Assembly (NCBI RefSeq): GCF_022808675.1
Contig: NZ_JAKZKV010000001.1
Span: 620,001-684,000, forward strand
DNA from: Parabacteroides sp. FAFU027
GTDB taxonomy: Bacteria > Bacteroidota > Bacteroidia > Bacteroidales > UBA7332
Length of the DNA stretch: 64,000 nt
Reading direction: 5' to 3'
A program made the translations under genes and the position numbers. Below, piece after piece: positions 1 to 64,000 of the stretch (position 1 is the first letter of the stretch; every line of letters starts with the position of its first letter). The notes under the pieces are model-generated. The model was not told the DNA's origin, ran no database searches, and saw only the letters and a program-made list of their open reading frames with translations.

Positions 1-978
1 TCAACCGTATTCTTTCCTATTCTGAAAGAAAATGGGCTATTGGCATTTCTTTTTTCATCAGCCATTCTTTGGTTTTTCACGCTGATCAATATCAAGGGGG
101 TAAAAGAGGCCGGAGTCGTAAGTATAATCACAACGCTGTCGAAGGTGATAACCCTGCTGATTATCATGGTTATTGCCTTCCGGGGATTTGATTCCGACAA
201 CCTGAATACAGTAGCCAATCCCGAGCACCAGGGATTCGGGACAATCCCGGTAGCCGTTGCCATCACCTTATGGGCCTATATCGGACTTGAAAGCGCCTCG
301 CTAACCGGAGGCGAAATCAAAAATCCCAACCGCAATGTACAACGAAGCACCATTATCGGATTTTCGATAACTGCGGTATTGTATATTTTGACCGCAGTGG
401 CAACTATGGGAAGTTTGCCACAGGAAAAACTGGCTCACGCAGCAGCCCCGATGTCCGATATTATCAACCATATCACCGGAGCCCGATGGGGAGGTTGGTT
501 TGTCGCTCTGGGAGTAATCATTGCGGCAAGCGGCACCATCTCGGGTTGGGTGCTGACGACAGCCCGTACAGCCTTTGCCGCAGGGGAAGAGAAACTGTTT
601 CCCCCTTTCTTCGCCAGGGTACATCCCCGCTTTGCCACACCAAACGTTTCCCTGATCATATCAGGCATATTAACCAACCTTCTACTCAGTCTGAATTATG
701 TTCAATCTCTTACCGAGGCATTTGACTTTCTTATTTTACTGGCCACTCTCACCTTTATGCCAGCCTACAGCTTCTCGGCTGCAGCAATGATATTACTTGA
801 TAACAAGGACGAAAAGTCCCTGAAAAGAGTCTTCCGCCGCTCCATCATTCCCTTGCTGGCTTTTCTTTACTGCATTTACGCCACTTATTCGGCAGGCGCA
901 ACCATGGCGATGTATGGATTCCTACTGATGCTTAGCGGCATCCCGGTCTTTGTATTTATGAGATTGAAAAGAGGATGA
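1..978 (+). CDS. APC-family amino-acid permease, 5'-truncated by the window edge
   Basis: The reading frame is open from base 1 and ends at 978, so the true start lies upstream and 325 C-terminal residues are visible. The protein is strongly hydrophobic with repeated membrane segments. It carries the APC-superfamily signature around residues 85-115 (LWAYIGLESASLTGGEIKNP), where a membrane helix with the substrate-contacting Glu is followed by the conserved GEIKNPNRNVQR loop. This family of inner-membrane carriers includes arginine/agmatine and glutamate/GABA antiporters. Substrate specificity cannot be assigned from the visible part. A promoter and a separate gene follow, so it is probably the last gene of its unit. 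Confidence 0.87.
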   Translation, partial: STVFFPILKENGLLAFLFSSAILWFFTLINIKGVKEAGVVSIITTLSKVITLLIIMVIAFRGFDSDNLNTVANPEHQGFGTIPVAVAITLWAYIGLESASLTGGEIKNPNRNVQRSTIIGFSITAVLYILTAVATMGSLPQEKLAHAAAPMSDIINHITGARWGGWFVALGVIIAASGTISGWVLTTARTAFAAGEEKLFPPFFARVHPRFATPNVSLIISGILTNLLLSLNYVQSLTEAFDFLILLATLTFMPAYSFSAAAMILLDNKDEKSLKRVFRRSIIPLLAFLYCIYATYSAGATMAMYGFLLMLSGIPVFVFMRLKRG

Positions 979-1032
979 AAGCTTGTGAATCTTATCCATA
1001 ATCCACAGGAATAGAATCAGATAAATTCTAGT

Positions 1033-1067
1033 TTGTGCTTACTCTATTAAAAATCCTGCTACTTTTG
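1033..1067 (+). promoter_or_regulatory. Bacteroidetes-type promoter for the alpha/beta hydrolase
   Basis: TACTTTTG at 1060-1067 matches the Bacteroidetes -7 consensus TAnnTTTG, with TTTG at 1032-1035 as a possible -33 element. It lies about 115 bases before the hydrolase start. Confidence 0.5.
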
Positions 1068-1180
1068 CTTAAAACAAAAACCTGTCTATGCCAGACTCGT
1101 CCGGAAAAAACGAAGTGTAATCATACACATGACAATTAAAATCTATCCTTCTTATAGAAATGAAAACTAACTTGGAAACT

Positions 1181-2587
1181 ATGAAAAAGATATTGGCATT
1201 TGCTGCTCTATTCATTGCACTCTGCAATGTATCAGCAAAGGAAGTTACCGGTGACTGGAACGGGACCTTAAACATCAATGGCATGAAGCTGAGAGTTGTG
1301 TTTCATATTTTAAAAACTGATAAAGGCTACTCCGCAACCATGGATAGTCCGGATCAGGGAGCCAAAGGAATCCCGATGACATCTGCAACTTATGATAACA
1401 AAACATTGACACTGCTCTATGATGCGGCCAAAATCAACTATTCCGGTCAGGTTATAAACAGCGACTCCATTGCCGGGACATTCACCCAAATGGGTATTTC
1501 ATTTCCTCTAGGGCTAAGCCGGAAAGCTTCTGTGAGTGATAAACCAAAACGACCACAGGAGCCCACCCCACCCTTTCCCTATAAATCGGAAAATATAACA
1601 TTCACCCATACAACAGAGAAATTCACTCTTGCCGGTACGTTTACCTACCCTGCCAATGGGAAAAACTTTCCGGTGGTAGTCCTGATTTCCGGAAGCGGGC
1701 CACAGAACCGGGACGAAGAGATCATGGGACATAAACCATTTCTGGTACTGGCCGATTATCTGACCCGAAACGGAATTGCCGTTCTCCGGTTTGATGACCG
1801 TGGCTGCTACGATTCGAAAGGCGATTTTTCCAGGGCAACCACAAATGATTTTGTCACCGATGTAGAATCAGCCATTGCCTATCTCAAAACCCGTAAGGAA
1901 ATTAATCCGAAGAAAATAGGACTGATCGGTCACAGTGAAGGTGGCATCATCGCACCGTTGGTGGCTTCTCATAACAAAGATGTCAGCTATATCGTTATGA
2001 TTGCCGGCACAGGTGCTCCGGGAAGTGAAATCTTACTGCGCCAACAAGAACTGATCGGCCGGGTAAACGGTGCTAAAGAAGAAGATCTCAACACGACCAA
2101 AGATCTCAACAGTCATATCTTTAAGATGATCCATGACATCTCAAATACAGATACGTTGAAAGCCCGGATTGCCGCCTATTTGCTTCAAAAGTCAAAAGAA
2201 TTACCTGAATCGAAAATTCCTCCGGGAAGCAACATCAACGATATCATTGATATTCAGTTGAAACAAATAACCAATCCCTGGATGTTGAACTTTCTCCGTT
2301 ATGATCCGGCTCCTACTCTTACCAAAGTGCATTGTCCGGTTTTGGCAATCATCGGGAGTAAAGATCTTCAGGTTCCGGCTGATATAAATATCCCGGCAAT
2401 CGAAAAAGCATTGAAACAGGGAGGAAAGAAAAAATATACCGTTAAAGAGCTTCCCGGCCTGAACCATCTTTTACAGGAGTGTAAAACAGGCTCTCCAAAC
2501 GAATACCCGCAAATAGAACAAACCATTTCTCCTACTGCCCTAAGCCTTATTACAGGTTGGATAAAAAGTGTCTGTAATATGCATTGA
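1181..2587 (+). CDS. Exported alpha/beta hydrolase with N-terminal accessory domain
   Basis: The second ATG (1181, MKKILAFAALF...) is preferred over the one at 1160 because it opens directly into a signal peptide of about 20 residues. Residues 20-115 form a beta-rich domain typical of Bacteroidetes exported hydrolases. The catalytic domain follows, with an oxyanion-type SGSGPQNRDE near residue 170, the nucleophile elbow GHSEGG (Ser about 252), an acid in GSKDLQVP (Asp about 395) and His about 429 in GLNHLL. The complete triad suggests a periplasmic esterase or S33-like peptidase; the substrate is unknown. The gene has its own promoter and a terminator 65 bases downstream, so it is probably monocistronic. 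Confidence 0.85.
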   Translation: MKKILAFAALFIALCNVSAKEVTGDWNGTLNINGMKLRVVFHILKTDKGYSATMDSPDQGAKGIPMTSATYDNKTLTLLYDAAKINYSGQVINSDSIAGTFTQMGISFPLGLSRKASVSDKPKRPQEPTPPFPYKSENITFTHTTEKFTLAGTFTYPANGKNFPVVVLISGSGPQNRDEEIMGHKPFLVLADYLTRNGIAVLRFDDRGCYDSKGDFSRATTNDFVTDVESAIAYLKTRKEINPKKIGLIGHSEGGIIAPLVASHNKDVSYIVMIAGTGAPGSEILLRQQELIGRVNGAKEEDLNTTKDLNSHIFKMIHDISNTDTLKARIAAYLLQKSKELPESKIPPGSNINDIIDIQLKQITNPWMLNFLRYDPAPTLTKVHCPVLAIIGSKDLQVPADINIPAIEKALKQGGKKKYTVKELPGLNHLLQECKTGSPNEYPQIEQTISPTALSLITGWIKSVCNMH

Positions 2588-2652
2588 CCGGATTTCACTG
2601 AACGAAATAACATTTTCCATCTATTGAATTTTTATCTGAAATCTAATTAACC

Positions 2653-2688
2653 CAACCGGTATCCGAAACCGGTTGAATTTTATTTTTG
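2653..2688 (+). terminator. Rho-independent terminator after the alpha/beta hydrolase
   Basis: The perfect 8-bp stem CAACCGGT/ACCGGTTG (2653-2660 and 2668-2675) is followed by AATTTTATTTTT. The trailing TATTTTTG at 2681-2688 also fits a -7 box and may start the next transcript. Confidence 0.75.
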
Positions 2689-2721
2689 TTACAATGTTAG
2701 AATCACATAATACAAAGGAAT

Positions 2722-3474
2722 ATGTTTGACAACGAAGAAGAACAAGACATCCGGAGCGAATTTGAAGAATGGATGGATATCAATTTCTTTTTATTGCCTG
2801 TACCATTCCGCTTTGGACAGGAACCGGAATACGAACTCTACAGCTTTTACACCGGTATCTATAAGAAAGTGATGCGGGAATTATGGAAGCCGGTCCGCGA
2901 AATCACCCGCCGGCATTACCCCGAAGTGATGGAAGAAGAGCGTCCGCTTGTCGTGGAGCGGATTGAACGGATTCTCAACTTTGTGGGACACCGTTTCCTT
3001 TTAAATCTCTTCGAACTTCTATATGACCAGCGCTGCGGAGTTGATTTGCGTGAAAAATATCCCGATTTTGACAAGTACAAAATGAATTACGCCAAACCCC
3101 AAAGGCAAAATTTCCACGATGATTCTTTCTTCGATGATAAACCCTGGATTACAGAGGAACAAAAAGAGATACTGAAACAATGCTTTGAGGAAGATGCACC
3201 GCAAATATCCTTTAAAGAGATGCGGAAGATCGAATTTGTAGATATGCTCCAATCGGTATTGCTAAAGCATTTTGACGTGGCAGACCGACTTGAGCCTGAC
3301 AGCCTGATCATCTATGCCATGTACCTGGCGTGCGAACATATGGATTTCCGGTTGGATATCGAACATTACTCGACATTTATCCAATACGGATTTGACGAAT
3401 CGGAACTGGACCTGAGTTACGAGGAATTTATGGAGCGTTTATCAAAAAAAATCAGCCAAAAACTAAACGGATAA
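2722..3474 (+). CDS. Acidic cytosolic protein of unknown function
   Basis: This 250-residue protein has no signal peptide or membrane segment. It is rich in Glu, Asp, Phe and Tyr and is probably mostly helical; the run near residues 60-95 (MRELWKPVREITRRHYPEV and following) looks like amphipathic helices. I do not recognise a family or a catalytic motif. The start is well placed after an A-rich leader. It stands alone between a terminator and a secreted pectate lyase of different character, so context gives no function. Confidence 0.72.
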   Translation: MFDNEEEQDIRSEFEEWMDINFFLLPVPFRFGQEPEYELYSFYTGIYKKVMRELWKPVREITRRHYPEVMEEERPLVVERIERILNFVGHRFLLNLFELLYDQRCGVDLREKYPDFDKYKMNYAKPQRQNFHDDSFFDDKPWITEEQKEILKQCFEEDAPQISFKEMRKIEFVDMLQSVLLKHFDVADRLEPDSLIIYAMYLACEHMDFRLDIEHYSTFIQYGFDESELDLSYEEFMERLSKKISQKLNG

Positions 3475-3621
3475 TGACAAAACTGAGTCATTATACCTCA
3501 GCACAGCACAGATCAGCACATTTGTATCAAAAAGAACAGGCAAAAAATCAAATTGGTAATTTTCGGTCAGTAGTAAAATTGCGAATTTTAAAGTTCCTTA
3601 ATTTACTAACCTATTATTACC

Positions 3622-6600
3622 ATGAAAAAGAAATTCTCACCTATTATTTTTCTATCCCTATTGGTGAATTTTTCCCCGCTGCATGCGTTGGGAACGCTCC
3701 AAAAATCACAGGCTTCAACTGAAGCGGTATCCACTGACACTGTCTATTATGTTGACTTTAAAAACAAGCCGGCGGCATTTACCACCGGAGACGTTTTTAC
3801 TGCATCAAGCTCCAATGCCAACAAAGAGAAGACGGTAAACGGAATCATATTTGGCGCAGGTCCCAACGGCCAACGCATCAATATGAACATTTCACAAAGC
3901 GCGTCTCAGTACGGAAGCAGTGCGACGACCTACGTATCGGCCAGTGCCAACGACGACGGGGCAACTGCCGGTGCTTTCAGTTTCCTGACAACCGGGACAG
4001 GTTCTGCTTCGGGCGGTTACATTATTTTGCCTGGAGTACAGGGACCAACCGACATTACCATCTGGGCCTGTGGCGCCAATACCGGAAATACACAGTCATA
4101 CAAACTAATGACCAGCAGCGATGGCGGAACTACCTGGACTCAATTGGGTACAGCTTCATTTACCGACCTGAAGCTTATTCACAAAAACGTTTTCTCTTAC
4201 ACCGGCAATACTAATGTGAAGATTAAGCTTGTTTGTTCGACCGGTAGTAACTCCAGCTGTAACCTGTACATATACGACGCCTTATTGACCAAACGCCCTG
4301 CCATTGACCTGACATCTGCGGTTGGAACCAATCACCAGACCATTGCTACGTTACTTAATGAGTCGCTGACAAATATCGTTTATACCTGGGGAGGCAACGC
4401 AACCTCAGCCGCTGTTACCTGGACAGGAACAGCAGATGCTAACACCCCTCCCTCCGGTATATCTGTGACTACTGATGTCAATGCTAAAACCGTTACAATT
4501 TCCGGAACGCCAACTGTATTGGGAACCTATAGTTTTAGTATTACGAGTACCAATGGCTCACTTACCAGTAGTGCATTAACAGGAAGCATCAGGGTAGTCA
4601 GCGCTGCTGTTCCTTTGCTTACACTTACCTCTGTATCAGGAACCAATTCTCAGAAAGTGACTGCCGGCAGTGCTATGACTGCGGCTCAATACACCTGGGG
4701 AGGCTCGGCGTTTGATGCCAAAGTCAGTTGGACCGGAACCACATCATCAACAACGGCTCCGGACGGAATCATTGTAACCAAAGATTCCCTGAATGAAATT
4801 ATGACTATTTCAGGCACACCTAATACATCCGGAACCTACGGTTGGAGCATTACCTCCAACGACAGCACACAGGTAAGTACAGCTCTGACCGGCACTCTGA
4901 CCGTTGTTCCTCCACCGACAATATCCCTCACCTCCGATGCTGCTACAACCAATCAAACAGTTCCATTCTGTATTGGAATGACCAATGTGGTATTGACCTA
5001 TGGCGGTTCGGCAACCTCTGCATCATTGACCTGGAGCGGCACGTCTTCGTCATCAACTCCTCCTGCGGGAATCACGGTTTCAACCAATACAACAGCAAAA
5101 ACCATCACCATTACCGGAATGCCTTATTTGACCGGAACATTCAGCTATTCGGCAACCTCTACAGACGGGGCTATAACCTCAGCAGCCGTAACAGGTAAAA
5201 TCATCTCTTCGGCGACCTCTGACGCTTTGCCTTCATTCCCGGGAGCAGTGGGATATGGCTCTCACGCTACAGGTGGTCGTAAAGGTTCTGTTTATCACGT
5301 CACCAATCTCGATGACAGCGGTCCCGGTTCATTCCGCGATGCCGTAAGTGCATCCAACCGTATCATTGTATTTGACGTTAGCGGTTATATCAATCTCCTG
5401 ACTGCCGTTTCCTGTAAAAGTAACCTGACCATCGCCGGACAAACCGCACCGGGTGAAGGTATCGGATTCCGTGGTGGCGAGATTTCGTTTGCCAACCAGC
5501 AAAACATCATTTGTCGTCACGTCCGCATTGTGCCGGGAAGTGAAACGGCCAGCACCGGTGACGACGCATTGAGCTTATATCTTGCCCGAAATGTGATTAT
5601 GGATCACTGTACATTTGAATTTGCCCCCTGGAATAATATCGACGGAGTGAGTGACAACTACACCGTCTATCCGGTAACAGGAATTACCTTGCAAAGCTGT
5701 ATCGATGCTAACCCGACCGGACAGCAGTTTGGTGCACACTGCGAATCGGTAAACGGACAGTGGACTTTCTACCGCAACCTCTTTGCCAACTCGCATAACC
5801 GCAATCCGTTGTCAAAAATCAACGACCAGTTTATCAATAACGTTCATTACAACAACGAGGCGGGATACACCACCCATACCAGCACAAATTTCAAACACGA
5901 TATCGTTAACAACTACTTTGTGTGGGGTCCTGCATCGGGTAGTAATGTTCCCTGGTTCCAGATTGATGCCAACCAAAGTATCTATTATCCGGGCAACCTG
6001 AACGACGATAACGAAGATGGCCTATTAAACGGAACTTCAACCACACCTTACTGGTATTCAGGAACAGGTACCATCCTGACCTCACCCTGGTCACCGCTGA
6101 CTCCGTTGATCCCGACTGTCGATGCTCCATCTGCATTCCGCGGGGTCATTTCAACAGCTGGAACGCAACCGCTCAGCCAACTGGATTCTATGATTATTAA
6201 CCAGGTTAAAACTCTCGGACTGGGAAATGCGGGATATACAGCAGGATCTACCGGACCTTCAGGTGGTCTTTACACGACTCAGGCACAAACCGGACTTACC
6301 AACAACGGTTACGGAATTATCCGCACTGGTGTAAAAGCAACAGATACCGACAACGACGGAATGCCCGATTACTGGGAAATTGCAACCGGTTCGAATGTAA
6401 ATGCAGACGACGCGATGCAGGTTGCATCTGACGGATATACATTAATCGAGCACTACATCAACTGGTTGGCCGAATTACACGCGACGACCAACAATAACGT
6501 ACCTCTCGATATTAATTTGAATCAATATTGCGGCGGATTCAGCAGTGTATCTCCGGTTTATACAGTTAGTGACAATGTTTGTGGTACTGCAACTACCCTG

Positions 6601-6984
6601 GCCGATGGTCACACCGCTCGGTTTACACCTTCGGCTACCAACGGATTAGCCAGCTTTAAATTCAAAGTTACCGGTTCGGACGGTACATCGTACACAAACA
6701 CAATTTCAATTGCTTTATTACCGGCAAATACTTCCGCGGTTAATATGCCTGAAAACAGAGTTTCGATTTATCCGAATCCGGCCAGCGATATTCTGGTTAT
6801 TGAAAATGCTCAGGTTGGTACTTTCCACATATTCGACGCTTTAGGCCATACGGTATTAGCTGGAAATATCGCCCAATCAGGAGCTTCTGATAAAATCAAT
6901 ATTGCAGCATTGAACACCGGTGTTTATGTCCTGAAACTGACCAATGACAGCAAATCAGCCATCTACAAATTTGTAAAGAAGTAA
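3622..6984 (+). CDS. Secreted multidomain pectate lyase (PL1-like) with T9SS sorting domain
   Basis: The protein has 1120 residues. After a signal peptide (1-24) and a beta-rich N-terminal region come three tandem Ig-like modules of about 100 residues (about 225-325, 330-430, 431-530), each with the pattern TWGGxATxAxVTWTGT and a closing ISGTP. From about 535 the sequence is a right-handed beta-helix pectate lyase: LPSFPGAVGYGSHATGGRKG, then LTIAGQTAPGEGI, then IMDHCTFEF. A calcium-binding-like DTDNDGMPDYWE lies near 908. The last 80 residues (SIYPNPASDILVIE... to KFVKK) form a type A T9SS sorting domain, so the enzyme should be exported and cell-surface anchored or released. The role is depolymerisation of pectin or polygalacturonate. 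A terminator follows directly. A second, shorter lyase of the same class is at 40129-41820. Confidence 0.88.
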   Translation: MKKKFSPIIFLSLLVNFSPLHALGTLQKSQASTEAVSTDTVYYVDFKNKPAAFTTGDVFTASSSNANKEKTVNGIIFGAGPNGQRINMNISQSASQYGSSATTYVSASANDDGATAGAFSFLTTGTGSASGGYIILPGVQGPTDITIWACGANTGNTQSYKLMTSSDGGTTWTQLGTASFTDLKLIHKNVFSYTGNTNVKIKLVCSTGSNSSCNLYIYDALLTKRPAIDLTSAVGTNHQTIATLLNESLTNIVYTWGGNATSAAVTWTGTADANTPPSGISVTTDVNAKTVTISGTPTVLGTYSFSITSTNGSLTSSALTGSIRVVSAAVPLLTLTSVSGTNSQKVTAGSAMTAAQYTWGGSAFDAKVSWTGTTSSTTAPDGIIVTKDSLNEIMTISGTPNTSGTYGWSITSNDSTQVSTALTGTLTVVPPPTISLTSDAATTNQTVPFCIGMTNVVLTYGGSATSASLTWSGTSSSSTPPAGITVSTNTTAKTITITGMPYLTGTFSYSATSTDGAITSAAVTGKIISSATSDALPSFPGAVGYGSHATGGRKGSVYHVTNLDDSGPGSFRDAVSASNRIIVFDVSGYINLLTAVSCKSNLTIAGQTAPGEGIGFRGGEISFANQQNIICRHVRIVPGSETASTGDDALSLYLARNVIMDHCTFEFAPWNNIDGVSDNYTVYPVTGITLQSCIDANPTGQQFGAHCESVNGQWTFYRNLFANSHNRNPLSKINDQFINNVHYNNEAGYTTHTSTNFKHDIVNNYFVWGPASGSNVPWFQIDANQSIYYPGNLNDDNEDGLLNGTSTTPYWYSGTGTILTSPWSPLTPLIPTVDAPSAFRGVISTAGTQPLSQLDSMIINQVKTLGLGNAGYTAGSTGPSGGLYTTQAQTGLTNNGYGIIRTGVKATDTDNDGMPDYWEIATGSNVNADDAMQVASDGYTLIEHYINWLAELHATTNNNVPLDINLNQYCGGFSSVSPVYTVSDNVCGTATTLADGHTARFTPSATNGLASFKFKVTGSDGTSYTNTISIALLPANTSAVNMPENRVSIYPNPASDILVIENAQVGTFHIFDALGHTVLAGNIAQSGASDKINIAALNTGVYVLKLTNDSKSAIYKFVKK

Positions 6985-7013
6985 AGCGACTCTGTATAAT
7001 ATCCGTACTTAGA

Positions 7014-7041
7014 AGAGTGTCCGACCGGGCACTCTTTTTTT
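7014..7041 (+). terminator. Rho-independent terminator after the pectate lyase
   Basis: AGAGTGTCC at 7014-7022 pairs with GGGCACTCT at 7027-7035 across a GACC loop and is followed by a run of T. An upstream in-frame start for the next gene at 7017 falls inside this hairpin and is therefore unlikely. Confidence 0.8.
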
Positions 7042-7130
7042 ATACAATGAAATCTGGAAATTGGATAAACATTGAACAGGAGAAAGGGGTTTTAATAGGA
7101 GATTGTCGATCAAATATATCTTTAAAGTTT

Positions 7131-7787
7131 ATGAATGCCCTCCAATTCCATATTGCAAAATACAGGTTTCATATAATTATATTACTCCTGTTTATTTTCC
7201 CTGTTACCCTATCCAGTCAGGCATGGAAATATGTAAAGGAACAGGATGGGGTGAAAATATATTCCCGTCAGGAATCAGGGAAAAATCTGAAATCCTTCAA
7301 AGGTGTGACGGAGTTCAGGGAATCTTCAGATAAAATTATGGCTTTTCTCGTGGATGTTAATAAGAAAGATTGGTGGGATAAAAACCTCAGTCAGATCAAA
7401 ATCCTTTATCACGAAAAGAATAAACGGACGCAATATTATCTCGTTTATAAATTGCCATGGCCTTTCAGGAACCGGGATCTTTGCGTTGAATCTACCGTGG
7501 TTCTGAACCCATCTACCGGAGTAAGTATAATCATTTCCGTCCCACTTACCGGAGTCGTTCCCCCTCAAAAGAACTTAACCCGGATAAAAGATTACCGCCA
7601 GCAATGGACGATTATACCATCCGGCACAAACACCTCACAAATAGAACTTGAGTTTTATGTAGATCCGGCAGAAAGTCTCCCAGACTGGCTTTTAAATATG
7701 ATCTTAACCGATTCACCTATCAAATCCATCAAAAGTCTCAGACAGGGATTGGAAAAACAGGCGCTCACAAGTACCGTTAAACCTTAA
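7131..7787 (+). CDS. Exported START-domain protein
   Basis: From ATG 7131 the product is 218 residues with a hydrophobic signal segment (HIIILLLFIFPVTLSSQ). Earlier in-frame starts at 7017 and 7047 lie in or just behind the terminator of the previous gene. The body (AWKYVKEQDGVKIYSR, then WPFRNRDLC, then WTIIP) fits the START/Bet v1-like lipid-binding fold seen in Bacteroidetes proteins of 200-230 residues; the central WPFRNRD is a good family marker. Function is likely binding of a hydrophobic ligand in the periplasm; the ligand is unknown. Confidence 0.75.
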   Translation: MNALQFHIAKYRFHIIILLLFIFPVTLSSQAWKYVKEQDGVKIYSRQESGKNLKSFKGVTEFRESSDKIMAFLVDVNKKDWWDKNLSQIKILYHEKNKRTQYYLVYKLPWPFRNRDLCVESTVVLNPSTGVSIIISVPLTGVVPPQKNLTRIKDYRQQWTIIPSGTNTSQIELEFYVDPAESLPDWLLNMILTDSPIKSIKSLRQGLEKQALTSTVKP

Positions 7788-7910
7788 GCGAACAACCGAC
7801 ATTTGCGTAAAAACACATTCACAGTTCAAACATATCTGTAGGGAACAATGGTTCCCGTCAACCGGATAAATTATTAAAGCAATAGATTCCCCTTCTACCC
7901 ACAAGAGCCA

Positions 7911-7942
7911 TACGTCACATATATACCTGATATACGTCACAT
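7911..7942. repeat. Short direct repeat in the leader of the permease operon
   Basis: ATACGTCACAT occurs twice within about 32 bases. Apart from this and the motif cluster at 8007-8080, I see nothing in the 309-base gap at 7788-8096. Confidence 0.4.
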
Positions 7943-8006
7943 TACCACCCACAGATAGTTCACTTCAACGTTTCATTTTACTATTAACCACATTTCTGCC
8001 TCATTC

Positions 8007-8080
8007 TGGCACGCTATTTATTACTGGTTTCATCAATAACACTGAGTAGCGACACCCGTCGTTATTCATATTGATGAATA
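8007..8080 (+). promoter_or_regulatory. Candidate operator/promoter of operon 1 of the metal locus
   Basis: TGGCACGCTATTTAT (8007-8021) is followed 53 bases later by CGTTATTCAT (8060-8069). The latter forms a perfect 7-bp inverted repeat, TATTCAT-ATTG-ATGAATA (8063-8080), just before the permease start at 8097. The same two elements, 51 bases apart, precede operon 2 at 12186-12258, and a related pair of half-sites precedes the molbindin gene. This points to one shared regulator. The regulator is not identified and no such gene lies inside the locus. Confidence 0.5.
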
Positions 8081-8096
8081 TCATAAGTAAAATCCT

Positions 8097-9104
8097 ATGC
8101 GTGTGCTGATATCCAACCGTTCCATAGTTCCCGTTTGCCTGGTGGTGTTGCTGATTGTAGCAACGTTATCGTTGTGCCTGGGACGCTATCCAGTATCGCT
8201 GAAGGATTTATCTGCTTTTATTTTCCAGACCGGGACATTTGACGAAAACCTGAAAATCATCCTGCTCAATATCCGCATACCCCGGATACTGGGAGCCATT
8301 GCGCTGGGTGGTTCGCTGGCATTGGCGGGAGCATCCTATCAGGGAATGTTTCGTAATCCGATGGTAAGCCCCGATATACTGGGTGTTTCGTCAGGAGCGG
8401 GATTCGGCGCGGCTTTGGGCATCCTGCTCGCGATGCCGGCTGTGGGTATCCAGCTGTTTTCCTTTATGGGTGGGATGTCGGCGGTATTGATTGCAATGGC
8501 AGTGAGCAGGCTCATTGGCAATAAACACGAACCGATACTGATACTGGTACTCTCGGGCATCATTATCTCCTCTTTTTTCGGAGCGATGCTTTCCCTGATA
8601 AAATATGTGGCTGACCCCGACAATAAACTCCCTGCCATCACCTACTGGCTGATGGGCAGTCTTTCAGGCATCCAACTCAACGACATCAAGACCGTATTTC
8701 CGATCCTCACACTGGGCATTGTCCCTTTGCTGCTTATCAGTTGGCGGGTCAATGTACTCTCTTTCGGTGAAGATGAAGCCCGGTCACTCGGGATAAATAC
8801 CGGCAGGCTCAGGATGCTGATTATCGTTTGCTCCTCGCTGATTTCGGCCAGCATGATTTCGATTTGCGGGATTGTGGGATGGGTCGGACTCATCATCCCC
8901 CATTTGGCACGGATGATAGCTGGGCCGGATTACCGGGTCTTATTGCCGGTTTCGTTTCTGACCGGAGGGATATTTATGCTGGTGGTGGATACTATTTCAA
9001 GGTCGCTCACTCCCATTGAGATACCGATTGGAATACTGACATCAGTGCTTGGCGCTCCATTTTTCATCTATTTCCTGAAAAAATCATCACACAAAAACTG
9101 GTAG
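8097..9104 (+). CDS. FecCD-family ABC importer permease
   Basis: The 335-residue protein is an integral membrane protein with about ten membrane segments, the size usual for the FecCD/BtuC family. Hallmarks are RIPRILGAIALGGSLALAG (residues 60-80), QGMFRNPMVSPDILGVSSGAG near 85, and the C-terminal GIVGWVGLIIPHLAR that couples to the ATPase. The family moves iron siderophores, haem, cobalamin and, in Haemophilus MolBC-type systems, molybdate. The ATPase gene starts 5 bases after its stop. The matching periplasmic protein is encoded at 17488-18489 and the TonB receptor at 14083-16128. Confidence 0.9.
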   Translation: MRVLISNRSIVPVCLVVLLIVATLSLCLGRYPVSLKDLSAFIFQTGTFDENLKIILLNIRIPRILGAIALGGSLALAGASYQGMFRNPMVSPDILGVSSGAGFGAALGILLAMPAVGIQLFSFMGGMSAVLIAMAVSRLIGNKHEPILILVLSGIIISSFFGAMLSLIKYVADPDNKLPAITYWLMGSLSGIQLNDIKTVFPILTLGIVPLLLISWRVNVLSFGEDEARSLGINTGRLRMLIIVCSSLISASMISICGIVGWVGLIIPHLARMIAGPDYRVLLPVSFLTGGIFMLVVDTISRSLTPIEIPIGILTSVLGAPFFIYFLKKSSHKNW

Positions 9105-9109
9105 TGCTT

Positions 9110-9916
9110 ATGAAGACGAATCACTCCAATATGGGAACGCCGGGGCGCATGGAATTTTCCCAAACGCATTTCGGTTACGATGGACAACCGGTGCTGAAGG
9201 ATATCAGCTTCAGCGTGTCGTGTGGCGAAATCATTTGCATTCTCGGGCCGAACGGTGTGGGCAAAACGACCCTGTTTAAGACCATCCTGGGATTTATTCC
9301 TCCTATCAGCGGGGAAATCCGGCTCAACGGGAAAAACATCGCTGACTTTTCGCCCAATGAATTTGCCAAAATGGTGGCTTATGTACCGCAGAACCATACG
9401 ATACCCTTTCCCTATAAAGTGAAAGATGTCGTATTGTTTGGCCGGACTGTACACTTGGGCATGTTCCAGACACCGGGCCGAAAGGACAGGCGCATTGCCC
9501 TGGAGGCGATGGAGCTGCTGGATATCCGGCATCTGGCAGACCGGTCGTTTTCCGAATTGAGCGGTGGCGAGCGACAGATGGTGCTTTTCGCACGGGCACT
9601 GGCACAGGAGGCGCGATTCATCATACTTGATGAGCCGACTTCCAACCTCGACTATGGAAACCAAGTGCGGGTGATTCGCAAAGTTAACGAACTGAAGAAG
9701 CAGTCCGTGGGTATCCTGATGGCCACCCATTCGCCCGACCACGCCTTTATGGTGGCGTCGAAAGTCATTCTGATCAACAACGGAAGGCTATATAAATCGG
9801 GCGTACCCGACAGTACCCTCACACCGGAAAATCTGAAGAAGATATACGGCATCGAGGTTTCCGTTATGGAGACCTGCGATTCCGGAAAGGTGTGTGTGCC
9901 TCTTATTCACAACTAA
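9110..9916 (+). CDS. FecE/BtuD-type ABC importer ATPase
   Basis: A 268-residue protein. ATG 9110 is preferred to GTG 9104, which overlaps the permease stop. It shows Walker A GPNGVGKTT (about 46-54), a Q-loop in YVPQN, the signature LSGGE (about 150-154), Walker B FIILDEPTS (about 172-180) and the switch His in MATHSPDH (about 206). It pairs with the preceding permease to drive import across the inner membrane. The translational coupling to the permease and the GTPase gene 15 bases downstream indicate one operon. Confidence 0.9.
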   Translation: MKTNHSNMGTPGRMEFSQTHFGYDGQPVLKDISFSVSCGEIICILGPNGVGKTTLFKTILGFIPPISGEIRLNGKNIADFSPNEFAKMVAYVPQNHTIPFPYKVKDVVLFGRTVHLGMFQTPGRKDRRIALEAMELLDIRHLADRSFSELSGGERQMVLFARALAQEARFIILDEPTSNLDYGNQVRVIRKVNELKKQSVGILMATHSPDHAFMVASKVILINNGRLYKSGVPDSTLTPENLKKIYGIEVSVMETCDSGKVCVPLIHN

Positions 9917-9931
9917 TAAAACCAGGAAATT

Positions 9932-10615
9932 ATGAAACTTATCACCGTTTCCGGACCACCGTCATCAGGGAAAACCTCCGTGCTGCTCAATGCCGTAAAA
10001 GCATTGCAGGCGGAAGGTAAAAAGGTGGGCGTGGTCAAGTTTGACTGCCTCTATACCGACGATGACAAACTCTATGAAGCCCTCGGCATCCCCGTTCGGG
10101 TGGGACTTTCGGGTAACCTTTGTCCCGACCACTACTTTGTGAGCAACATCGACGACTGCATTGAATGGGGCAAAGACCTCAACCTCGACTTCCTGCTTTC
10201 GGAGAGTGCCGGACTGTGCAACCGCTGTTCGCCCCACGCCAAAAACGTGCAGGCCGTCTGCGTCATCGACAACCTAATGGGCATCAACACCCCCAAGAAG
10301 ATCGGTCCGATGCTGAAATTTGCCGACATCATCGTCATCACCAAAGGCGATATCGTGTCACAGGCCGAGCGAGAGGTATTTGCCTTCAAAGTGCGCCAGT
10401 CCAATGCCAAAGCCAAAATCATGTATGTCAATGGCATCACGGGACAGGGTGCATACGAACTAACGACGCTATTTCATTCGGCTCAAAACACCCATACCCT
10501 CAATGGAGGCTCCCTGCGTTTCTCCATGCCTGCCGCGCTTTGCTCCTATTGCCTGGGAGAGACTAAAATCGGCAAGGATTACCAGATGGGAAATGTCAGG
10601 AAGATCAAGATTTAA
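9932..10615 (+). CDS. HypB/UreG/CobW-like GTPase with two CxxC pairs
   Basis: The 227-residue protein has an N-terminal P-loop GPPSSGKTS (8-16), a switch-like KFDCLYTDDD region, ESAG at 91-94 where the family has a Walker B/G3 element, and TKGD at 137-140 in the place of NKxD. These features put it in the SIMIBI G3E group that inserts nickel, cobalt or other metals. Unlike textbook HypB or UreG it has C96-x2-C99 followed by SPH, and a second pair C204-x2-C207 near the C terminus; four cysteines could hold a metal or an Fe-S cluster. It has no signal peptide. Its place between an importer ATPase and a second ATPase suggests GTP-driven delivery of the imported metal. The partner protein is unknown. 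Confidence 0.75.
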   Translation: MKLITVSGPPSSGKTSVLLNAVKALQAEGKKVGVVKFDCLYTDDDKLYEALGIPVRVGLSGNLCPDHYFVSNIDDCIEWGKDLNLDFLLSESAGLCNRCSPHAKNVQAVCVIDNLMGINTPKKIGPMLKFADIIVITKGDIVSQAEREVFAFKVRQSNAKAKIMYVNGITGQGAYELTTLFHSAQNTHTLNGGSLRFSMPAALCSYCLGETKIGKDYQMGNVRKIKI

Positions 10616-10639
10616 TGCAATAACGACTTCCGTTACCTG

Positions 10640-10933
10640 GAGGACGGTCAGCTAAACTTAGAGGATGACTGGCGAAACCTAGAGGACTATCAGCGAAACC
10701 TAGAGGACGATCAGCGAAAGCTAGAGGACGACCAGCGAAACCTAGAGGACGATCAGCGAAACCTAGAGGACGACCAGCGAAACCTAGAGGACGATCAGCG
10801 AAACCTAGAGAACGGTCAGCGAAACCTAGAGGATGACTAGCGAAACCTAGAGGACGGTCAGCGAAACCTAGAGGACGGTCAGCGAAACCTAGAGAACGAC
10901 CAGCGAAACCTAGAGAGTCATCAGCGAAACCCA
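10640..10933. repeat. Tandem array of fourteen 21-bp units
   Basis: Fourteen consecutive 21-base units with core CAGCGAAACCTAGAGGAC fill almost the whole gap between the GTPase and the second ATPase. Inner units vary by one to three bases; the first and last vary more. Read on the plus strand in the GTPase frame, directly after its stop, the units spell the heptad EDDQRNL until a TAG in unit 10. Because 21 is a multiple of three, several frames on both strands stay open, so openness is not evidence of coding. Confidence 0.9.
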
Positions 10934-10976
10934 TTTATTCAATCATTCATTCCCTCAACCCCTCAATCCCTACCCT

Positions 10977-11963
10977 ATGGAACTATTAGAAAAGGAAATT
11001 GGGCTTATATCCGAAGAAACGCCATACGTTGCTGAATTCTTCAGGACATATCGGATCACTCCGGCAAATCCTAAAATCAGTCTGGGCGAATACCTCAACA
11101 CACAGGATGACGAATATTTTGAAGACATCGGGATGGACAAGGAGCAGTTAATTGACAATCTGGCCGGCTTTATCGAAATGGGCCAGGAGAAAGAGGAAAG
11201 CAAAGTCAACTCCATCACTATCATTGGTGGTCACGACAAAAGCGGAAATGCCGAAGAGCTGACCCTCACACTCGATAACGGCACCATCACCAGCATTGTC
11301 GGGCCGACAGGTTCAGGCAAAAGCCGCCTGCTGGCCGACATCGAGTGGATGGCACAGGGTGATACCCCTACCTCCCGCAAGATTCTGGTCAACGGTTCAG
11401 TCCCTGACCCTGAACTACGCTTTTCCCTGGAACACAAACTGGTGGCACAGCTATCACAAAATATGAACTTCGTGATTGATACCACCGTCGAGGAGTTTAT
11501 CACCATGCATGCCGAGAGCCGCATGATCCTGAACCCTACAGAGATTGTGGCAGAAATCATTCGCCAGGCGAACCTGTTGGCGGGAGAATCCTTTACCGGT
11601 GAAACACCTGTCACGGCACTGTCCGGCGGACAATCCCGCGCGCTGATGATTGCCGACACCGCGTTTCTGAGCAGCTCTCCGGTAGTGTTGATCGATGAAA
11701 TTGAGAACGCTGGAATCGACCGTAAAAAGGCGCTCAGTCTTTTAGTCAAAAAAGAAAAGATCGTGCTGATGGCCACCCACGACCCCATTTTGGCATTGAT
11801 GGCCGGACAACGACTCGTCATCAAAAACGGGGGTATTCACAAAATTATTCCGACATCGACTGCCGAAAAAGCTAATCTTTCTGCACTGGAAGAGCTCGAT
11901 AATAAAATACTGGCCTTACGTAATAGTTTGCGAAATGGAGAAGTGATTGAAGGAGAATTCTGA
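10977..11963 (+). CDS. Soluble ABC-type ATPase with ScdA-like N-terminal domain
   Basis: The 328-residue protein has two parts. Residues 1-70 resemble the ScdA_N/DUF542 helical domain (TPYVAEFFRTYRI, then ISLGEYL, then a helix ending DNLAGFIE) but lack its Cys-Cys pair. Residues 78-310 form an ABC domain: Walker A GPTGSGKS (109-116), signature LSGGQ (215-219), Walker B VVLIDE (about 237-242) and MATHDP. The D-loop region reads ENAGIDR rather than the usual SALD. There is no membrane partner of its own beside it, so it may energise a cytosolic step instead of transport. It is the last gene of operon 1, and a terminator follows. Confidence 0.8.
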   Translation: MELLEKEIGLISEETPYVAEFFRTYRITPANPKISLGEYLNTQDDEYFEDIGMDKEQLIDNLAGFIEMGQEKEESKVNSITIIGGHDKSGNAEELTLTLDNGTITSIVGPTGSGKSRLLADIEWMAQGDTPTSRKILVNGSVPDPELRFSLEHKLVAQLSQNMNFVIDTTVEEFITMHAESRMILNPTEIVAEIIRQANLLAGESFTGETPVTALSGGQSRALMIADTAFLSSSPVVLIDEIENAGIDRKKALSLLVKKEKIVLMATHDPILALMAGQRLVIKNGGIHKIIPTSTAEKANLSALEELDNKILALRNSLRNGEVIEGEF

Positions 11964-11996
11964 TCCACCTCCACCTTGATTCAATAGTATAAGTTA

Positions 11997-12037
11997 ATCC
12001 CGAAGTTTGTCTCCATACAGACTTCGGGATTTATTTT
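11997..12037 (+). terminator. Rho-independent terminator of operon 1
   Basis: ATCCCGAAGT pairs with ACTTCGGGAT around an inner short stem and is followed by TTATTTTTCT. It closes the unit that began at 8097. Confidence 0.85.
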
Positions 12038-12185
12038 TCTCCTGCCTGATATATAAATTCGTGTCAGACAGAGCCATTAATCGTTATACATTCTTGTAGA
12101 TTTCGTCCACCAACCCTGACCTCGATGTAGGACACTGACTCCACACTAAAACCGCTATTGACTGATATACTACGATTTACATTTA

Positions 12186-12258
12186 TGGCACGATATTTAT
12201 ATTAGTAAAAGCAGAATAGCGAATCACCGCACCTACCGTTATTCATCTTTATGAATAA
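12186..12258 (+). promoter_or_regulatory. Candidate operator/promoter of operon 2 of the metal locus
   Basis: TGGCACGATATTTAT (12186-12200) is followed 51 bases later by CGTTATTCAT, which begins a perfect 8-bp inverted repeat TTATTCAT-CTTT-ATGAATAA (12239-12258). The layout copies that at 8007-8080 upstream of operon 1. The rest of the 329-base gap at 11964-12292 holds only the terminator of operon 1. Confidence 0.5.
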
Positions 12259-12292
12259 TAAAGTATTCACTTTTTAAAGACCACATAGTAAA

Positions 12293-12994
12293 ATGACTCA
12301 GACACGACTAAATAAATATTTCATTTTCCTGCTGTGTACTGCGGGTTTGGCATTTGAATCCGGATGCAAAAAAGTACTGGACGAAAACTCCTTCTTCACC
12401 GACCAGATACCTTCGACTGGAATCCTGGAAACCAAACCACAGAACTATCCCGCCGGATTCGGGGTGGACTTCGAAAGCGACTCCATCGTGTCGCTCGACG
12501 AATACCCCAACTTCAAATACGACCTGAAGATGCTGGCGTGGCGCATACAGGACCCGGTAACCAGTTCTTATGGCGGTCGTCCAGTGGTATTTCTCTGGGG
12601 AGACGAATCTACACCGACCAAGGCGATCGCGCTCAATGTCTCTGAATTTGCCGGGATTGGATTGGGGGCTGAGGGTTTCGCTGAGTTTAATTATGTGACC
12701 AAGCTGATGCAGGATAGCGTAAAGGCCGATAAGGTATTTTCCATAAATCCAAACGACTCGACAGCCTATCCCTGGAAAGACGGATTTATCCAGATGAGTG
12801 AAGCGCTACTGCTGGGAGCCTATCAGGTACTGGTCATTGGCGACAAAGTGGTTCGCCTTCCTGAAAGCCAATCCCCGGTGTGGCTCATCCGCACCTCTGA
12901 TGGAAATTACTTCAAGTGGCAACACATCGAGCGTCAGGGCGGCGGCCACGTCCCCATCCGATGGTATCGCTTTAAACCGTATGAGATGGACTAA
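12293..12994 (+). CDS. Lipoprotein of the metal locus, weakly HmuY-like
   Basis: The 233-residue product starts with a lipoprotein signal (LAFESGC, lipidated Cys 25). The remainder is beta-rich and acidic. Its end, with YFKWQHIERQGGG then IRWYRF, resembles the C-terminal strands of HmuY-type ligand-binding lipoproteins, but the similarity is short and the haem-ligand histidines cannot be placed. As the first gene of operon 2, ahead of the TonB receptor, it is likely a surface or periplasmic accessory that helps capture the cargo. Confidence 0.68.
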   Translation: MTQTRLNKYFIFLLCTAGLAFESGCKKVLDENSFFTDQIPSTGILETKPQNYPAGFGVDFESDSIVSLDEYPNFKYDLKMLAWRIQDPVTSSYGGRPVVFLWGDESTPTKAIALNVSEFAGIGLGAEGFAEFNYVTKLMQDSVKADKVFSINPNDSTAYPWKDGFIQMSEALLLGAYQVLVIGDKVVRLPESQSPVWLIRTSDGNYFKWQHIERQGGGHVPIRWYRFKPYEMD

Positions 12995-13037
12995 CAATAA
13001 TAATACAATAGGTTTCACACAATTAAATTTTAAGGTT

Positions 13038-14027
13038 ATGAGAAAAAGAATTATTACACTCAGTTTGCTTTCTGCTATTAGCTTTGGTTCCATCATCAAA
13101 GCGAGCGAATCGGTATCCATCCTTTGCTCAAAGGACAACACCATTATCCAATCGGCAACCGGTTCATTAAGTAACGCTCTTTATTCAATCACCGCAGGAA
13201 GAACCAATCAGGATGCAGGAGCGGCAGTTACAAGTATCCGTCGGGCATTGGTCTATTTTGACGTTGCCAATCATGTTCCGGTCAATGCGACCATTGACAG
13301 TGTACGTTTAAGTATGTACTTCAGCCGGACTTCCGGTGTGGGGACTAACGTTGATTTGCATCGCGTTTTAAAAGACTGGGGCGAAGGGACATCCATGCAG
13401 GGTGGTGGTCAAGGTGCAACGGCCACGCAAAACGACGTGACCTGGCTCTATACCTTTAACAATGTGGCCTCTCCTACCAGCAGTCCGGCTTGGACAACTC
13501 CGGGTGGGGATTTCGACCCGACAGTTAGTGCAACTATCTATGCGGGAACAGGCTTAACAAGCACCGGAGCTGATGCCTATGGACTGAAATACTTTGTCTC
13601 AACCACGATGACATCAGAAGTACAAAACTGGTTAAATACACCATCATCAAACTTCGGATGGGTTTTACAAGGGGATGAAACAAAAGCTCAGACTGCCAAA
13701 CAATTCCTCTCCCGCGAAACAGGTGATGCGACAACCAGCCCGCTTTTAAAGGTCTATTATACTGTATCCGGTGGAATTCCAATGGGAATAAATTCCGGAT
13801 TAGCAGTAAAATTCACAACCTATCCTAACCCTGCGTCAGACTATGTTACCGTAAGTTTTACTAAAGCTTCTTCGGAAAAAGTATTTATCTACAACACCTG
13901 CGGTACTCTGGTTAAAACAGTTCAGGCAAATAACGAAGAAAAACTGAACATCGAATTGACAGATATGAAACCAGGCATCTATCTCATCAAAGCCGGAAGC
14001 TATACTTCGAAACTCATGGTGAAATAA
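13038..14027 (+). CDS. Secreted DNRLRE-like protein with T9SS sorting domain
   Basis: ATG 13038 opens a signal peptide (MRKRIITLSLLSAISFGSII). A longer in-frame extension upstream overlaps the lipoprotein gene and is rejected. The 329-residue product has a jelly-roll-like domain: RALVYFDVANHVPVNATID, then LHRVLKDWGEGT, then LNTPSSNFGWVLQG, as in DNRLRE modules of secreted Bacteroidetes proteins. Residues from about 255 (KFTTYPNPASDYVTVSF to KLMVK) form a T9SS sorting domain. A T9SS cargo inside a TonB/ABC metal operon is unusual; it lies 43 bases after the lipoprotein gene and 55 bases before the receptor gene and is probably cotranscribed. Confidence 0.78.
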   Translation: MRKRIITLSLLSAISFGSIIKASESVSILCSKDNTIIQSATGSLSNALYSITAGRTNQDAGAAVTSIRRALVYFDVANHVPVNATIDSVRLSMYFSRTSGVGTNVDLHRVLKDWGEGTSMQGGGQGATATQNDVTWLYTFNNVASPTSSPAWTTPGGDFDPTVSATIYAGTGLTSTGADAYGLKYFVSTTMTSEVQNWLNTPSSNFGWVLQGDETKAQTAKQFLSRETGDATTSPLLKVYYTVSGGIPMGINSGLAVKFTTYPNPASDYVTVSFTKASSEKVFIYNTCGTLVKTVQANNEEKLNIELTDMKPGIYLIKAGSYTSKLMVK

Positions 14028-14082
14028 TTTCTTTTGTTCATCATTGCCGCCTGACATTCGATGACGGCTCAAATTTGCAACT

Positions 14083-16128
14083 ATGATTAAGCGGGTTAAA
14101 TACATCATTCCTTTTCTTTTTCCACTCTTCTCACTTCAGGTATCTGCTCTCCCGGCAGATACGCTGAAAGTGAAGAGCGTGACCAAAAACAAAGAAGTCA
14201 GGCTTCAGGAAGTCAGCGTCAACGGCTTCAGACAAGAGAAGCTGAAAGCTAAAAATGCGGTGATTCTCACCCCTAAAGATATTTCGGCAGTCGCTTCAGA
14301 GAATTTCATCAACGTGGTGGACCAATTACCGGGCATTGTAAAGGTAAACGAAACGACCTTTCCTCTCCTGATCCGGGGCATGTACGGCAGCCGCATCCAT
14401 GTGGAGAAAAACGGGATGGTGAAGACCGGCATCGACCAATCGGGGTATAAACTCGAAGATATCAACCCGAACGATGTGTCGGATGTACAACTTCTGCACG
14501 GAGCACGTAGCATTGCGTACGGTAACGGAAGTGTCGGCGGTGTTTTGCTGATTAATGAAAAGCTGTCGTTTAAGAAAAAGGGATTTAACGGAAATGCAAA
14601 ACTCGCTTACGGGAGCAATAACAACGAACAGACGGCTGATACCCGCTTCTGTTATGCGAACTCATCAAACGTCTTCACCGTGGGTGGTCGATATACTTTA
14701 GCCGATAACTTCCATTATCCCGACCAGGTGGAGGCCCTGAATTCAGCGTACTCCTATAAAAACCTCTCCACTAAGCTGGCCCATAAATTTAAAGGTCAAA
14801 GTATCATCGAATGGGACAACAACTATTACAGCGGACAGCGGGAAAAGCCGTTGGGATTTCAAAACAACCCGTATGACTACCGCACCTTTTTTGACCGGTA
14901 CAATATCGAATCATCGCTCAAGTTTCGCACCACTATCGCTAACGGCACGTCTGTCAATACCAACCTTTGGTACAACGGGCTCAATACTGACCAACGCCAG
15001 GACCAGGTGAATGCGGGAACCAAACTGCTTGCTATCCGTGAGATGATTTATTCCTTCAAGCAAGCGGGAGGATTTAAGGTAAATGCTTCCAAGAAAATCG
15101 CCCGCTATTGGGTAGGTGAAGCCGGTGCCGATGCGTACACAGACTACCTGTGTCAGGATCACGGTACGGATGATATTAAGCACAATACGTCGAGCCTTTA
15201 CAAATATTATTCTGAGCAACAACAAACCATTGGCGGCATTTACGGCATTGCCGAATACGAGAAGGAGAAACATCAAATCGGGTTAAGTCTGCGCGGTGAT
15301 TACGGCAACCTGAAGAAAGACAGCATCCACTCCAAATCGTACTACAATGTGACCGGAGGCATTGACTGGAGCTATAAATTCCGCCCGTGGCTGCAAAACG
15401 ACCTGAGCCTGAGCCGCCACTTCCGTTTCCCAATTCCGATGGAGGCTATCGGTGTTTTCTACGGAGGGCGAGGAACTTTTGTCGGGAATCCTGATATTGA
15501 ACCGGAGACCTGTTACAACATCGAGTGGGTGGTAAAAGGCGAACTCAAACACCTCATGTACACGCTCAACGGCTGGGCATCGTTTTTCCACAACCGCATT
15601 TCGGAATATGAGCTGTTTACCAACAAATACACCTATATCAATATCGCCAAAGCGCGTCTTTATGGCTTCGACGGTTCGTTGACTGCATTTACCGGAGATA
15701 AAAAAAGAGCAGGGAAAGCCGAGCTGACCATCAATGCAACTTACGCTTATGGCGATGATGTGACCAACGACGGTTATCTGGGCAAAGGCTCTCCACTCGA
15801 AGGTATTCCTCCGGGACGAATCCGCAACAAGTTGCAATATTACAAAAGCTGGAAAAATGTGGAGCCGTCGGTGTTTATCATCTTCAGCTACATCGCCTCG
15901 TACGACCGCCTGCCCGAATATTCTGTCACCAAAACCTGGGGACAGAATGCCCGGAACGCCTATCCACTTTGGGATGCAGGATTGAATATTCATTTACCCA
16001 AAGCGTTGAATGGTACCACTTTCAGTCTTTTAGTCAACAATATGCTGGATACAAGCTACCTGCCTTATGGCGGTTACCTGAGAGGCATCGGACGAAATTT
16101 CAAAACAACCGTCAATGTGCGGTTTTAA
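14083..16128 (+). CDS. TonB-dependent outer-membrane receptor
   Basis: 681 residues with a signal peptide (1-22), a TonB-box-like stretch (VRLQEVSVNGF, about 40-50), a plug domain (FINVVDQLPGIVKVNE, then LLIRGMYGSRIHVEKNGM, then VQLLHGARSIAYGNGSVGGVL) and a 22-strand-type barrel ending in the aromatic FKTTVNVRF. It lacks the SusC-like carboxypeptidase-regulatory N-terminal domain, so it belongs to the classical siderophore, cobalamin or metal receptor type rather than the glycan type. Its genetic partners are the periplasmic binding protein (17488) and the FecCD/FecE importer (8097-9916). Confidence 0.9.
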   Translation: MIKRVKYIIPFLFPLFSLQVSALPADTLKVKSVTKNKEVRLQEVSVNGFRQEKLKAKNAVILTPKDISAVASENFINVVDQLPGIVKVNETTFPLLIRGMYGSRIHVEKNGMVKTGIDQSGYKLEDINPNDVSDVQLLHGARSIAYGNGSVGGVLLINEKLSFKKKGFNGNAKLAYGSNNNEQTADTRFCYANSSNVFTVGGRYTLADNFHYPDQVEALNSAYSYKNLSTKLAHKFKGQSIIEWDNNYYSGQREKPLGFQNNPYDYRTFFDRYNIESSLKFRTTIANGTSVNTNLWYNGLNTDQRQDQVNAGTKLLAIREMIYSFKQAGGFKVNASKKIARYWVGEAGADAYTDYLCQDHGTDDIKHNTSSLYKYYSEQQQTIGGIYGIAEYEKEKHQIGLSLRGDYGNLKKDSIHSKSYYNVTGGIDWSYKFRPWLQNDLSLSRHFRFPIPMEAIGVFYGGRGTFVGNPDIEPETCYNIEWVVKGELKHLMYTLNGWASFFHNRISEYELFTNKYTYINIAKARLYGFDGSLTAFTGDKKRAGKAELTINATYAYGDDVTNDGYLGKGSPLEGIPPGRIRNKLQYYKSWKNVEPSVFIIFSYIASYDRLPEYSVTKTWGQNARNAYPLWDAGLNIHLPKALNGTTFSLLVNNMLDTSYLPYGGYLRGIGRNFKTTVNVRF

Positions 16129-16143
16129 GAAGCCCCCTTCCGG

Positions 16144-16162
16144 CCTCCCCCCAAAGGGGAGG
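16144..16162. repeat. G/C-rich intergenic hairpin
   Basis: CCTCCCC and GGGGAGG flank a CCAAA loop between the receptor gene and the next gene. It is probably a dispersed palindrome or a partial transcription attenuator; no T run follows. Confidence 0.45.
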
Positions 16163-16194
16163 AGTAACGATAACATCAACAATATCAGGTTAAA

Positions 16195-17415
16195 ATGCAA
16201 AAAACAATGGAAGCAAACAGCTCAACAATTACAGTAAACACCCCTCTCCGGAAACTCCTGGAATCCTATAAAGGAGCTTACCGGGTGCTGCTTTGTGCCG
16301 GAATTAAACTTTCTCCGCTCACGATAAGTTACAATGAAACGTTGGGGAAATACCTGACAGAAAACAACCGGGAAGAGATACTTTCCGACCTCAATCACAT
16401 CGTCCGCCGTGAACATCAGGATTTCGACCAGCTGGAAAATATCCGGCACGAGTTGATTCAACCCGGTAAAGTGAACATGGCCGGTTTTGCTGACTTTACC
16501 TGGCACGAGGCTTTTATTGAGGAAATGGAAAAATTCGCCAATACAGAGAAAATCCCTCTCAACCATCAGTTTTTCCAGAAGAATAATAAGAAAGCGTTCC
16601 AGTTTTACCTTGCCCAATGCGAGAATCCGGACGAACTACCGGATATACTGGTAGGTAAAGGATTCAGTTCGCTCATGACCCGCCGCTTTGTGGACAGGTT
16701 CGTAAAACCGGGATATTTCGATACACCGTTGAAAGTAAATGTACATGAGCTTTGGAACAATTCAGGGCTTTACGATACGACAGAACAATACCACGCTTTC
16801 GGTGCTGAGGAACTGGTGATTCTCCACGACAAATCGAAGGAGGAAAATCTACCAATACCAACCCGCTGGAGCGACCTGCTTAGTCCGGTATATGCCGATG
16901 CCGTAACGCAAATGGGGAAACCCCAGCGCGACCATTTCGGGTCCAATATGCTCTTCTACCTGCACCAGAAATACGGTGAACAGGGTATCCGTAATTATGC
17001 CCGCTCGGTGAAGTTTAAATGGCATTTCTCCAAAATCATCAAAGACATCGGAAAGAATCATCCCGAGTCATCGCCTTTCAATGTGGTGCAGCGATACACC
17101 ACCCTCTTTGTCCGCAGTAATGCAGATGTGGAGGTGCTTTCTCCCAAAGACGGCAATCCGGTCAGTACCTTCTTCCTGTTGGTCAAAAAAGGGAGTAACG
17201 AGCAGGTTTTGAAAATCGCCCGGCATTTCTTTTCCAAAGAGATTGCCGGATTTCTGGAAAATGCGGGTGCCATATCAGCGCATCCCGATTCGGAAACTGC
17301 GGCTAATGCCAATATTCGCTGGCTCGGCTGGGAGACGATTAAAAACTCATCCCTCCCCTACCAGAAAGATTATTTCAGCGAAATTGCCTTCGAAGTATTT
17401 GAAAATAAGGATTGA
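16195..17415 (+). CDS. Cytosolic substrate-binding-like protein with ScdA-like N-terminal domain
   Basis: The 406-residue product (402 if ATG 16207 is used) has no signal peptide. Residues 13-70 (TPLRKLLESYKGAYRVLLCAGI, then TLGKYL, then EEILSDLN) resemble the ScdA_N/DUF1858 helical domain without its Cys-Cys pair, as in the ATPase at 10977. The rest resembles a type-2 periplasmic binding fold: LPDILVGKGFSSLMTRRFVDRF, then WSDLLSPVYADAV, then VLSPKDGNPVSTFFLLVKKG. Proteins of this look are often labelled ABC substrate-binding, yet this one should stay in the cytosol. With the GTPase and the second ATPase it may form a cytosolic metal or cofactor-handling module; that is inference from co-localisation. 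Confidence 0.68.
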   Translation: MQKTMEANSSTITVNTPLRKLLESYKGAYRVLLCAGIKLSPLTISYNETLGKYLTENNREEILSDLNHIVRREHQDFDQLENIRHELIQPGKVNMAGFADFTWHEAFIEEMEKFANTEKIPLNHQFFQKNNKKAFQFYLAQCENPDELPDILVGKGFSSLMTRRFVDRFVKPGYFDTPLKVNVHELWNNSGLYDTTEQYHAFGAEELVILHDKSKEENLPIPTRWSDLLSPVYADAVTQMGKPQRDHFGSNMLFYLHQKYGEQGIRNYARSVKFKWHFSKIIKDIGKNHPESSPFNVVQRYTTLFVRSNADVEVLSPKDGNPVSTFFLLVKKGSNEQVLKIARHFFSKEIAGFLENAGAISAHPDSETAANANIRWLGWETIKNSSLPYQKDYFSEIAFEVFENKD

Positions 17416-17434
17416 CGACTTCCAACCGACTTCC

Positions 17435-17467
17435 AAACCTCCAAGGTTTTCAAAACCTTGGAGGTTT
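17435..17467. repeat. REP-like perfect palindrome
   Basis: A 16-bp arm, AAACCTCCAAGGTTTT, a single C, and the exact complement. It sits between the cytosolic binding-like gene and the FecB-like gene and belongs to the dispersed AACCT-N-AGGT family seen at least seven more times in the window. Confidence 0.85.
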
Positions 17468-17487
17468 AGAATCCAAATCAACGAATT

Positions 17488-18489
17488 ATGAAAACAATGC
17501 TATCCCTCCTCCTGCTGCTCGCATCGCAGCTGATATTTGCCCAAACCCGAGTAATCACCGACATGGCTGGTCGAAAAGTAACGATACCAGTGAAAATCAA
17601 CCGTATCCTTCCCCACGATGAAAAGACCTGCCTGATGCTTTTCCCCTGCTCAAGCGGAAAACTCATCAGCCGTGGCCTCAATCCTGACAATACGGACATG
17701 AAGTACATCCACGAAAGTTACCGCAAGCTTCCCATTACCGACATCAAAAATCCGGAAGCTGTGATGAGTGCAGCCCCTGATATTATTATCGCTGGCTGCT
17801 TCGTTCCCGAAGATTATTCCCGTTATGAAAAGCTCAGCAAACAAACCAATATTCCATTGGTAATCATCGACCTGAACATATTGAAAATGGATAATTCTTA
17901 CCGTTTTCTCGGTTCTCTGTTAGGAGAAAATAAGGAAACCAAAGCCTGTGCCGATTTCCTCGACAACTTCTATAAAGAACTATCTCAGTTACAAAAAACA
18001 AATGCTAAAAACAATGCCTCCGCTTACCTTGCAGTAGGTAGCGATGGGCTGATGACTGCACCCAGCGGAAGTAAGCACGCCCAACTCTTTGACTTGTTAG
18101 GCATCCGCAATGCTGCCGAAACGGAAATCGAAGCCCGTGGTTATGCGACCGTTTCATTGGAACAGATCATGCTGTGGAAACCCGATTACATCTTCACGGT
18201 GGACAAAGGCGGTGACGATCCTTACACCGAAATATACGCTTCCCCGCTGTGGAAGAAGATTCCTGCTGTACAGAAAAAACATGTCTTCCACATTCCGGAA
18301 GAGCCATACAACTGGTTTGGCAATCCGCCCTCCATCAACCGCATACCGGGACTGATTCTGCTTTCGGAGTTTTTTTACCGGCAATCACAAAAGAAAGCGC
18401 ATGAGCAGATCAAAGCTTTCTACCGCCTTTTTTACAAATATCCATTGAGCGAGACAGAGTTGGCAAGGCTTTTGCAGTCTAAAAAGTGA
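17488..18489 (+). CDS. FecB/BtuF-type periplasmic metal-chelate binding protein
   Basis: 333 residues beginning with a signal peptide (MKTMLSLLLLLASQLIFAQ). The class III binding fold is clear: TRVITDMAGRKVTIPVKINRI, then PEAVMSAAPDIIIAG (about 92-106), a long connecting helix, then MLWKPDYIFTVD and EPYNWFGNPPSINRIPG near 275. The last motif is common in binding proteins for iron chelates and for MolA-like oxyanion systems. It should deliver the cargo released by the TonB receptor to the permease encoded at 8097. Confidence 0.87.
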   Translation: MKTMLSLLLLLASQLIFAQTRVITDMAGRKVTIPVKINRILPHDEKTCLMLFPCSSGKLISRGLNPDNTDMKYIHESYRKLPITDIKNPEAVMSAAPDIIIAGCFVPEDYSRYEKLSKQTNIPLVIIDLNILKMDNSYRFLGSLLGENKETKACADFLDNFYKELSQLQKTNAKNNASAYLAVGSDGLMTAPSGSKHAQLFDLLGIRNAAETEIEARGYATVSLEQIMLWKPDYIFTVDKGGDDPYTEIYASPLWKKIPAVQKKHVFHIPEEPYNWFGNPPSINRIPGLILLSEFFYRQSQKKAHEQIKAFYRLFYKYPLSETELARLLQSKK

Positions 18490-18530
18490 ACCCGCATACC
18501 AATATGCGTCTCACATCAACTCTTACGAAT

Positions 18531-18743
18531 ATGGAAGAATACATCGAAAAGGTAACCCTCATCAAGTTGAGTTGTTTTGAAGAGAAAACATTCTATATTT
18601 TTCAAAATGCAGCCGGTGAATTCCGAACCCTTGAAACAGACAAATTTGAGAATGACGCCCTACAACCGGGCGATGTCCTTCAGGCCCGTATGCGAAAGAA
18701 AGGGTGTGCAGGCCGGGAAATAACAGAGTTAATCCTTTCCTGA
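18531..18743 (+). CDS. 70-residue protein closing operon 2
   Basis: ATG 18531 (MEEYIEKVTLIKLSCFEEK) is preferred; a GTG at 18486 overlaps the previous stop but would add a featureless leader. The short beta-rich sequence with LQPGDVLQARMRKKG is compatible with a small OB or beta-barrel fold similar in size to molbindin, but I recognise no family. It lies 41 bases after the FecB-like gene and is likely cotranscribed. Confidence 0.6.
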   Translation: MEEYIEKVTLIKLSCFEEKTFYIFQNAAGEFRTLETDKFENDALQPGDVLQARMRKKGCAGREITELILS

Positions 18744-18913
18744 CAGATCCGGAAACGGATATCGATGAAGTTATTTTCGCTTTTGCAAATTATTAACAAC
18801 CATCGACCAGACTCATTTTTCTCTGAATTAAACTGTCAAACCCACTCATAGCCGGTATTGCTTTTCAGATATTTATGTGAACCAATCTCCGACAGACTAT
18901 TTCACTCAATAAA

Positions 18914-18953
18914 ATGAATAACGCCATTTTACTACCAAAAAGTCGTCATTCAT
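18914..18953 (+). promoter_or_regulatory. Paired half-sites of the metal-locus motif upstream of molbindin
   Basis: ATGAATAACG (18914-18923, reverse complement of CGTTATTCAT) faces CGTCATTCAT (18944-18953), a nine-of-ten match, across 20 bases. The same 10-mer marks both operons of the locus, although there the arms are only 4 bases apart. Confidence 0.45.
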
Positions 18954-18989
18954 CTGTTTTTACAACAAACCTGTCGTGATTATTTGCGT

Positions 18990-19019
18990 TATATTTGACA
19001 AAACAACTTATTTGTCAAA
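18990..19019 (+). promoter_or_regulatory. Molbindin promoter with overlapping inverted repeat
   Basis: TATATTTG at 18990-18997 is a perfect -7 box. It overlaps a perfect 9-bp inverted repeat TTTGACAAA/TTTGTCAAA (18994-19002 and 19011-19019, 8-base spacer) that would cover the transcription start, a typical repressor position. Confidence 0.6.
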
Positions 19020-19039
19020 CAATATCAAAACAAACAATT

Positions 19040-19246
19040 ATGGAACTTAGCGCAAGAAACAAAATCAAAGGAACCATCGAAGAAATCGTATTAGGTGCTG
19101 TCATGGCCAAAGTAAAAGTAAACATTGGTGGCGGTAACACCGTCAGCTCTCTCATCTCGGTAGAAAGCGTGGATGACCTGAAGCTAAAAGTAGGTGATGA
19201 AGTGTATGCTATCGTGAAATCTACGGAAGTAATGATTGGCAAATAA
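19040..19246 (+). CDS. Molbindin (Mop/TOBE domain), molybdate- or tungstate-binding
   Basis: A single TOBE domain of 68 residues (MELSARNKIKGTIEEIVLGAVMAKVKVNIGG and following; ISVESVDDL; LKVGDEVYAIVKSTEVMI). ATG 19040 gives the usual molbindin length. The SARNKIKGTI start and KSTEVMI end are diagnostic. Members of the family form oligomers that bind molybdate or tungstate in the cytosol for storage or homeostasis. It has its own promoter and terminator. Its position right after the importer locus and the shared upstream motif are the main hint that the cargo of that locus could be Mo or W. Confidence 0.9.
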   Translation: MELSARNKIKGTIEEIVLGAVMAKVKVNIGGGNTVSSLISVESVDDLKLKVGDEVYAIVKSTEVMIGK

Positions 19247-19266
19247 TAGTTCTTTCTTTCCAAAAG

Positions 19267-19298
19267 AAAACCCGGCAGTGATTTCTGACCGGGTTTTT
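19267..19298 (+). terminator. Rho-independent terminator after molbindin
   Basis: AAAACCCGG pairs with CCGGGTTTTT around a CAGTGATTTCTGA loop, followed by T-rich sequence. Confidence 0.85.
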
Positions 19299-19332
19299 CT
19301 ATTTATATATGTCTCTGTAGAACTCGTTTTTA

Positions 19333-19405
19333 GAAAAAAGAAAAGGTTGTCATCACGACAACCTCAACCCTTTATTAACCTTAAATCTAATACCATGAAA
19401 AACAC
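19333..19405 (-). ncRNA. Small RNA, probable Bacteroidales-1-type, copy A
   Basis: On the minus strand TATCTTTG (19417-19410) is a perfect -7 box. It is followed by about 40 bases nearly identical to the second copy, then by the hairpin AGGTTGTC-ATCAC-GACAACCT written in plus orientation (19344-19364), which on the minus strand ends in TTTTCTTTTTT, a rho-independent terminator. The promoter, short body, and terminator layout matches the published description of the Bacteroidales-1 RNA motif. The identification rests on recall of that description, not on a model search. On the plus strand the element contains an ATG and six further codons, which are probably fortuitous. Confidence 0.65.
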
Positions 19406-19611
19406 AGTACAAAGATAGTTGCTTGTGTTATACAACATGTAATGTCAGCATATTTTATCCACCAATAATACATCATTTAACTCAAATACGCCATATAACG
19501 AATCTGTTACATACATATTCACTCTACAATGGCTATCACATACCCCTATAATCTGTTTTTGAATAACTTCTGGTTACGATCATTTTCTATTGAACCGATC
19601 AGAAATAAATA

Positions 19612-19785
19612 ATGGATTTCAACAAACAGAATAATCTCAAACGACGTTTCATTAGTAGTCTGCCGGACTCAGACTCAGTCGTTGAGCTCTATTTCAAATT
19701 CCATTCCAGGGGATGTTTCGATCTTATTTACAGGAACATCTGCGATTATCTTTTGTATTTGTTATTAACCTGTTCTTATCCCTGA
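19612..19785 (+). CDS. Doubtful 57-residue ORF before the deacetylase
   Basis: An ATG-initiated frame of 57 residues ends 4 bases before the deacetylase start. Its second half (ELYFKFHSRGCFDLIYRNI) is mildly reminiscent of a sigma-factor region but too short to assign. The other parts of the 543-base gap at 19247-19789 hold the terminator and the small RNA; nothing else is evident. Confidence 0.2.
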   Translation: MDFNKQNNLKRRFISSLPDSDSVVELYFKFHSRGCFDLIYRNICDYLLYLLLTCSYP

Positions 19786-19789
19786 ATGT

Positions 19790-20752
19790 ATGAAAACCAC
19801 CAACACCGCCATTGCTCTCGTATGCATGCTTTTATTAGCGCCTGTCATGCGGGGGGCAGACAAAAAGGTTTGCTTTACCATTGATGATCTCCCTGTGAGC
19901 GTGCAAAATGACACTACCCTACTCTTTGAGCTACAGGTAACAACCTCCCTGATTAAGACCTTTACACAGTACCACATACCTGCTATTGGCTTCGTCAATG
20001 AATCGGACCTTTACAATGACAAGATGAAACCCGATCAAAAACAGGTTGATCTGCTCAGAGCATGGATGAACGCCAGACTGGAGTTGGGCAATCATACCTA
20101 TTCTCACCCGGATTACAACCAGACTAACTATAGGGCGTTTACAGATGACATACTGGAGGGAGAGAAGATTATCCGGCCGTTAATGGCTCAATACCACAAA
20201 AAGCTACGCTATTTCCGGCATCCGTTTTTGAGTATCGGCGAAACGAAAGCGAAAGCAGACTCGCTGACCCGGTTCCTGACCAGTAAGAAATACATCGTTG
20301 CACCGGTTACTGTCCACAATGATGACTGGAAATTCAACGATGCGTACGATAGTGCTATGGTGCAAAAAGACACGGCATTAATGCGTAAAATCGGGACATG
20401 TTACCTCGAATATACACAGGAACAACTGGATTACAGTGAAAAGCTCTCTCAATTACTATTTGGAAGAAGTATAAACCAGGTCATGCTGCTGCATGCCAAT
20501 GCCATAAACCGAGACTATATTGACCGGATTGCACAAATATTCCGGGACAAAGGCTACCAGTTTATTTCACTGAAAGAGGCTATAAAAGATAAAGCGTATA
20601 AAACGGAGATTACTTATTACAATGAGTACAATCCGGCATGGTTGCTCCGGTGGGCTGCTTCTTCCGGGTTAAAAAGAGAACAATATGAGAATTGGCCATT
20701 GACGCCGGAATTTATCCTAAAGCTGGCGCATCTTCCTCTTTTCTACAAATAG
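19790..20752 (+). CDS. Polysaccharide deacetylase (NodB-homology) family protein
   Basis: 320 residues with a signal peptide (1-22). The carbohydrate-esterase-4 motifs are present: VCFTIDDLP (Asp-Asp, about 27-35), GNHTYSHPD with the H-x3-H metal pair (about 99-107), RHPFLS where the family has RxPY (about 143), a DDW stretch near 173 and LLHAN near 229. The set of metal ligands looks intact, so it is likely an active exported deacetylase of an N-acetylated glycan or peptidoglycan. Both flanking intergenic regions carry a copy of the same minus-strand small RNA. Confidence 0.85.
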   Translation: MKTTNTAIALVCMLLLAPVMRGADKKVCFTIDDLPVSVQNDTTLLFELQVTTSLIKTFTQYHIPAIGFVNESDLYNDKMKPDQKQVDLLRAWMNARLELGNHTYSHPDYNQTNYRAFTDDILEGEKIIRPLMAQYHKKLRYFRHPFLSIGETKAKADSLTRFLTSKKYIVAPVTVHNDDWKFNDAYDSAMVQKDTALMRKIGTCYLEYTQEQLDYSEKLSQLLFGRSINQVMLLHANAINRDYIDRIAQIFRDKGYQFISLKEAIKDKAYKTEITYYNEYNPAWLLRWAASSGLKREQYENWPLTPEFILKLAHLPLFYK

Positions 20753-20792
20753 TTTTTTTGCCAACCAACCTTATAGGATAAGAAACCTATAG

Positions 20793-20864
20793 AAAAAAGA
20801 AAAGGTTGTCATCACGACAACCTCAACCCTTTATTAACCTTAAATCTAATACCATGAAAAACAC
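20793..20864 (-). ncRNA. Small RNA, probable Bacteroidales-1-type, copy B
   Basis: A near-identical second copy of the element at 19333-19405, in the same minus orientation: -7 box TATCTTTG at 20876-20869, the same body, and the same hairpin and T-rich tail. It lies about 40 bases behind the deacetylase stop, so it is convergent with that gene and its terminator may serve as the border. The -33 element is not convincing in either copy. Confidence 0.65.
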
Positions 20865-21003
20865 ATTGCAAAGATAGTGTTTTTATGCTACAAAACATAC
20901 ATTAAAAACACAAAGCCATACCATATTAACTTTAATTCAATCACCCGAACTACAACTGCATCAGAATTCACACTTCAAAACAATACAACAGTCCAGTTAT
21001 ATC

Positions 21004-21040
21004 AAAAAAAAGCGTCGGTTTACCTTATATAAACCGACGC
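21004..21040 (-). terminator. Strong minus-strand terminator, possible end of a further small RNA
   Basis: An 11-bp stem GCGTCGGTTTA/TAAACCGACGC (21012-21022 and 21030-21040) is followed on the minus strand by eight T. No minus-strand gene precedes it. A TAATTTTG -7-like box at 21159-21152 would give a transcript of about 145 bases. The rest of the 479-base gap at 20753-21231 shows nothing further. Confidence 0.7.
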
Positions 21041-21231
21041 ACACCATCATAAAAAAACCAAATAAGGGGTTGAATAACTATCTCTATATATCTGAATCTG
21101 ATGGAATAAATACCTTAAATCTTCTAATAAACCCACCTATTTTAATAGCGACAAAATTATCTACTCCTTATCTCTTGGATTTCGCCCAAAATGTATTATT
21201 TTTATCCGATCGCGACAAAAAACAATAAGCT

Positions 21232-22245
21232 ATGCTAAGCGGAATAATTCTAAGAAACGTCATTTTCTCCCTGGAGTCGAAAGGGTACAACTTTGTTGAC
21301 TTATTGGAGGAGATTTCCATTTCCCCGGAGGAACTGTACAAACCAGACCTGGTGCTTACCCCCTATCAGATGGGCGTATTTTCAGAGAAAACAGTAAGAC
21401 GGCTTGAAGATATCCGTATCGGCCTGCGTATAGGTTATGAATCGCCCTATTCAGCGCTGGGTGTACTGGGACAGCTTTATCAAAACTGTGACACGTATGC
21501 CGCTGTACTGAATAATATGATAAAATACATCAACCTGATTGATTCTCTGAACGATTATTCCTATGAAATAAGGAAGGACGGCATCTACCATATCAAGAGA
21601 ACTAATTTGTCATGGATTGAAAATTTCCCGATAGCCGCCCGACAGTCTGCGGAATTATATATCAGTATATCGCTCCGTAGTCGTAGGGAGATTCTGGGTA
21701 GAGAGGTCAGACCATTAAAGATATTTACTCCATACCCTAAAGAGGGTAAAGTTGATTTATTGGAAGAGTACTTTCAGTGCCCGGTAGTGTTTAATGCAGA
21801 GTACACCTGCTTTGTACTCCCTCTTGAGGTGCTGACCTGGAAAGTGCCAACCGCTAATCCCGCTGCTCTGCAATTGTATCAGAACTATATCCAGCAGATA
21901 AAAAGCAGCCGGAATATCTGGTCAGAAAACACCAAACAACACATCGGCTATCAGTTGAGAAACACAACGCCATCATTAACCCTGATCTCTTCGCTGATGA
22001 ACCTTTCGGCCCGGAGCCTGCAACGTTATCTGAAGAGTGAGGGGACAACCTTCCAGGTGTTACTGGACCAGGTCAGACACGAGTCTGCCCGTCATCTGCT
22101 GTCACATACTAAACTGTCCATCAGTGAGGTATCTGAAATGCTGGGATTTGACGTGCAGAACTCATTCAATCGCTTCTTGCAGAAAAAAGAGGGAAAGACT
22201 CCGCTGGAACTGAGGAGAGAGTTGACTCTAGGAATAGAAACCTGA
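21232..22245 (+). CDS. AraC-family transcriptional regulator
   Basis: 337 residues. The N-terminal half (about 1-200) resembles the ligand-binding domain of OruR/ArgR-type AraC proteins (PYSALGVLGQLYQNCDTYAAVL). The C-terminal 100 residues hold the double helix-turn-helix: LISSLMNLSARSLQRYLKSEGTTF, then LSISEVSEMLGFDVQNSFNRFLQKKEGKTPLELR, with the conserved second-helix GF...F.R.F pattern. It should bind DNA as an activator of a nearby or distant operon. Nothing shows its target; the M28 peptidase 680 bases downstream in the same direction has its own promoter. Confidence 0.88.
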   Translation: MLSGIILRNVIFSLESKGYNFVDLLEEISISPEELYKPDLVLTPYQMGVFSEKTVRRLEDIRIGLRIGYESPYSALGVLGQLYQNCDTYAAVLNNMIKYINLIDSLNDYSYEIRKDGIYHIKRTNLSWIENFPIAARQSAELYISISLRSRREILGREVRPLKIFTPYPKEGKVDLLEEYFQCPVVFNAEYTCFVLPLEVLTWKVPTANPAALQLYQNYIQQIKSSRNIWSENTKQHIGYQLRNTTPSLTLISSLMNLSARSLQRYLKSEGTTFQVLLDQVRHESARHLLSHTKLSISEVSEMLGFDVQNSFNRFLQKKEGKTPLELRRELTLGIET

Positions 22246-22347
22246 CAGAGGGAATTTCAACTATATGGATATTTGAAATATTTCTTCGGTCCACAAATTC
22301 AACGGGAATGGGTTTTGTACAAAAGATAAGGTGCGGGGGACCTGCGA

Positions 22348-22379
22348 TCAGCGGCTTCATGCCGCTTGACGCGTAACTA
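22348..22379. repeat. Partial copy of a dispersed repeat ending GCCGCTTGACGCGTAA
   Basis: Contains AGCGGC-TTCAT-GCCGCT and the tail TTGACGCGTAACTA shared with the longer copies at 30383-30460 and 32404-32480. Confidence 0.6.
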
Positions 22380-22525
22380 GTTTTACCTTAGTAAATACGA
22401 CATCAAGTCAATCCATCTACTTAGATCATTTTATAGTAAAGGAAAAACGCTGCTATTTTTCCCAAAAGTTATTTTTTATTGCCCCCCGATATCCCTTGAG
22501 GAATATAGATACGGTGTTTCTAACA

Positions 22526-22556
22526 AACCTAACAGGTCTCAAAGACCTGTTAGGTT
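22526..22556. repeat. REP-like palindrome
   Basis: AACCTAACAGGTCT, loop CAA, AGACCTGTTAGGTT. It abuts the 3' end of a LuxR-type remnant; the equivalent palindrome beside the second remnant (about 31585-32228) is split by an inserted element. Confidence 0.85.
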
Positions 22557-22704
22557 AATACCACCCACACTCCACAGCCTTAGCCACCAGTTCGGCAGAA
22601 TTACGCACACCCGCCTTCCTGATCAGATTAGTAAGGTGCTTCTTCGCGGTAGTGATGCTGATAAAAAGATCCTGCGCCACCTCCTTTATCTCCATTTTTC
22701 TTTC
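22555..22704 (-). pseudogene. Remnant of a LuxR-type regulator (C-terminal helix-turn-helix only)
   Basis: Read on the minus strand, about 48 residues with an intact stop encode the end of a GerE/LuxR domain: KEVAQDLFISITTAKKHLTN, then RKAGVRNSAELVAKAVECGWY. The start, the first helix of the domain and any receiver part are missing. A second relic with the same ending lies at 32229-32404. Apart from this, two repeats and the promoter at 22779-22827, the 680-base gap 22246-22925 is empty. Confidence 0.7.
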
Positions 22705-22778
22705 ACATTAGCCAGCCCCTGAGAACTACACCATTCACACATTATCCTCATCGTTACAGGTATGATTTAGGGTTGAAA

Positions 22779-22827
22779 AATACTACCATGGTAGAATTGA
22801 CTTGAGGCAAGGCAATGACTAACTTTG
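22779..22827 (+). promoter_or_regulatory. M28 peptidase promoter with TACTAC palindrome over the -33 region
   Basis: TTG at 22797-22799 and TAACTTTG at 22820-22827 form a Bacteroidetes promoter. Overlapping and just upstream of -33 lies the inverted repeat ACTACC-AT-GGTAG within AATACTACCATGGTAGAATT. The same palindrome in the same position relative to a promoter occurs at 44104-44153, and the arms recall BlaI/MecI-type operators. Confidence 0.55.
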
Positions 22828-22925
22828 ATATTGGGAAAACTTAGCCTAATGCGACCCAGGTTCAAGATAAGAATCTCCCCTGGAAGAAAGTTCGTTATAG
22901 GTTGAAATTAATAGGAGAATGAACC

Positions 22926-24467
22926 ATGAAAACAATAATCGTATGTATTGTAATGAGCTTATTTACATGGACTGCAATACATGCTCAAACCGACTCCGAA
23001 AAACGATTGAAAGCCGATATTCAGTTTTTATCAGACGATCTGCTTAAAGGCAGAGCTACCCCGGGTGAAGAACTCGATATTGCAGCCCTCTACCTCGCAA
23101 ACCAACTCGAAGCCTATGGCTGGAAGCCGGCTAACGCAGGCTCTTATCTGCAAAATGTTCCGGTTGTGACTTTTGATCCGTTTAAGAGTAAATATAAGGT
23201 CGTGCTAAATGGATATGAATTAAAACCCGAAGAATATGTTCTTATACCCCAAGGTCTGAAACTGGATAACACAACCGAAAGTCATGATCTTGTTTTTCTC
23301 GGCCAGGGCATTTTTGATCCGGAAAAGAACATCGACGATTTTCAAAATATTAATCTTGAAGGGAAAGCCGGAATTGCATTCTTCGGAGCACCCTGGACTA
23401 TGAATCCACATGAAATGCACGGATGCGATCATCTAATTGGCAAAGCTGTACAAGTTGGAGTTCGCAAAGGATCATTACTTGTATATGTTACGGATGAATT
23501 TGAAAATCCTGCCCGCAATAATATCAACCTGGAGATTCCAATGGTAAAGACATTCCATCTGTTACCAAAAACAAGGCTTGCTGACAGCAACAATAAAGCT
23601 ATGGAATATTCAGCTTTCCTCATTATCTCTAAATCTACTTTTGACAGGACTTTAGCCGGAATTACCGGAAAGAATTACGACCAATGGCAAAAGAGACTTT
23701 ACGAAAAAAAACGGATAAAATCATTTCCCCTTAAATCAAAGATTGATATCACGATTAATGCTCCTAAGATTTACGGAACAGGACACAATGTGGTTGCTAT
23801 CCGGGAAAGCAAAGATCCGCAATATGGGCATGAATGGATTGTATTGACTGCACATTATGACCATTTGGGGATAAAAAGAAATGCCGAAGGTAAAGACAGC
23901 ATTTATAATGGAGCCGATGACAATGCATCCGGAACTGTTGCGGTAATGGAAATCGCGCGCAAGTTATCTGAAACGCCTAATCTTCGCAGGAGTATCATGG
24001 TGATCTTTTGTTATGGGGAAGAAAGTGGACTGCTTGGCTCAGCATATTTCACTTTCCGCCCGTTGATTCCAATGGATAAAATCGTTCTGGATATTAATCT
24101 CGATATGGTTGGCCGGTATGCTGATCATATCGAATGTATAAATAATGGTTGCGAAGAGTTGTACCAACAAGCAAAGAAACTGGAAGGACGATTTGATTTA
24201 AAAGTTTTGCCTGAGCAAAATCCGCATCTTAGATTAGCCTATTTTACAGACAGTTATAGTTTTTCCAGATACGAAATCCCATTTATCGAATTCACAACAG
24301 GATTTCATCCCGATTACCACCAACCCTCCGATGAAACCCGACTGATTAACTACAACGCGTTAGATAAAATCTCAAAACTGATCTACGACTTTACGGTTTA
24401 TTACGCCAACAGTGCCGAAAAACCAGTATTCAAACGTCCGGCATGGTTCCTGACTTCGGGACATTGA
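22926..24467 (+). CDS. M28-family zinc peptidase
   Basis: 513 residues with a signal peptide (MKTIIVCIVMSLFTWTAIHAQ). The peptidase domain begins near residue 300, and all five zinc-ligand motifs can be read: TAHYDHLG (His), GADDNASG (Asp), GEESGLLGS (Glu pair), NLDMVGR (Asp) and GFHPDYHQPSD (His). The 200-residue insert between the N terminus and the active site fits the PA-like domain common in this family. It is an exported, probably periplasmic aminopeptidase. An alpha/beta hydrolase gene follows after 47 bases, probably in the same transcript. Confidence 0.88.
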   Translation: MKTIIVCIVMSLFTWTAIHAQTDSEKRLKADIQFLSDDLLKGRATPGEELDIAALYLANQLEAYGWKPANAGSYLQNVPVVTFDPFKSKYKVVLNGYELKPEEYVLIPQGLKLDNTTESHDLVFLGQGIFDPEKNIDDFQNINLEGKAGIAFFGAPWTMNPHEMHGCDHLIGKAVQVGVRKGSLLVYVTDEFENPARNNINLEIPMVKTFHLLPKTRLADSNNKAMEYSAFLIISKSTFDRTLAGITGKNYDQWQKRLYEKKRIKSFPLKSKIDITINAPKIYGTGHNVVAIRESKDPQYGHEWIVLTAHYDHLGIKRNAEGKDSIYNGADDNASGTVAVMEIARKLSETPNLRRSIMVIFCYGEESGLLGSAYFTFRPLIPMDKIVLDINLDMVGRYADHIECINNGCEELYQQAKKLEGRFDLKVLPEQNPHLRLAYFTDSYSFSRYEIPFIEFTTGFHPDYHQPSDETRLINYNALDKISKLIYDFTVYYANSAEKPVFKRPAWFLTSGH

Positions 24468-24514
24468 CAAACAAGCATCACTAAATTAGTTCAATCAACT
24501 AACTCATCTGCCTT

Positions 24515-25468
24515 ATGAAACGAATTATTCTATTCACATTTATTCTTTCCATGGCCACTGTTTTGACGGCTCAGCATTTTCCTGACAGTCAAAAAGACGG
24601 AAAGTATTACACGGTAAACGGAGCTAAACTCTGGACAGTAAGTTTTGGCAAGGGAAAGTCTTTATTTATTATTGCCGGAGGACCGGGTTATGCTCATTTC
24701 GGGTTGAGAACACTCGATTCTTTATCGCTTGACAACACGCTTGTCTATTATGATGCATTCGGTAGAGGGAAGTCGGATACGGCTCAAAATCTCAGCGAAT
24801 ACACACTGAAAAGAGATATTGATGATCTGGAAGGACTACGCAAAGCTATGGGTTTTAAGAAAATCAATATTCTGGGGCATTCTTATGGTTCCGTTGTTGC
24901 ACAGGGATATGCACTGCGTTATCCAGAAAATGTAAATCATCTGATACTTATTTCACCATTACATAGCAACGCGATGTGGCAGGAAAATAATGACAATTGC
25001 AACCGGGAGATTAAAATTAATTACCCCGAAGTGTGGGACACTTTGATGATCATCCGTAAACAGGGGTATAAATCTACTTCGCCCCTTTACCAGCGATTAT
25101 GTGAACGCATTCCATTAGGATTCTTATATGCTTATAACCCCGAAAACTTAAATATTTTAGCTCAGCTAAAATATCCCAACCGATTGAATCCCAGAATATA
25201 CTATCAAATGACAGGTGAAGATGGAGATTTTACGGTTGGAAGCGATATCGGTCGTTTTGACTATAGGAACGAATTGAAAAACCTGAAAATGCCGGTACTT
25301 ATCATCGCTGGTAGGTTTGATCGTGTATCCGTCCCCTGGATGATGGTGCAATACAAGGAATATTGCCCACAGGCGCAACTGGTCATGTTTGAAAAAAGCG
25401 GACACTTCCCGTTCCTGGAAGAATACGACAAAACAATGGCCGTAATCCGGGCTTTTCTGAAGAAGTAG
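24515..25468 (+). CDS. Exported alpha/beta hydrolase, proline-iminopeptidase-like (copy 1)
   Basis: 317 residues with a signal peptide (1-19). It has an oxyanion-type GGPGYAHFG (about 54-62), nucleophile elbow GHSYGS (Ser about 128), acid in AGRFDRVSVP and His in SGHFPF near 298, as in S33 peptidases and related esterases. It is the second gene after the M28 peptidase and has a terminator 25 bases downstream. A paralogue at 30552-31505 is closely similar over the whole length, including the bases just after the stop. Confidence 0.85.
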   Translation: MKRIILFTFILSMATVLTAQHFPDSQKDGKYYTVNGAKLWTVSFGKGKSLFIIAGGPGYAHFGLRTLDSLSLDNTLVYYDAFGRGKSDTAQNLSEYTLKRDIDDLEGLRKAMGFKKINILGHSYGSVVAQGYALRYPENVNHLILISPLHSNAMWQENNDNCNREIKINYPEVWDTLMIIRKQGYKSTSPLYQRLCERIPLGFLYAYNPENLNILAQLKYPNRLNPRIYYQMTGEDGDFTVGSDIGRFDYRNELKNLKMPVLIIAGRFDRVSVPWMMVQYKEYCPQAQLVMFEKSGHFPFLEEYDKTMAVIRAFLKK

Positions 25469-25493
25469 GCGGCACTGTTTATTGGATCAATTG

Positions 25494-25513
25494 CCTCCAA
25501 CTTTAGTTGGAGG
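25494..25513 (+). terminator. Terminator-like hairpin after alpha/beta hydrolase copy 1
   Basis: CCTCCAAC-TTTA-GTTGGAGG followed by ATTATTGATTTG. The stem is perfect; the T run is interrupted. Confidence 0.6.
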
Positions 25514-25687
25514 ATTATTGATTTGATTTAGAATAATGGCTTTAGCCGAATGATACTCCTTCAGCGTTAACTCAGGAAGAAATATTGAAAAGGCTTAATA
25601 ATATAACCTCTGGAAAAGCAGCAAAATGGATTAAAGTTATTGAAGGAAAATCTGAACAGAGTAAGTAACCTAAAAAATCAAACCATT

Positions 25688-26128
25688 ATGAAAAAGACAA
25701 TTCTATTCATTTTAATTCTGGTGGGACTATTGACAGCCTTCCAACAGATAAATCAGAAGGATGACTCTGATAAATTAAAATCAGTATTAATGGACTACCT
25801 TAATGCTCTTAAGAACAAAGACATCAAAAAGATGAATGCTTTGACGACAACCGACTTCGTTATTTTTGAGGACGGCAAAGTCTTAAACAATGACAGTTTG
25901 ATCAACTTTTTCAACAGCTTTCCAAAGATCCATGCCGAATATAAATTAGACAACTTCAAGATTAATGTTGATAATAACTCCGGCTATATGAGATACTTTA
26001 ATCACGGAGAATTCACAATCAACGATACGACACATTTGATATTTAACTGGCTGGAAAGTGCTACGTTTAAGAAGGTCAACAACAAATGGAAACTCAATTT
26101 TTTGCACTCCACCGTAAGGAAAAGATAG
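25688..26128 (+). CDS. Small exported NTF2/SnoaL-like protein
   Basis: ATG 25688 opens a hydrophobic leader (MKKTILFILILVGLLTAF); an in-frame start at 25640 adds only a non-signal extension. The 146-residue product fits a single NTF2-like cone: LMDYLNALKNKDIKKMNALT, then DFVIFEDGKV, then ending KWKLNFLHSTV. DUF4440-type proteins of this look are often associated with hydrolases. An open fragment upstream at about 25560-25670 (LTQEEILKRLNNIT) may be a remnant of another gene. Confidence 0.68.
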   Translation: MKKTILFILILVGLLTAFQQINQKDDSDKLKSVLMDYLNALKNKDIKKMNALTTTDFVIFEDGKVLNNDSLINFFNSFPKIHAEYKLDNFKINVDNNSGYMRYFNHGEFTINDTTHLIFNWLESATFKKVNNKWKLNFLHSTVRKR

Positions 26129-26232
26129 CATAGGCGATAGTACTCTGCCATTTTATCAACCAAACAGGCAATATAACTCAAATATGTAATCAATATTGCC
26201 TGTTTCTCGATTTTACTAATTTTTCAGACCGT

Positions 26233-26265
26233 CCTTAGAGGATCCCTGGAGTATCCCTAGAGGAT
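26233..26265. repeat. Three 11-bp tandem units
   Basis: CCTTAGAGGAT, CCCTGGAGTAT, CCCTAGAGGAT. The CCTAGAGGA core is shared with the 21-bp array at 10640-10933. Confidence 0.55.
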
Positions 26266-26401
26266 CAGTTTACGTAAATGGGCTGATTTTCAAAATCTGA
26301 AAGTAGCAAAATGTCAAAAGGGGATATTCACATAAAGCTACTTTTTTGTACCAGATTGTTGTAAGTATAGATATCCTTAACCCAAATCAAGACAGATTAC
26401 A

Positions 26402-27955
26402 ATGAAAAGACTATACACCATTTCTTCATTCCTACTGATGAATATCTGTTCATTTGCACAAATTCACTCCAGCCAGCAAATTGATTCTTTAATAGAAAAG
26501 ACACGGGAAGCTTTTAACGTTCCTGGTATTGCTGTCGCTGTGATAAAAGATGGGAAGATTATTCATTCCAAAGGGTACGGAGTCCGTTCTCTGAACACGA
26601 TGAACCCAGTTGATGAAAACACTCTTTTTGGTATTGCGTCCAACACCAAGGCCTTCACTGCTACCGCCCTGGGAATATTGGTTGATGAAGGGAAAATACA
26701 ATGGGACGATAAAGTAATCAAATACATTCCTGAATTCAAACTTTATGATGCGTGGGTCACAAAAGAGTTTACCATTCGCGATTTGTTAACTCATAGAAGC
26801 GGCTTGGGAATGAGCGCCGGGGATCTGATCTATTACCCAGACTCTTCAGACTTTGCCATTAAAGATATCATTTATGGCCTTCGCTTTAGGAAACCGGCAT
26901 CAAGCTTTCGGAGCAAATTCGAATACAACAATAGCATGTACATTGTTGCAGGAGAAGTAGTGGCCAGAGTGAGCGGTAAAAGCTGGGAAGATTTTATTGA
27001 AGAACGAATTTTTCGCCCCATAGAAATGACGCAAAGTGCGGCCTCCTTCAACCGTATAAAAAACAAATCCAACGTGATTGATGCTCATGCATTAGTAAAC
27101 AATACTGTACAGGTAATTCCAAGACACTACGGCACAACTTACCATGCAGCCGGAGGCATTTATAGTTCTATTGCAGATTTAAGTAAATGGGGTATGCTCC
27201 AGCTCGCCCATGGGAAATACGGAGATTCGTTGCACAACCAATTGTTTTCAGATAATGTCCACGAAGAAATGTGGTCTCCTCAAACTATTATGCAAGTACA
27301 GAACCCCGTCTTTTACAATACTCATTTTAAAGCTTATGGATTAGGATTTGTTATTACAGACGTTCAGGGTTACAAACAAATACTCCACAGAGGATTCGTT
27401 GAAGGGATGAAATCACAGATTACAATGTTACCTGAATTAAACTTAGGTATTATAGTATTGACCAATCAGCAAGAGGGTGGTGCTTTTGAGGCAATTACCA
27501 ACCAGATTCTGGACGGCTATTTTAATATACATGGTCGGGATTGGATTAATACCTGTTTAAATAGCAAAAAGCAATCATTAGAAAGTGCGAAAAATATTAC
27601 TGATTCGGTAGCAAGAATTACTGCTCAAACTCAAACATCAGATAACAGGAATATAAAACCCTATACAGGTATCTATCACGATCCATGGTTTGGAGATGTT
27701 GTGATTTCGATGAACAATGGAAAGTATTGGTTTAAATCAAAAAGATCTCCTCTTTTAACCGGAGAGATATTTCCATATAAAGATTACACCTTTATCGTAA
27801 AATGGAGAACCCGAAGCCTGGATGCCGATGCATTTATAACATTCTCAGAAATCCACAAGGGCAAGCCAATTAAAATGACAATAAAATCTATTTCACCGCT
27901 GGCAGATTTCAGTTGTGACTTTCAGGATCTTGACTTTACGAGAATCTCTCAATAA
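26402..27955 (+). CDS. Serine hydrolase of the class C beta-lactamase/D-aminopeptidase family
   Basis: 517 residues with a signal peptide (1-19). Catalytic motifs of the beta-lactamase/penicillin-binding fold are present: S-x-x-K in GIASNTKAFTATAL (about 78-91), Y-x-N as YNNSMY (about 179), and HRGFVEG in place of K-T-G. After about residue 400 comes a C-terminal beta-domain like DUF3471 (PYTGIYHDPWFGDVVIS). Such proteins are generally esterases or peptidases rather than antibiotic-resistance enzymes. Neighbours are the hydrolase cluster on the left and an MFS carrier gene 69 bases to the right. Confidence 0.86.
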   Translation: MKRLYTISSFLLMNICSFAQIHSSQQIDSLIEKTREAFNVPGIAVAVIKDGKIIHSKGYGVRSLNTMNPVDENTLFGIASNTKAFTATALGILVDEGKIQWDDKVIKYIPEFKLYDAWVTKEFTIRDLLTHRSGLGMSAGDLIYYPDSSDFAIKDIIYGLRFRKPASSFRSKFEYNNSMYIVAGEVVARVSGKSWEDFIEERIFRPIEMTQSAASFNRIKNKSNVIDAHALVNNTVQVIPRHYGTTYHAAGGIYSSIADLSKWGMLQLAHGKYGDSLHNQLFSDNVHEEMWSPQTIMQVQNPVFYNTHFKAYGLGFVITDVQGYKQILHRGFVEGMKSQITMLPELNLGIIVLTNQQEGGAFEAITNQILDGYFNIHGRDWINTCLNSKKQSLESAKNITDSVARITAQTQTSDNRNIKPYTGIYHDPWFGDVVISMNNGKYWFKSKRSPLLTGEIFPYKDYTFIVKWRTRSLDADAFITFSEIHKGKPIKMTIKSISPLADFSCDFQDLDFTRISQ

Positions 27956-28024
27956 AAAAGGACATTGATAAGCTAATGATGATATGTAAAATCATCTCCT
28001 GCCTCTTTGAAATTATTACATCTC

Positions 28025-29230
28025 ATGTCAGATATTCGGGAAAATAGTAATCCATTCATTATTCTGATTCTGGTATTACCCTATGGAATCAGTGGAGGAT
28101 TCGTATTGGGTACCCTTCCCTATCTGCTGACCCGGCACGGATTTTCAGTAGCCATGGTAGCCTCCATGGTTGCCTTGGGGGGATCTGCTAATATCTTGCG
28201 TTTTCTCTGGGCTCCGATGTGTGATCTTTCCTTAAGCCTGAATAAATGGTACATTATCGGAAACATTTTCGGTGCTGCATCACTACTCCTATTCAGCTTT
28301 ATCCCTCTGGATATCTGCTACAAAACGCCGTTAACGATACTTATTTTCATCTCACAGATAGCCGCTAATCTGATAGTTACACCTGTGGGGGGCTTTATGG
28401 CAAAAACGATAAGGGAGGAACGGCTGGGCATGGCAGGTGGTTACTGGCAGGCCGGCAACCTGGGCGGTGGAGGGCTTGGAGCCGGTGCAGGAATCTGGCT
28501 TGCTACCCACTTCTCATACCATACGGCAATTATTGTTTTGTGCGGTATTATGATTAGCAGCTTGTTTGCCATCAGATATATGCCACAGATCCAGGCTGTC
28601 TCTACAGAAAAGCTGACAAACAAAATCCGACTCCTTGTCAGTGATATCAGGGAACTGATTCATTCACCTGTTGCGCTCTATACCTCATGCGCCATAATTA
28701 CTCCAATCGGGATAGGAGCAGCCGGTAGTCTCTGGTCGGCCGTATACTGGAATTGGCAGGTCGGGGCTGAAACCCTGGCTCTGACAATCGGTATATTGAA
28801 TTTAATTGTAAGCTCAATCGGTTGTCTTGTGGGTGGCATCATTGCAGATAAATCAGGCAAGTGGACCGCATTCTTCTCTTCTGGCATATTGCTGGCAATG
28901 ACTACACTGCTTATGAGTATTTCCAGTTTCGTTCCAGCTAATTTTGTCGGAGGAGTATTGCTTTATGCTTTCGCCTGTGGCATCAATTATGCGGCTTTTA
29001 GTGCTGTTGTTTTGCACGCTATCGGCAAGGGAGTGGCTTCTACCAAATATGCCTTGCTTTCATCATTGGGAAATATACCTGGGACATGCATGACTGCTTT
29101 CGATGGTTGGATGCACGACAATTATGGTATCAAAGGAATGCTTTGGGGAGAAACTGTGATCGGAGTCGGTTTTGTTATTCTATTCCTTTCTCTTCTGGAG
29201 TATTTAAAAACACGTAAGATCAGAGTCTGA
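28025..29230 (+). CDS. MFS transporter, AmpG/PAT-like
   Basis: ATG 28025 gives 401 residues; an upstream TTG at 28007 is less likely. There are about twelve membrane segments, with SANILRFLWAPMCDLSL in the position and shape of the conserved MFS A-motif region of AmpG-type carriers, and GGYWQAGNLGGGGLGAGAG in the middle. AmpG relatives import muropeptides, but others in this group carry different solutes, so the substrate is open. It sits between a serine hydrolase and an amidohydrolase; co-inheritance with peptide-hydrolysing enzymes fits import of a breakdown product. Confidence 0.8.
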   Translation: MSDIRENSNPFIILILVLPYGISGGFVLGTLPYLLTRHGFSVAMVASMVALGGSANILRFLWAPMCDLSLSLNKWYIIGNIFGAASLLLFSFIPLDICYKTPLTILIFISQIAANLIVTPVGGFMAKTIREERLGMAGGYWQAGNLGGGGLGAGAGIWLATHFSYHTAIIVLCGIMISSLFAIRYMPQIQAVSTEKLTNKIRLLVSDIRELIHSPVALYTSCAIITPIGIGAAGSLWSAVYWNWQVGAETLALTIGILNLIVSSIGCLVGGIIADKSGKWTAFFSSGILLAMTTLLMSISSFVPANFVGGVLLYAFACGINYAAFSAVVLHAIGKGVASTKYALLSSLGNIPGTCMTAFDGWMHDNYGIKGMLWGETVIGVGFVILFLSLLEYLKTRKIRV

Positions 29231-29289
29231 ATTTCTAAAAAGAGATAGCTATCAGTCCCATATGTAGTCTAAAACACAAATTATGACGT

Positions 29290-30249
29290 ATGAAAACAAG
29301 ATTAGTAATCATCGTATTGTTTCTTTCCGCTTTCTACAAATGCTATGGACAGGTTGATTCTACTCATGTAAAAGTCCAGGCCGAGGAAAGAATAAAAGTA
29401 ATTGATGTACATATCCATGCACCACTTGGGCCTGGAGATGTAGAAGATAATTCAATGCAAAAACAGAAAATTGAACTTGTTCGTGAAATGGATAGTTTAA
29501 ACATTGTTTTTGGTGTATTGAATGGTCTTCCCGAATTTTTTGATCCCTGGAATAAAGCGGCACCGGGAAGATTTGTGAACTATATTCTTTTCCCATGTAT
29601 TAACGGAAAGGCGCCAAGTTTTGCGCGAGACTGTTTTCCGGGAGGCAAATCATTCCCCGATATAAAATGGTTAGAGAATGAAATCAAAAAAGGGAAAATA
29701 CATGGCCTTGGCGAATTTATCCCTGAGTATATCGGAATGAATCCGAATGATAAGAAACTTGAACCGTATTGGAGTTTAGCTGAGAAGTACGACATACCTG
29801 TTGCCATCCACATGGGTTTAGGTCCACCAGACGCAGCTTACCCCTCTAATCCTTGTCCGTATAAATCACCAAACTTCAGAGTCGCCGCTGGCAATCCTTT
29901 ATTGCTTGAAGACGTACTACTGAAGCATAAAAAGTTGCGCGTATGGGTAATGCATGCCGGCTGGCCCATGATCGATGAAATGATTTATATCCTGTATGCG
30001 CATCCGAATGTGTACGTGGATACCGGAGTTCTACAATGGGCAATACCCAGAAAAGAATATTACTACTATTTGCAAAGGCTTGTGGAGGCGGGTTATTCTA
30101 ATAGAATCATGTTCGGGTCTGACGGAAACCCCGGAGAAGGAATAAAAGCCATTTTAGAGGCTAACTTTTTGACAGACAAACAAAAACAAAATATCTTATA
30201 CAATAATGCTGTCCGATTTCTAAAGCTGAAACTAATTAACAACCAATAG
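29290..30249 (+). CDS. Exported amidohydrolase (Amidohydro_2-like metal-dependent hydrolase)
   Basis: 319 residues with a signal peptide (MKTRLVIIVLFLSAFYKCYGQ). The TIM-barrel metal motifs are visible: IDVHIHAPL (H-x-H, about 40), GLGEFIPEY, PVAIHMGLGPP (His about 178), VMHAGWP (His about 220) and MFGSDGNPGEG (Asp about 277). It belongs to the PF04909-type family of decarboxylases and hydrolases. The gene lies 59 bases after the MFS gene and may share its transcript. Confidence 0.84.
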   Translation: MKTRLVIIVLFLSAFYKCYGQVDSTHVKVQAEERIKVIDVHIHAPLGPGDVEDNSMQKQKIELVREMDSLNIVFGVLNGLPEFFDPWNKAAPGRFVNYILFPCINGKAPSFARDCFPGGKSFPDIKWLENEIKKGKIHGLGEFIPEYIGMNPNDKKLEPYWSLAEKYDIPVAIHMGLGPPDAAYPSNPCPYKSPNFRVAAGNPLLLEDVLLKHKKLRVWVMHAGWPMIDEMIYILYAHPNVYVDTGVLQWAIPRKEYYYYLQRLVEAGYSNRIMFGSDGNPGEGIKAILEANFLTDKQKQNILYNNAVRFLKLKLINNQ

Positions 30250-30382
30250 ATTGTGTAATATTAGGAGGCAAAGCGGAGACGGTTTTCTCATTTAACCATG
30301 GGTGTAACCTGCAAGAAAGGAAACACTCCGGACTGCTCGTCCCCACTAGAGCAGCGCTGATTAAGCTCTTTCAGTCTGGTTA

Positions 30383-30460
30383 TCCGGCAAGCGGCACTAA
30401 GCCGCTGTCCGGTGTGAGGCGCAAGCGTTCAGCGGCTCCGGGCCGCTTGACGCGTAATTA
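30383..30460. repeat. Dispersed about 78-bp repeat with inverted GCGGC arms, full copy 1
   Basis: TCCGGCAAGCGGC, then CCGCTG-CCGGTGTG, then GCAAGCGTTCAGCGGCT, then GCCGCTTGACGCGTAA. The second full copy at 32404-32480 differs by a few substitutions; a partial copy is at 22348. The 302-base gap 30250-30551 holds nothing else. Confidence 0.7.
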
Positions 30461-30551
30461 ACATGTCCTGGCCCCTGAATGTTCTGAGTACTTAAGAGCC
30501 CTTCCCGCGAGAGGACGAACATATTTTATTCACTCAAAAAACTATCCTACT

Positions 30552-31505
30552 ATGAAACGAATTATCCTATTCTCATTTATTCTTTCCATGGTAAGTTCTT
30601 TATCGGCTCAGCATTTCCCTGACAGTCAAAAAGAAGGAAAGTATTACACGGTAAACGGAGCAAAACTCTGGACTGTAAGTTTTGGCAAGGGAGAACCTTT
30701 GTTTATTATTGCCGGAGGGCCCGGTCTGGCGCATTTCATAATGAGAACACTCGATTCGTTATCACTTGACAACACGCTTGTCTATTATGATGCATTTGGC
30801 AGAGGTAAGTCAAATACAGCTCAGAACCTCAGCGAATACACGCTGAAAAGAGATATTGATGATCTGGAAGGACTACGCAAAGCTATGGGATTTAAGAAAA
30901 TCAATATTCTGAGTCATTCGTATGGAACCGTTGTCGGACAGGGATATGCACTGCGTTATCCAGAAAATGTAAATCACCTGATACTTATTTCACCATTACA
31001 TAGTAACGCCATGTGGCAGGAAAGTGATGACAATTACAACCGGGAGATTAAGACTAATTATCCCGAGGTATGGGACACCTTGACGATCATCCGGAAACAG
31101 GGATATAAATCCGCTTCAACTCTTCACCAGAGTATATTTTATCGCCTTCCTATGGGCATAACATATGCTTATAATCCAGAAAACTTAGATGTTCTGTCTC
31201 ATATAGATTATCCCAACCATTGGAATTCCAGGTTGTACTACCAAATGACAGGTGAAGATGGAGATTTTACGGTTGGGGGTGATATGGGACGTTTTGACTA
31301 CAGGAGCGAACTGATAAACCTGAAAATGCCGGTACTCATCATCGCCGGCAGATTTGATCGGATAGCCGTACCATGGATGATGGTGCAATACAAGAAATAT
31401 TGCCCACAGGTGCAACTGGTTATGTTTGAAAAAAGCGGACATTATCCGTTTCTGGAAGAATACGACAAAACAATGGCCGTAATCCGGGCTTTTCTGAAGA
31501 AGTAG
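30552..31505 (+). CDS. Exported alpha/beta hydrolase, proline-iminopeptidase-like (copy 2)
   Basis: 317 residues, collinear with the product of 24515-25468 and identical over long stretches. The triad is kept, but the elbow reads SHSYGT instead of GHSYGS, replacing the first Gly. Differences concentrate around residues 188-220, which is likely the lid region over the active site, so the two copies may differ in substrate. It is isolated from other genes by repeats. Confidence 0.85.
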   Translation: MKRIILFSFILSMVSSLSAQHFPDSQKEGKYYTVNGAKLWTVSFGKGEPLFIIAGGPGLAHFIMRTLDSLSLDNTLVYYDAFGRGKSNTAQNLSEYTLKRDIDDLEGLRKAMGFKKINILSHSYGTVVGQGYALRYPENVNHLILISPLHSNAMWQESDDNYNREIKTNYPEVWDTLTIIRKQGYKSASTLHQSIFYRLPMGITYAYNPENLDVLSHIDYPNHWNSRLYYQMTGEDGDFTVGGDMGRFDYRSELINLKMPVLIIAGRFDRIAVPWMMVQYKKYCPQVQLVMFEKSGHYPFLEEYDKTMAVIRAFLKK

Positions 31506-31584
31506 GCGGCACTGTTTTATGATTGCTGCAAGACGCTGATACCCCTTAATGAAGATAGATGCGACTTGTGGTGTTTCTGACAGA

Positions 31585-32228
31585 CCTAACAGGTGAGGTG
31601 TCAAAAATAATACAGGCTCTATAACGTTTTGTATTGGTAGCGTTTTAGGCTGAAACAGGCTTAATTATTTCGCCACGAAACGTAGTTCGACGTAGTCAAT
31701 CCACGAATAAGAAAGTATCTTTTCTTTTCCAATTTTGGAAAAGTATTTGTGTTGTTCGATTTATATTTTCATTTGAAAATCAACACATTTGGTGCTTCTT
31801 CCTTTTATTCGTGGATTGACTGCGTCGAACTACGTTTCGTGGCAGTATTATTTGAAAAGAATTCTTTCTGCCAAAATAATTACACGAAACTTAGGGGAAT
31901 ATTCCCCTAAGTAATGATATTACCCACACTATTCGTTATAGAGCCAAAATACAGAGTATTCAATGTGACAAATTCGGCACTTAAATCAATGAGTTAAATT
32001 CGTGCTCAAATGTTAATGTTGTCATCCCGCACTTGATGCGGGATCTTTCAACCAGATAATGATTGTATTACGAGCAAAAGGCAACATTCTACGATTTTGA
32101 GATCCCGTGTCAAGCACGGTCCCGATAGCTATCTCGGGAGACAGTTCGAAGTTTTGCTCACTCATTAGCAAAGTAGAATGAAGATATATTTCCATTAAAA
32201 CTGATTTTTGACACCCCACCTGTTAGAT
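31585..32228. mobile_element. Non-coding nested inverted-repeat element inserted in a REP palindrome
   Basis: About 23-bp terminal inverted repeats, CCTAACAGGTG-GGTGTCAAAAAT (31585-31607 and 32206-32228, two mismatches), enclose a second inverted pair GGCTCTATAACG (31615-31626 and 31934-31945) and a 39-bp inner pair with one mismatch (31672-31710 and 31805-31843). No credible ORF is present. Its outer bases are the two halves of a REP palindrome that is intact at 22526-22556 next to a homologous gene relic, so the element occupies the palindrome loop. It may be a MITE or a composite of stacked palindromes. Confidence 0.65.
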
Positions 32229-32404
32229 TTGATACCACCCACACTCCACTGCCATAGCCGCCAGCTCGGCCGAATTGCGCACCTCCGCCTTCTTGATCAG
32301 CTTATTGCGGTGCTTCGGTAGTGAGGCTGATAAAAAGCGCCTGCACCACCTCCTTATCTGTCTTTCCTTTTACGATCAGGCTTAACATCTCCTTTTCTGG
32401 AAAT
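32229..32404 (-). pseudogene. Remnant of a LuxR-type regulator (frameshifted)
   Basis: On the minus strand: FPEKEMLSLIVKGKTDKEV, then VQALFISLTT, a frameshift from a short deletion, then KHRNKLIKKAEVRNSAELAAM and AVECGWY. This is a GerE helix-turn-helix with the start of the gene and its original stop lost. It is homologous to the relic at 22555-22704. Confidence 0.7.
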
Positions 32405-32480
32405 CCGGCAAGCGGCATAGATCCGCTGCCCGGTGTGGAGAGCAAGCGTTCAGCGGCTTCTGGCCGCTTGACGCGTAATA
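32404..32480. repeat. Dispersed about 78-bp repeat, full copy 2
   Basis: Same order of blocks as at 30383-30460, ending GCCGCTTGACGCGTAATA. It directly adjoins the truncated end of the LuxR remnant. Confidence 0.7.
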
Positions 32481-33128
32481 AATATAACCACAGAGATTTA
32501 ATTAGCCCCCTCAGTGGAACTCTGTGAAAACTCTGTGCTTCTCTGTGGTAATAGTTGTGGTAAAAAGAAATCCAGGTTTCATTTTAAGGAGTGTGAAATG
32601 AACTTTAGCCGTAAGGCTACCATGCAGGCTGAAATCTCTCCGGCTCGAGTGGTTTTAGAATTGTTAAATATGAAGATCTGAGAGAATTCAGCCTGACAGA
32701 TAACAAACATTATAACAATAGTGTTGTTCTATTAAATGAGAAGGGTAGTTTTTATCCTATATGAACACGTAACCGCAACGATTAACCTAAACCGAATTGT
32801 AAAACCTAAACCTTTACTTACTATTCGTAAAGAAGAGTGGTCATCTGAACGATGATCACTCTCAAGCCAAACAATTTTTTTCTTTCTTTAGACTGGCAAC
32901 CTCTCCTTAGAGGAATTTATGCCCGTGCGATCTTATATATAATGCTCTGCTCCCCTGTTCCACCGGCCAGGAATCATGTATTTAGCCGATGCTGGAATTG
33001 TACTTACTTATTGATATTGAATTTGTTTGATTGCGAACATCAACTCTCCTAATGCCGTCCGACCTCTTCTGAAATAAGATCGTAAATCGCATTTTACCTT
33101 ATTATATAGTAACCTAAACGACACAATT
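32481..33128. other. Intergenic region without a convincing gene
   Basis: It holds imperfect hairpins (ACTCTGTG repeats near 32515-32550; AGAGTGGTCATC/GATGATCACTCT at 32834-32862) and the AACCTAAAC leader before the next gene. Short frames in it look random. Confidence 0.5.
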
Positions 33129-36100
33129 ATGAAAAATTCTATTCACTGGAAAACGAAAGGGACGTGTGGGTCGCTTTTGTTGCACATGCTGCTCCTTGTG
33201 GTGGTAACTACGTGGAGTGGAAATGTTTATGGACAAGACTCAATAGCTGTTGCCCATAATGATTCTGAAGCCTATGTACAGACAGATCTTCCGGACTATG
33301 CACCGGGATCGACCGCCCATATCGACGGTGAATACTGGACGCCCGGTGAAAAGGTGTACCTGGTGGTAACTCACTTATCACCACTCCCTGTACCCGATGC
33401 CACAGGTGTTTCTCCTAATCCTTATGAAGTATGGACGGTTATTGCCGATGAAAAGGGCGAAATTCATACTACCTGGTATGTGAATCAGTTTGAAGCTGGC
33501 GCCCAGCTCAGTCTGGAGGCTTACACTGAGACGGGGTATCATTATACGGTATTTTTTACGGATGCAACTAATGACTTAATTTCTTATGCCAGTGATTGCA
33601 ACACTTCAAAAACCTCTTTTTGTAGTGGTGAAACAGTTTGTGTTAAAGCAACATTTACTAGCGGTAATAATCACATTGAATGGTATAATCCTTCAAATGG
33701 TTTAGTTAATCGAACACCTGCAACAGGAGATCAAAATGGAGATATTTCAAGCTCTTACGCACCATCTGGAGCTGGAACTTGGACAATAAAATTAGTCAAG
33801 AGCAACGGTAGCATACCAAAAACAATAACCATAAATATAAATTCTTCAACTGCAATAAGCTCCTCCCCATCTTCTAAGTCGATAACTTACGGAGATGCTT
33901 CAACTTTTACAGTTTCAGCATCTGGAACTGGAACATTAATCTATCAATGGAAGGAAAATACCGGTAGTGGATTTACAAAAATTACTGATGGCGGAGTCTA
34001 TTCTGGTGCAACTACAGCAACTTTAACCCTCACTAAACCACCAGTTGCGATGAGTGCATATCAATATCAGTGTGTGGTAACAAGCGACTGTGGTTCGGCA
34101 ACTAGTAATGCGGCGAGTTTGACAGTAAATAAGAAAGATATTACAGGAAGCTTTACAGCCAGCAACAAAACCTATGACGGTGGAATTGCAGCAACAGTTA
34201 TCTCACGTTCTCTGACTGGTGTTATCTCTCCAGATGTCGTTTCTCTGACTGGTGGCACAGCTGCCTTTAGCGATAAGAATGTCGCTACAAGCAAAACTGT
34301 CACCCTGACAGGTGCAACCCTGACCGGTACTGACGCAAGCAATTACAGTCTGACTTCGGTAAACACAACTACAGCAGACATCAACAAATTAGGTTTGGTT
34401 GGTTCATTCCTGGCCGACGATAAGACCTATGATGGGAACAACAGTGCTACGGTAACTACAGGTAGCTATTCAGTAGCGACCAAAATAGGAACCGAAGATG
34501 TTAACATCACCGGAGGTACTGCAACCTTTGCTGATAAAAACTGGGGCGTTGACAAAGTCGTAACCTTAACTGGTGCAACCCTGACCGGTACTGACGCAAG
34601 CAATTACAGTCTGACTTCGGTAAACACAACTACAGCAGACATCAACAAATTAGGTTTGGTTGGTTCATTCCTGGCCGACGATAAGACCTATGATGGGAAC
34701 AACAGTGCTACGGTAACTACAGGTAGCTATTCAGTAGCGACCAAAATAGGAACCGAAGATGTTAACATCACCGGAGGTACTGCAACCTTTGCTGATAAAA
34801 ACTGGGGCGTTGACAAAGTCGTAACCTTAACTGGTGCAACCCTGACCGGTACTGACGCAAGCAATTACAGTCTGACTTCGGTAAACACAACGACTGCCAA
34901 CATAACACAACGTGATCTCACTGTATCAGCAACAGCCGATGATAAAACCTACGATGGTAATACAACAGTAGTTGTACATTTAACAACGGACAAAGTTTCA
35001 GGCGATAATGTTGAAGCAAGCTATACTTCTGCGTCTTTTGATGATCCTGATGGTGTTGGTCCATTAGACGGTTCAGAAGTAGGCACTAACAAAGCTGTAA
35101 CTGTATATGGAATTTCTATAAGCGGGGCTATTGCCACGAACTATAAATTGCTTAATACAACAGCAACTGCCACTGCAAAAATTACACAAGCGACAACCAC
35201 AACATTACTTAGTACAAGTGCCGAAAGGGTAAGGTATATGGATTATTTAACTCTGACTGCCCAGATTAAACCTCTAAATACTGGTAGTCCATTAACAGGT
35301 GAAGTTAAATTCATGATTGGTGATAAAGAATATGGCAGTGCAAGTGTTGTACCTATCCCAGGAGTTACTGATGGTTCAGTACAGGCTATGATGATTGTCC
35401 AAGTTAAAAACTTACCTGCAACTTATGATGTCAAATGTAATTTCATTTCATCAAATCCAAATTACTCAGGAAGTGAAGTTGGTAGTCCAAAACTAACGGT
35501 TGATCCAAGAACTGCAACTCCATACAATGCAACTGGTTTTTATACCGGTGATGGTTTTGCTTGGACTACCGGAACAAATACCAGTACTGCAACATTAACG
35601 ATGACAGCTGTGATTCAAGATACTTGTTCACTTAAAGGTAAAGGTGACGTTCGTGGTGCTAAGGTTTCATTCTACATTGTCAATGGTACCACTTATACAG
35701 CTATACCAAGTGCGCAGAATTTACCAGTTGGACTGATTGATGTAACAGATGGAAGTGTTGGTGCTGCTAGTGCAATTGTTCAGTTGAATATCGGTTCAGC
35801 AAATGCTGCCAGTTTCCAAATTGCGATTAAAGTAACCGGGGCATATACAAATAATCCGGGTGACGCATTATCACAATCAATTGTTACGGTTTCAAAACCT
35901 GTAACTGGTGGATATATTACTGGTGGTAGTAGTATGCTAAACTCTAACTCTTCGGGTTATATTAGCGGAGCTAAAGGATTGAATACTGATTATGAATTTG
36001 ATATTCAATATACAAAATCCGGTACGAATCCGAAAGGAAAGGTAACAATATTAGTTCGTAGTTATTATACGAAAGATGGCATTCTTGATTCAAAAATGCA

Positions 36101-36743
36101 TACATACATAATTACGACAAATGCAATTGCGCTATTGAATGTAGGTACACCTACCGCAACTGGTACGTTCAGTGCTAAAGCTAATTTGGTAGAACAGCTT
36201 TCAGATTTGTCTACAGTAGCTATTGAAGGTGGAGCAACATTCCAAATGGTAGCATTCCAGAATGCTTGTGACCAAGAAATAGCAATAACACTTTATCGTA
36301 AAGCTGGAGGTGTTTGGTTCTCTAGTAACTGGGATAAAGCAAGCTCAACAACAAAACTTCAAGCTGTAAATACAGGTAGTAATGTGTATGTTGCAGGAGG
36401 AGGAAAATGTACGACCATCTCTAAATCCGCCACTACCGACATGCAACAAGACCTGACTTCCGAGTCAGCCCCTGAAAACATGTTTAAGGCATATCCAAAT
36501 CCATTCAAAGACCGACTCTACTTCGATCTGCAATGGACGAAAGATACACGGGCAAGGATCGAGCTATTTGATGCAAGTGGTCTGAAAGTAGCTACTATCT
36601 ACGATGCACAGATCAAAGCCAACGAGCTGTACAAGATAGAATATGTACCTGCTGCGAATATTATCCCGGGCAGCATACTCTTCTACCGACTGACACTCGA
36701 TGACAATGTGATTAACGGAAAAGTAATTTACACACCCAGATAA
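33129..36743 (+). CDS. Large secreted YDG/Ig-repeat surface protein with T9SS sorting domain
   Basis: 1204 residues. A signal peptide (to about 35) is followed by an N-terminal domain typical of Bacteroidetes adhesins (TDLPDYAPGSTAHIDGEYWTPG), an Ig-like domain near 240-335 (ITYGDASTFTVSASGTG to SLTVN), then a row of YDG domains from about 336 to 695 with the repeated DDKTYDGN motif, another Ig-like domain (LLSTSAERVRYMDYLTL) and further beta domains. The end, FKAYPNPFKDRLYFDL to GKVIYTP, is a T9SS sorting domain. Two 87-residue YDG units are identical at DNA level. The architecture suggests a cell-surface or secreted structural or adhesive protein without enzymatic motifs. Confidence 0.82.
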   Translation: MKNSIHWKTKGTCGSLLLHMLLLVVVTTWSGNVYGQDSIAVAHNDSEAYVQTDLPDYAPGSTAHIDGEYWTPGEKVYLVVTHLSPLPVPDATGVSPNPYEVWTVIADEKGEIHTTWYVNQFEAGAQLSLEAYTETGYHYTVFFTDATNDLISYASDCNTSKTSFCSGETVCVKATFTSGNNHIEWYNPSNGLVNRTPATGDQNGDISSSYAPSGAGTWTIKLVKSNGSIPKTITININSSTAISSSPSSKSITYGDASTFTVSASGTGTLIYQWKENTGSGFTKITDGGVYSGATTATLTLTKPPVAMSAYQYQCVVTSDCGSATSNAASLTVNKKDITGSFTASNKTYDGGIAATVISRSLTGVISPDVVSLTGGTAAFSDKNVATSKTVTLTGATLTGTDASNYSLTSVNTTTADINKLGLVGSFLADDKTYDGNNSATVTTGSYSVATKIGTEDVNITGGTATFADKNWGVDKVVTLTGATLTGTDASNYSLTSVNTTTADINKLGLVGSFLADDKTYDGNNSATVTTGSYSVATKIGTEDVNITGGTATFADKNWGVDKVVTLTGATLTGTDASNYSLTSVNTTTANITQRDLTVSATADDKTYDGNTTVVVHLTTDKVSGDNVEASYTSASFDDPDGVGPLDGSEVGTNKAVTVYGISISGAIATNYKLLNTTATATAKITQATTTTLLSTSAERVRYMDYLTLTAQIKPLNTGSPLTGEVKFMIGDKEYGSASVVPIPGVTDGSVQAMMIVQVKNLPATYDVKCNFISSNPNYSGSEVGSPKLTVDPRTATPYNATGFYTGDGFAWTTGTNTSTATLTMTAVIQDTCSLKGKGDVRGAKVSFYIVNGTTYTAIPSAQNLPVGLIDVTDGSVGAASAIVQLNIGSANAASFQIAIKVTGAYTNNPGDALSQSIVTVSKPVTGGYITGGSSMLNSNSSGYISGAKGLNTDYEFDIQYTKSGTNPKGKVTILVRSYYTKDGILDSKMHTYIITTNAIALLNVGTPTATGTFSAKANLVEQLSDLSTVAIEGGATFQMVAFQNACDQEIAITLYRKAGGVWFSSNWDKASSTTKLQAVNTGSNVYVAGGGKCTTISKSATTDMQQDLTSESAPENMFKAYPNPFKDRLYFDLQWTKDTRARIELFDASGLKVATIYDAQIKANELYKIEYVPAANIIPGSILFYRLTLDDNVINGKVIYTPR
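34311..34898 (+). repeat. Exact 261-bp tandem duplication inside the YDG-repeat gene
   Basis: Starts of GGTGCAACCCTGACCGG at 34311, 34572 and 34833 are 261 bases apart. The first two units appear identical by eye, followed by a partial third of about 66 bases. 261 equals 87 codons, so the frame is kept. The identity indicates a recent duplication or ongoing gene conversion. Confidence 0.88.
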
Positions 36744-36764
36744 TTAATCTGGTAAATTAAAACT

Positions 36765-36798
36765 AAACCTGACAGGTCTTTGAGACCTGTCAGGTTTT
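36765..36798. repeat. REP-like palindrome, probably also the terminator of the YDG gene
   Basis: AAACCTGACAGGTCT and AGACCTGTCAGGTTTTT around TTG, 22 bases after the stop codon and ending in T. Confidence 0.8.
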
Positions 36799-36965
36799 TC
36801 CACATTACTACCGGCGCGATAAACCTGCTATATAAAGAAGGGTTTTATAGAAAAGGGTTTTTGCAGGAGCTGCGCCGGTAGTTTCTGTATCTGCTACAAA
36901 GCTAATAAGCTTTCGGTCTATCTGTTTTTTGCTTCACCCCCATCCTACCTTAAACAATCATTCAA

Positions 36966-37529
36966 ATGAAGACAATCATTGTAACTACACTATTCCTTCT
37001 CGCGATTATATCACCTTCCTTTAGCCAAAATGAGCTAAAGAATTATCTGGTTATAAAGAGTAAAACCAGCAAAGCCTGGACTGTAATCCCCGAAGGAAAG
37101 AAAATTAAAGTCGTAATGGCCGACATGGAATCACACAAGGGGAGATTTCACCTTGACCTGAATCAGGAAACCGGGGAGTTAGCCGGTATAATCATTAAGG
37201 GAGACACACTCCTTACAAGTGAAATAACATACATCAGTTATAATTCACGTCAGGATGCAAGTATTACCCTAATAGCTCTAGGAGCTATTTATTCTTCGAT
37301 AGGATTGTTAGGGTTGTTATCTTCAAATAAATCAGATTCGCATTTGGAAATTATCCCAGCAGACGCCATAGCTTATTCCACGCTGGGTGTGGGAATAGTT
37401 CCATTAGCAATTGGTGGTTTAATTTCCAGACCAAAGAAATACCCACAGAACAACTGGGAGTACTCATGTTTACAAACAGCATTGAAAAAGAACAGTAAGG
37501 AATTTTCAAAGAAAATAGATTCAAAGTAA
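36966..37529 (+). CDS. Exported 187-residue protein of unknown function (paralogue 1)
   Basis: A signal peptide (MKTIIVTTLFLLAIISPSFSQ) is followed by NYLVIKSKTSKAW, VIPEGKKIKVVM and IIIKGDTL, then two hydrophobic segments around residues 100-118 and 135-150 (LGVGIVPLAIGGLI). The product of 46345-46908 has the same length and pattern. The two hydrophobic stretches suggest membrane anchoring after a short extracytoplasmic domain. I do not recognise the family. A MITE-like element begins 17 bases after the stop. Confidence 0.72.
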   Translation: MKTIIVTTLFLLAIISPSFSQNELKNYLVIKSKTSKAWTVIPEGKKIKVVMADMESHKGRFHLDLNQETGELAGIIIKGDTLLTSEITYISYNSRQDASITLIALGAIYSSIGLLGLLSSNKSDSHLEIIPADAIAYSTLGVGIVPLAIGGLISRPKKYPQNNWEYSCLQTALKKNSKEFSKKIDSK

Positions 37530-37545
37530 CTGAATTGATGATAAC

Positions 37546-37777
37546 AAAGAGGGTGTCCCAAAAGAGAAATAGGCTATTTAAAAAGTTACAAATTGTAAGT
37601 ATGAATTGCCCCAAGCCCTAAAGTTCTGAAGTGCAAATTAGCTCCGAAATACCACTCTTCAAAGTCCCCTTTAGGGGAATCGTAGATCGGCGGAGCCAAT
37701 TAGGGGCGGCAAGAACGATTCAACTATCATTTTGTAAGTTCAATTTTGTCAGAATTGACTTTTGGGACACCCTCTTT
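37546..37777. mobile_element. MITE-like element with 19-bp perfect inverted ends
   Basis: AAAGAGGGTGTCCCAAAAG at 37546-37564 and its exact complement at 37759-37777 bound a 232-bp sequence with no ORF of its own. GGGTGTCCCAAAA ends resemble those of IS1182-type elements, which is a weak inference. No clear target duplication is visible. Confidence 0.65.
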
Positions 37778-38009
37778 AAGACGCTCCCCTCCCTTTCGCT
37801 CATCGGAAAAGGGAGGGGAATCAAACGATCTTATTATTCGGGGTGCGATATTAAATCGCACTCCGATTCGTTTCCCACAACCTGACAGCGTCGATAGACC
37901 TGTCAGCGTTTAATTTTTTTCTAACGCTGTCAGGTGCAAGCACGCTGACAGGTTTGCGGGTTGCGGTGGTAAGTCTATTTAATCAATCGTACTTCGATGA
38001 TGTAGCTGG
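37778..38009. other. Cluster of intergenic palindromes
   Basis: It contains CCCCTCCCTTT/AAAGGGAGGGG near 37787-37819 and degenerate copies of the ACCTGACAG/CTGTCAGGT family between about 37880 and 37960. No gene is seen. Confidence 0.5.
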
Positions 38010-38044
38010 AAAACCTGACAGGTCTTTGAGACCTGTCAGGTTTT
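38010..38044. repeat. REP-like palindrome
   Basis: AAAACCTGACAGGTCT, loop TTG, AGACCTGTCAGGTTTT, the same sequence as at 36765. From here to 38480 the sequence is A/T-rich with nothing recognisable. Confidence 0.85.
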
Positions 38045-38483
38045 GAATAACAGACCTTCAGCATCGTATCGAACGGGTCTCTATGAGCGACCCGTTCGAA
38101 AAAAGCCACCCTCAATATTTATACAGCCACACCTCACCCACCACTTAATATTCTTACATTTTTACACTTTGCCTCCACTATTCTCTATTAATTCATTATT
38201 ATTCCTCTTTTAAATCTTTCAATCTCTCACATTTTGCTTTATACCAAAACCCGCATTATTTAGACTCAATATCAAATACCGCCACATTTATCAGCTCGTC
38301 CCTAAAGGTATAATTCTCAACAAAAAACTCATCATCATCTTACTATTCTCATTGCCCCCATCAATACCCGAGATACTACGCCACAACAACGAACACCTTA
38401 TTACACTGTTTTTCAACCTATTAAATACACATACACGATAAAAAGCAGAAATGTAAAATTTTAGTTGTTAATTTCACATTCAA

Positions 38484-38517
38484 TTGTTTTCTAAATAAAA
38501 TAATCTGCTTACCTTTG
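38484..38517 (+). promoter_or_regulatory. Promoter of the long leader before the 253-residue gene
   Basis: TACCTTTG at 38510-38517 matches the -7 consensus; TTG at 38484-38486 is a plausible -33. The resulting 5' leader to 39208 would be about 690 bases and contain a 33-codon ORF and a hairpin array. Confidence 0.55.
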
Positions 38518-38647
38518 CAATATAGTCTTCAACACTGTTTACAGAATGAGGGCTAAGGGTTGAATTGACACGGTTAATCAATCAACATTAATTATCAAAT
38601 TGCAAAAGCTGCTGAATCATTTATTAAGTCGTATATGCAATGAGATA

Positions 38648-38749
38648 ATGGCGTTCTTTGAAATTTTTTTGCGGGAAGATGTAAAGCTATTGCATGCCCG
38701 GCCTGATGCAAGTGCTTTACAAAGACAACTGATAAGCAACAGTTTGTAA
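38648..38749 (+). CDS. Possible small protein of 33 residues in the leader
   Basis: An ATG frame encoding MAFFEIFLREDVKLLHARPD and 13 more residues, with a coding-like composition. It may be a real small protein, a leader peptide or a gene remnant; no family is recognised. Confidence 0.3.
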   Translation: MAFFEIFLREDVKLLHARPDASALQRQLISNSL

Positions 38750-38849
38750 TTCAATGGCGGTTTGGGCTATTCGATATTTATATACGGGTGTTTTATACTG
38801 CTACCTGACACAAACATTCTTTCGGTTGGATTAAAAAACAGTGCATTTA

Positions 38850-39120
38850 ATAAAACCTACCCGTTGGTCGGAACAATTCACGATGGAATTTGCAAAACCA
38901 ATCTGTTGGTCGATCATTTTCCGGTGGAATTAGCCAAACCGACCCATTGGTCGGAGCAATTTACGCTGGAATTTGTCAAACCAATCCGTTGGTCAATCAA
39001 TTTCCGGTGAAATTAGCGAAACCGACCCGTTAGTCAGAGCATTTTACGTTGGGTTTTGTCAAACCAATCCGTTGGTCGATCAATTTCCGGTGGAATTTAT
39101 TAAACCTATCTGTTGGCCGA
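38850..39120. repeat. Tandem array with 41/42-bp alternating units (83-bp superunit)
   Basis: Six to seven units with the pattern AAACCAATCCGTTGGTCGAT then CAATTTCCGGTGGAATT, alternating with a second type (AAACCGACCC, TTGGTCGGAGCAATTTACG). Each unit consists of two parts of 20-22 bases and can fold locally (CCAATCCGTTGG, CCGACCCATTGGTCGG). It ends about 90 bases before the gene at 39208. Confidence 0.82.
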
Positions 39121-39207
39121 ATGATTATCTGTTCCTCCTGTAGAATACGTCGTCAACTCAATTTTTTCCGTGAGTTATATCTCAAGTATTAATTAAACTA
39201 TTTTTGT

Positions 39208-39969
39208 ATGAGAAATTTTTCTACTTCAAAACTGACAATTCGTAAATTGTCAACGTTATCCATCAATCTGATTGGCGCAGTGCGCAAGTCAGGAATCCCC
39301 GAGGCACAGCAAGGTGCTGTATTTGAGGAGTTAGTGAATCAGGATGCCTTATTCACACTTGCCATCGCCAGGAGCCGTTACAGCTCGCAGAACCAATCGC
39401 TTACAGCGATTTCAGCAGAGCGTAGCCGAATTATTTCAGGCTTCAAGGGCATAGTCTATAACCTGACTAAATCACCGATTCAGGCTGAACGGGATGCAGC
39501 AAACCTGCTCTATCCGGTATTCACCAGTTTCGGTAGAAGTCTGACTAAAACCATTATCAGCGAACAGACTGGTGTGATCAACACTTTTTTGGCAAAGCTT
39601 AGAGAGCAAAAGTACACTGATGCTCTCAATGCCATTAATCTATCCAGTTGGAAATCAAAAGTGGAGGAGCTGCAACAATCATTTGTAGACCAATACGTTG
39701 ACCGTGACTCCGACCAGAAAGACATCAATGTTACCAAGTCGGCTACGGGTATGCGTGAAGATCTGACGGATGCCATCAATAACTATTACGAATGGATCCA
39801 TGCTACTTCGATTGTAAACAAGCAGGAGATTTGGAAAAATCTGGCAGAAACGCTGATGCAGAACTACAACAACGCTGTTTCGAGCATTTCCACAAGCTCT
39901 GACAATACGAGCTCTACTGACAGCAGTTCATCTGCAACAAAGAGTGAAACTGATAGTACGGCAAAGTAA
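39208..39969 (+). CDS. 253-residue helical protein, DUF6261-like
   Basis: The protein has no signal peptide and is mostly helical: LSTLSINLIGAVRKSGIP, then RSRYSSQNQSLTAISAERSR, then SIVNKQEIWKNLAETLMQNY, and a Ser/Thr-rich tail from about residue 225. This resembles the Bacteroidetes DUF6261 group, identified from memory of its general look and therefore weak. The long repeat-containing leader is the most distinctive feature. Confidence 0.62.
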   Translation: MRNFSTSKLTIRKLSTLSINLIGAVRKSGIPEAQQGAVFEELVNQDALFTLAIARSRYSSQNQSLTAISAERSRIISGFKGIVYNLTKSPIQAERDAANLLYPVFTSFGRSLTKTIISEQTGVINTFLAKLREQKYTDALNAINLSSWKSKVEELQQSFVDQYVDRDSDQKDINVTKSATGMREDLTDAINNYYEWIHATSIVNKQEIWKNLAETLMQNYNNAVSSISTSSDNTSSTDSSSSATKSETDSTAK

Positions 39970-39971
39970 TG

Positions 39972-40002
39972 AAACCTAACAGGTTTTGAAAACCTGTCAG
40001 GT
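39972..40002. repeat. REP-like palindrome
   Basis: AACCTAACAGGTTTT and AAAACCTGTCAGGTT around a single G, two bases after the preceding stop; one base pair is a mismatch. Confidence 0.8.
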
Positions 40003-40077
40003 TACACCGTATGCAATGCCTTTTTTGCCGGGAAAGAGTTTGCATGAGGCGATGCTATTGTAAAAAGAGTAATGATC

Positions 40078-40116
40078 AAACGCCCCGCAGCTGTAATGGC
40101 TGTGGGGCGTTTTTAT
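40078..40116. terminator. Bidirectional terminator between convergent genes
   Basis: CGCCCCGCAGC and GCTGTGGGGCG flank a short loop, with AAA on the left and TTTTTATTT on the right. It separates the plus-strand gene ending at 39969 from the minus-strand lyase ending at 40129. Confidence 0.85.
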
Positions 40117-40128
40117 TTACAAATTCAA

Positions 40129-41820
40129 CTACTCTTTGATTACCATTTTCTGAATAATAAATCCGTTTTGCAAAGTGACTAATATAACATAAACTCCGGC
40201 ATTGAATCCCCGGGCTGGAATTGAAGATACATTTTCCGGGATATTAACTTCTATAACTTTAAGACCTTCAATTGAGAAAATCTGCACCCGTTGTATTGGC
40301 GCGTCCGATGCGATACAGATAATATCCCCATCTGTTACCGGATTGGGATAAATCCTCAATGAATTTACAGTTGAATTTACAATTCCAGAAGAATTTGCCA
40401 TTTGAGAATCAGTAATCTGTTTTACCAGTTCATTAAGATATACCTCAACGTTAGTGTAGCTTTCACCGGAGGAGATTAACGGCCCATCTGCCGGATTATT
40501 CGGATCAAGACCATGTGCAGTTTCCCAACTATCGGGCATACCGTCTTTATCCGTATCAGTAGGTACATCTTCAGGGTTAAAGTTATAGGCAGGCCATCCG
40601 CCCACATCACTCTGAGAATCGATCAGGCCACCTGTACTCCCATTGCTTCCAGCACTACAGGAAATAGTTCCATTCAATACATTATTTATAATCCTGGAAT
40701 CGACCGCATCACGCTTCAGACTGGCTCCAGCATAAGATGTTACACGGAGATAGGCATCTTCCGCAGATTGAGTAGTTACATAAGCCATTGGAAACGGAGT
40801 AAATAACTGAAGGTCAGACAGAGGTTTTGTACCAAGATAATACGGCTGAAATCCCAACCAGTTATCAGCAGTAACAAACGGACTATTCTTCATCACATTT
40901 CCACTCAGATGAAAAACGCCCCACACCCCTGCCGGTTGGCTACTGGATCCATCGTCAGGCCAGGGGCTAAAAATCCGGTAGTTGACCTCTCCTACCCTTG
41001 TTGCCGGACCTGAACGGTAATAATTGTTGATGATATTATGAGATCCTCCTTCCCCACCATAACCGGAATTATTACCCCAATTGTAGATGACATTGTTTCG
41101 GAAATCGACCTTTTCAATTGACGGATTATTGGTATTCTGGCTTCCACAAAAACGGGGATTACGACTATCGTGGCAAGCCAGGAGATTGTGGTGAAAGCTG
41201 GCAGGTGCACCTCCCCATATACCACCATAGCCGTGTGAAACTTTTGTATGAAACGAATAACGCAAGCTCTCAGACAGTATGCACCACTGCATAGTAAAAT
41301 TCTTATTATCATAGAAGGAGGCACACTCATCTATGCTCCAACTCATGGAACAGTGATCAAGGATTACATTAGACAAATTACGCCCCCATATCGCATCAGC
41401 CCCATCCCAGCCAAAGGTAGGATTGACTGCCGCTGCTTCATCGCCCATCCTGAAACGCATAAAGCGGATAATAACATTATTGGCCGATACCAATACCGGA
41501 TAGTTTTTCAAACAAATGCCATCCCCCGGCGCACTTTGACCAGCAATGGTAAGATTGCCATTCGTGATTTGAATCTTGTTGGTCAAAGGAATTACTCCTG
41601 CCACTTTAAACATAATAATCCTGGGACCAGTCTGATTTAATGCCCAGCGTAATGTCCCTACCGAGCCATCATCTGCCAGGGAGGTAACATATAAGATTTT
41701 CCCTCCTCTTCCCCCGGATGTGTACATACCGCTGCCTTCTGCTCCCGGAAATGCGGGTATTTGAGCCTGCAAATATGCACACAAAAGGATGCTGCTAAAT
41801 AAAAGGAGTATTGATTTCAT
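40129..41820 (-). CDS. Secreted pectate lyase (PL1-like) with T9SS sorting domain
   Basis: 563 residues from ATG 41820; the TTG two codons earlier is rejected. A signal peptide (MKSILLLFSSILLCAYLQAQ) is followed at once by the catalytic beta-helix: IPAFPGAEGSGMYTSGGRGG, then LTIAGQSAPGDGICL, then VILDHCSMSWSIDE and FHHNLLACHDSRNPRF. A DTDKDGMPDSWETAHGLDPN calcium-type motif lies near 435. The C terminus (LRIYPNPVTDGDIICI to QKMVIKE) is a T9SS sorting domain. The gene starts 6 bases after the beta-helix gene upstream on the same strand, so the two form an operon acting on plant pectin outside the cell. Confidence 0.9.
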   Translation of the reverse strand: MKSILLLFSSILLCAYLQAQIPAFPGAEGSGMYTSGGRGGKILYVTSLADDGSVGTLRWALNQTGPRIIMFKVAGVIPLTNKIQITNGNLTIAGQSAPGDGICLKNYPVLVSANNVIIRFMRFRMGDEAAAVNPTFGWDGADAIWGRNLSNVILDHCSMSWSIDECASFYDNKNFTMQWCILSESLRYSFHTKVSHGYGGIWGGAPASFHHNLLACHDSRNPRFCGSQNTNNPSIEKVDFRNNVIYNWGNNSGYGGEGGSHNIINNYYRSGPATRVGEVNYRIFSPWPDDGSSSQPAGVWGVFHLSGNVMKNSPFVTADNWLGFQPYYLGTKPLSDLQLFTPFPMAYVTTQSAEDAYLRVTSYAGASLKRDAVDSRIINNVLNGTISCSAGSNGSTGGLIDSQSDVGGWPAYNFNPEDVPTDTDKDGMPDSWETAHGLDPNNPADGPLISSGESYTNVEVYLNELVKQITDSQMANSSGIVNSTVNSLRIYPNPVTDGDIICIASDAPIQRVQIFSIEGLKVIEVNIPENVSSIPARGFNAGVYVILVTLQNGFIIQKMVIKE

Positions 41821-41826
41821 AAACAA

Positions 41827-43749
41827 CTACTTTTTCACCATGATTTTCCTGCAACAATACCCTTCATCAGTGGTAATCATTAGTAAATAAGCACCTGATG
41901 GAATATTGCTGATATCTACTTTCATTTGTTTTCTGCCTCCACTGTTGCCACAAAACACTTCTTTGACAAACTTGCCGGAGGTATCATACAATCTTATTGT
42001 ATAGTGTGCATCAGCCAATTGCATTTCAATGTACAATTCTGTGGTTGACGGATTTGGATAAACAGTAATCTCTTTCACCCTATCCCTGATGTTATTTACC
42101 TCAGTCGCCGGGAAACCATCAAATGATAAGTTATCGACATATAGTATTGAGTTACCCAAAGGTTCATAGTGATAACCAGTACTTATGTCATACATTTTAT
42201 AAGCAAATATCCCAATACATGCACTATCAGGAATCGAAGTATCATCAAAATAATCTAAATCAATAGAGAAAGGAGCCCAGGTTGAAACAGGTTCTTTGCA
42301 TTTAATAGCGTAACCCATTAAGGGATATTCAGGATCAGGTGATTCTAAAAATCCATGTTTATACATGAAGACAAAAAACTGGCAGGAATCACCTGTGATT
42401 GCAGGAATGAATTTATAATATCCATTCAATGAGGTATGCCTTTTACTCACTTCAAAAGCCGGACACATTGCACCCCAATCACCTCCCGCTGGCGGAGCAG
42501 TATTGGCTAAACCAGACCTGTCTGTGTAATATAAGCCGGAAATATTATTTTGAAGTCTTAAGGCATACCTTCCCGACTGTGTATCTGATGTTTGTACTGC
42601 CGTCCCAGCTACAAACCAACCTTTAGGCATTACAAATTTTCCGTAATCGGCATATACCAATTCCCAATTTTCAAAACCTGAATTGGGAATCGGATCTATG
42701 ACATTCATATACCACCGGGGATCACCAGCACTATTAGCTCCGGCAAAACTGTTATCTTTTATCCTGTAGTTAATACCATGATTTACAAATGTCGCTCCGG
42801 GTGTTGATGAAGACGGACTTGTGAAAATATCCGTTGATTCACCCGGATAAGTAGTAAAAGCCCCTGTTATATCAGAGATTTTCATAGAATCGGCAGCATA
42901 AAAGTCAGTTGTGATATATGAATTATCAATATTCAATGTTCCGGATGAACGAATACAAACCGAAGGATTCCCCGATTTACCGAAGATACAATTTGAAATG
43001 GTTACGGGAGTCTTCTGTGATGTACCTAAATCAATCAGGTATCTGATATTTGCTCCGGAAGATAATAACATTGTATTGTCAAATGTACAATCTGACAGCT
43101 CCAACTGTCCTGTATTCGTCTGTAAATAAAACACAGTTAATCCGAATCCATAAAACGTTGAGTTCTTCACTTTAATCCGATCCATATAACTACCCACTTT
43201 ATTATTATAAATGGCACCATAATCAGCGAAGTTGCTTATTTTACAATTGGTGATAAAAATATTTTTTACCCTCTGAGGTACCAACGTATCTGTACTTTGA
43301 AAACGGACCAATGAGCGAAATGTCGAGATATTACAATTAGAAAATGCAATAGTATCGATAAGTACAGTAGAACTGGCTACATTAATGATGTAATTTTGGG
43401 TAGGATCACTCATTGCCCCTGAAATTGTCAGGTCTTCAAATGTCAGTGCAGCCAGGTTAGGTGGAGGATTTAACCGTCTGAGTTTCAAGACAGGCATTGT
43501 ACCATCCCCTCTGAAGGTTATCCGGGTATTTTCGGCCAGTGTATTGATGCTTGTAAAATTGGTTGATAACGGATTAGTGTAACCTTGTGGAATAATTACT
43601 ACTACATCTTTTCCCAGATAGCTTGACTTATTTGCAATTACAGTTGTGATATCATCATATTTCCCCAGATATATCACATCAGCCGCTCTTAAGGATAAAC
43701 TTGTCAGATATATGACCACAATAACTATCTTTAAAATAGAAGTTTTCAT
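41827..43749 (-). CDS. Secreted beta-helix protein with carbohydrate-binding-like module and T9SS domain
   Basis: 640 residues with a signal peptide (1-23). Residues 25-340 form a right-handed beta-helix-like repeat region (LTFEDLTISGAMSD, IDTIAFSNCNIST, ISNCIFGKSGNPS), resembling DUF4957/DUF5123 proteins of glycan-degradation loci. About 355-550 is a jelly-roll-like module (IPNSGFENWELVYADYGKF, then SGRYALRLQNN). The end (ITVYPNPSTTELYIEMQL to CRKIMVKK) is a T9SS sorting domain. It is the promoter-proximal gene of a two-gene pectin operon. An enzymatic role cannot be shown; binding or lyase activity are both possible. Confidence 0.82.
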   Translation of the reverse strand: MKTSILKIVIVVIYLTSLSLRAADVIYLGKYDDITTVIANKSSYLGKDVVVIIPQGYTNPLSTNFTSINTLAENTRITFRGDGTMPVLKLRRLNPPPNLAALTFEDLTISGAMSDPTQNYIINVASSTVLIDTIAFSNCNISTFRSLVRFQSTDTLVPQRVKNIFITNCKISNFADYGAIYNNKVGSYMDRIKVKNSTFYGFGLTVFYLQTNTGQLELSDCTFDNTMLLSSGANIRYLIDLGTSQKTPVTISNCIFGKSGNPSVCIRSSGTLNIDNSYITTDFYAADSMKISDITGAFTTYPGESTDIFTSPSSSTPGATFVNHGINYRIKDNSFAGANSAGDPRWYMNVIDPIPNSGFENWELVYADYGKFVMPKGWFVAGTAVQTSDTQSGRYALRLQNNISGLYYTDRSGLANTAPPAGGDWGAMCPAFEVSKRHTSLNGYYKFIPAITGDSCQFFVFMYKHGFLESPDPEYPLMGYAIKCKEPVSTWAPFSIDLDYFDDTSIPDSACIGIFAYKMYDISTGYHYEPLGNSILYVDNLSFDGFPATEVNNIRDRVKEITVYPNPSTTELYIEMQLADAHYTIRLYDTSGKFVKEVFCGNSGGRKQMKVDISNIPSGAYLLMITTDEGYCCRKIMVKK

Positions 43750-44792
43750 ACGTTCTCAGTTTTTTGGGTTAGAATAAGTTCAACAACAATAATCAGAAAG
43801 AATAGCCATCCTTTGAACAGACAAAATACAATCGGCTATAAATTAAGGTTAATAATACACAGACCATTCATTTCGAAATAAAGTTACAATCGGAAGATTA
43901 GGCACAATATCTAAATGATATTCAATACATAAAAGATCTATATCTGAAAAGTAAAGAGTTTACGTCCAATATATATACAAGTCCTGAAGCCACCTGTCAT
44001 TTTTGAAAATAACCAGTGCAAATCACAACACCATATAATATACAACAATCTGGTACTTCATTAAGCCCCCACCAGGTGCAAAAAACTAATTGTCTGAGCT
44101 AAAAATACTACTTTGGTAGTATTGATTTCGGGGGAAAGAATGTTGTATCTTCGTATGGAAATAGAATACCACGCATGAACAGAATGGGAAGTGCGCTTCT
44201 GAATGGCTAGTATCATAGGACAATTTATGAACCTAATTCCTGGAGACCACACAATTTAGAGGGGAAGTGCACTTCATTTTTTCTATAATGCCAGTTCAGA
44301 ATCAAGTCGTGTACTATATATGATTATTCTATATGTAACTCCGGATGTTATAACAATAATCTTTGACCTTGACCTAAACCTTAACTACAGAAAAATATAT
44401 CTATTTATTCCGTTCTTATTATTTCCCGGACTTACATCCTCAGACCATAGATGATTAAGAAATTCTGTCGGCAACTAACCGGATAGAGCAAACAACATCA
44501 ATGGTCTGATTGTTTTATTTTATATAGCTACTACAAAACCCACACCGATGGCTATTTTTCTAAAGAACCAGCAACTTTAAATATCGGACTAAGGACCCAG
44601 GTGCATGTGATTGAAAATCCATTAATTCATTCCGCTTATCAAGCGATGAATTGAAGAGATATTAAACCGACGTAGAAAAGCAACTAAAGCTTGAATGCTG
44701 CAGCTGACTCTATGTCGTTTTTTGTTTTCTCAACCTTCAGACTTCACAGCCATACCAGATTGAAATTTACTTGCATCTTCAATCTTTGAGCC
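43750..44792. other. Intergenic kilobase with one promoter/operator and possible remnants
   Basis: Apart from the promoter at 44104-44153, this stretch contains a plus-strand fragment near 44515-44652 (FSKEPATLNIGLRTQVHVIE, stop) that looks like the end of a lost protein. Otherwise it is A/T-rich with no supported gene. Confidence 0.45.
44104..44153 (+). promoter_or_regulatory. Promoter with TACTAC palindrome over the -33 region
   Basis: AATACTACTTTGGTAGTATT (44104-44123) is a near-perfect inverted repeat followed by TTG at 44122-44124 and TATCTTCG at 44146-44153 (one mismatch to the -7 consensus). The design matches that before the M28 peptidase. Downstream lie an 11-codon ORF (MNRMGSALLNG, 44175-44210) and the palindrome GAAGTGCACTTC with ATTTTTTCT behind it, so the transcript may be short. 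Confidence 0.5.
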
Positions 44793-45572
44793 ATGAAAAA
44801 GAGCGTTTTTTTTATTCTCTGCATATTGCCCGTCATAATGAGCAGTTGTGCACATTATTACTATTCACCCGGTCTCCAGCAAATTCCGTTATTTACGAAA
44901 AAGCATGATCTTCGTTTGACGGGAGGGCTTACCTTTGGGGATGATGGTTCTGATGGATTGAATGCCGGTATTGCATATTCCATATCGAATCAATTTGCAT
45001 TAATGTCAGATTATACGTTTTCATCCTCCAGTGATGCAACAGGAGGCAAACAATCGCGATTTAATGGAGCTATCGGGTACTATAAGGCCTTCCAAAAATC
45101 ATTTGTTTTTGAAACATACGCCGGACTGGGAAGTATAAGTGAACATCATTCATACACATACCCCCTATATTCACCAAATGACTTCGGATATACTAATCAA
45201 AACTACACGTCAAGATTATCGGCTTCAAAACAATTTATCCAAACTTCACTTGGATACACCTCTAGTTGTTTTGATTTAGCAGTAGGCACTCAGTTTGATT
45301 ATTTGAGATTTTATAGTGTAGAAACTAATCTGGATCCATCCTTAAGTGAGTATGGCAGAATTTGGTTTTTGTCTCAACACAAGAATATTCTATTTTTTGA
45401 ACCGTCTTTTACAGTACGAGGCGGTTGGGAATATGTCAAATTGCAAATCCAGTATATACCGTTAATTCCAGTCAATTATAAATACAAGTCTTTATTTGGG
45501 ACTAAACAGCTAAATATTGGCCTCTATTTTAATTTTCCTCAAAAGAAAAACAAAGTCAGTTCCCTGAAATAA
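44793..45572 (+). CDS. Outer-membrane beta-barrel-like lipoprotein
   Basis: 259 residues. A lipoprotein signal ends in MSSC (Cys 19). The body alternates short amphipathic strands (HDLRLTGGLTFGDDG, GLNAGIAYSISNQFALMSDY, FVFETYAGLGSISEHH, LNIGLYFNF), typical of small outer-membrane barrels of the porin-like OprF/OmpW size. Function is unknown. It is followed after 41 bases by a small exported protein gene and is probably cotranscribed with it. Confidence 0.72.
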   Translation: MKKSVFFILCILPVIMSSCAHYYYSPGLQQIPLFTKKHDLRLTGGLTFGDDGSDGLNAGIAYSISNQFALMSDYTFSSSSDATGGKQSRFNGAIGYYKAFQKSFVFETYAGLGSISEHHSYTYPLYSPNDFGYTNQNYTSRLSASKQFIQTSLGYTSSCFDLAVGTQFDYLRFYSVETNLDPSLSEYGRIWFLSQHKNILFFEPSFTVRGGWEYVKLQIQYIPLIPVNYKYKSLFGTKQLNIGLYFNFPQKKNKVSSLK

Positions 45573-45613
45573 GCCAGAAGATTACAAATCACAACAACTT
45601 AAATTCTAAAACT

Positions 45614-46057
45614 ATGAAACGATTTATTACCCTGCTTATCGTTGCAATAACTGTGACGCTTAGCTATGGAAAGCAAAAAGCTGTGCCTCTCGAAGGAACC
45701 TGGCAAATGGTACATGCCCAATACTACCACCTGGATTCACTGATGTTTCAATTCTCTGTAAAAGATGGAGACTTTCAATGGAAAGTGTTCAGCAAAGGTT
45801 ATTTCGTTGCTGTAAACCAATCCATCTATAACGGAAAGACTCAGAATGGCGGCATTTGCGGGAAATATGAACTGAAAGGTTCTAACCTGGTGGAAATCCT
45901 GGACGACCATTATCCGGATGCGATCAAATACTTTAGTAAACTGCCCCAATATACAGTACAGATTAAGGGGGACACCTTAATCCAGACAGGGCCGTATGAT
46001 GAAAAAGGACGAATGATCTATTTCCACTTTGTGGAAAAATATGTGCGGATGAAGTAG
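45614..46057 (+). CDS. Small exported lipocalin/DUF4488-like protein (paralogue 1)
   Basis: 147 residues with a signal peptide (MKRFITLLIVAITVTLSYG). The pattern EGTWQMVHAQYYHLDSLM, then GKYELKGSNLVEILDDHYPDAI, then VQIKGDTLIQTGPYDEKGR fits a lipocalin-like small barrel of the DUF4488 type, assigned by general look only. The paralogue at 56682-57125 has the same length and most of the same residues. Both are followed by the same type of beta-barrel gene, intact there and decayed here. Confidence 0.75.
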   Translation: MKRFITLLIVAITVTLSYGKQKAVPLEGTWQMVHAQYYHLDSLMFQFSVKDGDFQWKVFSKGYFVAVNQSIYNGKTQNGGICGKYELKGSNLVEILDDHYPDAIKYFSKLPQYTVQIKGDTLIQTGPYDEKGRMIYFHFVEKYVRMK

Positions 46058-46063
46058 TGATAT

Positions 46064-46333
46064 GGCGCATCTTACTCAGATACTGCCCCAAAGTACTTTG
46101 ACATCACATTTGGGACCAAACTTGATATTTCGTTAAATGAGAATAAAGGGCCTTACCGGGGAATGAATCTTGTATGCGGATTCAGCGTTAATCCAGATCA
46201 ATGGGCTATACGCTCTGAATTCGGATTAATGAAAAATCTGGCATCTTTCAATGACTACTCTGTCGTGAGCTTTTGCGTTGAATTTACATTGTATATCAAC
46301 ACATTACATAGAACATCAAAACCCAAGTCATAA
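46064..46333 (+). pseudogene. 3' remnant of an outer-membrane beta-barrel gene
   Basis: The open stretch reads ASYSDTAPKYFDITFGTKLD, then FSVNPDQWAIRSEFGLMKN, and ends at TAA 46331-46333. It aligns with the last 75 or so residues of the barrel encoded at 57224-57919 (FDVTTGTKLDLALN, SSDLNKWAIRPEIGATFN). The first two thirds of the gene are absent, and it follows directly on the stop of the small lipocalin-like gene, so a deletion joined them. Confidence 0.75.
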
Positions 46334-46344
46334 ACGACAAATGT

Positions 46345-46908
46345 ATGAAAACCAATATTCTTATCGTTTTTATGTCCTTAGCTTTTCTCTCTGAAGGGTT
46401 CTGCCAGTATGAGATAAAGAATTACCTGGTCATAAAGAATAAAATCTCGAGTGCAAAGATTAATATACCGGAAGGGAAAAGAATCAAGGTAGTAATGGAT
46501 GATAAACAATCTTTTAGTGGTCCTTTCAAAATGTATTTTGAACAGAAAACCGGGGAATTTACCCGAATCATCATTAAGGGCGACACATTGAATATCACGG
46601 ATATATCAAATATAAAGTACTATAAGTATCATGGATATGGAGTAGGTAATATATTAAGTGGAATTTCAGTATCTGTAATTGGGTTATTTATCAGGTCTGC
46701 TCCTGAAAAAAGAGCCTCAAATCATGGTTTTCAAACAATTCAAATATCTAATGAAGCAGTTGGCGATATCTTCATATATAGCGGATTAATTCCAATAGGT
46801 ATTGGATGCCTGTTGATCTGGCCATCAACCTATTCTCATCACAAATGGAGTTATACATTCATGCAAAAAGAGGTCAGAAAAAGATCAAACGAAATATTTC
46901 CATATTGA
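46345..46908 (+). CDS. Exported 187-residue protein of unknown function (paralogue 2)
   Basis: A signal peptide (MKTNILIVFMSLAFLSEGFCQ) and the same succession as in the product of 36966-37529: NYLVIKNKI, NIPEGKRIKVVM, IIIKGDTL, then two hydrophobic segments (about 100-117 and 140-155, SGLIPIGIGCLLI). Identity is moderate, so the duplication is old. The function is not recognised. It starts 11 bases after the barrel remnant. Confidence 0.72.
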   Translation: MKTNILIVFMSLAFLSEGFCQYEIKNYLVIKNKISSAKINIPEGKRIKVVMDDKQSFSGPFKMYFEQKTGEFTRIIIKGDTLNITDISNIKYYKYHGYGVGNILSGISVSVIGLFIRSAPEKRASNHGFQTIQISNEAVGDIFIYSGLIPIGIGCLLIWPSTYSHHKWSYTFMQKEVRKRSNEIFPY

Positions 46909-46982
46909 CTATTAAAGGAGAATACTGTACACTTTACTAATTTATCAGTAGTAGAATATACTCCTATCTAAAATTCAAAGCC

Positions 46983-48518
46983 ATGAAAAAACTATTCCTT
47001 ATCCTCTGTTTTGTTCTATTGGCTGCAATTGCTAACGGAGCTGTTTCAAAAAGCGTGAACGTGACCACAGTCGGCACCCTCAATACTTTGTTAACCTCAA
47101 CTGAAAAAGCAACAGTAACCGATCTCACAGTAACCGGGACAATTGATGCTCGGGATTTTAAATTTATGAGGGATAATATGACGATGCTTACGAATCTGAA
47201 TATTAGTTCGATAAATATCACTTCCTATTCAGGTGATGCCGGCCCCTCTTACTCTTCATCTTTCCCGGCAAATCAAATTTCTGAATATGCCTTTTACGAA
47301 AAGACTTCACTCAAAACAATCAAACTCCCTGCTTCAATAACATCAATCGGACAATTCGCTTTTTATCAATCCGGACTAACAGGTAGTCTCACTCTACCCG
47401 GCAATCTCAAATCTATCGGATATCTTGCCTTTTACGAATGTCCCGGTTTGACCGGCACTATCATTATCCCTAAATCTGTTAATCAAATCGATGCCGTTCC
47501 TTTCGGATTATGTAGTGGTATTACAGCATTCATTGTAGAAGATGGAAATAACTATTTCACTGCAACAAACGGAGTTCTCTTCAACAAAAATCAAACTCTG
47601 CTCATTCTGTATCCTTGTGGCAAAACAGGAAATTACGAGATTCCGGGAACGGTAAATATCATCGGAAAAAATTCATTTGCCTGGTGTGCTGGTCTGACCG
47701 GCAGCCTGATTATTCCCAATTCTGTAACCCGAATTGAAGATTTGGCGTTTAATTACTGTACAGGATTAAGTGGAATTTTGTCTATTCCCAATTCAGTCAC
47801 CTATATCGGGAGCTATGCATTTCAGTATTGTGAGGGACTTATCGGTAAAATTACTATTCCCGGTTCGGTAACCAACTTAGAAGATTATTCCTTTTCAGGA
47901 TGTAAAAGCTTTACCGGTGATTTAATTATTCCAGAGTCTGTTTCAACTGTCGGATGGTACACATTCTATGATTGCCCCGGACTGGATGGGAAGGTTCAAT
48001 TTTCTGAAACTGTTACGACAATACCATACACTGTATGCGACCAATGTCCGTCCATTAAAGAGGTGATTCTTCCCAAATGCACTAAATATATTTCAGGCAT
48101 GTCTTTTAGCGGTTGCATAGGTTTGCAGAAAATCAAGTCGGCAAATCCTTTACCTCCATCAATCAAAAGCTCGAGTTTTGAACAGGTAAACAAATCCACT
48201 TGCCAACTGATTGTTCCCATAGGTGCAAGGACAGCTTATCAGGCAGCACCTTACTGGTCAGAATTTACCAATATCACGGAACAGGACTTATCCGCCGGTA
48301 TAACTACAACCAAAACTGATATCTGCAAAGTTTATAGCTCAAATGGTCAAAACATTATCGAAAATGCGACGAATGAGTCCATTGAGGTTTTCACTCTTTC
48401 CGGAGTTTTGGTCAAAACAATTAATAACCGGGAAATAATCAAAACAATCAACCTACCTAAAGGGACTTATATTGTAAAAGTCGGAAATAATTATCAGAAA
48501 GTGGAATGTGTAAAATGA
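46983..48518 (+). CDS. BspA-like leucine-rich-repeat protein with T9SS domain, single module
   Basis: 511 residues with a signal peptide (1-20). A header of about 70 residues (SKSVNVTTVGTLNTLLTS, then LTVTGTIDARDFKFMRDNM) is followed by LRR_5 repeats of about 23 residues (LTGSLIIPNSVTRIEDLAF type), an irregular insert FIVEDGNNYFTATNGVLF, a footer VNKSTCQLIVPIGARTAYQ and a T9SS-like sorting domain ending YIVKVGNNYQKVECVK. The next gene encodes five such header-LRR-footer modules. BspA-type proteins usually mediate surface adhesion or matrix binding. Confidence 0.87.
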   Translation: MKKLFLILCFVLLAAIANGAVSKSVNVTTVGTLNTLLTSTEKATVTDLTVTGTIDARDFKFMRDNMTMLTNLNISSINITSYSGDAGPSYSSSFPANQISEYAFYEKTSLKTIKLPASITSIGQFAFYQSGLTGSLTLPGNLKSIGYLAFYECPGLTGTIIIPKSVNQIDAVPFGLCSGITAFIVEDGNNYFTATNGVLFNKNQTLLILYPCGKTGNYEIPGTVNIIGKNSFAWCAGLTGSLIIPNSVTRIEDLAFNYCTGLSGILSIPNSVTYIGSYAFQYCEGLIGKITIPGSVTNLEDYSFSGCKSFTGDLIIPESVSTVGWYTFYDCPGLDGKVQFSETVTTIPYTVCDQCPSIKEVILPKCTKYISGMSFSGCIGLQKIKSANPLPPSIKSSSFEQVNKSTCQLIVPIGARTAYQAAPYWSEFTNITEQDLSAGITTTKTDICKVYSSNGQNIIENATNESIEVFTLSGVLVKTINNREIIKTINLPKGTYIVKVGNNYQKVECVK

Positions 48519-48598
48519 TATAGTGTACAGAATATAAAACGCTCGTTTTTTATCACCTTCTGCACATGCAATTTAACCTAAACAAAAATTCAAATGCC

Positions 48599-51500
48599 AT
48601 GAAAAAAACAATCGTCTCCTTCGGTTTTGCCCTGTTGGCAATAGTTGCTTTTGGGCAGGTTTCCAAAACAGTAAATGTGAATACTGCGGGATCACTGAGC
48701 AGCCTACTCTCCGCAACTGAAAAGCAAACGGTTGCCGATCTCACTGTAACGGGAACTATTGATGCCCGCGATGTGATGTTAATGCGGGACAGTATGACTA
48801 TGTTGGCCAATCTGGATTTGTCCGGAGTCAATATAACAGCCTATACAGGAATAAAAGGCACTATAAATGAATCATTTACCTATCCGGCTAACGAAATGCC
48901 CATTTTTTCATTCTGCAATCCGTACACATACTCCGGCAAAGTCTCCCTCAAAAATGTAAAATTACCTATCTCAATAACCCAAATAGGGAATTATACGTTC
49001 TTTTTGTGCAGTGGGCTGAGTGGAAGCTTCACAATCCCAGACTCGGTCAAGTTAATTGGCAATGGAGCTTTCGGTGCCTGTGAGGGACTAACAGGAAACC
49101 TAACAATCCCATATTCGGTTACAACGATTGGGGATTCTGCTTTTTACGATTGTAAAGGTCTAACAGGCAGCTTAATCATTCCGAACACCGTGACAACGAT
49201 CGGATTTGGTGCTTTCTATCTTTGTACCGGCTTCTCTGAATTATTTTTACCCCAAAGTTTATCCGAAATATCAGATATGGCATTTGCATCATGCAGCGGT
49301 TTGAAAAAGATAACAATAGCTAATCCGATTCCTCCTACAATTTATAGTTGGACTTTCTACCAGGTAAATAAAAACACCTGTCAACTGATTGTCCCTCCAG
49401 GTTCTGAATTGGCTTATCAATCAGCAAACTATTGGTCAGACTTTTTTGCAAAAACACCCCAACCCAAAACTATTCATCTGACCACAGCGGGAACACTGAA
49501 AGACTCACTTTCCCATACTGATGCTGCAACGATTGCAAATCTTTCCTTAACCGGGCTCATTGATGCCCGCGACGTAAGGTTTATGCGGGACAGTATGACT
49601 GTATTGGCAAGCCTGGATTTGTCGGGAGTGTGTATTGCTGCCTATACGGGTACGGACGGAACTTATTCAACTAATACAACAATCTATCCCGCCAATGAAA
49701 TACCAAAATATTCTTTTAGAAGGCCCGTTTCACCATTAGGAAAAACCACACTAAAAAGTATAAAACTCCCCATTTCAATTACATCTATTGGAGATTTCGC
49801 CTTTTATAATTGCTATACACTGACAGACAGTTTATATATTCCAAACTCAGTAACTTCAATAGGCGATTTTGCTTTCTATTACTGTCCTGAATTAGTGGGT
49901 AATTTATCCTTTACCAATTCTTTAACTTCAATCGGGAAGAGCTCATTTTTCTATTGTAAAGGGCTAAAAGGTAGCTTAACCATTCCTAATTCGGTAATCT
50001 CAATCGGAGATAGCGCTTTTTTCTATTGTGGCGGGCTAATGGGTAGTTTAACAATTTCAAAATCTGTGGCATCGATAAACAATGGCGTTTTCGCCGGATG
50101 CTATGGATTAACTGGAAATTTAACGATACCAAACTCAGTGACTTCAATTGGCAATAATGCATTCTATAAGTGCAACGGACTCACAGGAAGCTTAGTAATT
50201 CCGGATTCTGTGATTTCGATTGGAAATAAGGCTTTCTTTAATTGCACCGGATTTACTGACTTACTTTTGCCCAAAAGTTTAGCTACTATATCAGATTGGG
50301 CTTTTGCTTCATGCACCGGATTGAAGAAAATAACAGACAATAATCCTGTACCTCCAACAATTTATGGCAGTACCTTTGATCAGGTAAATAAAACAAGCTG
50401 CCAACTTATTGTTCCTTCTGGTTCAGAACTGGCCTATCAATCGGCAACCTATTGGTCAGACTTTTTTGCAAATATACCCCAACCCAAAACTATCCATCTG
50501 ACCACAGCAGGGACATTAAAAGACTCACTTTCATATACTGAAGCTGCAACAATTACCGATCTCACAGTAACAGGTACTATTGATGCGCGGGATGTAAGGT
50601 TCATGCGGGACAGCATGACTGTATTGGCTAATATGGATCTGTCAGGGGTGAATATATCAGCTTATACGGGAACACTGGGTACAAATACAAATATCCAGAC
50701 CACATATCCGGTAAACGAAATGCCAATATATTCTTTTCGAAAAGTTGATTCTTATCAAAACGGCAATACTTATCTCCAGACTATAAAACTTCCCCTTTCA
50801 ATTACTTCAATCGGGGATTACGCTTTTGCATACTGTAAAGGACTGACCGGTAGTTTAATAATCCCCGATTCTGTTCATACAATTGGGAATTATGCTTTTT
50901 CAGATTGTACCGGTCTATCTGGCAGTTTAGTAATACCCAATGCTGTCACAAGTATCGGAGATTATGCATTCTCAATGTGTAGTGGACTATCAGACAATTT
51001 AATTTTCTCGTCTTCTGTAAAGACAATAGGCAATTACGCCTTTAATCATTGTACTAAACTTAAAGGCAATTTAAATCTACCAAATTCTCTCATAACAATC
51101 GGAAATGGTGCTTTTTCGTATTGCTCAGGATTTACAGGAAACCTTACTCTACCCGGTTCGGTAACTTCAATAGGGGATTATTGTTTTGAGCAATGTAAGG
51201 GGCTTAACGGAAATTTAATTATACCCGCTTCGGTTAAACAAATTGGAGCCTATGCTTTTAATGGATGTAACAAAATATCGGGCAATTTGACTATTCCCGA
51301 ATCAGTCACATATATCGGCAGTTCTGCTTTCAACTGGTGTTCGGGATTTACTGGAAATCTGATCATACCTGATTTCATAACCAATATTGAACCTGGCACT
51401 TTCAGTTATTGTAGTGGATTTAATGGATATCTTAAAATTGGAAACGCAGTTAAAACGATAGGTAGTAATGCATTTCAGGGATGTACCGGATTAACCGGCA

Positions 51501-54500
51501 ACCTGATTATGCCTAACTCTATCGAATCTATTGGTGATAATGCGTTCTACAATTGTAAAAATTTATCCGGCAATCTGACAATCCCTGATTTTGTAACCCA
51601 AATTGGGCAAAATGCTTTTGGTAAATGTAGTGGATTATCAGGAAGTCTATCGTTTCCTAAATCTATGACAACTATCAATTGGAACACTTTTAGTGGATGT
51701 TCTGGTATCACGGAATTAATTATCCCTCCAAGTATAATATCCATTTATGATTGGGCATTTAGTTCCTGTACTGGATTGACCAAAATAGTATCAGTCCATA
51801 CACAACCAGTGTCAATAGGCTCTTACACTTTTGACCAGGTAAATAAATCAGCCGTTCAACTGATCGTTCCGACAGGATCAACAGCAGCTTACCAATCTGC
51901 AACCTATTGGTCAGCGTTTACCAATATAACAGAGCAGGACTTTGGATTCAGTAAGAAAATTCATGTAATACTACCCGGGACTCTGGGTGCTTTACTTAAT
52001 GCATTTGACATATCAATTATATCATCTCTTTCTTTGACCGGCACTATAGATGCACGAGATATTAAACTTATACGTGACAGTCTCGTTTCTATTACCGATC
52101 TGGACTTATCAGGAGTCAATATAGTGTCATATACTGGAAAAGGGGGTACCTATACTGACTCATTGACCACTTATCCTGCTAATGAATTACCTGTTTACGC
52201 ATTCAGTACACCAGGTACATACTCCTATTATAACAATAAAAGCAATCTCAAATCATTCAAACTACCCTCCACCATAAATTCAATTGGTAATAGTGCTTTT
52301 GCCTATTGCTCAAAATTGACTGGCAACCTTGTCATTCCCGGATCCGTAAAATCAATTGGTGATTACGCATTTTATTATTGCTATGGATTTAATGGAAACC
52401 TGATAATTCCTGACTCGGTCTGTATGATCGGGGATTATGCTTTTTATTCCTGCAACGGATTTAGTGGCAACCTGACTATTTCAAATTCAGTGAAAGTGAT
52501 TGGAAAATCCGCTTTTTCAAATTGCAATGGATTTTATGGTAGCCTAACTTTGCCTAATGCTGTTACAGCCGTTGGAGAATATGCTTTTTCTTGGTGTGGA
52601 GGACTAACTGGTAATATCATTATACCGGCAACATTAGATTCCATTTCATCAGGGATTTTCATTGGATGTAGCAGATTGACAGGCAGTTTGGCCCTTCCTC
52701 CAAACATCAAATATATTGGTAAAAATGCTTTTCAGGGATGTAGTAGTTTAAGCGGAAATTTAATTATTCCTGATTCAATAAAAAGAATTGGTAGCTATGC
52801 GTTTGGTTATTGCTACGGATTTACCGGCAACTTAAGGCTCTCAAATTCACTGACTAAAATTGAATCCGGCACTTTTTACGGATGTGGCGGTCTATCAGGA
52901 AATCTGACAATCCCTAACTCAGTCATAACCATTGAATCATCAGCATTCGCTGAATGTAAAGGATTTACAGGAAATCTAACACTTCCAAATTCAGTAAAAA
53001 AAATAGGTAGTGATGCATTTAGTTATTGCAGTGGATTTACCGAAGATTTAGTGCTTCCATCTTCCATTGATACTATAGAAGACTGGGCATTTCGAGGATG
53101 TAGCGGATTATCTGGAAGAGTATCAATTCCATCATCCGTTAAATCTATTGAATCAAATGCTTTTGATGAATGTTGGGGAATTTCAGAATTCCTGGTTGAT
53201 GATAATAATGCATATTACTCATCATCAAATGGTATGTTATTGGATAAAAATCAAAACCTTTTAATTCAATGTCCACTGGCTAAACAAGGAATCGTCCAAA
53301 TACCCCAGACTGTAACAACTATTGGTAATCATGCATTTTATAACTGCAACAAACTAACCGGAGACCTGATTTTACCGGATCACCTCAAGACTATCGGCTC
53401 TGAGGCATTTCAGGGATGTAGCGGTCTGACAGGAAATCTAACAATCCCTAATCAGGTAAGAACTATCAGTTACCAGGCATTCAATGGTTGCAGTGGATTC
53501 ACTGGAAGACTAACAATTCCAAATTCTGTCTCAACAATTGATTGGAAGGCTTTTTATGGATGTAATGGTTTTTCTGAATTATTTTTGTCTCAAAACATCG
53601 AACAGATATACGATCTGACATTCGGCCCCTGCAACAATCTAAAAAAAATAATGTCGGCCAGTGTTGTACCACCTCTGATTTATTCGTATGCAAATCCGTT
53701 TGATCAAATAAATAAAAACAGTTGTCAGCTTATTGTCCCTACAGGATCAAAAACAGCCTACAAATCGGCAACCTACTGGTCTGATTTTTCTAATATTATA
53801 GAACAGGATTTTACCATAAGAAAAGTCATTGATGTAATCACACCAGGAACATTATGCAATCTACTCAACATTAATGAAGCTGACACAATTACAGATTTAA
53901 CTGTGATAGGTTTTATTGACGCCCGAGACGTAAGATTTATGCGGGACAGCATGAGTGCATTAATTAACCTGGACTTATCTGGTGTAAAAATTGCATCTTA
54001 TACTGGAACAGAAGGTACCAATTCTAATACTTTATCCTATTATCCGGTAAACGAAATGCCCGTATATTCATTCTCTAAACCCGATGAAGATTATCCAGAT
54101 TACTACTATTATTATTCAGATCCGGTTCTTCTCAAAACAATTAAACTACCAGTCTCAATCACCTCAATCGGAAGCATGGCATTTGCTTATTGTATGAGAT
54201 TAACCGGAAACCTGATGATTCCAGATTCTGTAATTTATATTGGTAAAGGAGCTTTTGCGTATTGTATCCAATTAACTGGTAGTCTTAATATCCCCAACTC
54301 AGTAACTTCAATTGGGGATGGTGCATTTGCATATTGTTCCGGGTTAGACGGTGAGCTGACTATTCCTCGCTCTTTAAAAACAATCGGTGATGGTACTTTT
54401 GCCGCATGCTATGAATTAACAGGCAGTTTAATGTTACCTAATTCGGTGAAAAATATCGGGAAATATGCATTCTACGGCTGCAGTAACTTAACCGGAAATT

Positions 54501-55726
54501 TAATTATCCCCGATTCACTTACAATGATTAATGACAGTGTGTTCTTTTTATGTAGTGGATTAACCGGTAACTTAACGATCCCGGGGGTAGTTAGAACAAT
54601 CGGTAACAATGCTTTTGCTTATTGCTCCGGATTTAGCGGTAATTTATATCTTCCAGACTCTGTGACAGCGATTGGAGACAATGCCTTCGATGGCTGCTCC
54701 GGACTTAAAGGAGACTTAACCATTCCGAAATCTGTAAAATCAATCGGAAATCACTCATTCGGGCAATGCAGCGGATTAACCGGTAGTTTATTGATTCCGG
54801 ATTCGGTTTCATATATCGGCGATTATGCTTTTGCCGGTTGTTCTGGATTTACCGGGGAATTAAGTATTCCATCTGCCATAGATTCAATTGGCAACGGTAT
54901 TTTCGAAGGTTGTACTGGACTGACCGGTAATCTGACTATTCCTAATACTATCAAATCAATTGGTTATGATGCTTTCCAGGGATGTAGTAGTCTAAGTGGC
55001 AATTTAGTCATTCCAAACTCTGTTCAGGCAATTGGATGGTCGGCATTTGCCGGATGCTCAGGTTTTACCGGAAATCTTATCATTCCAAACTCTGTTAAAA
55101 CAATAGATGCTTATGCATTCTCCGGTTGTAAAGGCTTAAATGGTAGCTTAGCCATTCCCGATTCCCTCTCTATGATCTATTATGGCACATTTAGGGGATG
55201 TAGTGGATTAACCGGTAGTATAAAAATACCGGGAACGGTTACCTATATCTACTGGAATGCTTTTGAAGACTGTAAAAACTTCACAGAGTTGTATTTACCC
55301 CAAAATATCAAAAAAATAGACGATTACACATTTAAGGGCTGTAGTGGTTTGATGGAAATTAAATCCACAAACCCTGTGCCTCCAACAATTTCCAGCTATA
55401 CCTTTAATCAGGTGAATAAATCAAATTGCCTACTTATTGTTCCTAGTGGTTCTATTACGGCCTATCAAACAGCCCTCTACTGGTCTGAATTTTATAAGGT
55501 AATCTCTCTGGGAATCACACCAATAAAGGCTCAGCTATATAATATTTACAGTTCAAATGGTCTGATCATTGTAGAAAAAGTTACAGACGAGGTTATTAAA
55601 GTTTTCTCAATATCTGGTACACTTATCAAAACAATAAATAGCCAGAAAGGAACTACGACTATTAACTTACCCAAAGGTTCCTATATCGTAAAAGTCGGAA
55701 GCATCACAGAAAAAGTGAATTTATAG
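48599..55726 (+). CDS. Giant five-module BspA-like leucine-rich-repeat protein with T9SS domain
   Basis: 2375 residues from ATG 48599; an in-frame ATG 33 bases earlier lacks a signal start. Five modules begin near 48659, 49460, 50480, 51949 and 53817, each with the header xxTIHLTTAGTLxDSLS...LTGxIDARDVRFMRDSM, an array of 23-residue LRR_5 repeats (about 6 in the first module to about 20 in the fourth, roughly 70 in all) and a footer VNKxxCQLIVPxGSxxAYQSAxYWS. The fourth module has the insert FLVDDNNAYYSSSNGMLLDK, also found in the 511-residue protein. A T9SS-like end (YIVKVGSITEKVNL) closes it. It is probably a long extracellular adhesin. It lies 80 bases after the single-module gene. Confidence 0.88.
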   Translation: MKKTIVSFGFALLAIVAFGQVSKTVNVNTAGSLSSLLSATEKQTVADLTVTGTIDARDVMLMRDSMTMLANLDLSGVNITAYTGIKGTINESFTYPANEMPIFSFCNPYTYSGKVSLKNVKLPISITQIGNYTFFLCSGLSGSFTIPDSVKLIGNGAFGACEGLTGNLTIPYSVTTIGDSAFYDCKGLTGSLIIPNTVTTIGFGAFYLCTGFSELFLPQSLSEISDMAFASCSGLKKITIANPIPPTIYSWTFYQVNKNTCQLIVPPGSELAYQSANYWSDFFAKTPQPKTIHLTTAGTLKDSLSHTDAATIANLSLTGLIDARDVRFMRDSMTVLASLDLSGVCIAAYTGTDGTYSTNTTIYPANEIPKYSFRRPVSPLGKTTLKSIKLPISITSIGDFAFYNCYTLTDSLYIPNSVTSIGDFAFYYCPELVGNLSFTNSLTSIGKSSFFYCKGLKGSLTIPNSVISIGDSAFFYCGGLMGSLTISKSVASINNGVFAGCYGLTGNLTIPNSVTSIGNNAFYKCNGLTGSLVIPDSVISIGNKAFFNCTGFTDLLLPKSLATISDWAFASCTGLKKITDNNPVPPTIYGSTFDQVNKTSCQLIVPSGSELAYQSATYWSDFFANIPQPKTIHLTTAGTLKDSLSYTEAATITDLTVTGTIDARDVRFMRDSMTVLANMDLSGVNISAYTGTLGTNTNIQTTYPVNEMPIYSFRKVDSYQNGNTYLQTIKLPLSITSIGDYAFAYCKGLTGSLIIPDSVHTIGNYAFSDCTGLSGSLVIPNAVTSIGDYAFSMCSGLSDNLIFSSSVKTIGNYAFNHCTKLKGNLNLPNSLITIGNGAFSYCSGFTGNLTLPGSVTSIGDYCFEQCKGLNGNLIIPASVKQIGAYAFNGCNKISGNLTIPESVTYIGSSAFNWCSGFTGNLIIPDFITNIEPGTFSYCSGFNGYLKIGNAVKTIGSNAFQGCTGLTGNLIMPNSIESIGDNAFYNCKNLSGNLTIPDFVTQIGQNAFGKCSGLSGSLSFPKSMTTINWNTFSGCSGITELIIPPSIISIYDWAFSSCTGLTKIVSVHTQPVSIGSYTFDQVNKSAVQLIVPTGSTAAYQSATYWSAFTNITEQDFGFSKKIHVILPGTLGALLNAFDISIISSLSLTGTIDARDIKLIRDSLVSITDLDLSGVNIVSYTGKGGTYTDSLTTYPANELPVYAFSTPGTYSYYNNKSNLKSFKLPSTINSIGNSAFAYCSKLTGNLVIPGSVKSIGDYAFYYCYGFNGNLIIPDSVCMIGDYAFYSCNGFSGNLTISNSVKVIGKSAFSNCNGFYGSLTLPNAVTAVGEYAFSWCGGLTGNIIIPATLDSISSGIFIGCSRLTGSLALPPNIKYIGKNAFQGCSSLSGNLIIPDSIKRIGSYAFGYCYGFTGNLRLSNSLTKIESGTFYGCGGLSGNLTIPNSVITIESSAFAECKGFTGNLTLPNSVKKIGSDAFSYCSGFTEDLVLPSSIDTIEDWAFRGCSGLSGRVSIPSSVKSIESNAFDECWGISEFLVDDNNAYYSSSNGMLLDKNQNLLIQCPLAKQGIVQIPQTVTTIGNHAFYNCNKLTGDLILPDHLKTIGSEAFQGCSGLTGNLTIPNQVRTISYQAFNGCSGFTGRLTIPNSVSTIDWKAFYGCNGFSELFLSQNIEQIYDLTFGPCNNLKKIMSASVVPPLIYSYANPFDQINKNSCQLIVPTGSKTAYKSATYWSDFSNIIEQDFTIRKVIDVITPGTLCNLLNINEADTITDLTVIGFIDARDVRFMRDSMSALINLDLSGVKIASYTGTEGTNSNTLSYYPVNEMPVYSFSKPDEDYPDYYYYYSDPVLLKTIKLPVSITSIGSMAFAYCMRLTGNLMIPDSVIYIGKGAFAYCIQLTGSLNIPNSVTSIGDGAFAYCSGLDGELTIPRSLKTIGDGTFAACYELTGSLMLPNSVKNIGKYAFYGCSNLTGNLIIPDSLTMINDSVFFLCSGLTGNLTIPGVVRTIGNNAFAYCSGFSGNLYLPDSVTAIGDNAFDGCSGLKGDLTIPKSVKSIGNHSFGQCSGLTGSLLIPDSVSYIGDYAFAGCSGFTGELSIPSAIDSIGNGIFEGCTGLTGNLTIPNTIKSIGYDAFQGCSSLSGNLVIPNSVQAIGWSAFAGCSGFTGNLIIPNSVKTIDAYAFSGCKGLNGSLAIPDSLSMIYYGTFRGCSGLTGSIKIPGTVTYIYWNAFEDCKNFTELYLPQNIKKIDDYTFKGCSGLMEIKSTNPVPPTISSYTFNQVNKSNCLLIVPSGSITAYQTALYWSEFYKVISLGITPIKAQLYNIYSSNGLIIVEKVTDEVIKVFSISGTLIKTINSQKGTTTINLPKGSYIVKVGSITEKVNL

Positions 55727-55756
55727 AATGAAGCCTTCGTTGAGTAGTTAATGAGT

Positions 55757-55791
55757 AAAACCTGACAGGTAATAAAGATCTGTCAGGTTTT
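55757..55791. repeat. REP-like palindrome, likely terminator of the giant BspA gene
   Basis: AAAACCTGACAGGT, loop AATAAAG, ATCTGTCAGGTTTTA, 30 bases after the stop. From 55792 to 56234 I see nothing that looks coding. Confidence 0.75.
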
Positions 55792-56234
55792 AGTCCTTCT
55801 ATCAGTCTGGATCAGCCCTAAAGCAACCAGATATTGAAATCATATCTTCCATAACTAAGCCTCCCGGGGCAAATTCAGGTTCAAATGCTGACATTAGGGA
55901 GTCTTATGAGTTCCGGATCTCTGAAAACGCTTTTGTTTTAAAGTAATGATTCAGGGCTTTTTCCATATCTACCGAGAAAAGGTATCCCTTGTAAATATCC
56001 GGCATTCCGGTCATGAAAGTCGAACCGACCGTATCTTCTTGAGATTCACAATAGCATGATCCGTTATACTGAATAACATGAAGTATATCTTAATTCATTG
56101 TTCTGCAAGATGTAACAAAAACAACAGATAAGCACGATATTATTCCGCCCGGTTATTTTCATAGGATAAGAGGTTATTTATGGGTAAATATTCAGAAGAT
56201 CTATTTGTAACAAATTCCCGGCTTATTTCATTTT

Positions 56235-56430
56235 AGAGCCTGTTTAAATTTTATTGCGATACTTTTTCAGGACTATTTTGAGGTAGATTTTTTGCTTTGA
56301 TTTCGCAGATTCAGCGGGCTAAATCAAGAAAGGAAAGTGAAAAATATGCCCAAAAGAGACTAAAAAAGGAGCAAAGAAAGGAGACTCTTCTCCTTTATGA
56401 AAATGTTTCGGTAAAATTTAAACAGGCTCT
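56235..56430. mobile_element. MITE-like element with 19-bp perfect inverted ends and a TTA duplication
   Basis: AGAGCCTGTTTAAATTTTA (56235-56253) and its exact complement (56412-56430) bound a 196-bp A-rich sequence. If the element begins at GAGCC and ends at GGCTC, both flanks are TTA, a 3-bp target duplication as made by IS5-family (IS1031-group) transposases. It contains no transposase; an ATG frame at 56297 runs out past its right end and is not credible. Confidence 0.75.
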
Positions 56431-56681
56431 TAAACTCTTATCGCCTAAAAACCACAACTTTCTATATTACAGGATTGTTTTATACATAAGATTGCCAATC
56501 AACGCCCATTAACAAACAGAGATTTAACAGGACTCCGCACTTGCTCCCGCAAACAAGTGCATCCGGAACCGGAATCTCAGTCGGACTCTTAAAACCTTTG
56601 TTTATGAATATACTGTAAATCCCGTGTATTATCTGGAAAAGAGATATTACAACAATCAATTCAACCCTAAACATTTAAACT

Positions 56682-57125
56682 ATGAAACGATTTATTACTC
56701 TGCTTATCGTTGCAATCACTGCAACGTTGAGCTATGGACTGAAAAAAGCTGTTCCTATCGAAGGTACCTGGCAAATGGTACATGCTCAATACTACCATTT
56801 GGATTCGTTAATGTCTCAGTTTTCGGCAAAAGATGGAGATTTCCAATGGAAAACATTCTGCAAAGGTTATTTTATGGCCGTATATCAGTCCATAAATAAC
56901 AATAAGCCAGGAAATAGCGGAGTTTGCGGAAAGTACGTATTGAAAGGAAATAACCTGGAGGAAACACTGGATAGCCACTTTCCGGATGCGATTAAATATT
57001 TTGGCAAAAAGCCTTTGTACAATGTACAAATTAAAGGTGATTCGCTGATTCAGACCGGACCGTACAATGAAGACGGAAGAGCGATCCTTTTCCACTTTAT
57101 AGAAAAATATGTACGGGTGAAATAG
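56682..57125 (+). CDS. Small exported lipocalin/DUF4488-like protein (paralogue 2)
   Basis: 147 residues with a signal peptide (MKRFITLLIVAITATLSYG), collinear with the product of 45614-46057: EGTWQMVHAQYYHLDSLM is identical in both. The retained signal sequence and high identity speak for a fairly recent duplication. It precedes an intact beta-barrel gene; a REP palindrome lies between. Confidence 0.75.
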   Translation: MKRFITLLIVAITATLSYGLKKAVPIEGTWQMVHAQYYHLDSLMSQFSAKDGDFQWKTFCKGYFMAVYQSINNNKPGNSGVCGKYVLKGNNLEETLDSHFPDAIKYFGKKPLYNVQIKGDSLIQTGPYNEDGRAILFHFIEKYVRVK

Positions 57126-57147
57126 AATATGTATGGATAATGAGACG

Positions 57148-57180
57148 AAATCTAACAGGTTTTCAAAACCTGTTAGGTTT
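57148..57180. repeat. REP-like palindrome
   Basis: AAATCTAACAGGTTTT, C, AAAACCTGTTAGGTTT, with one mismatch. It lies in the frame upstream of the next gene's start and argues against the longer start at 57140. Confidence 0.85.
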
Positions 57181-57223
57181 GGCCTTTTGGTCAGTACTAT
57201 TGAACAATAAACTTCGGCAGAAT

Positions 57224-57919
57224 ATGAATACACAACGACAATTTCTCATCCGGACCAGAAGTACAAAAGCTCTGATTCTTACATCCATTCTCTTTTTTCT
57301 CGGCTGTTTTGCTTCTACAGCCCAGATTGTCAACACATATTATGAAAAAGCCAATATTATCTACAAAGGAGATATGGAGTGTACTGTCAATTACTCCCTT
57401 CATAAGTCTTGCTCCGATGTCCTGTTACCATCGGAAATTTTAGGTACAAACCACGTAGGTGTCAGATTGGGATATGGGATTAACAAAACATTCGATCTGA
57501 AAGTCAGGTACGAACGATTCATGCAAAATAATAAAGATATGTCAGGTGACTTTAATTATGTCGCAATATCACCACGTATTACACTTAAAGAAGACATACT
57601 ATCCGGTGCGTTGGATGTCAGCAGCTATTTTTCAGGAAACACTCACTATGAGTTCATTGGTCCCCGGTTGATACTATCTTTTAATATTTCAAACAGATTT
57701 GATGTAACCACAGGTACTAAACTCGATTTAGCACTTAACAGGGAGCATTATTCGTATTGGGGTGGAAATTTGGGTTGCGGTATAAGCTCTGACCTGAACA
57801 AATGGGCAATACGACCTGAAATTGGTGCAACCTTTAATGTCAGGAATGTAACCAACATAATATGGAACTTCGGATTGGCTTTTGTCGTAAATTTCAATAC
57901 CTGTAAGATATTATACTAA
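57224..57919 (+). CDS. Outer-membrane beta-barrel protein
   Basis: ATG 57224 gives 231 residues with a signal segment (TKALILTSILFFLGCFAS, cleavage near AQ). A start at 57140 would place the REP palindrome in the protein and is rejected. Barrel-like strands follow: HVGVRLGYGINKTFDLKVRYE, FNYVAISPRITL, and the end NIIWNFGLAFVVNF. The C-terminal third matches the remnant at 46064-46333. Function is unknown; pairing with the lipocalin-like gene in both places suggests the two act together in the envelope. Confidence 0.7.
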   Translation: MNTQRQFLIRTRSTKALILTSILFFLGCFASTAQIVNTYYEKANIIYKGDMECTVNYSLHKSCSDVLLPSEILGTNHVGVRLGYGINKTFDLKVRYERFMQNNKDMSGDFNYVAISPRITLKEDILSGALDVSSYFSGNTHYEFIGPRLILSFNISNRFDVTTGTKLDLALNREHYSYWGGNLGCGISSDLNKWAIRPEIGATFNVRNVTNIIWNFGLAFVVNFNTCKILY

Positions 57920-57978
57920 GCATCAATGGAATATGTTCACTCATGCAATCAGGACTCCGGATCAGCAATAATAAGGAA

Positions 57979-58017
57979 CCGGGCGATACCTGGTCTGGAA
58001 ATCAGGATATCGCCCGG
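57979..58017. terminator. Hairpin between convergent genes
   Basis: CCGGGCGATA and TATCGCCCGG with an inner CCTGG/CAGG pairing, between the barrel gene and nadC. No strong T run on either side, so termination is likely but not certain. Confidence 0.5.
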
Positions 58018-58053
58018 AAATAATATATTTCCCGAAACTGTCGGGTAGTGTTA

Positions 58054-58893
58054 TCAGCAAGCCTTAAAGCTTAAATCAAGACTCTTTACCGAGTGGGTCA
58101 ATGCCCCTACAGAAATAAAGTCAACGCCACATTCAGCATACTGACGAAGAGTTTCGAAAGTAATACCACCTGACGATTCCGTTTCATATTTACCACCTAT
58201 GCGATCAACGGCTTTGCAGGTCAGCTCGGGAGTAAAGTTATCGAGCATAATACGGTTGATGCCGCCTGTTTGCATGACCTCTTCAAGTTCTTCCATCGAA
58301 CGAACTTCTACCTCAATGGTCAGATCTTTCCCTTTTTCCTTCAGATATTCCTGAGCACGAAGAATCGCATTCCTGATTCCTCCGGCAAAGTCAATGTGAT
58401 TATCCTTCAGCATAATGGCATCATAAAGGCCGATGCGGTGATTTACACCACCTCCGATTTTCACAGCTGCCTTCTCTATAAGACGCATGCCGGGAGTGGT
58501 TTTGCGGGTATCCAGCACTTTGGTTTTAAGACCGGCAAGTTCGTTTACATAACAGCGGGTGGTGGTGGCCACACCACTCATGCGTTGCATTACATTAAGC
58601 ATCAGACGCTCTATTTGCAGAAGCGAACGCTCCTTTCCCTCAACGGTAAAAACGATATCTCCGGGTTTTACCTCAGCTCCATCCTGAATGAAGACTTCGA
58701 CTTTGAGAGTAGGATCAAAACGTTTAAGAATATGTTGAGCCAATTCAACACCGGCAATCACACCGGGATCTTTAACTAATAGTTTTGCTTTGCCTGTGGC
58801 AGATTCGGGAATGCAACAAAATGTGCTATGATCGCCATCGCCTATATCTTCTCTAAGGGCAATGTCAATCAATTGATCGATTAATTCATTCAT
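58054..58893 (-). CDS. nadC: Nicotinate-nucleotide pyrophosphorylase (carboxylating)
   Basis: 279 residues, the usual length. It makes nicotinate mononucleotide from quinolinate and PRPP in NAD synthesis. Family motifs: EDIGDGDHST (15-24), LMLNVMQRMSGVAT (97-110), LDTRKTTPGMR with the substrate-binding Arg-Lys (126-136), GGGVNHRIGLYDAIMLKDNHI (147-167) and IMLDNF. All substrate-binding residues appear intact. Its start overlaps the end of the upstream DUF4783 gene by 8 bases, so the two are translationally coupled. Confidence 0.96.
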   Translation of the reverse strand: MNELIDQLIDIALREDIGDGDHSTFCCIPESATGKAKLLVKDPGVIAGVELAQHILKRFDPTLKVEVFIQDGAEVKPGDIVFTVEGKERSLLQIERLMLNVMQRMSGVATTTRCYVNELAGLKTKVLDTRKTTPGMRLIEKAAVKIGGGVNHRIGLYDAIMLKDNHIDFAGGIRNAILRAQEYLKEKGKDLTIEVEVRSMEELEEVMQTGGINRIMLDNFTPELTCKAVDRIGGKYETESSGGITFETLRQYAECGVDFISVGALTHSVKSLDLSFKAC

Positions 58894-59275
58894 TGGAAGG
58901 TTCGATTCGTATCTGGCTGATTAGATATTGTGTATTTACTTTTTTGAAGAGCAGGTGCACGCGGTAATTTCCCCGTGCTGTCGTTAAAGAACAGACCATA
59001 AACTTGGTTTCGCCACGATTCCCCTGGTGAATAATAGTAAAATCCTTCGGTGAAACGGAACGCAAAAAGCGCGTAACCAAAATCACACACTCATCGTGGT
59101 TTACAGATGAATCTTCTGACGGTAAAATCAGATCGACTGACGAACTGATCTGGTCAGACATCAGCGAGAGATTGGCTTTCTGGAATGCAGTCTCAATATC
59201 AGATGCATCCTGAGCAAAGAGTCTGCTCACCGAGAACAGACAGGTTGCGATTATGATTAAAAAGAAACGTTTCAT
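58886..59275 (-). CDS. DUF4783-family exported protein
   Basis: 129 residues with a signal peptide (MKRFFLIIIATCLFSVSRLFAQ). The NTF2-like cone pattern DIETAFQKANLSLMSDQIS, then VDLILPSEDS, then FTIIHQGNRGETKFMVCSL, then YLISQIRIE is typical of Bacteroidetes DUF4783 proteins, which often stand next to nadC and rlmH. The function is unknown; it is probably periplasmic. A TAAATTTG promoter box lies upstream. Confidence 0.82.
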   Translation of the reverse strand: MKRFFLIIIATCLFSVSRLFAQDASDIETAFQKANLSLMSDQISSSVDLILPSEDSSVNHDECVILVTRFLRSVSPKDFTIIHQGNRGETKFMVCSLTTARGNYRVHLLFKKVNTQYLISQIRIEPSNE

Positions 59276-59385
59276 GAGACCTTGATTTTTTTGGTTTTGG
59301 CTTCACTTGGAACTTGCATTGGATACAATCTCTAAAATAGAAATGCTGAATGCCCGTTTCATGATGATTTGCCTGAAATACAATA

Positions 59386-59393
59386 CAAATTTA
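59386..59393 (-). promoter_or_regulatory. -7 box for the DUF4783-nadC operon
   Basis: TAAATTTG on the minus strand matches TAnnTTTG, about 110 bases before the start codon. No clear -33 element. Confidence 0.45.
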
Positions 59394-59468
59394 CTCAGAA
59401 AAACCGTAAATTCGCCTCCCAAACGACAAAAACCAACTTTTCACCCATTTAAAGCTGTTACTTATTAA

Positions 59469-59942
59469 ATGAAGATAGCGCTGATCGCCGTAGGAAGAAC
59501 CACCGAAAAATATTTCACCGAAGCTATTGATGAATATCGTAACCGACTGAAATTCTACCTTCCCTTTGAATTTGAAATTATTCCCGAGCTCAAGAACACC
59601 AAGAGCATGAGCGAGTCTCAGCAAAAGGAGAAAGAGGGGGAACTGATATTAAAACAACTGCAACCCGGAGATGTTTTGGTTCTACTCGATGAACATGGCA
59701 AAGAGTTTACTTCAATGAAATTTGCCGACTATATTGAGAAAAAGATGCATTCGGTATCGAAACGTTTGGTCTTTGTCATTGGAGGGCCTTATGGCTTTTC
59801 GGATAAAGTGTATGCAGCGGCGCAGGAAAAGATTTCGGTATCGAAAATGACCTTTTCACACCAGATGATCCGCATGATATTTCTGGAACAGCTTTACCGG
59901 GCCATGACTATCCTGAATAACGAACCATATCACCACGAATAA
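59469..59942 (+). CDS. rlmH: 23S rRNA pseudouridine-1915 N3-methyltransferase
   Basis: 157 residues, the normal size for this SPOUT methyltransferase that modifies helix 69 of 23S rRNA. The start MKIALIAVGRTTEKYFTEAI, the knot element FVIGGPYGFSDKVY (about 101-114) and the end HQMIRMIFLEQLYRAMTIL followed by PYHHE are diagnostic. It is divergent from the DUF4783-nadC unit. Confidence 0.96.
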   Translation: MKIALIAVGRTTEKYFTEAIDEYRNRLKFYLPFEFEIIPELKNTKSMSESQQKEKEGELILKQLQPGDVLVLLDEHGKEFTSMKFADYIEKKMHSVSKRLVFVIGGPYGFSDKVYAAAQEKISVSKMTFSHQMIRMIFLEQLYRAMTILNNEPYHHE

Positions 59943-60058
59943 TTGACCATTTAGCAATTTACTATTTACAATTGACATCTTCGTGATTCGATACTTACAA
60001 ATAGTAAATTGAGGCCCCAAATAGTAAATTGTAAATCCATAAATTGTACATATACAAG

Positions 60059-61237
60059 ATGTTTAAAAACGAAATTTTACCTGAGCTCAGCAACCGCTGG
60101 AAAGCCATACAGAAAGAGATGGCCAGACAAGGCACCGAAGGTTGCTTACTGGCAGGAAATGTCAACCTGTTTTATGTGGCTGACCGTGTATTCAGCGGTT
60201 ACTTTTATTTGCCGGTAGAAGGCAGTCCTTTCTTCTTTGTGAAACGTCCGGTAGGTCTCAAAGGTGAAAACGTATATTATATCCGCAAACCGGAACAAAT
60301 CGCAGAGATTCTGGCAGAGGAAGGTATCACAACTCCAAAGACACTGATGCTGGAGCTTGACGAACTGAGCTACAACGACGTTACCCGTCTGCAATCCATC
60401 TTTACACCGGAACAGACCTTCAATGCAACCGCCGTATTACGCAAAGTGCGTACCATCAAATCGGCTTATGAGATTGGCCTGCTGCGCCATTCAGGACTTT
60501 TGCACGCAGCTTGTTACAGCGAAGTACCGCAACTCTACAAACCGGGCATGACCGACATCGACTTCTCTATCGAAATCGAACGTCTGTTCCGTCAGAAAGG
60601 AGCCTTGGGACATTTCCGGGTATTCGGGCAATCGATGGAAATCTTTATGGGAAGTGTAATTGCCGGGGACAATGCTGATGCACCTTCGCCTTATGATTTT
60701 GCAATGGGCGGTAGCGGCTTGCACAGCTCCTTACCGGTCGGTGGAAACGGAACAGTCCTGACTCCGGGAACAGCCATTATGGTGGATATGGGAGGAACTT
60801 TTACCGGATATATTTCGGATATGACCCGCGTATTTTCGGTAGGCAAAGTGGCTCCGCTGGCTTATAATGCACACCAGTTGGCCCTGGAGATTCAGAGCGA
60901 CATTGTAGCTATCGCCAAACCAGGTGTAGCAACTGCAGAGCTTTACAACATGGCCATTGAAAAGGTAAAAAAACATGACCTTCTCCCCTACTTCATGGGA
61001 TACAGCCAACAGGCCGGATTCATCGGTCACGGCATCGGTATCCAAATCAACGAATCGCCTGTACTGGCTCCACGTTCGAAAGAGATCCTGACCGAAGGCC
61101 ACATCTTTGCCCTCGAACCTAAATTCGTAATCCCTGGCACGGGAGCTGTGGGTGTAGAAAATACTTTTGTAGTAAATGCCGACGGTATCGAAAAGCTGAC
61201 TGTCCTTAATGAGGAGATTGTAGAACTTCCTTGTTGA
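60059..61237 (+). CDS. M24-family Xaa-Pro aminopeptidase
   Basis: 392 residues from ATG 60059; a TTG at 60044 is unnecessary. The N-terminal creatinase-like domain (about 1-150) contains CLLAGNVNLFYVADRVF. The pita-bread domain keeps the metal ligands: Asp pair in MVDMGGTFTGYISDMTRVF (about 245-263), His in FIGHGIGIQINESP (about 326), Glu in LEPKFVIPGTGAVGVENTF (about 355 and 367). It is cytosolic, with no signal peptide, and removes N-terminal residues before proline. A strong terminator follows 23 bases after the stop. Confidence 0.92.
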   Translation: MFKNEILPELSNRWKAIQKEMARQGTEGCLLAGNVNLFYVADRVFSGYFYLPVEGSPFFFVKRPVGLKGENVYYIRKPEQIAEILAEEGITTPKTLMLELDELSYNDVTRLQSIFTPEQTFNATAVLRKVRTIKSAYEIGLLRHSGLLHAACYSEVPQLYKPGMTDIDFSIEIERLFRQKGALGHFRVFGQSMEIFMGSVIAGDNADAPSPYDFAMGGSGLHSSLPVGGNGTVLTPGTAIMVDMGGTFTGYISDMTRVFSVGKVAPLAYNAHQLALEIQSDIVAIAKPGVATAELYNMAIEKVKKHDLLPYFMGYSQQAGFIGHGIGIQINESPVLAPRSKEILTEGHIFALEPKFVIPGTGAVGVENTFVVNADGIEKLTVLNEEIVELPC

Positions 61238-61260
61238 GTTCTTCGACATAGAAAAGAGAA

Positions 61261-61293
61261 GCCGGAACAATGTCAATCGTTCCGGCTTGTTTT
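61261..61293 (+). terminator. Rho-independent terminator after the aminopeptidase
   Basis: GCCGGAAC and GTTCCGGC around AATGTCAATC, followed by TTGTTTTATT. Confidence 0.85.
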
Positions 61294-61311
61294 ATTCAAT
61301 TAAACGGTATT

Positions 61312-61542
61312 TCTACCGCCTCTCGTGAAGCTGCGAACGGCTCTCGCTGTTCATCTACCACCTATCGCGAAGCTACTACCGCTTCTTGTAGTATTTCTAC
61401 CACCTCTCGTAAGATTTCTACCGGTTATCGTGAAGCTGCGAACACTTCTCGTGATTCTTCTACCGCCTCTCGTGAAACTACTACCGGCTCTCGTAGTATT
61501 TCTACCACTTCTCGTGAAACGGCGAACACCTCTCGCGGTTCT
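61312..61542. repeat. Tandem array of eleven 21-bp units
   Basis: Eleven units of exactly 21 bases plus a partial twelfth fill the space between the terminator and the YbaK-like gene. Typical blocks are TCTACCGCCTCTCGTGAAG, GCGAACACTTCTCGTGATTC and ACTACCGGCTCTCGTAG, three types in loose alternation. In one plus frame the units read as heptads such as STASREA and ANTSRDS. Two plus frames stay open, as expected for a period divisible by three, so a protein is not implied. Confidence 0.9.
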
Positions 61543-61590
61543 TCTACCTACGAAATTGTATTATCTCATTTATTCGCCTGAATAACAGAG

Positions 61591-62064
61591 TTACACCACC
61601 TCGCAAACCGTAGCATTTACCGCCTGACATAAATCCTGCGGAGAGAGCTTCAATTGCAGGCCGCGCTGTCCGGCACTGATGTAGATAAACGGTTGCTCCA
61701 GCGCATCCTTGTGGAGGTAAATAGGGTACGGCTTTTTCATACCCAAAGGAGAACAGCCGCCACGGATATATCCGGTCAACGGTAAAAGCTCCTTCATGGC
61801 AACGGTTTCGGCGCTTTTATTACCGGAGACTTTGGCTGCCAGTTTGAGATTAACCTCTGCCGCACCGGGAATGACACAGACAAAAACACCGGATTTATCA
61901 CCACGCAATAGGATGGTTTTATACACCTGTTCGATGGACTGCCCCAATTGCTCTGCAACGTGAATCGCGCTCAGGTCACTTTCGTCCACCTCATACGGAA
62001 CCAGTTCGTAAGCAATTTTCAAACGGTCGAGTATGCGGGCGGCATTGGTCTTCTGTATCTTCAT
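61591..62064 (-). CDS. ybaK: YbaK/EbsC-type Cys-tRNA(Pro) deacylase
   Basis: 157 residues. It is the stand-alone editing domain that hydrolyses Cys-tRNA(Pro). Marker stretches: KTNAARILDRLKIAYELVPYE (4-24), VYKTILLRGDKSG with the catalytic Lys (about 47-59), VIPGAAEVNLKLAAKVSG and GYIRGGCSPLGMKKPYPIYL (about 98-117), the last being the YbaK signature. It starts 9 bases after the DUF695 gene, forming a two-gene operon on the minus strand. Confidence 0.92.
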   Translation of the reverse strand: MKIQKTNAARILDRLKIAYELVPYEVDESDLSAIHVAEQLGQSIEQVYKTILLRGDKSGVFVCVIPGAAEVNLKLAAKVSGNKSAETVAMKELLPLTGYIRGGCSPLGMKKPYPIYLHKDALEQPFIYISAGQRGLQLKLSPQDLCQAVNATVCEVV

Positions 62065-62073
62065 GGTAAGAAA

Positions 62074-62526
62074 TTAATCTTCATCGTCATCATCACCACC
62101 CCAGCTTCTCATCTCTAGCATATCGAGATACTCTTCGCAGTCAGGGTCATTTTCCGTATAAATCTCAATTGGCAACAGGTCAAAGGAAGAGAGTGCCTCA
62201 TTCAAGCGCTCTCCAAATACACGAACGGTGCGGCAGATAAAGACCCAGGTCTTCTGCCCACCTCCGGTATAGACGCCGGTCAGGATGGCCAGTTTGTCCT
62301 TTTCCATGGATTTACGCAAAGCCTCTTCCACCTGCTCCATTTGTTCTGAAAGCTCCTCCGACGGCATTCCCTGTCCATCGCCTTCGTATTTCCAGTAAAT
62401 CTCGGCTCGCTCTTTGAATTTTCCGGATTTCACAAAATCCATAATATCGTCACGGCCGGTCACGATGACCAGTTTGCCATTCTCATCTTCAGAGATAGCG
62501 CTAAACCATTTGTCGGTAAGTTTCAT
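62074..62526 (-). CDS. DUF695-domain protein
   Basis: 150 residues, cytosolic. WFSAISEDENGKLVIVTGRDD, then RAEIYWKYEGDGQGMPSEE, then KLAILTGVYTGGGQKTWVFICR and a very acidic tail fit the DUF695 family, whose role is unknown. It is the first gene of the unit with ybaK and has a TAGGTTTG -7 box 36 bases before the start. Confidence 0.85.
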   Translation of the reverse strand: MKLTDKWFSAISEDENGKLVIVTGRDDIMDFVKSGKFKERAEIYWKYEGDGQGMPSEELSEQMEQVEEALRKSMEKDKLAILTGVYTGGGQKTWVFICRTVRVFGERLNEALSSFDLLPIEIYTENDPDCEEYLDMLEMRSWGGDDDDED

Positions 62527-62561
62527 ATAGGAGTAAATTATTGTTTGATTTAGAAAACCGA

Positions 62562-62569
62562 CAAACCTA
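62562..62569 (-). promoter_or_regulatory. -7 box for the DUF695-ybaK operon
   Basis: TAGGTTTG on the minus strand, a full match to TAnnTTTG, 36 bases upstream of the DUF695 start codon. Confidence 0.5.
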
Positions 62570-62711
62570 CGAAATTCTGAGGAAAACCGGCATGGAATTC
62601 CCTAAATTCATTGCTTTGAGAAAAAAAAGAGGCGACTGTTTGTTTTATTTACTCAAAACGGATATATTTCGGAGAATAACCTCTATTGTCTCACCAAAAA
62701 CACGAACCACC

Positions 62712-64000
62712 ATGTACGATACCGTCAGAATATATTGCAAAAACACGAATGAGTTTCGTGATTTTCCCGTGGGAGTAACCCTGCTTGATATTTACAATGA
62801 ACTGGAGGTTCAAACGCCTTACCTCGTCGTTAGTGCGAAGGTGAATAACCGGGTGGAAGGACTTCGTTTCCGTGTTTTCACCTCAAAAAATGTCGAATTC
62901 ATAGATTTGACCAATTCATCGGGAATGCGCACGTATGTGCGTTCGCTGTGCTTTGTGCTTTATAAGGCGATGGCGGAAATTTTCCCGGGGTCAAAACTGC
63001 GGATTGAACACCCCATTTCCAAAGGCTATTTCTGTAAAATGGAACTGGGAGCGGATGTTTGTTCGGATAAAGTATCACGGATAAAAAGACGGATGCAGGA
63101 GATTATCGACGAAGACCTTCATTTCCACCGCAAAGAGGCGCAGACCGAAGAGGTCGTCCGTCTGTTTGAACTCAACGACATGATGGACAAGGCTGAATTG
63201 CTGGCTTCCACGGGGGAGGTTTATTCTTCATACTATCAGCTGGGCGAGCACATCAACTATTTCTATGGCAACCTGGTTCCATCGACCGGATACCTTTACC
63301 TGTTTGACCTGATTTGTTACGAGGACGGTGTGTTGCTTCGAATCCCCAACCGGGATAAACCGACGATTTTGGAGGATATTGTGCCTCAGAAAAAGATGCT
63401 CGATATATTTCACGAATACAACCGTTTCAATGAAATCCTCGGGTTCAGCGATGTGGCGACGTTGAATCAGGCCAGCAAAAGCGGGGAAGCGACCGACATT
63501 ATCAAGGTTTCGGAGGCGCTTCACGAAAAGAAAATCTCCCACATTGCCGATGAGATTGCCGCTAAAAGCTCCAAGATCATCCTGATTGCAGGCCCTTCTT
63601 CGTCCGGAAAAACGACCTTTACCAAACGACTGAGCATCGAGCTGATGACCAATTTGCTCAAGCCGGTCTCCATTTCCCTGGATAACTATTTTATCGAACG
63701 GGACAAAACGCCGCTGGATGAACATGGGGAGCATGACTTTGAATCCCTCTATGCCCTGGACCTGGAGCTTTTCAATAAAGACCTGAATGATTTGCTCGAA
63801 GGAAAGGAAATCGCCATGCCAACGTTCAGTTTCGAACAGGGCAAACGTCAGTATAAAGGAAATAAACTGCGCCTGCATGAAAATAACATCCTGCTGATTG
63901 AAGGTATACACGGTCTGAATCCGGAATTGACCCCGCATATCCCCGATGAACTGAAGTACCGGATTTACGTTTCGGCGTTGACCACGATTTCGCTGGATGA
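62712..64000 (+). CDS. TGS-domain nucleoside (uridine-type) kinase, 3'-truncated by the window edge
   Basis: The frame opens at ATG 62712 (MYDTVRIYCKNTNEF) and stays open to the end, giving about 429 visible residues of a protein normally near 550. The first 65 residues are a TGS/ubiquitin-like domain, then a threonyl-tRNA-synthetase-like second domain (IEHPISKGYFCKMEL), and from about 280 a P-loop kinase of the phosphoribulokinase/uridine kinase family: IILIAGPSSSGKTTFTKRL (Walker A), SLDNYFIERDKTPLDEHGEHDFES and LIEGIHGLNPEL. The gene is divergent from the DUF695-ybaK unit. Confidence 0.92.
   Translation, partial: MYDTVRIYCKNTNEFRDFPVGVTLLDIYNELEVQTPYLVVSAKVNNRVEGLRFRVFTSKNVEFIDLTNSSGMRTYVRSLCFVLYKAMAEIFPGSKLRIEHPISKGYFCKMELGADVCSDKVSRIKRRMQEIIDEDLHFHRKEAQTEEVVRLFELNDMMDKAELLASTGEVYSSYYQLGEHINYFYGNLVPSTGYLYLFDLICYEDGVLLRIPNRDKPTILEDIVPQKKMLDIFHEYNRFNEILGFSDVATLNQASKSGEATDIIKVSEALHEKKISHIADEIAAKSSKIILIAGPSSSGKTTFTKRLSIELMTNLLKPVSISLDNYFIERDKTPLDEHGEHDFESLYALDLELFNKDLNDLLEGKEIAMPTFSFEQGKRQYKGNKLRLHENNILLIEGIHGLNPELTPHIPDELKYRIYVSALTTISLD

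Follow-up and report, generated by a model that had tools for sequence, protein, structure and literature searches.

Import of molybdate through a FecCD-type transporter is known from Haemophilus influenzae, in which the MolBC-A system (HI1470-1472, molybdate/tungstate), consisting of a FecCD-fold permease, a transport ATPase and a FecB-type binding protein, has been shown by experiment to be a molybdate importer (PMC4031551). FecBCD and TonB systems often transport ferric chelates. NifQ is the Mo donor to FeMo-co in Proteobacteria, and HesA provides a precedent in Paenibacillus (PMC6361004), and the Mo route to the nitrogenase cofactor is unsettled in anaerobes lacking NifQ. The locus described here, from a 64,000-nucleotide stretch of the genome of Parabacteroides sp. 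FAFU027 (hereafter called the window), combines an importer of molybdate type with a pair of GTPase and ATPase. It is a specific candidate for this route, is highly conserved and can be tested by genetics. No description of its trio of cytosolic proteins was found in the literature searched, the coverage of which was partial.

Gene content of the locus

A first-pass annotation, made from sequence alone, had proposed two operons encoding an importer together with a Cys-rich GTPase, a second ATPase, a binding protein without signal peptide and a molbindin. This gene content held in the ORF check and the family scans, and all of the ORFs named were recovered at the same positions, except that the molbindin starts at 19040 and not at 18995. 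The division into two transcription units is consistent with a terminator-like hairpin and the gap before position 12293. The features, in window positions, are:

8097-9104, + strand, FecCD-type permease, MolB-like (PF01032, 301 bits)
9104-9916, + strand, transport ATPase of the permease, FecE/MolC-like (family scan; HI1470/MolC)
9932-10615, + strand, G3E GTPase with CPDH, CxRC and CSYC motifs (PF02492, 43.9 bits, cut-off 20.7)
10635-10931, no strand, 21-bp minisatellite of 14 copies between the GTPase and ATPase genes
10977-11963, + strand, soluble ABC-type ATPase with an extra N-terminal domain of ~70 aa (PF00005, 54 bits)
11996-12031, + strand, terminator-like hairpin of 15 pairs, ending the first operon
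12293-12994, + strand, lipoprotein of unknown family (no match in the family scan)
13032-14027, + strand, T9SS-secreted DNRLRE protein (TIGR04183, NF033679)
14083-16128, + strand, TonB-dependent receptor (PF07715 plug domain)
16195-17415, + strand, SBPc, cytosolic binding protein of predicted FbpA/FutA fold (SBP_bac_6, 149 bits)
17488-18489, + strand, FecB-type periplasmic binding protein, MolA-like (PF01497, 74 bits)
18531-18743, + strand, 70-residue protein, unknown (no family match)
19040-19246, + strand, molbindin with a single Mop domain (TIGR00638, 77 bits, cut-off 55)

The minisatellite is probably not a gene. Conservation was well above chance, with identities across phyla of up to 79 % for the GTPase and about 72-73 % at most for the trio ATPase, orthologues of which occur in many phyla. 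The T9SS-secreted protein, the lipoprotein and the 70-residue protein, counted as part of the locus in the first-pass annotation, lie outside the conserved core. The lipoprotein had no significant homologue in the comparison with trio loci and no relative among solved structures in a sequence search; a lipoprotein is found in the same context at related Bacteroidales loci, one with a sub-threshold match to HmuY (E 0.02). The DNRLRE protein has a homologue in a Paludibacter trio locus, L098 (34 % identity over 250 aa), and neither the family scan nor the comparison with trio loci gave a homologue of the 70-residue protein.

The top solved relative of the permease was HI1471/MolB (228 bits, 344 with a profile), followed by FhuB (188 bits), and the permease was up to 68 % identical to other trio-linked permeases. 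HI1470/MolC was the only solved relative of the FecE-type ATPase below 1e-40; this ATPase is ~65 % identical to its partners in Chlorobi. A FecB profile built from 19 homologues placed MolA/HI_1472 (175 bits) at the top among functionally characterised chains and third among PDB chains, two structures that bear no specific name ranking above it. The MolB/MolC ranking covers PDB members only, many FecCD families having no solved structure. The importer is MolABC-like by the similarity of all three components, and binding of molybdate or tungstate by FecB is an inference. Homologues of the TonB receptor occur at trio loci L098, L145 and L105, and the receptor failed the test for a haem receptor, its best NCBIfam match (TIGR01785, hemin subfamily) scoring 129 bits against a cut-off of 317. 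Mop or ModE is also present at trio loci L098, L113, L140, L079 and L092.

The cytosolic trio

The GTPase satisfied the test for a G3E (CobW/HypB/UreG) protein, with PF02492 above its cut-off, a P-loop, and the CPDH, CxRC and CSYC motifs invariant; residues C64, H67, C96, C99, C110, C204 and C207 were invariant in 32 relatives. It failed the equivalog tests for HypB (41.3 vs 121.2 bits) and UreG (28.1 vs 204.2 bits), and no link of the trio GTPase with hydrogenase or urease was seen. In several Clostridium the GTPase and ATPase are fused, and the identities to the corresponding proteins of the window are 67 % and 59 %. Of 77 relatives of the ATPase, 75-76 retain Walker A, the LSGGQ motif and the H-loop. 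The trio ATPase failed the test for an ABC importer with its own partner permease, since the window permease has its own FecE, and no Fec or Mod permease stood beside the trio ATPase at the clade-A loci described below. The AlphaFold model of this ATPase was poor (pLDDT 63, five close sequences only) and was left unused.

A sequence search of solved structures gave nothing for SBPc, but a fold search with its AlphaFold model (pLDDT 90) did place it, predicting the fold of FbpA (VIA, Z 21.9). SBPc failed the test for a periplasmic solute-binding protein, having no export signal: a strongly hydrophobic N-terminus was present in just 2 of 69 relatives, whereas the same criterion picked out 18 of 22 FecB proteins. 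Its conserved Cys and His/Lys are inferred to differ from a simple FbpA site. The host genome also encodes a paralogue of SBPc (contig C1, 610403-611575).

Conservation of the trio

SBPc, GTPase and ATPase form a conserved operon that occurs in anaerobic bacteria of many phyla and in one methanogen; the three were together at about 67 of 80 loci. The ATPases fall into two clades, A (37 loci) and B (40 loci, including the window). Clade-B neighbours include FecBCD (20/40), methyltransferases (14/40), Mod genes (15/40) and nif genes (8/40), so that the trio travels with the importer at half of the loci of the window's clade and with Mod or Nif genes at others. ModABC, ModD, ModE and Mop recur as neighbours in independent lineages. 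The first-pass annotation had seen a hint of Mo or W in the molbindin only; support for Mo now also comes from the ModABC, ModD and ModE neighbours and from the MolBC-like importer subunits.

Clade A, which the first-pass annotation did not separate, has another context: an 80-aa CxxC protein (26/37), Hcp (10) and YgbA_NO (6), none of which was ever found at the 40 clade-B loci. No Fec, Mod or Nif genes were found at the 37 clade-A loci, and the N-terminus of the clade-A SBPc matches TIGR03980, an Hcp-associated domain, below threshold. In clade C, a distant relative (about 210 bits), GTPase and ATPase are accompanied by a PF04060 Fe-S protein and by a desulfurase resembling NifS (471 bits against a cut-off of 531). 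No Mo-transport neighbours were found at the clade-A and clade-C loci seen, and the clade-B loci examined had neither a desulfurase nor a scaffold gene. The loci scanned contained no cobalamin or other metal riboswitch. Some trio loci of Chlorobi carry a tetrapyrrole methylase.

Association with nitrogenase

Clade-B carriers were nearly all nifH-positive (22 of 24 genomes, vs 10 of 25 clade-A genomes in a mixed sample). Among Clostridiaceae nifH was present in 20/20 clade-B genomes, 1/10 clade-A genomes and 36/149 genomes without the trio; in the sample of Bacteroidales, nifH was present in the two clade-B carriers and missing from the two clade-A carriers (background 14/168). These statistics were not corrected for phylogeny. 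In Clostridium loci L214 and L212/L213 the genes directly adjoin Mo-type nifHI1I2DK(E); AnfO is found there as well, and ModABC in L212/L213. A complete Mo-nitrogenase cluster, modABC-nifHI1I2DKENB-nifV, is present in the host, and its NifD scores above the cut-off for the Mo type; the host genome gave no match to NifQ (PF04891). Among 54 carriers of the trio, 52 lacked NifQ and 2 had it. The association with nitrogenase and Mo is strong; what chemistry the system performs, and that its cargo is Mo and not Fe, are inferred.

The trio was absent from 36 of 61 nifH-positive Clostridiaceae, 12 of 14 nifH-positive Bacteroidales and most Chlorobi, so nitrogenase does not need it. The system is called accessory within the nitrogenase clade, a further correction to the first-pass annotation, because most NifQ-less diazotrophs sampled lack the trio; on the same ground an obligatory replacement of NifQ was rejected.

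A link with Fe-only nitrogenase as a rule was also rejected: the trio occurred in 5 of 9 genomes with AnfG, but AnfG was missing from about 15 of the 20 carriers in that sample, as it is from the host genome.

Proposed function and alternative explanations

The two operons are interpreted, as slightly more likely than not and without biochemical data, as a system for accessory Mo scavenging and NTP-driven cytosolic handling for nitrogenase. The TonB receptor and the lipoprotein would capture a species of Mo, probably one that is chelated or for some other reason difficult for ModABC to take up; the MolABC-like FecB/FecCD/FecE importer would then carry it into the cytosol. SBPc may bind the imported species there. 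The soluble ATPase and the GTPase, the latter Cys-rich and HypB/UreG-like, would act as a pair, nucleotide hydrolysis serving to load, convert or hand on the metal toward FeMo-cofactor synthesis, and the Mop protein may be a molybdate buffer. Gene content, operon conservation, the GTPase-ATPase fusion, the nif/mod association, the fold predicted for SBPc and the MolABC similarity are shown; Mo as cargo, the handling and the hand-over are inferred. The uptake coupled to energised cytosolic metal handling that the first-pass annotation had suggested is in this respect supported by co-occurrence, the energised handling itself remaining an inference.

The host nif operon already has ModABC, the ferric-binding fold of SBPc points to iron as readily as to molybdate, and clades A and C lack Mo-transport neighbours at the loci seen. 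These observations count against the Mo-handling reading.

Iron, as a ferric chelate, could instead be the cargo, imported and trafficked for the heavy iron demand of nitrogenase, with the Mod/Mop neighbours merely sharing nif regulation. The fold of SBPc and the diazotrophy of host and carriers agree with this, as does the frequent ferric-chelate cargo of FecBCD and TonB systems. However, the importer subunits are nearest to MolB/MolC rather than to FhuB, HmuU or BtuC, the Mod and Mop neighbours recur in independent lineages and the putative SBPc site is inferred to be unlike a simple FbpA site, and iron is considered unlikely. Uptake of a tetrapyrrole, haem or a corrinoid, would be in keeping with the hemin subfamily as best match of the receptor, the weak HmuY match and the tetrapyrrole methylase in Chlorobi, but receptor and lipoprotein score below their cut-offs, riboswitches were not found at the loci scanned and the nitrogenase association would be left unexplained. 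Haem or B12 uptake was rejected on the scores and the lack of riboswitches at those loci, and such a cargo remains very improbable.

The GTPase-ATPase pair could also be a general machine for assembly or repair of metal-sulfur clusters with clade-specific partners: SBPc and nitrogenase in clade B, SBPc with the 80-aa CxxC protein, Hcp and YgbA_NO in clade A, and the NifS-like desulfurase in clade C. In the window a Mo- or Fe-containing cluster would then be built or repaired, beyond mere delivery of a metal ion. Such a reading shares ground with the Mo-handling explanation and departs from it in the chemistry. The clade-A partners, the TIGR03980 match and the clade-C desulfurase (below cut-off) and Fe-S protein favour it, but the clade-B loci examined contain no desulfurase or scaffold gene and clade C is only distantly related; this reading is considered unlikely. 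In a bolder version, which we are more inclined to doubt than to accept, the pair would be an unrecognised NTP-powered engine of metallocluster maturation in anaerobes with clade-specific adaptors, the window clade feeding Mo (possibly as Mo-Fe-S or thiomolybdate) into nitrogenase cofactor synthesis without NifQ. The Hcp/NO and desulfurase contexts of the pair hint at a broader, unnamed class of metal-centre machinery.

Comparison with known systems

The importer resembles MolBC-A, which is described as low-affinity and occurs beside ModBC (PMC4031551); the window locus adds a TonB receptor and the cytosolic trio. SBPc has a predicted fold in common with the ferric-binding proteins FbpA/FutA, but differs from them in lacking a signal peptide, in sequence (8-14 % identity) and in its conserved residues. 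The GTPase belongs to the same G3E family as HypB and UreG, which function in nickel insertion; its CPDH sits where UreG has CPH, it has further metal-type Cys, and a weak HypA match in the clade-A partner of the GTPase recalls the HypB setting. Unlike HypB and UreG, it has the extra CSYC and is partnered with, or in relatives fused to, an ABC-type ATPase. NifQ and HesA have in common with the trio a candidate role between Mo uptake and the nitrogenase cofactor; they are unrelated proteins, and the trio is not universal among NifQ-less diazotrophs.

A conserved three-gene unit

The cytosolic binding protein (SBPc), the cysteine-rich G3E GTPase and the soluble ABC-type ATPase form a real unit, as shown by their recurrent neighbourhood and mostly kept gene order. 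The first-pass annotation had asked whether the three co-occur across genomes; they do, as adjacent genes in many phyla. Every gene it had listed at the locus was found, in two blocks.

Features of the locus (window positions, all genes in the same direction)
8097-11963, first block, ended by a strong terminator-like hairpin (11996-12031)
9932-10615, G3E GTPase, trio member
10977-11963, ABC-type ATPase with an extra N-terminal domain, trio member
12293-18743, second block, plus the molbindin at 19040-19246
16195-17415, SBPc, binding protein without signal peptide, trio member

Apart from the host, about 19 of 296 Bacteroidota/Chlorobi genomes carry orthologues of the ATPase (65-78 % identity, some of them fragments), and SBPc adjoins the ATPase in nearly all of these. 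A scan with the ATPase alignment, using one genome per species, gave more than 514 relatives. The 80 best-scoring loci belong to Chlorobi, Desulfuromonadota, Clostridia, Deferribacterota, Acidobacteriota, Bacteroidales, Proteobacteria and one methanogen, among others, and the order SBPc-GTPase-ATPase is preserved in most of them. Several Clostridium encode the GTPase and ATPase as a single fused protein of about 510 residues (first half 67 % to the window GTPase, second half 59 % to the window ATPase), which is direct evidence that the two function together.

The GTPase has seven invariant Cys/His residues (CPDH motif, CxRC, C110 and CSYC), and almost every relative of the ATPase retains Walker A, signature and H-loop. 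The PCP motif located just past the first strand in most SBPc has been lost from the window copy. A second host SBPc with the Cys retained (L056:10403-11575, outside the window, 18 kb upstream of the first operon) is preceded by a TrmO-like gene (L056:9881-11575 spans both), a pairing which parallels related Bacteroidales loci with a TrmO-like protein inside the operon.

A 21-bp minisatellite of 14 copies (10635-10931) separates the GTPase and ATPase genes of the window, and the host also has an ORF between nifN and nifE whose translation is similarly repetitive (L161:9260-9550). The deacetylase-like gene that comes next downstream of the molbindin has on either side a minus-strand match to the Bacteroidetes FopS sRNA (19333-19405 and 20792-20864), both with the same score. 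The gene of a 1204-aa secreted protein contains a perfect 261-bp tandem repeat (34311-34891).

Two clades with different neighbours

In a maximum-likelihood tree 77 ATPases divide into clade A (37) and clade B (40, including the window), with support 98/94. Clade A neighbours are an 80-residue CxxC protein (26 loci), Hcp (10) and YgbA_NO (6), none of which occurs in the 40 clade-B loci, whereas clade B adjoins Fec (20), Mod (15), methyltransferase (14) and Nif (8) genes, all absent from the 37 clade-A loci. The identities of representative Mod, Mop and Nif neighbours were checked with curated models. More distantly related (about 210 bits) is a third group, clade C, in which the ATPase lacks the N-terminal domain and is encoded with the GTPase, a NifS-like cysteine desulfurase and an Fe-S protein. 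Taken with the Hcp and YgbA_NO neighbours of clade A, these clade C partners suggest a wider metal-centre machinery.

In seven clade-A loci (L089, L090, L097, L118, L128, L147, L181) the trio has genes for Hcp, YgbA_NO or nitrate reductase as neighbours. These loci often also encode an 80-aa CxxC protein that is weakly HypA-like; a tie to nitrosative stress is possible. Methyltransferases recur beside clade-B loci of Chlorobi, Clostridium and Bacteroidales (L057, L079, L092, L098, L145, L214), and are of three unrelated types (class I, tetrapyrrole-type and TrmO-like) whose role is unexplained. A NifS-like cysteine desulfurase is encoded together with a PF04060 Fe-S protein and a related GTPase and ATPase in a Bacteroidales operon of unknown function (L166, L169, L173, L175, L178).

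Association with nitrogenase

Co-occurrence with a particular metalloenzyme, also raised in the first-pass annotation, held for clade B, the enzyme being nitrogenase. nifH above the curated cut-off was found in 22/24 clade-B and 10/25 clade-A genomes (Fisher p 2e-4). A second, independent set of 185 Clostridiaceae showed nifH in every one of the 20 clade-B carriers whose locus was retrieved, in 1/10 clade-A carriers and in 36/149 genomes without the trio (clade B vs no trio p 2e-11, kinship not corrected for). Among 168 genomes of the order Bacteroidales, 14 of them with nifH, both clade-B carriers had nifH and both clade-A carriers lacked it.

The GTPase gene and nifH are 5-7 kb apart in eight Clostridium genomes. 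One clade-B locus, L214, reads FecCD-FecE-FecB-MT-MT-[GTPase-ATPase]-SBPc-FecB-SBPc-HTH/PBP regulator-AnfO, followed by Mo-type nifHI1I2DKE; its NifD scores 637 against a Mo-type cut-off of 654, far above its V or Fe-only model scores. The host nitrogenase genes (modABC-nifHI1I2DKENB-nifV, L161) are away from the trio, the host NifD exceeds the Mo-type cut-off, and neither AnfG nor NifQ was found in the host. If the trio serves nitrogenase there, Mo and Fe are the candidate metals.

The trio is missing from 36/61 nifH-positive Clostridiaceae, 12/14 nifH-positive Bacteroidales and most Chlorobi, and the system is thus accessory. It is therefore probably not the general Mo donor but a way to extend Mo use to chelated, thiolated or scarce sources.

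Molybdenum or iron as cargo

Mo or W had been suggested on the basis of the molbindin only; further support for Mo was found in the likeness of the importer and in single Mop proteins or ModE within other trio loci (L098, L113, L140, L079, L092). The closest solved structure to the window permease is HI1471/MolB (228 bits, FhuB next with 188) and to the transport ATPase HI1470/MolC, and MolA is the characterised chain best matched by the FecB profile. The MolBC-A system imports molybdate in vivo (PMC4031551). Sulfide turns molybdate into thiomolybdates in such habitats (PMC10390477), and thiomolybdates are a plausible, though untested, substrate of the trio system. The rival reading, that the cargo is iron and not Mo, is still in play, kept alive by the FbpA/FutA ferric-binding fold confidently predicted for SBPc (pLDDT 90; Z 21.9, 285 residues).

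Proposed pathway and comparison with known systems

In the molybdenum reading, a Mo compound would be caught at the cell surface, brought in by the MolABC-like transporter and bound by SBPc, after which the GTPase-ATPase pair would process it or pass it on toward FeMo-co synthesis, with Mop as a buffer. We take this pathway as a whole to be the most likely reading, with moderate confidence. The earlier proposal of uptake coupled to energised cytosolic handling is backed on the uptake side, where import and association rest on homology and neighbourhood; the handling is still inference.

No description of the trio was found in the full-text literature that could be searched and, within those papers, its combination and the link to nitrogenase appear to be undescribed; the component superfamilies are already known. 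The hand-over by the GTPase-ATPase pair is inferred by analogy to HypB/UreG-type GTPases, and the CPDH motif of the GTPase resembles the CPH site of UreG.
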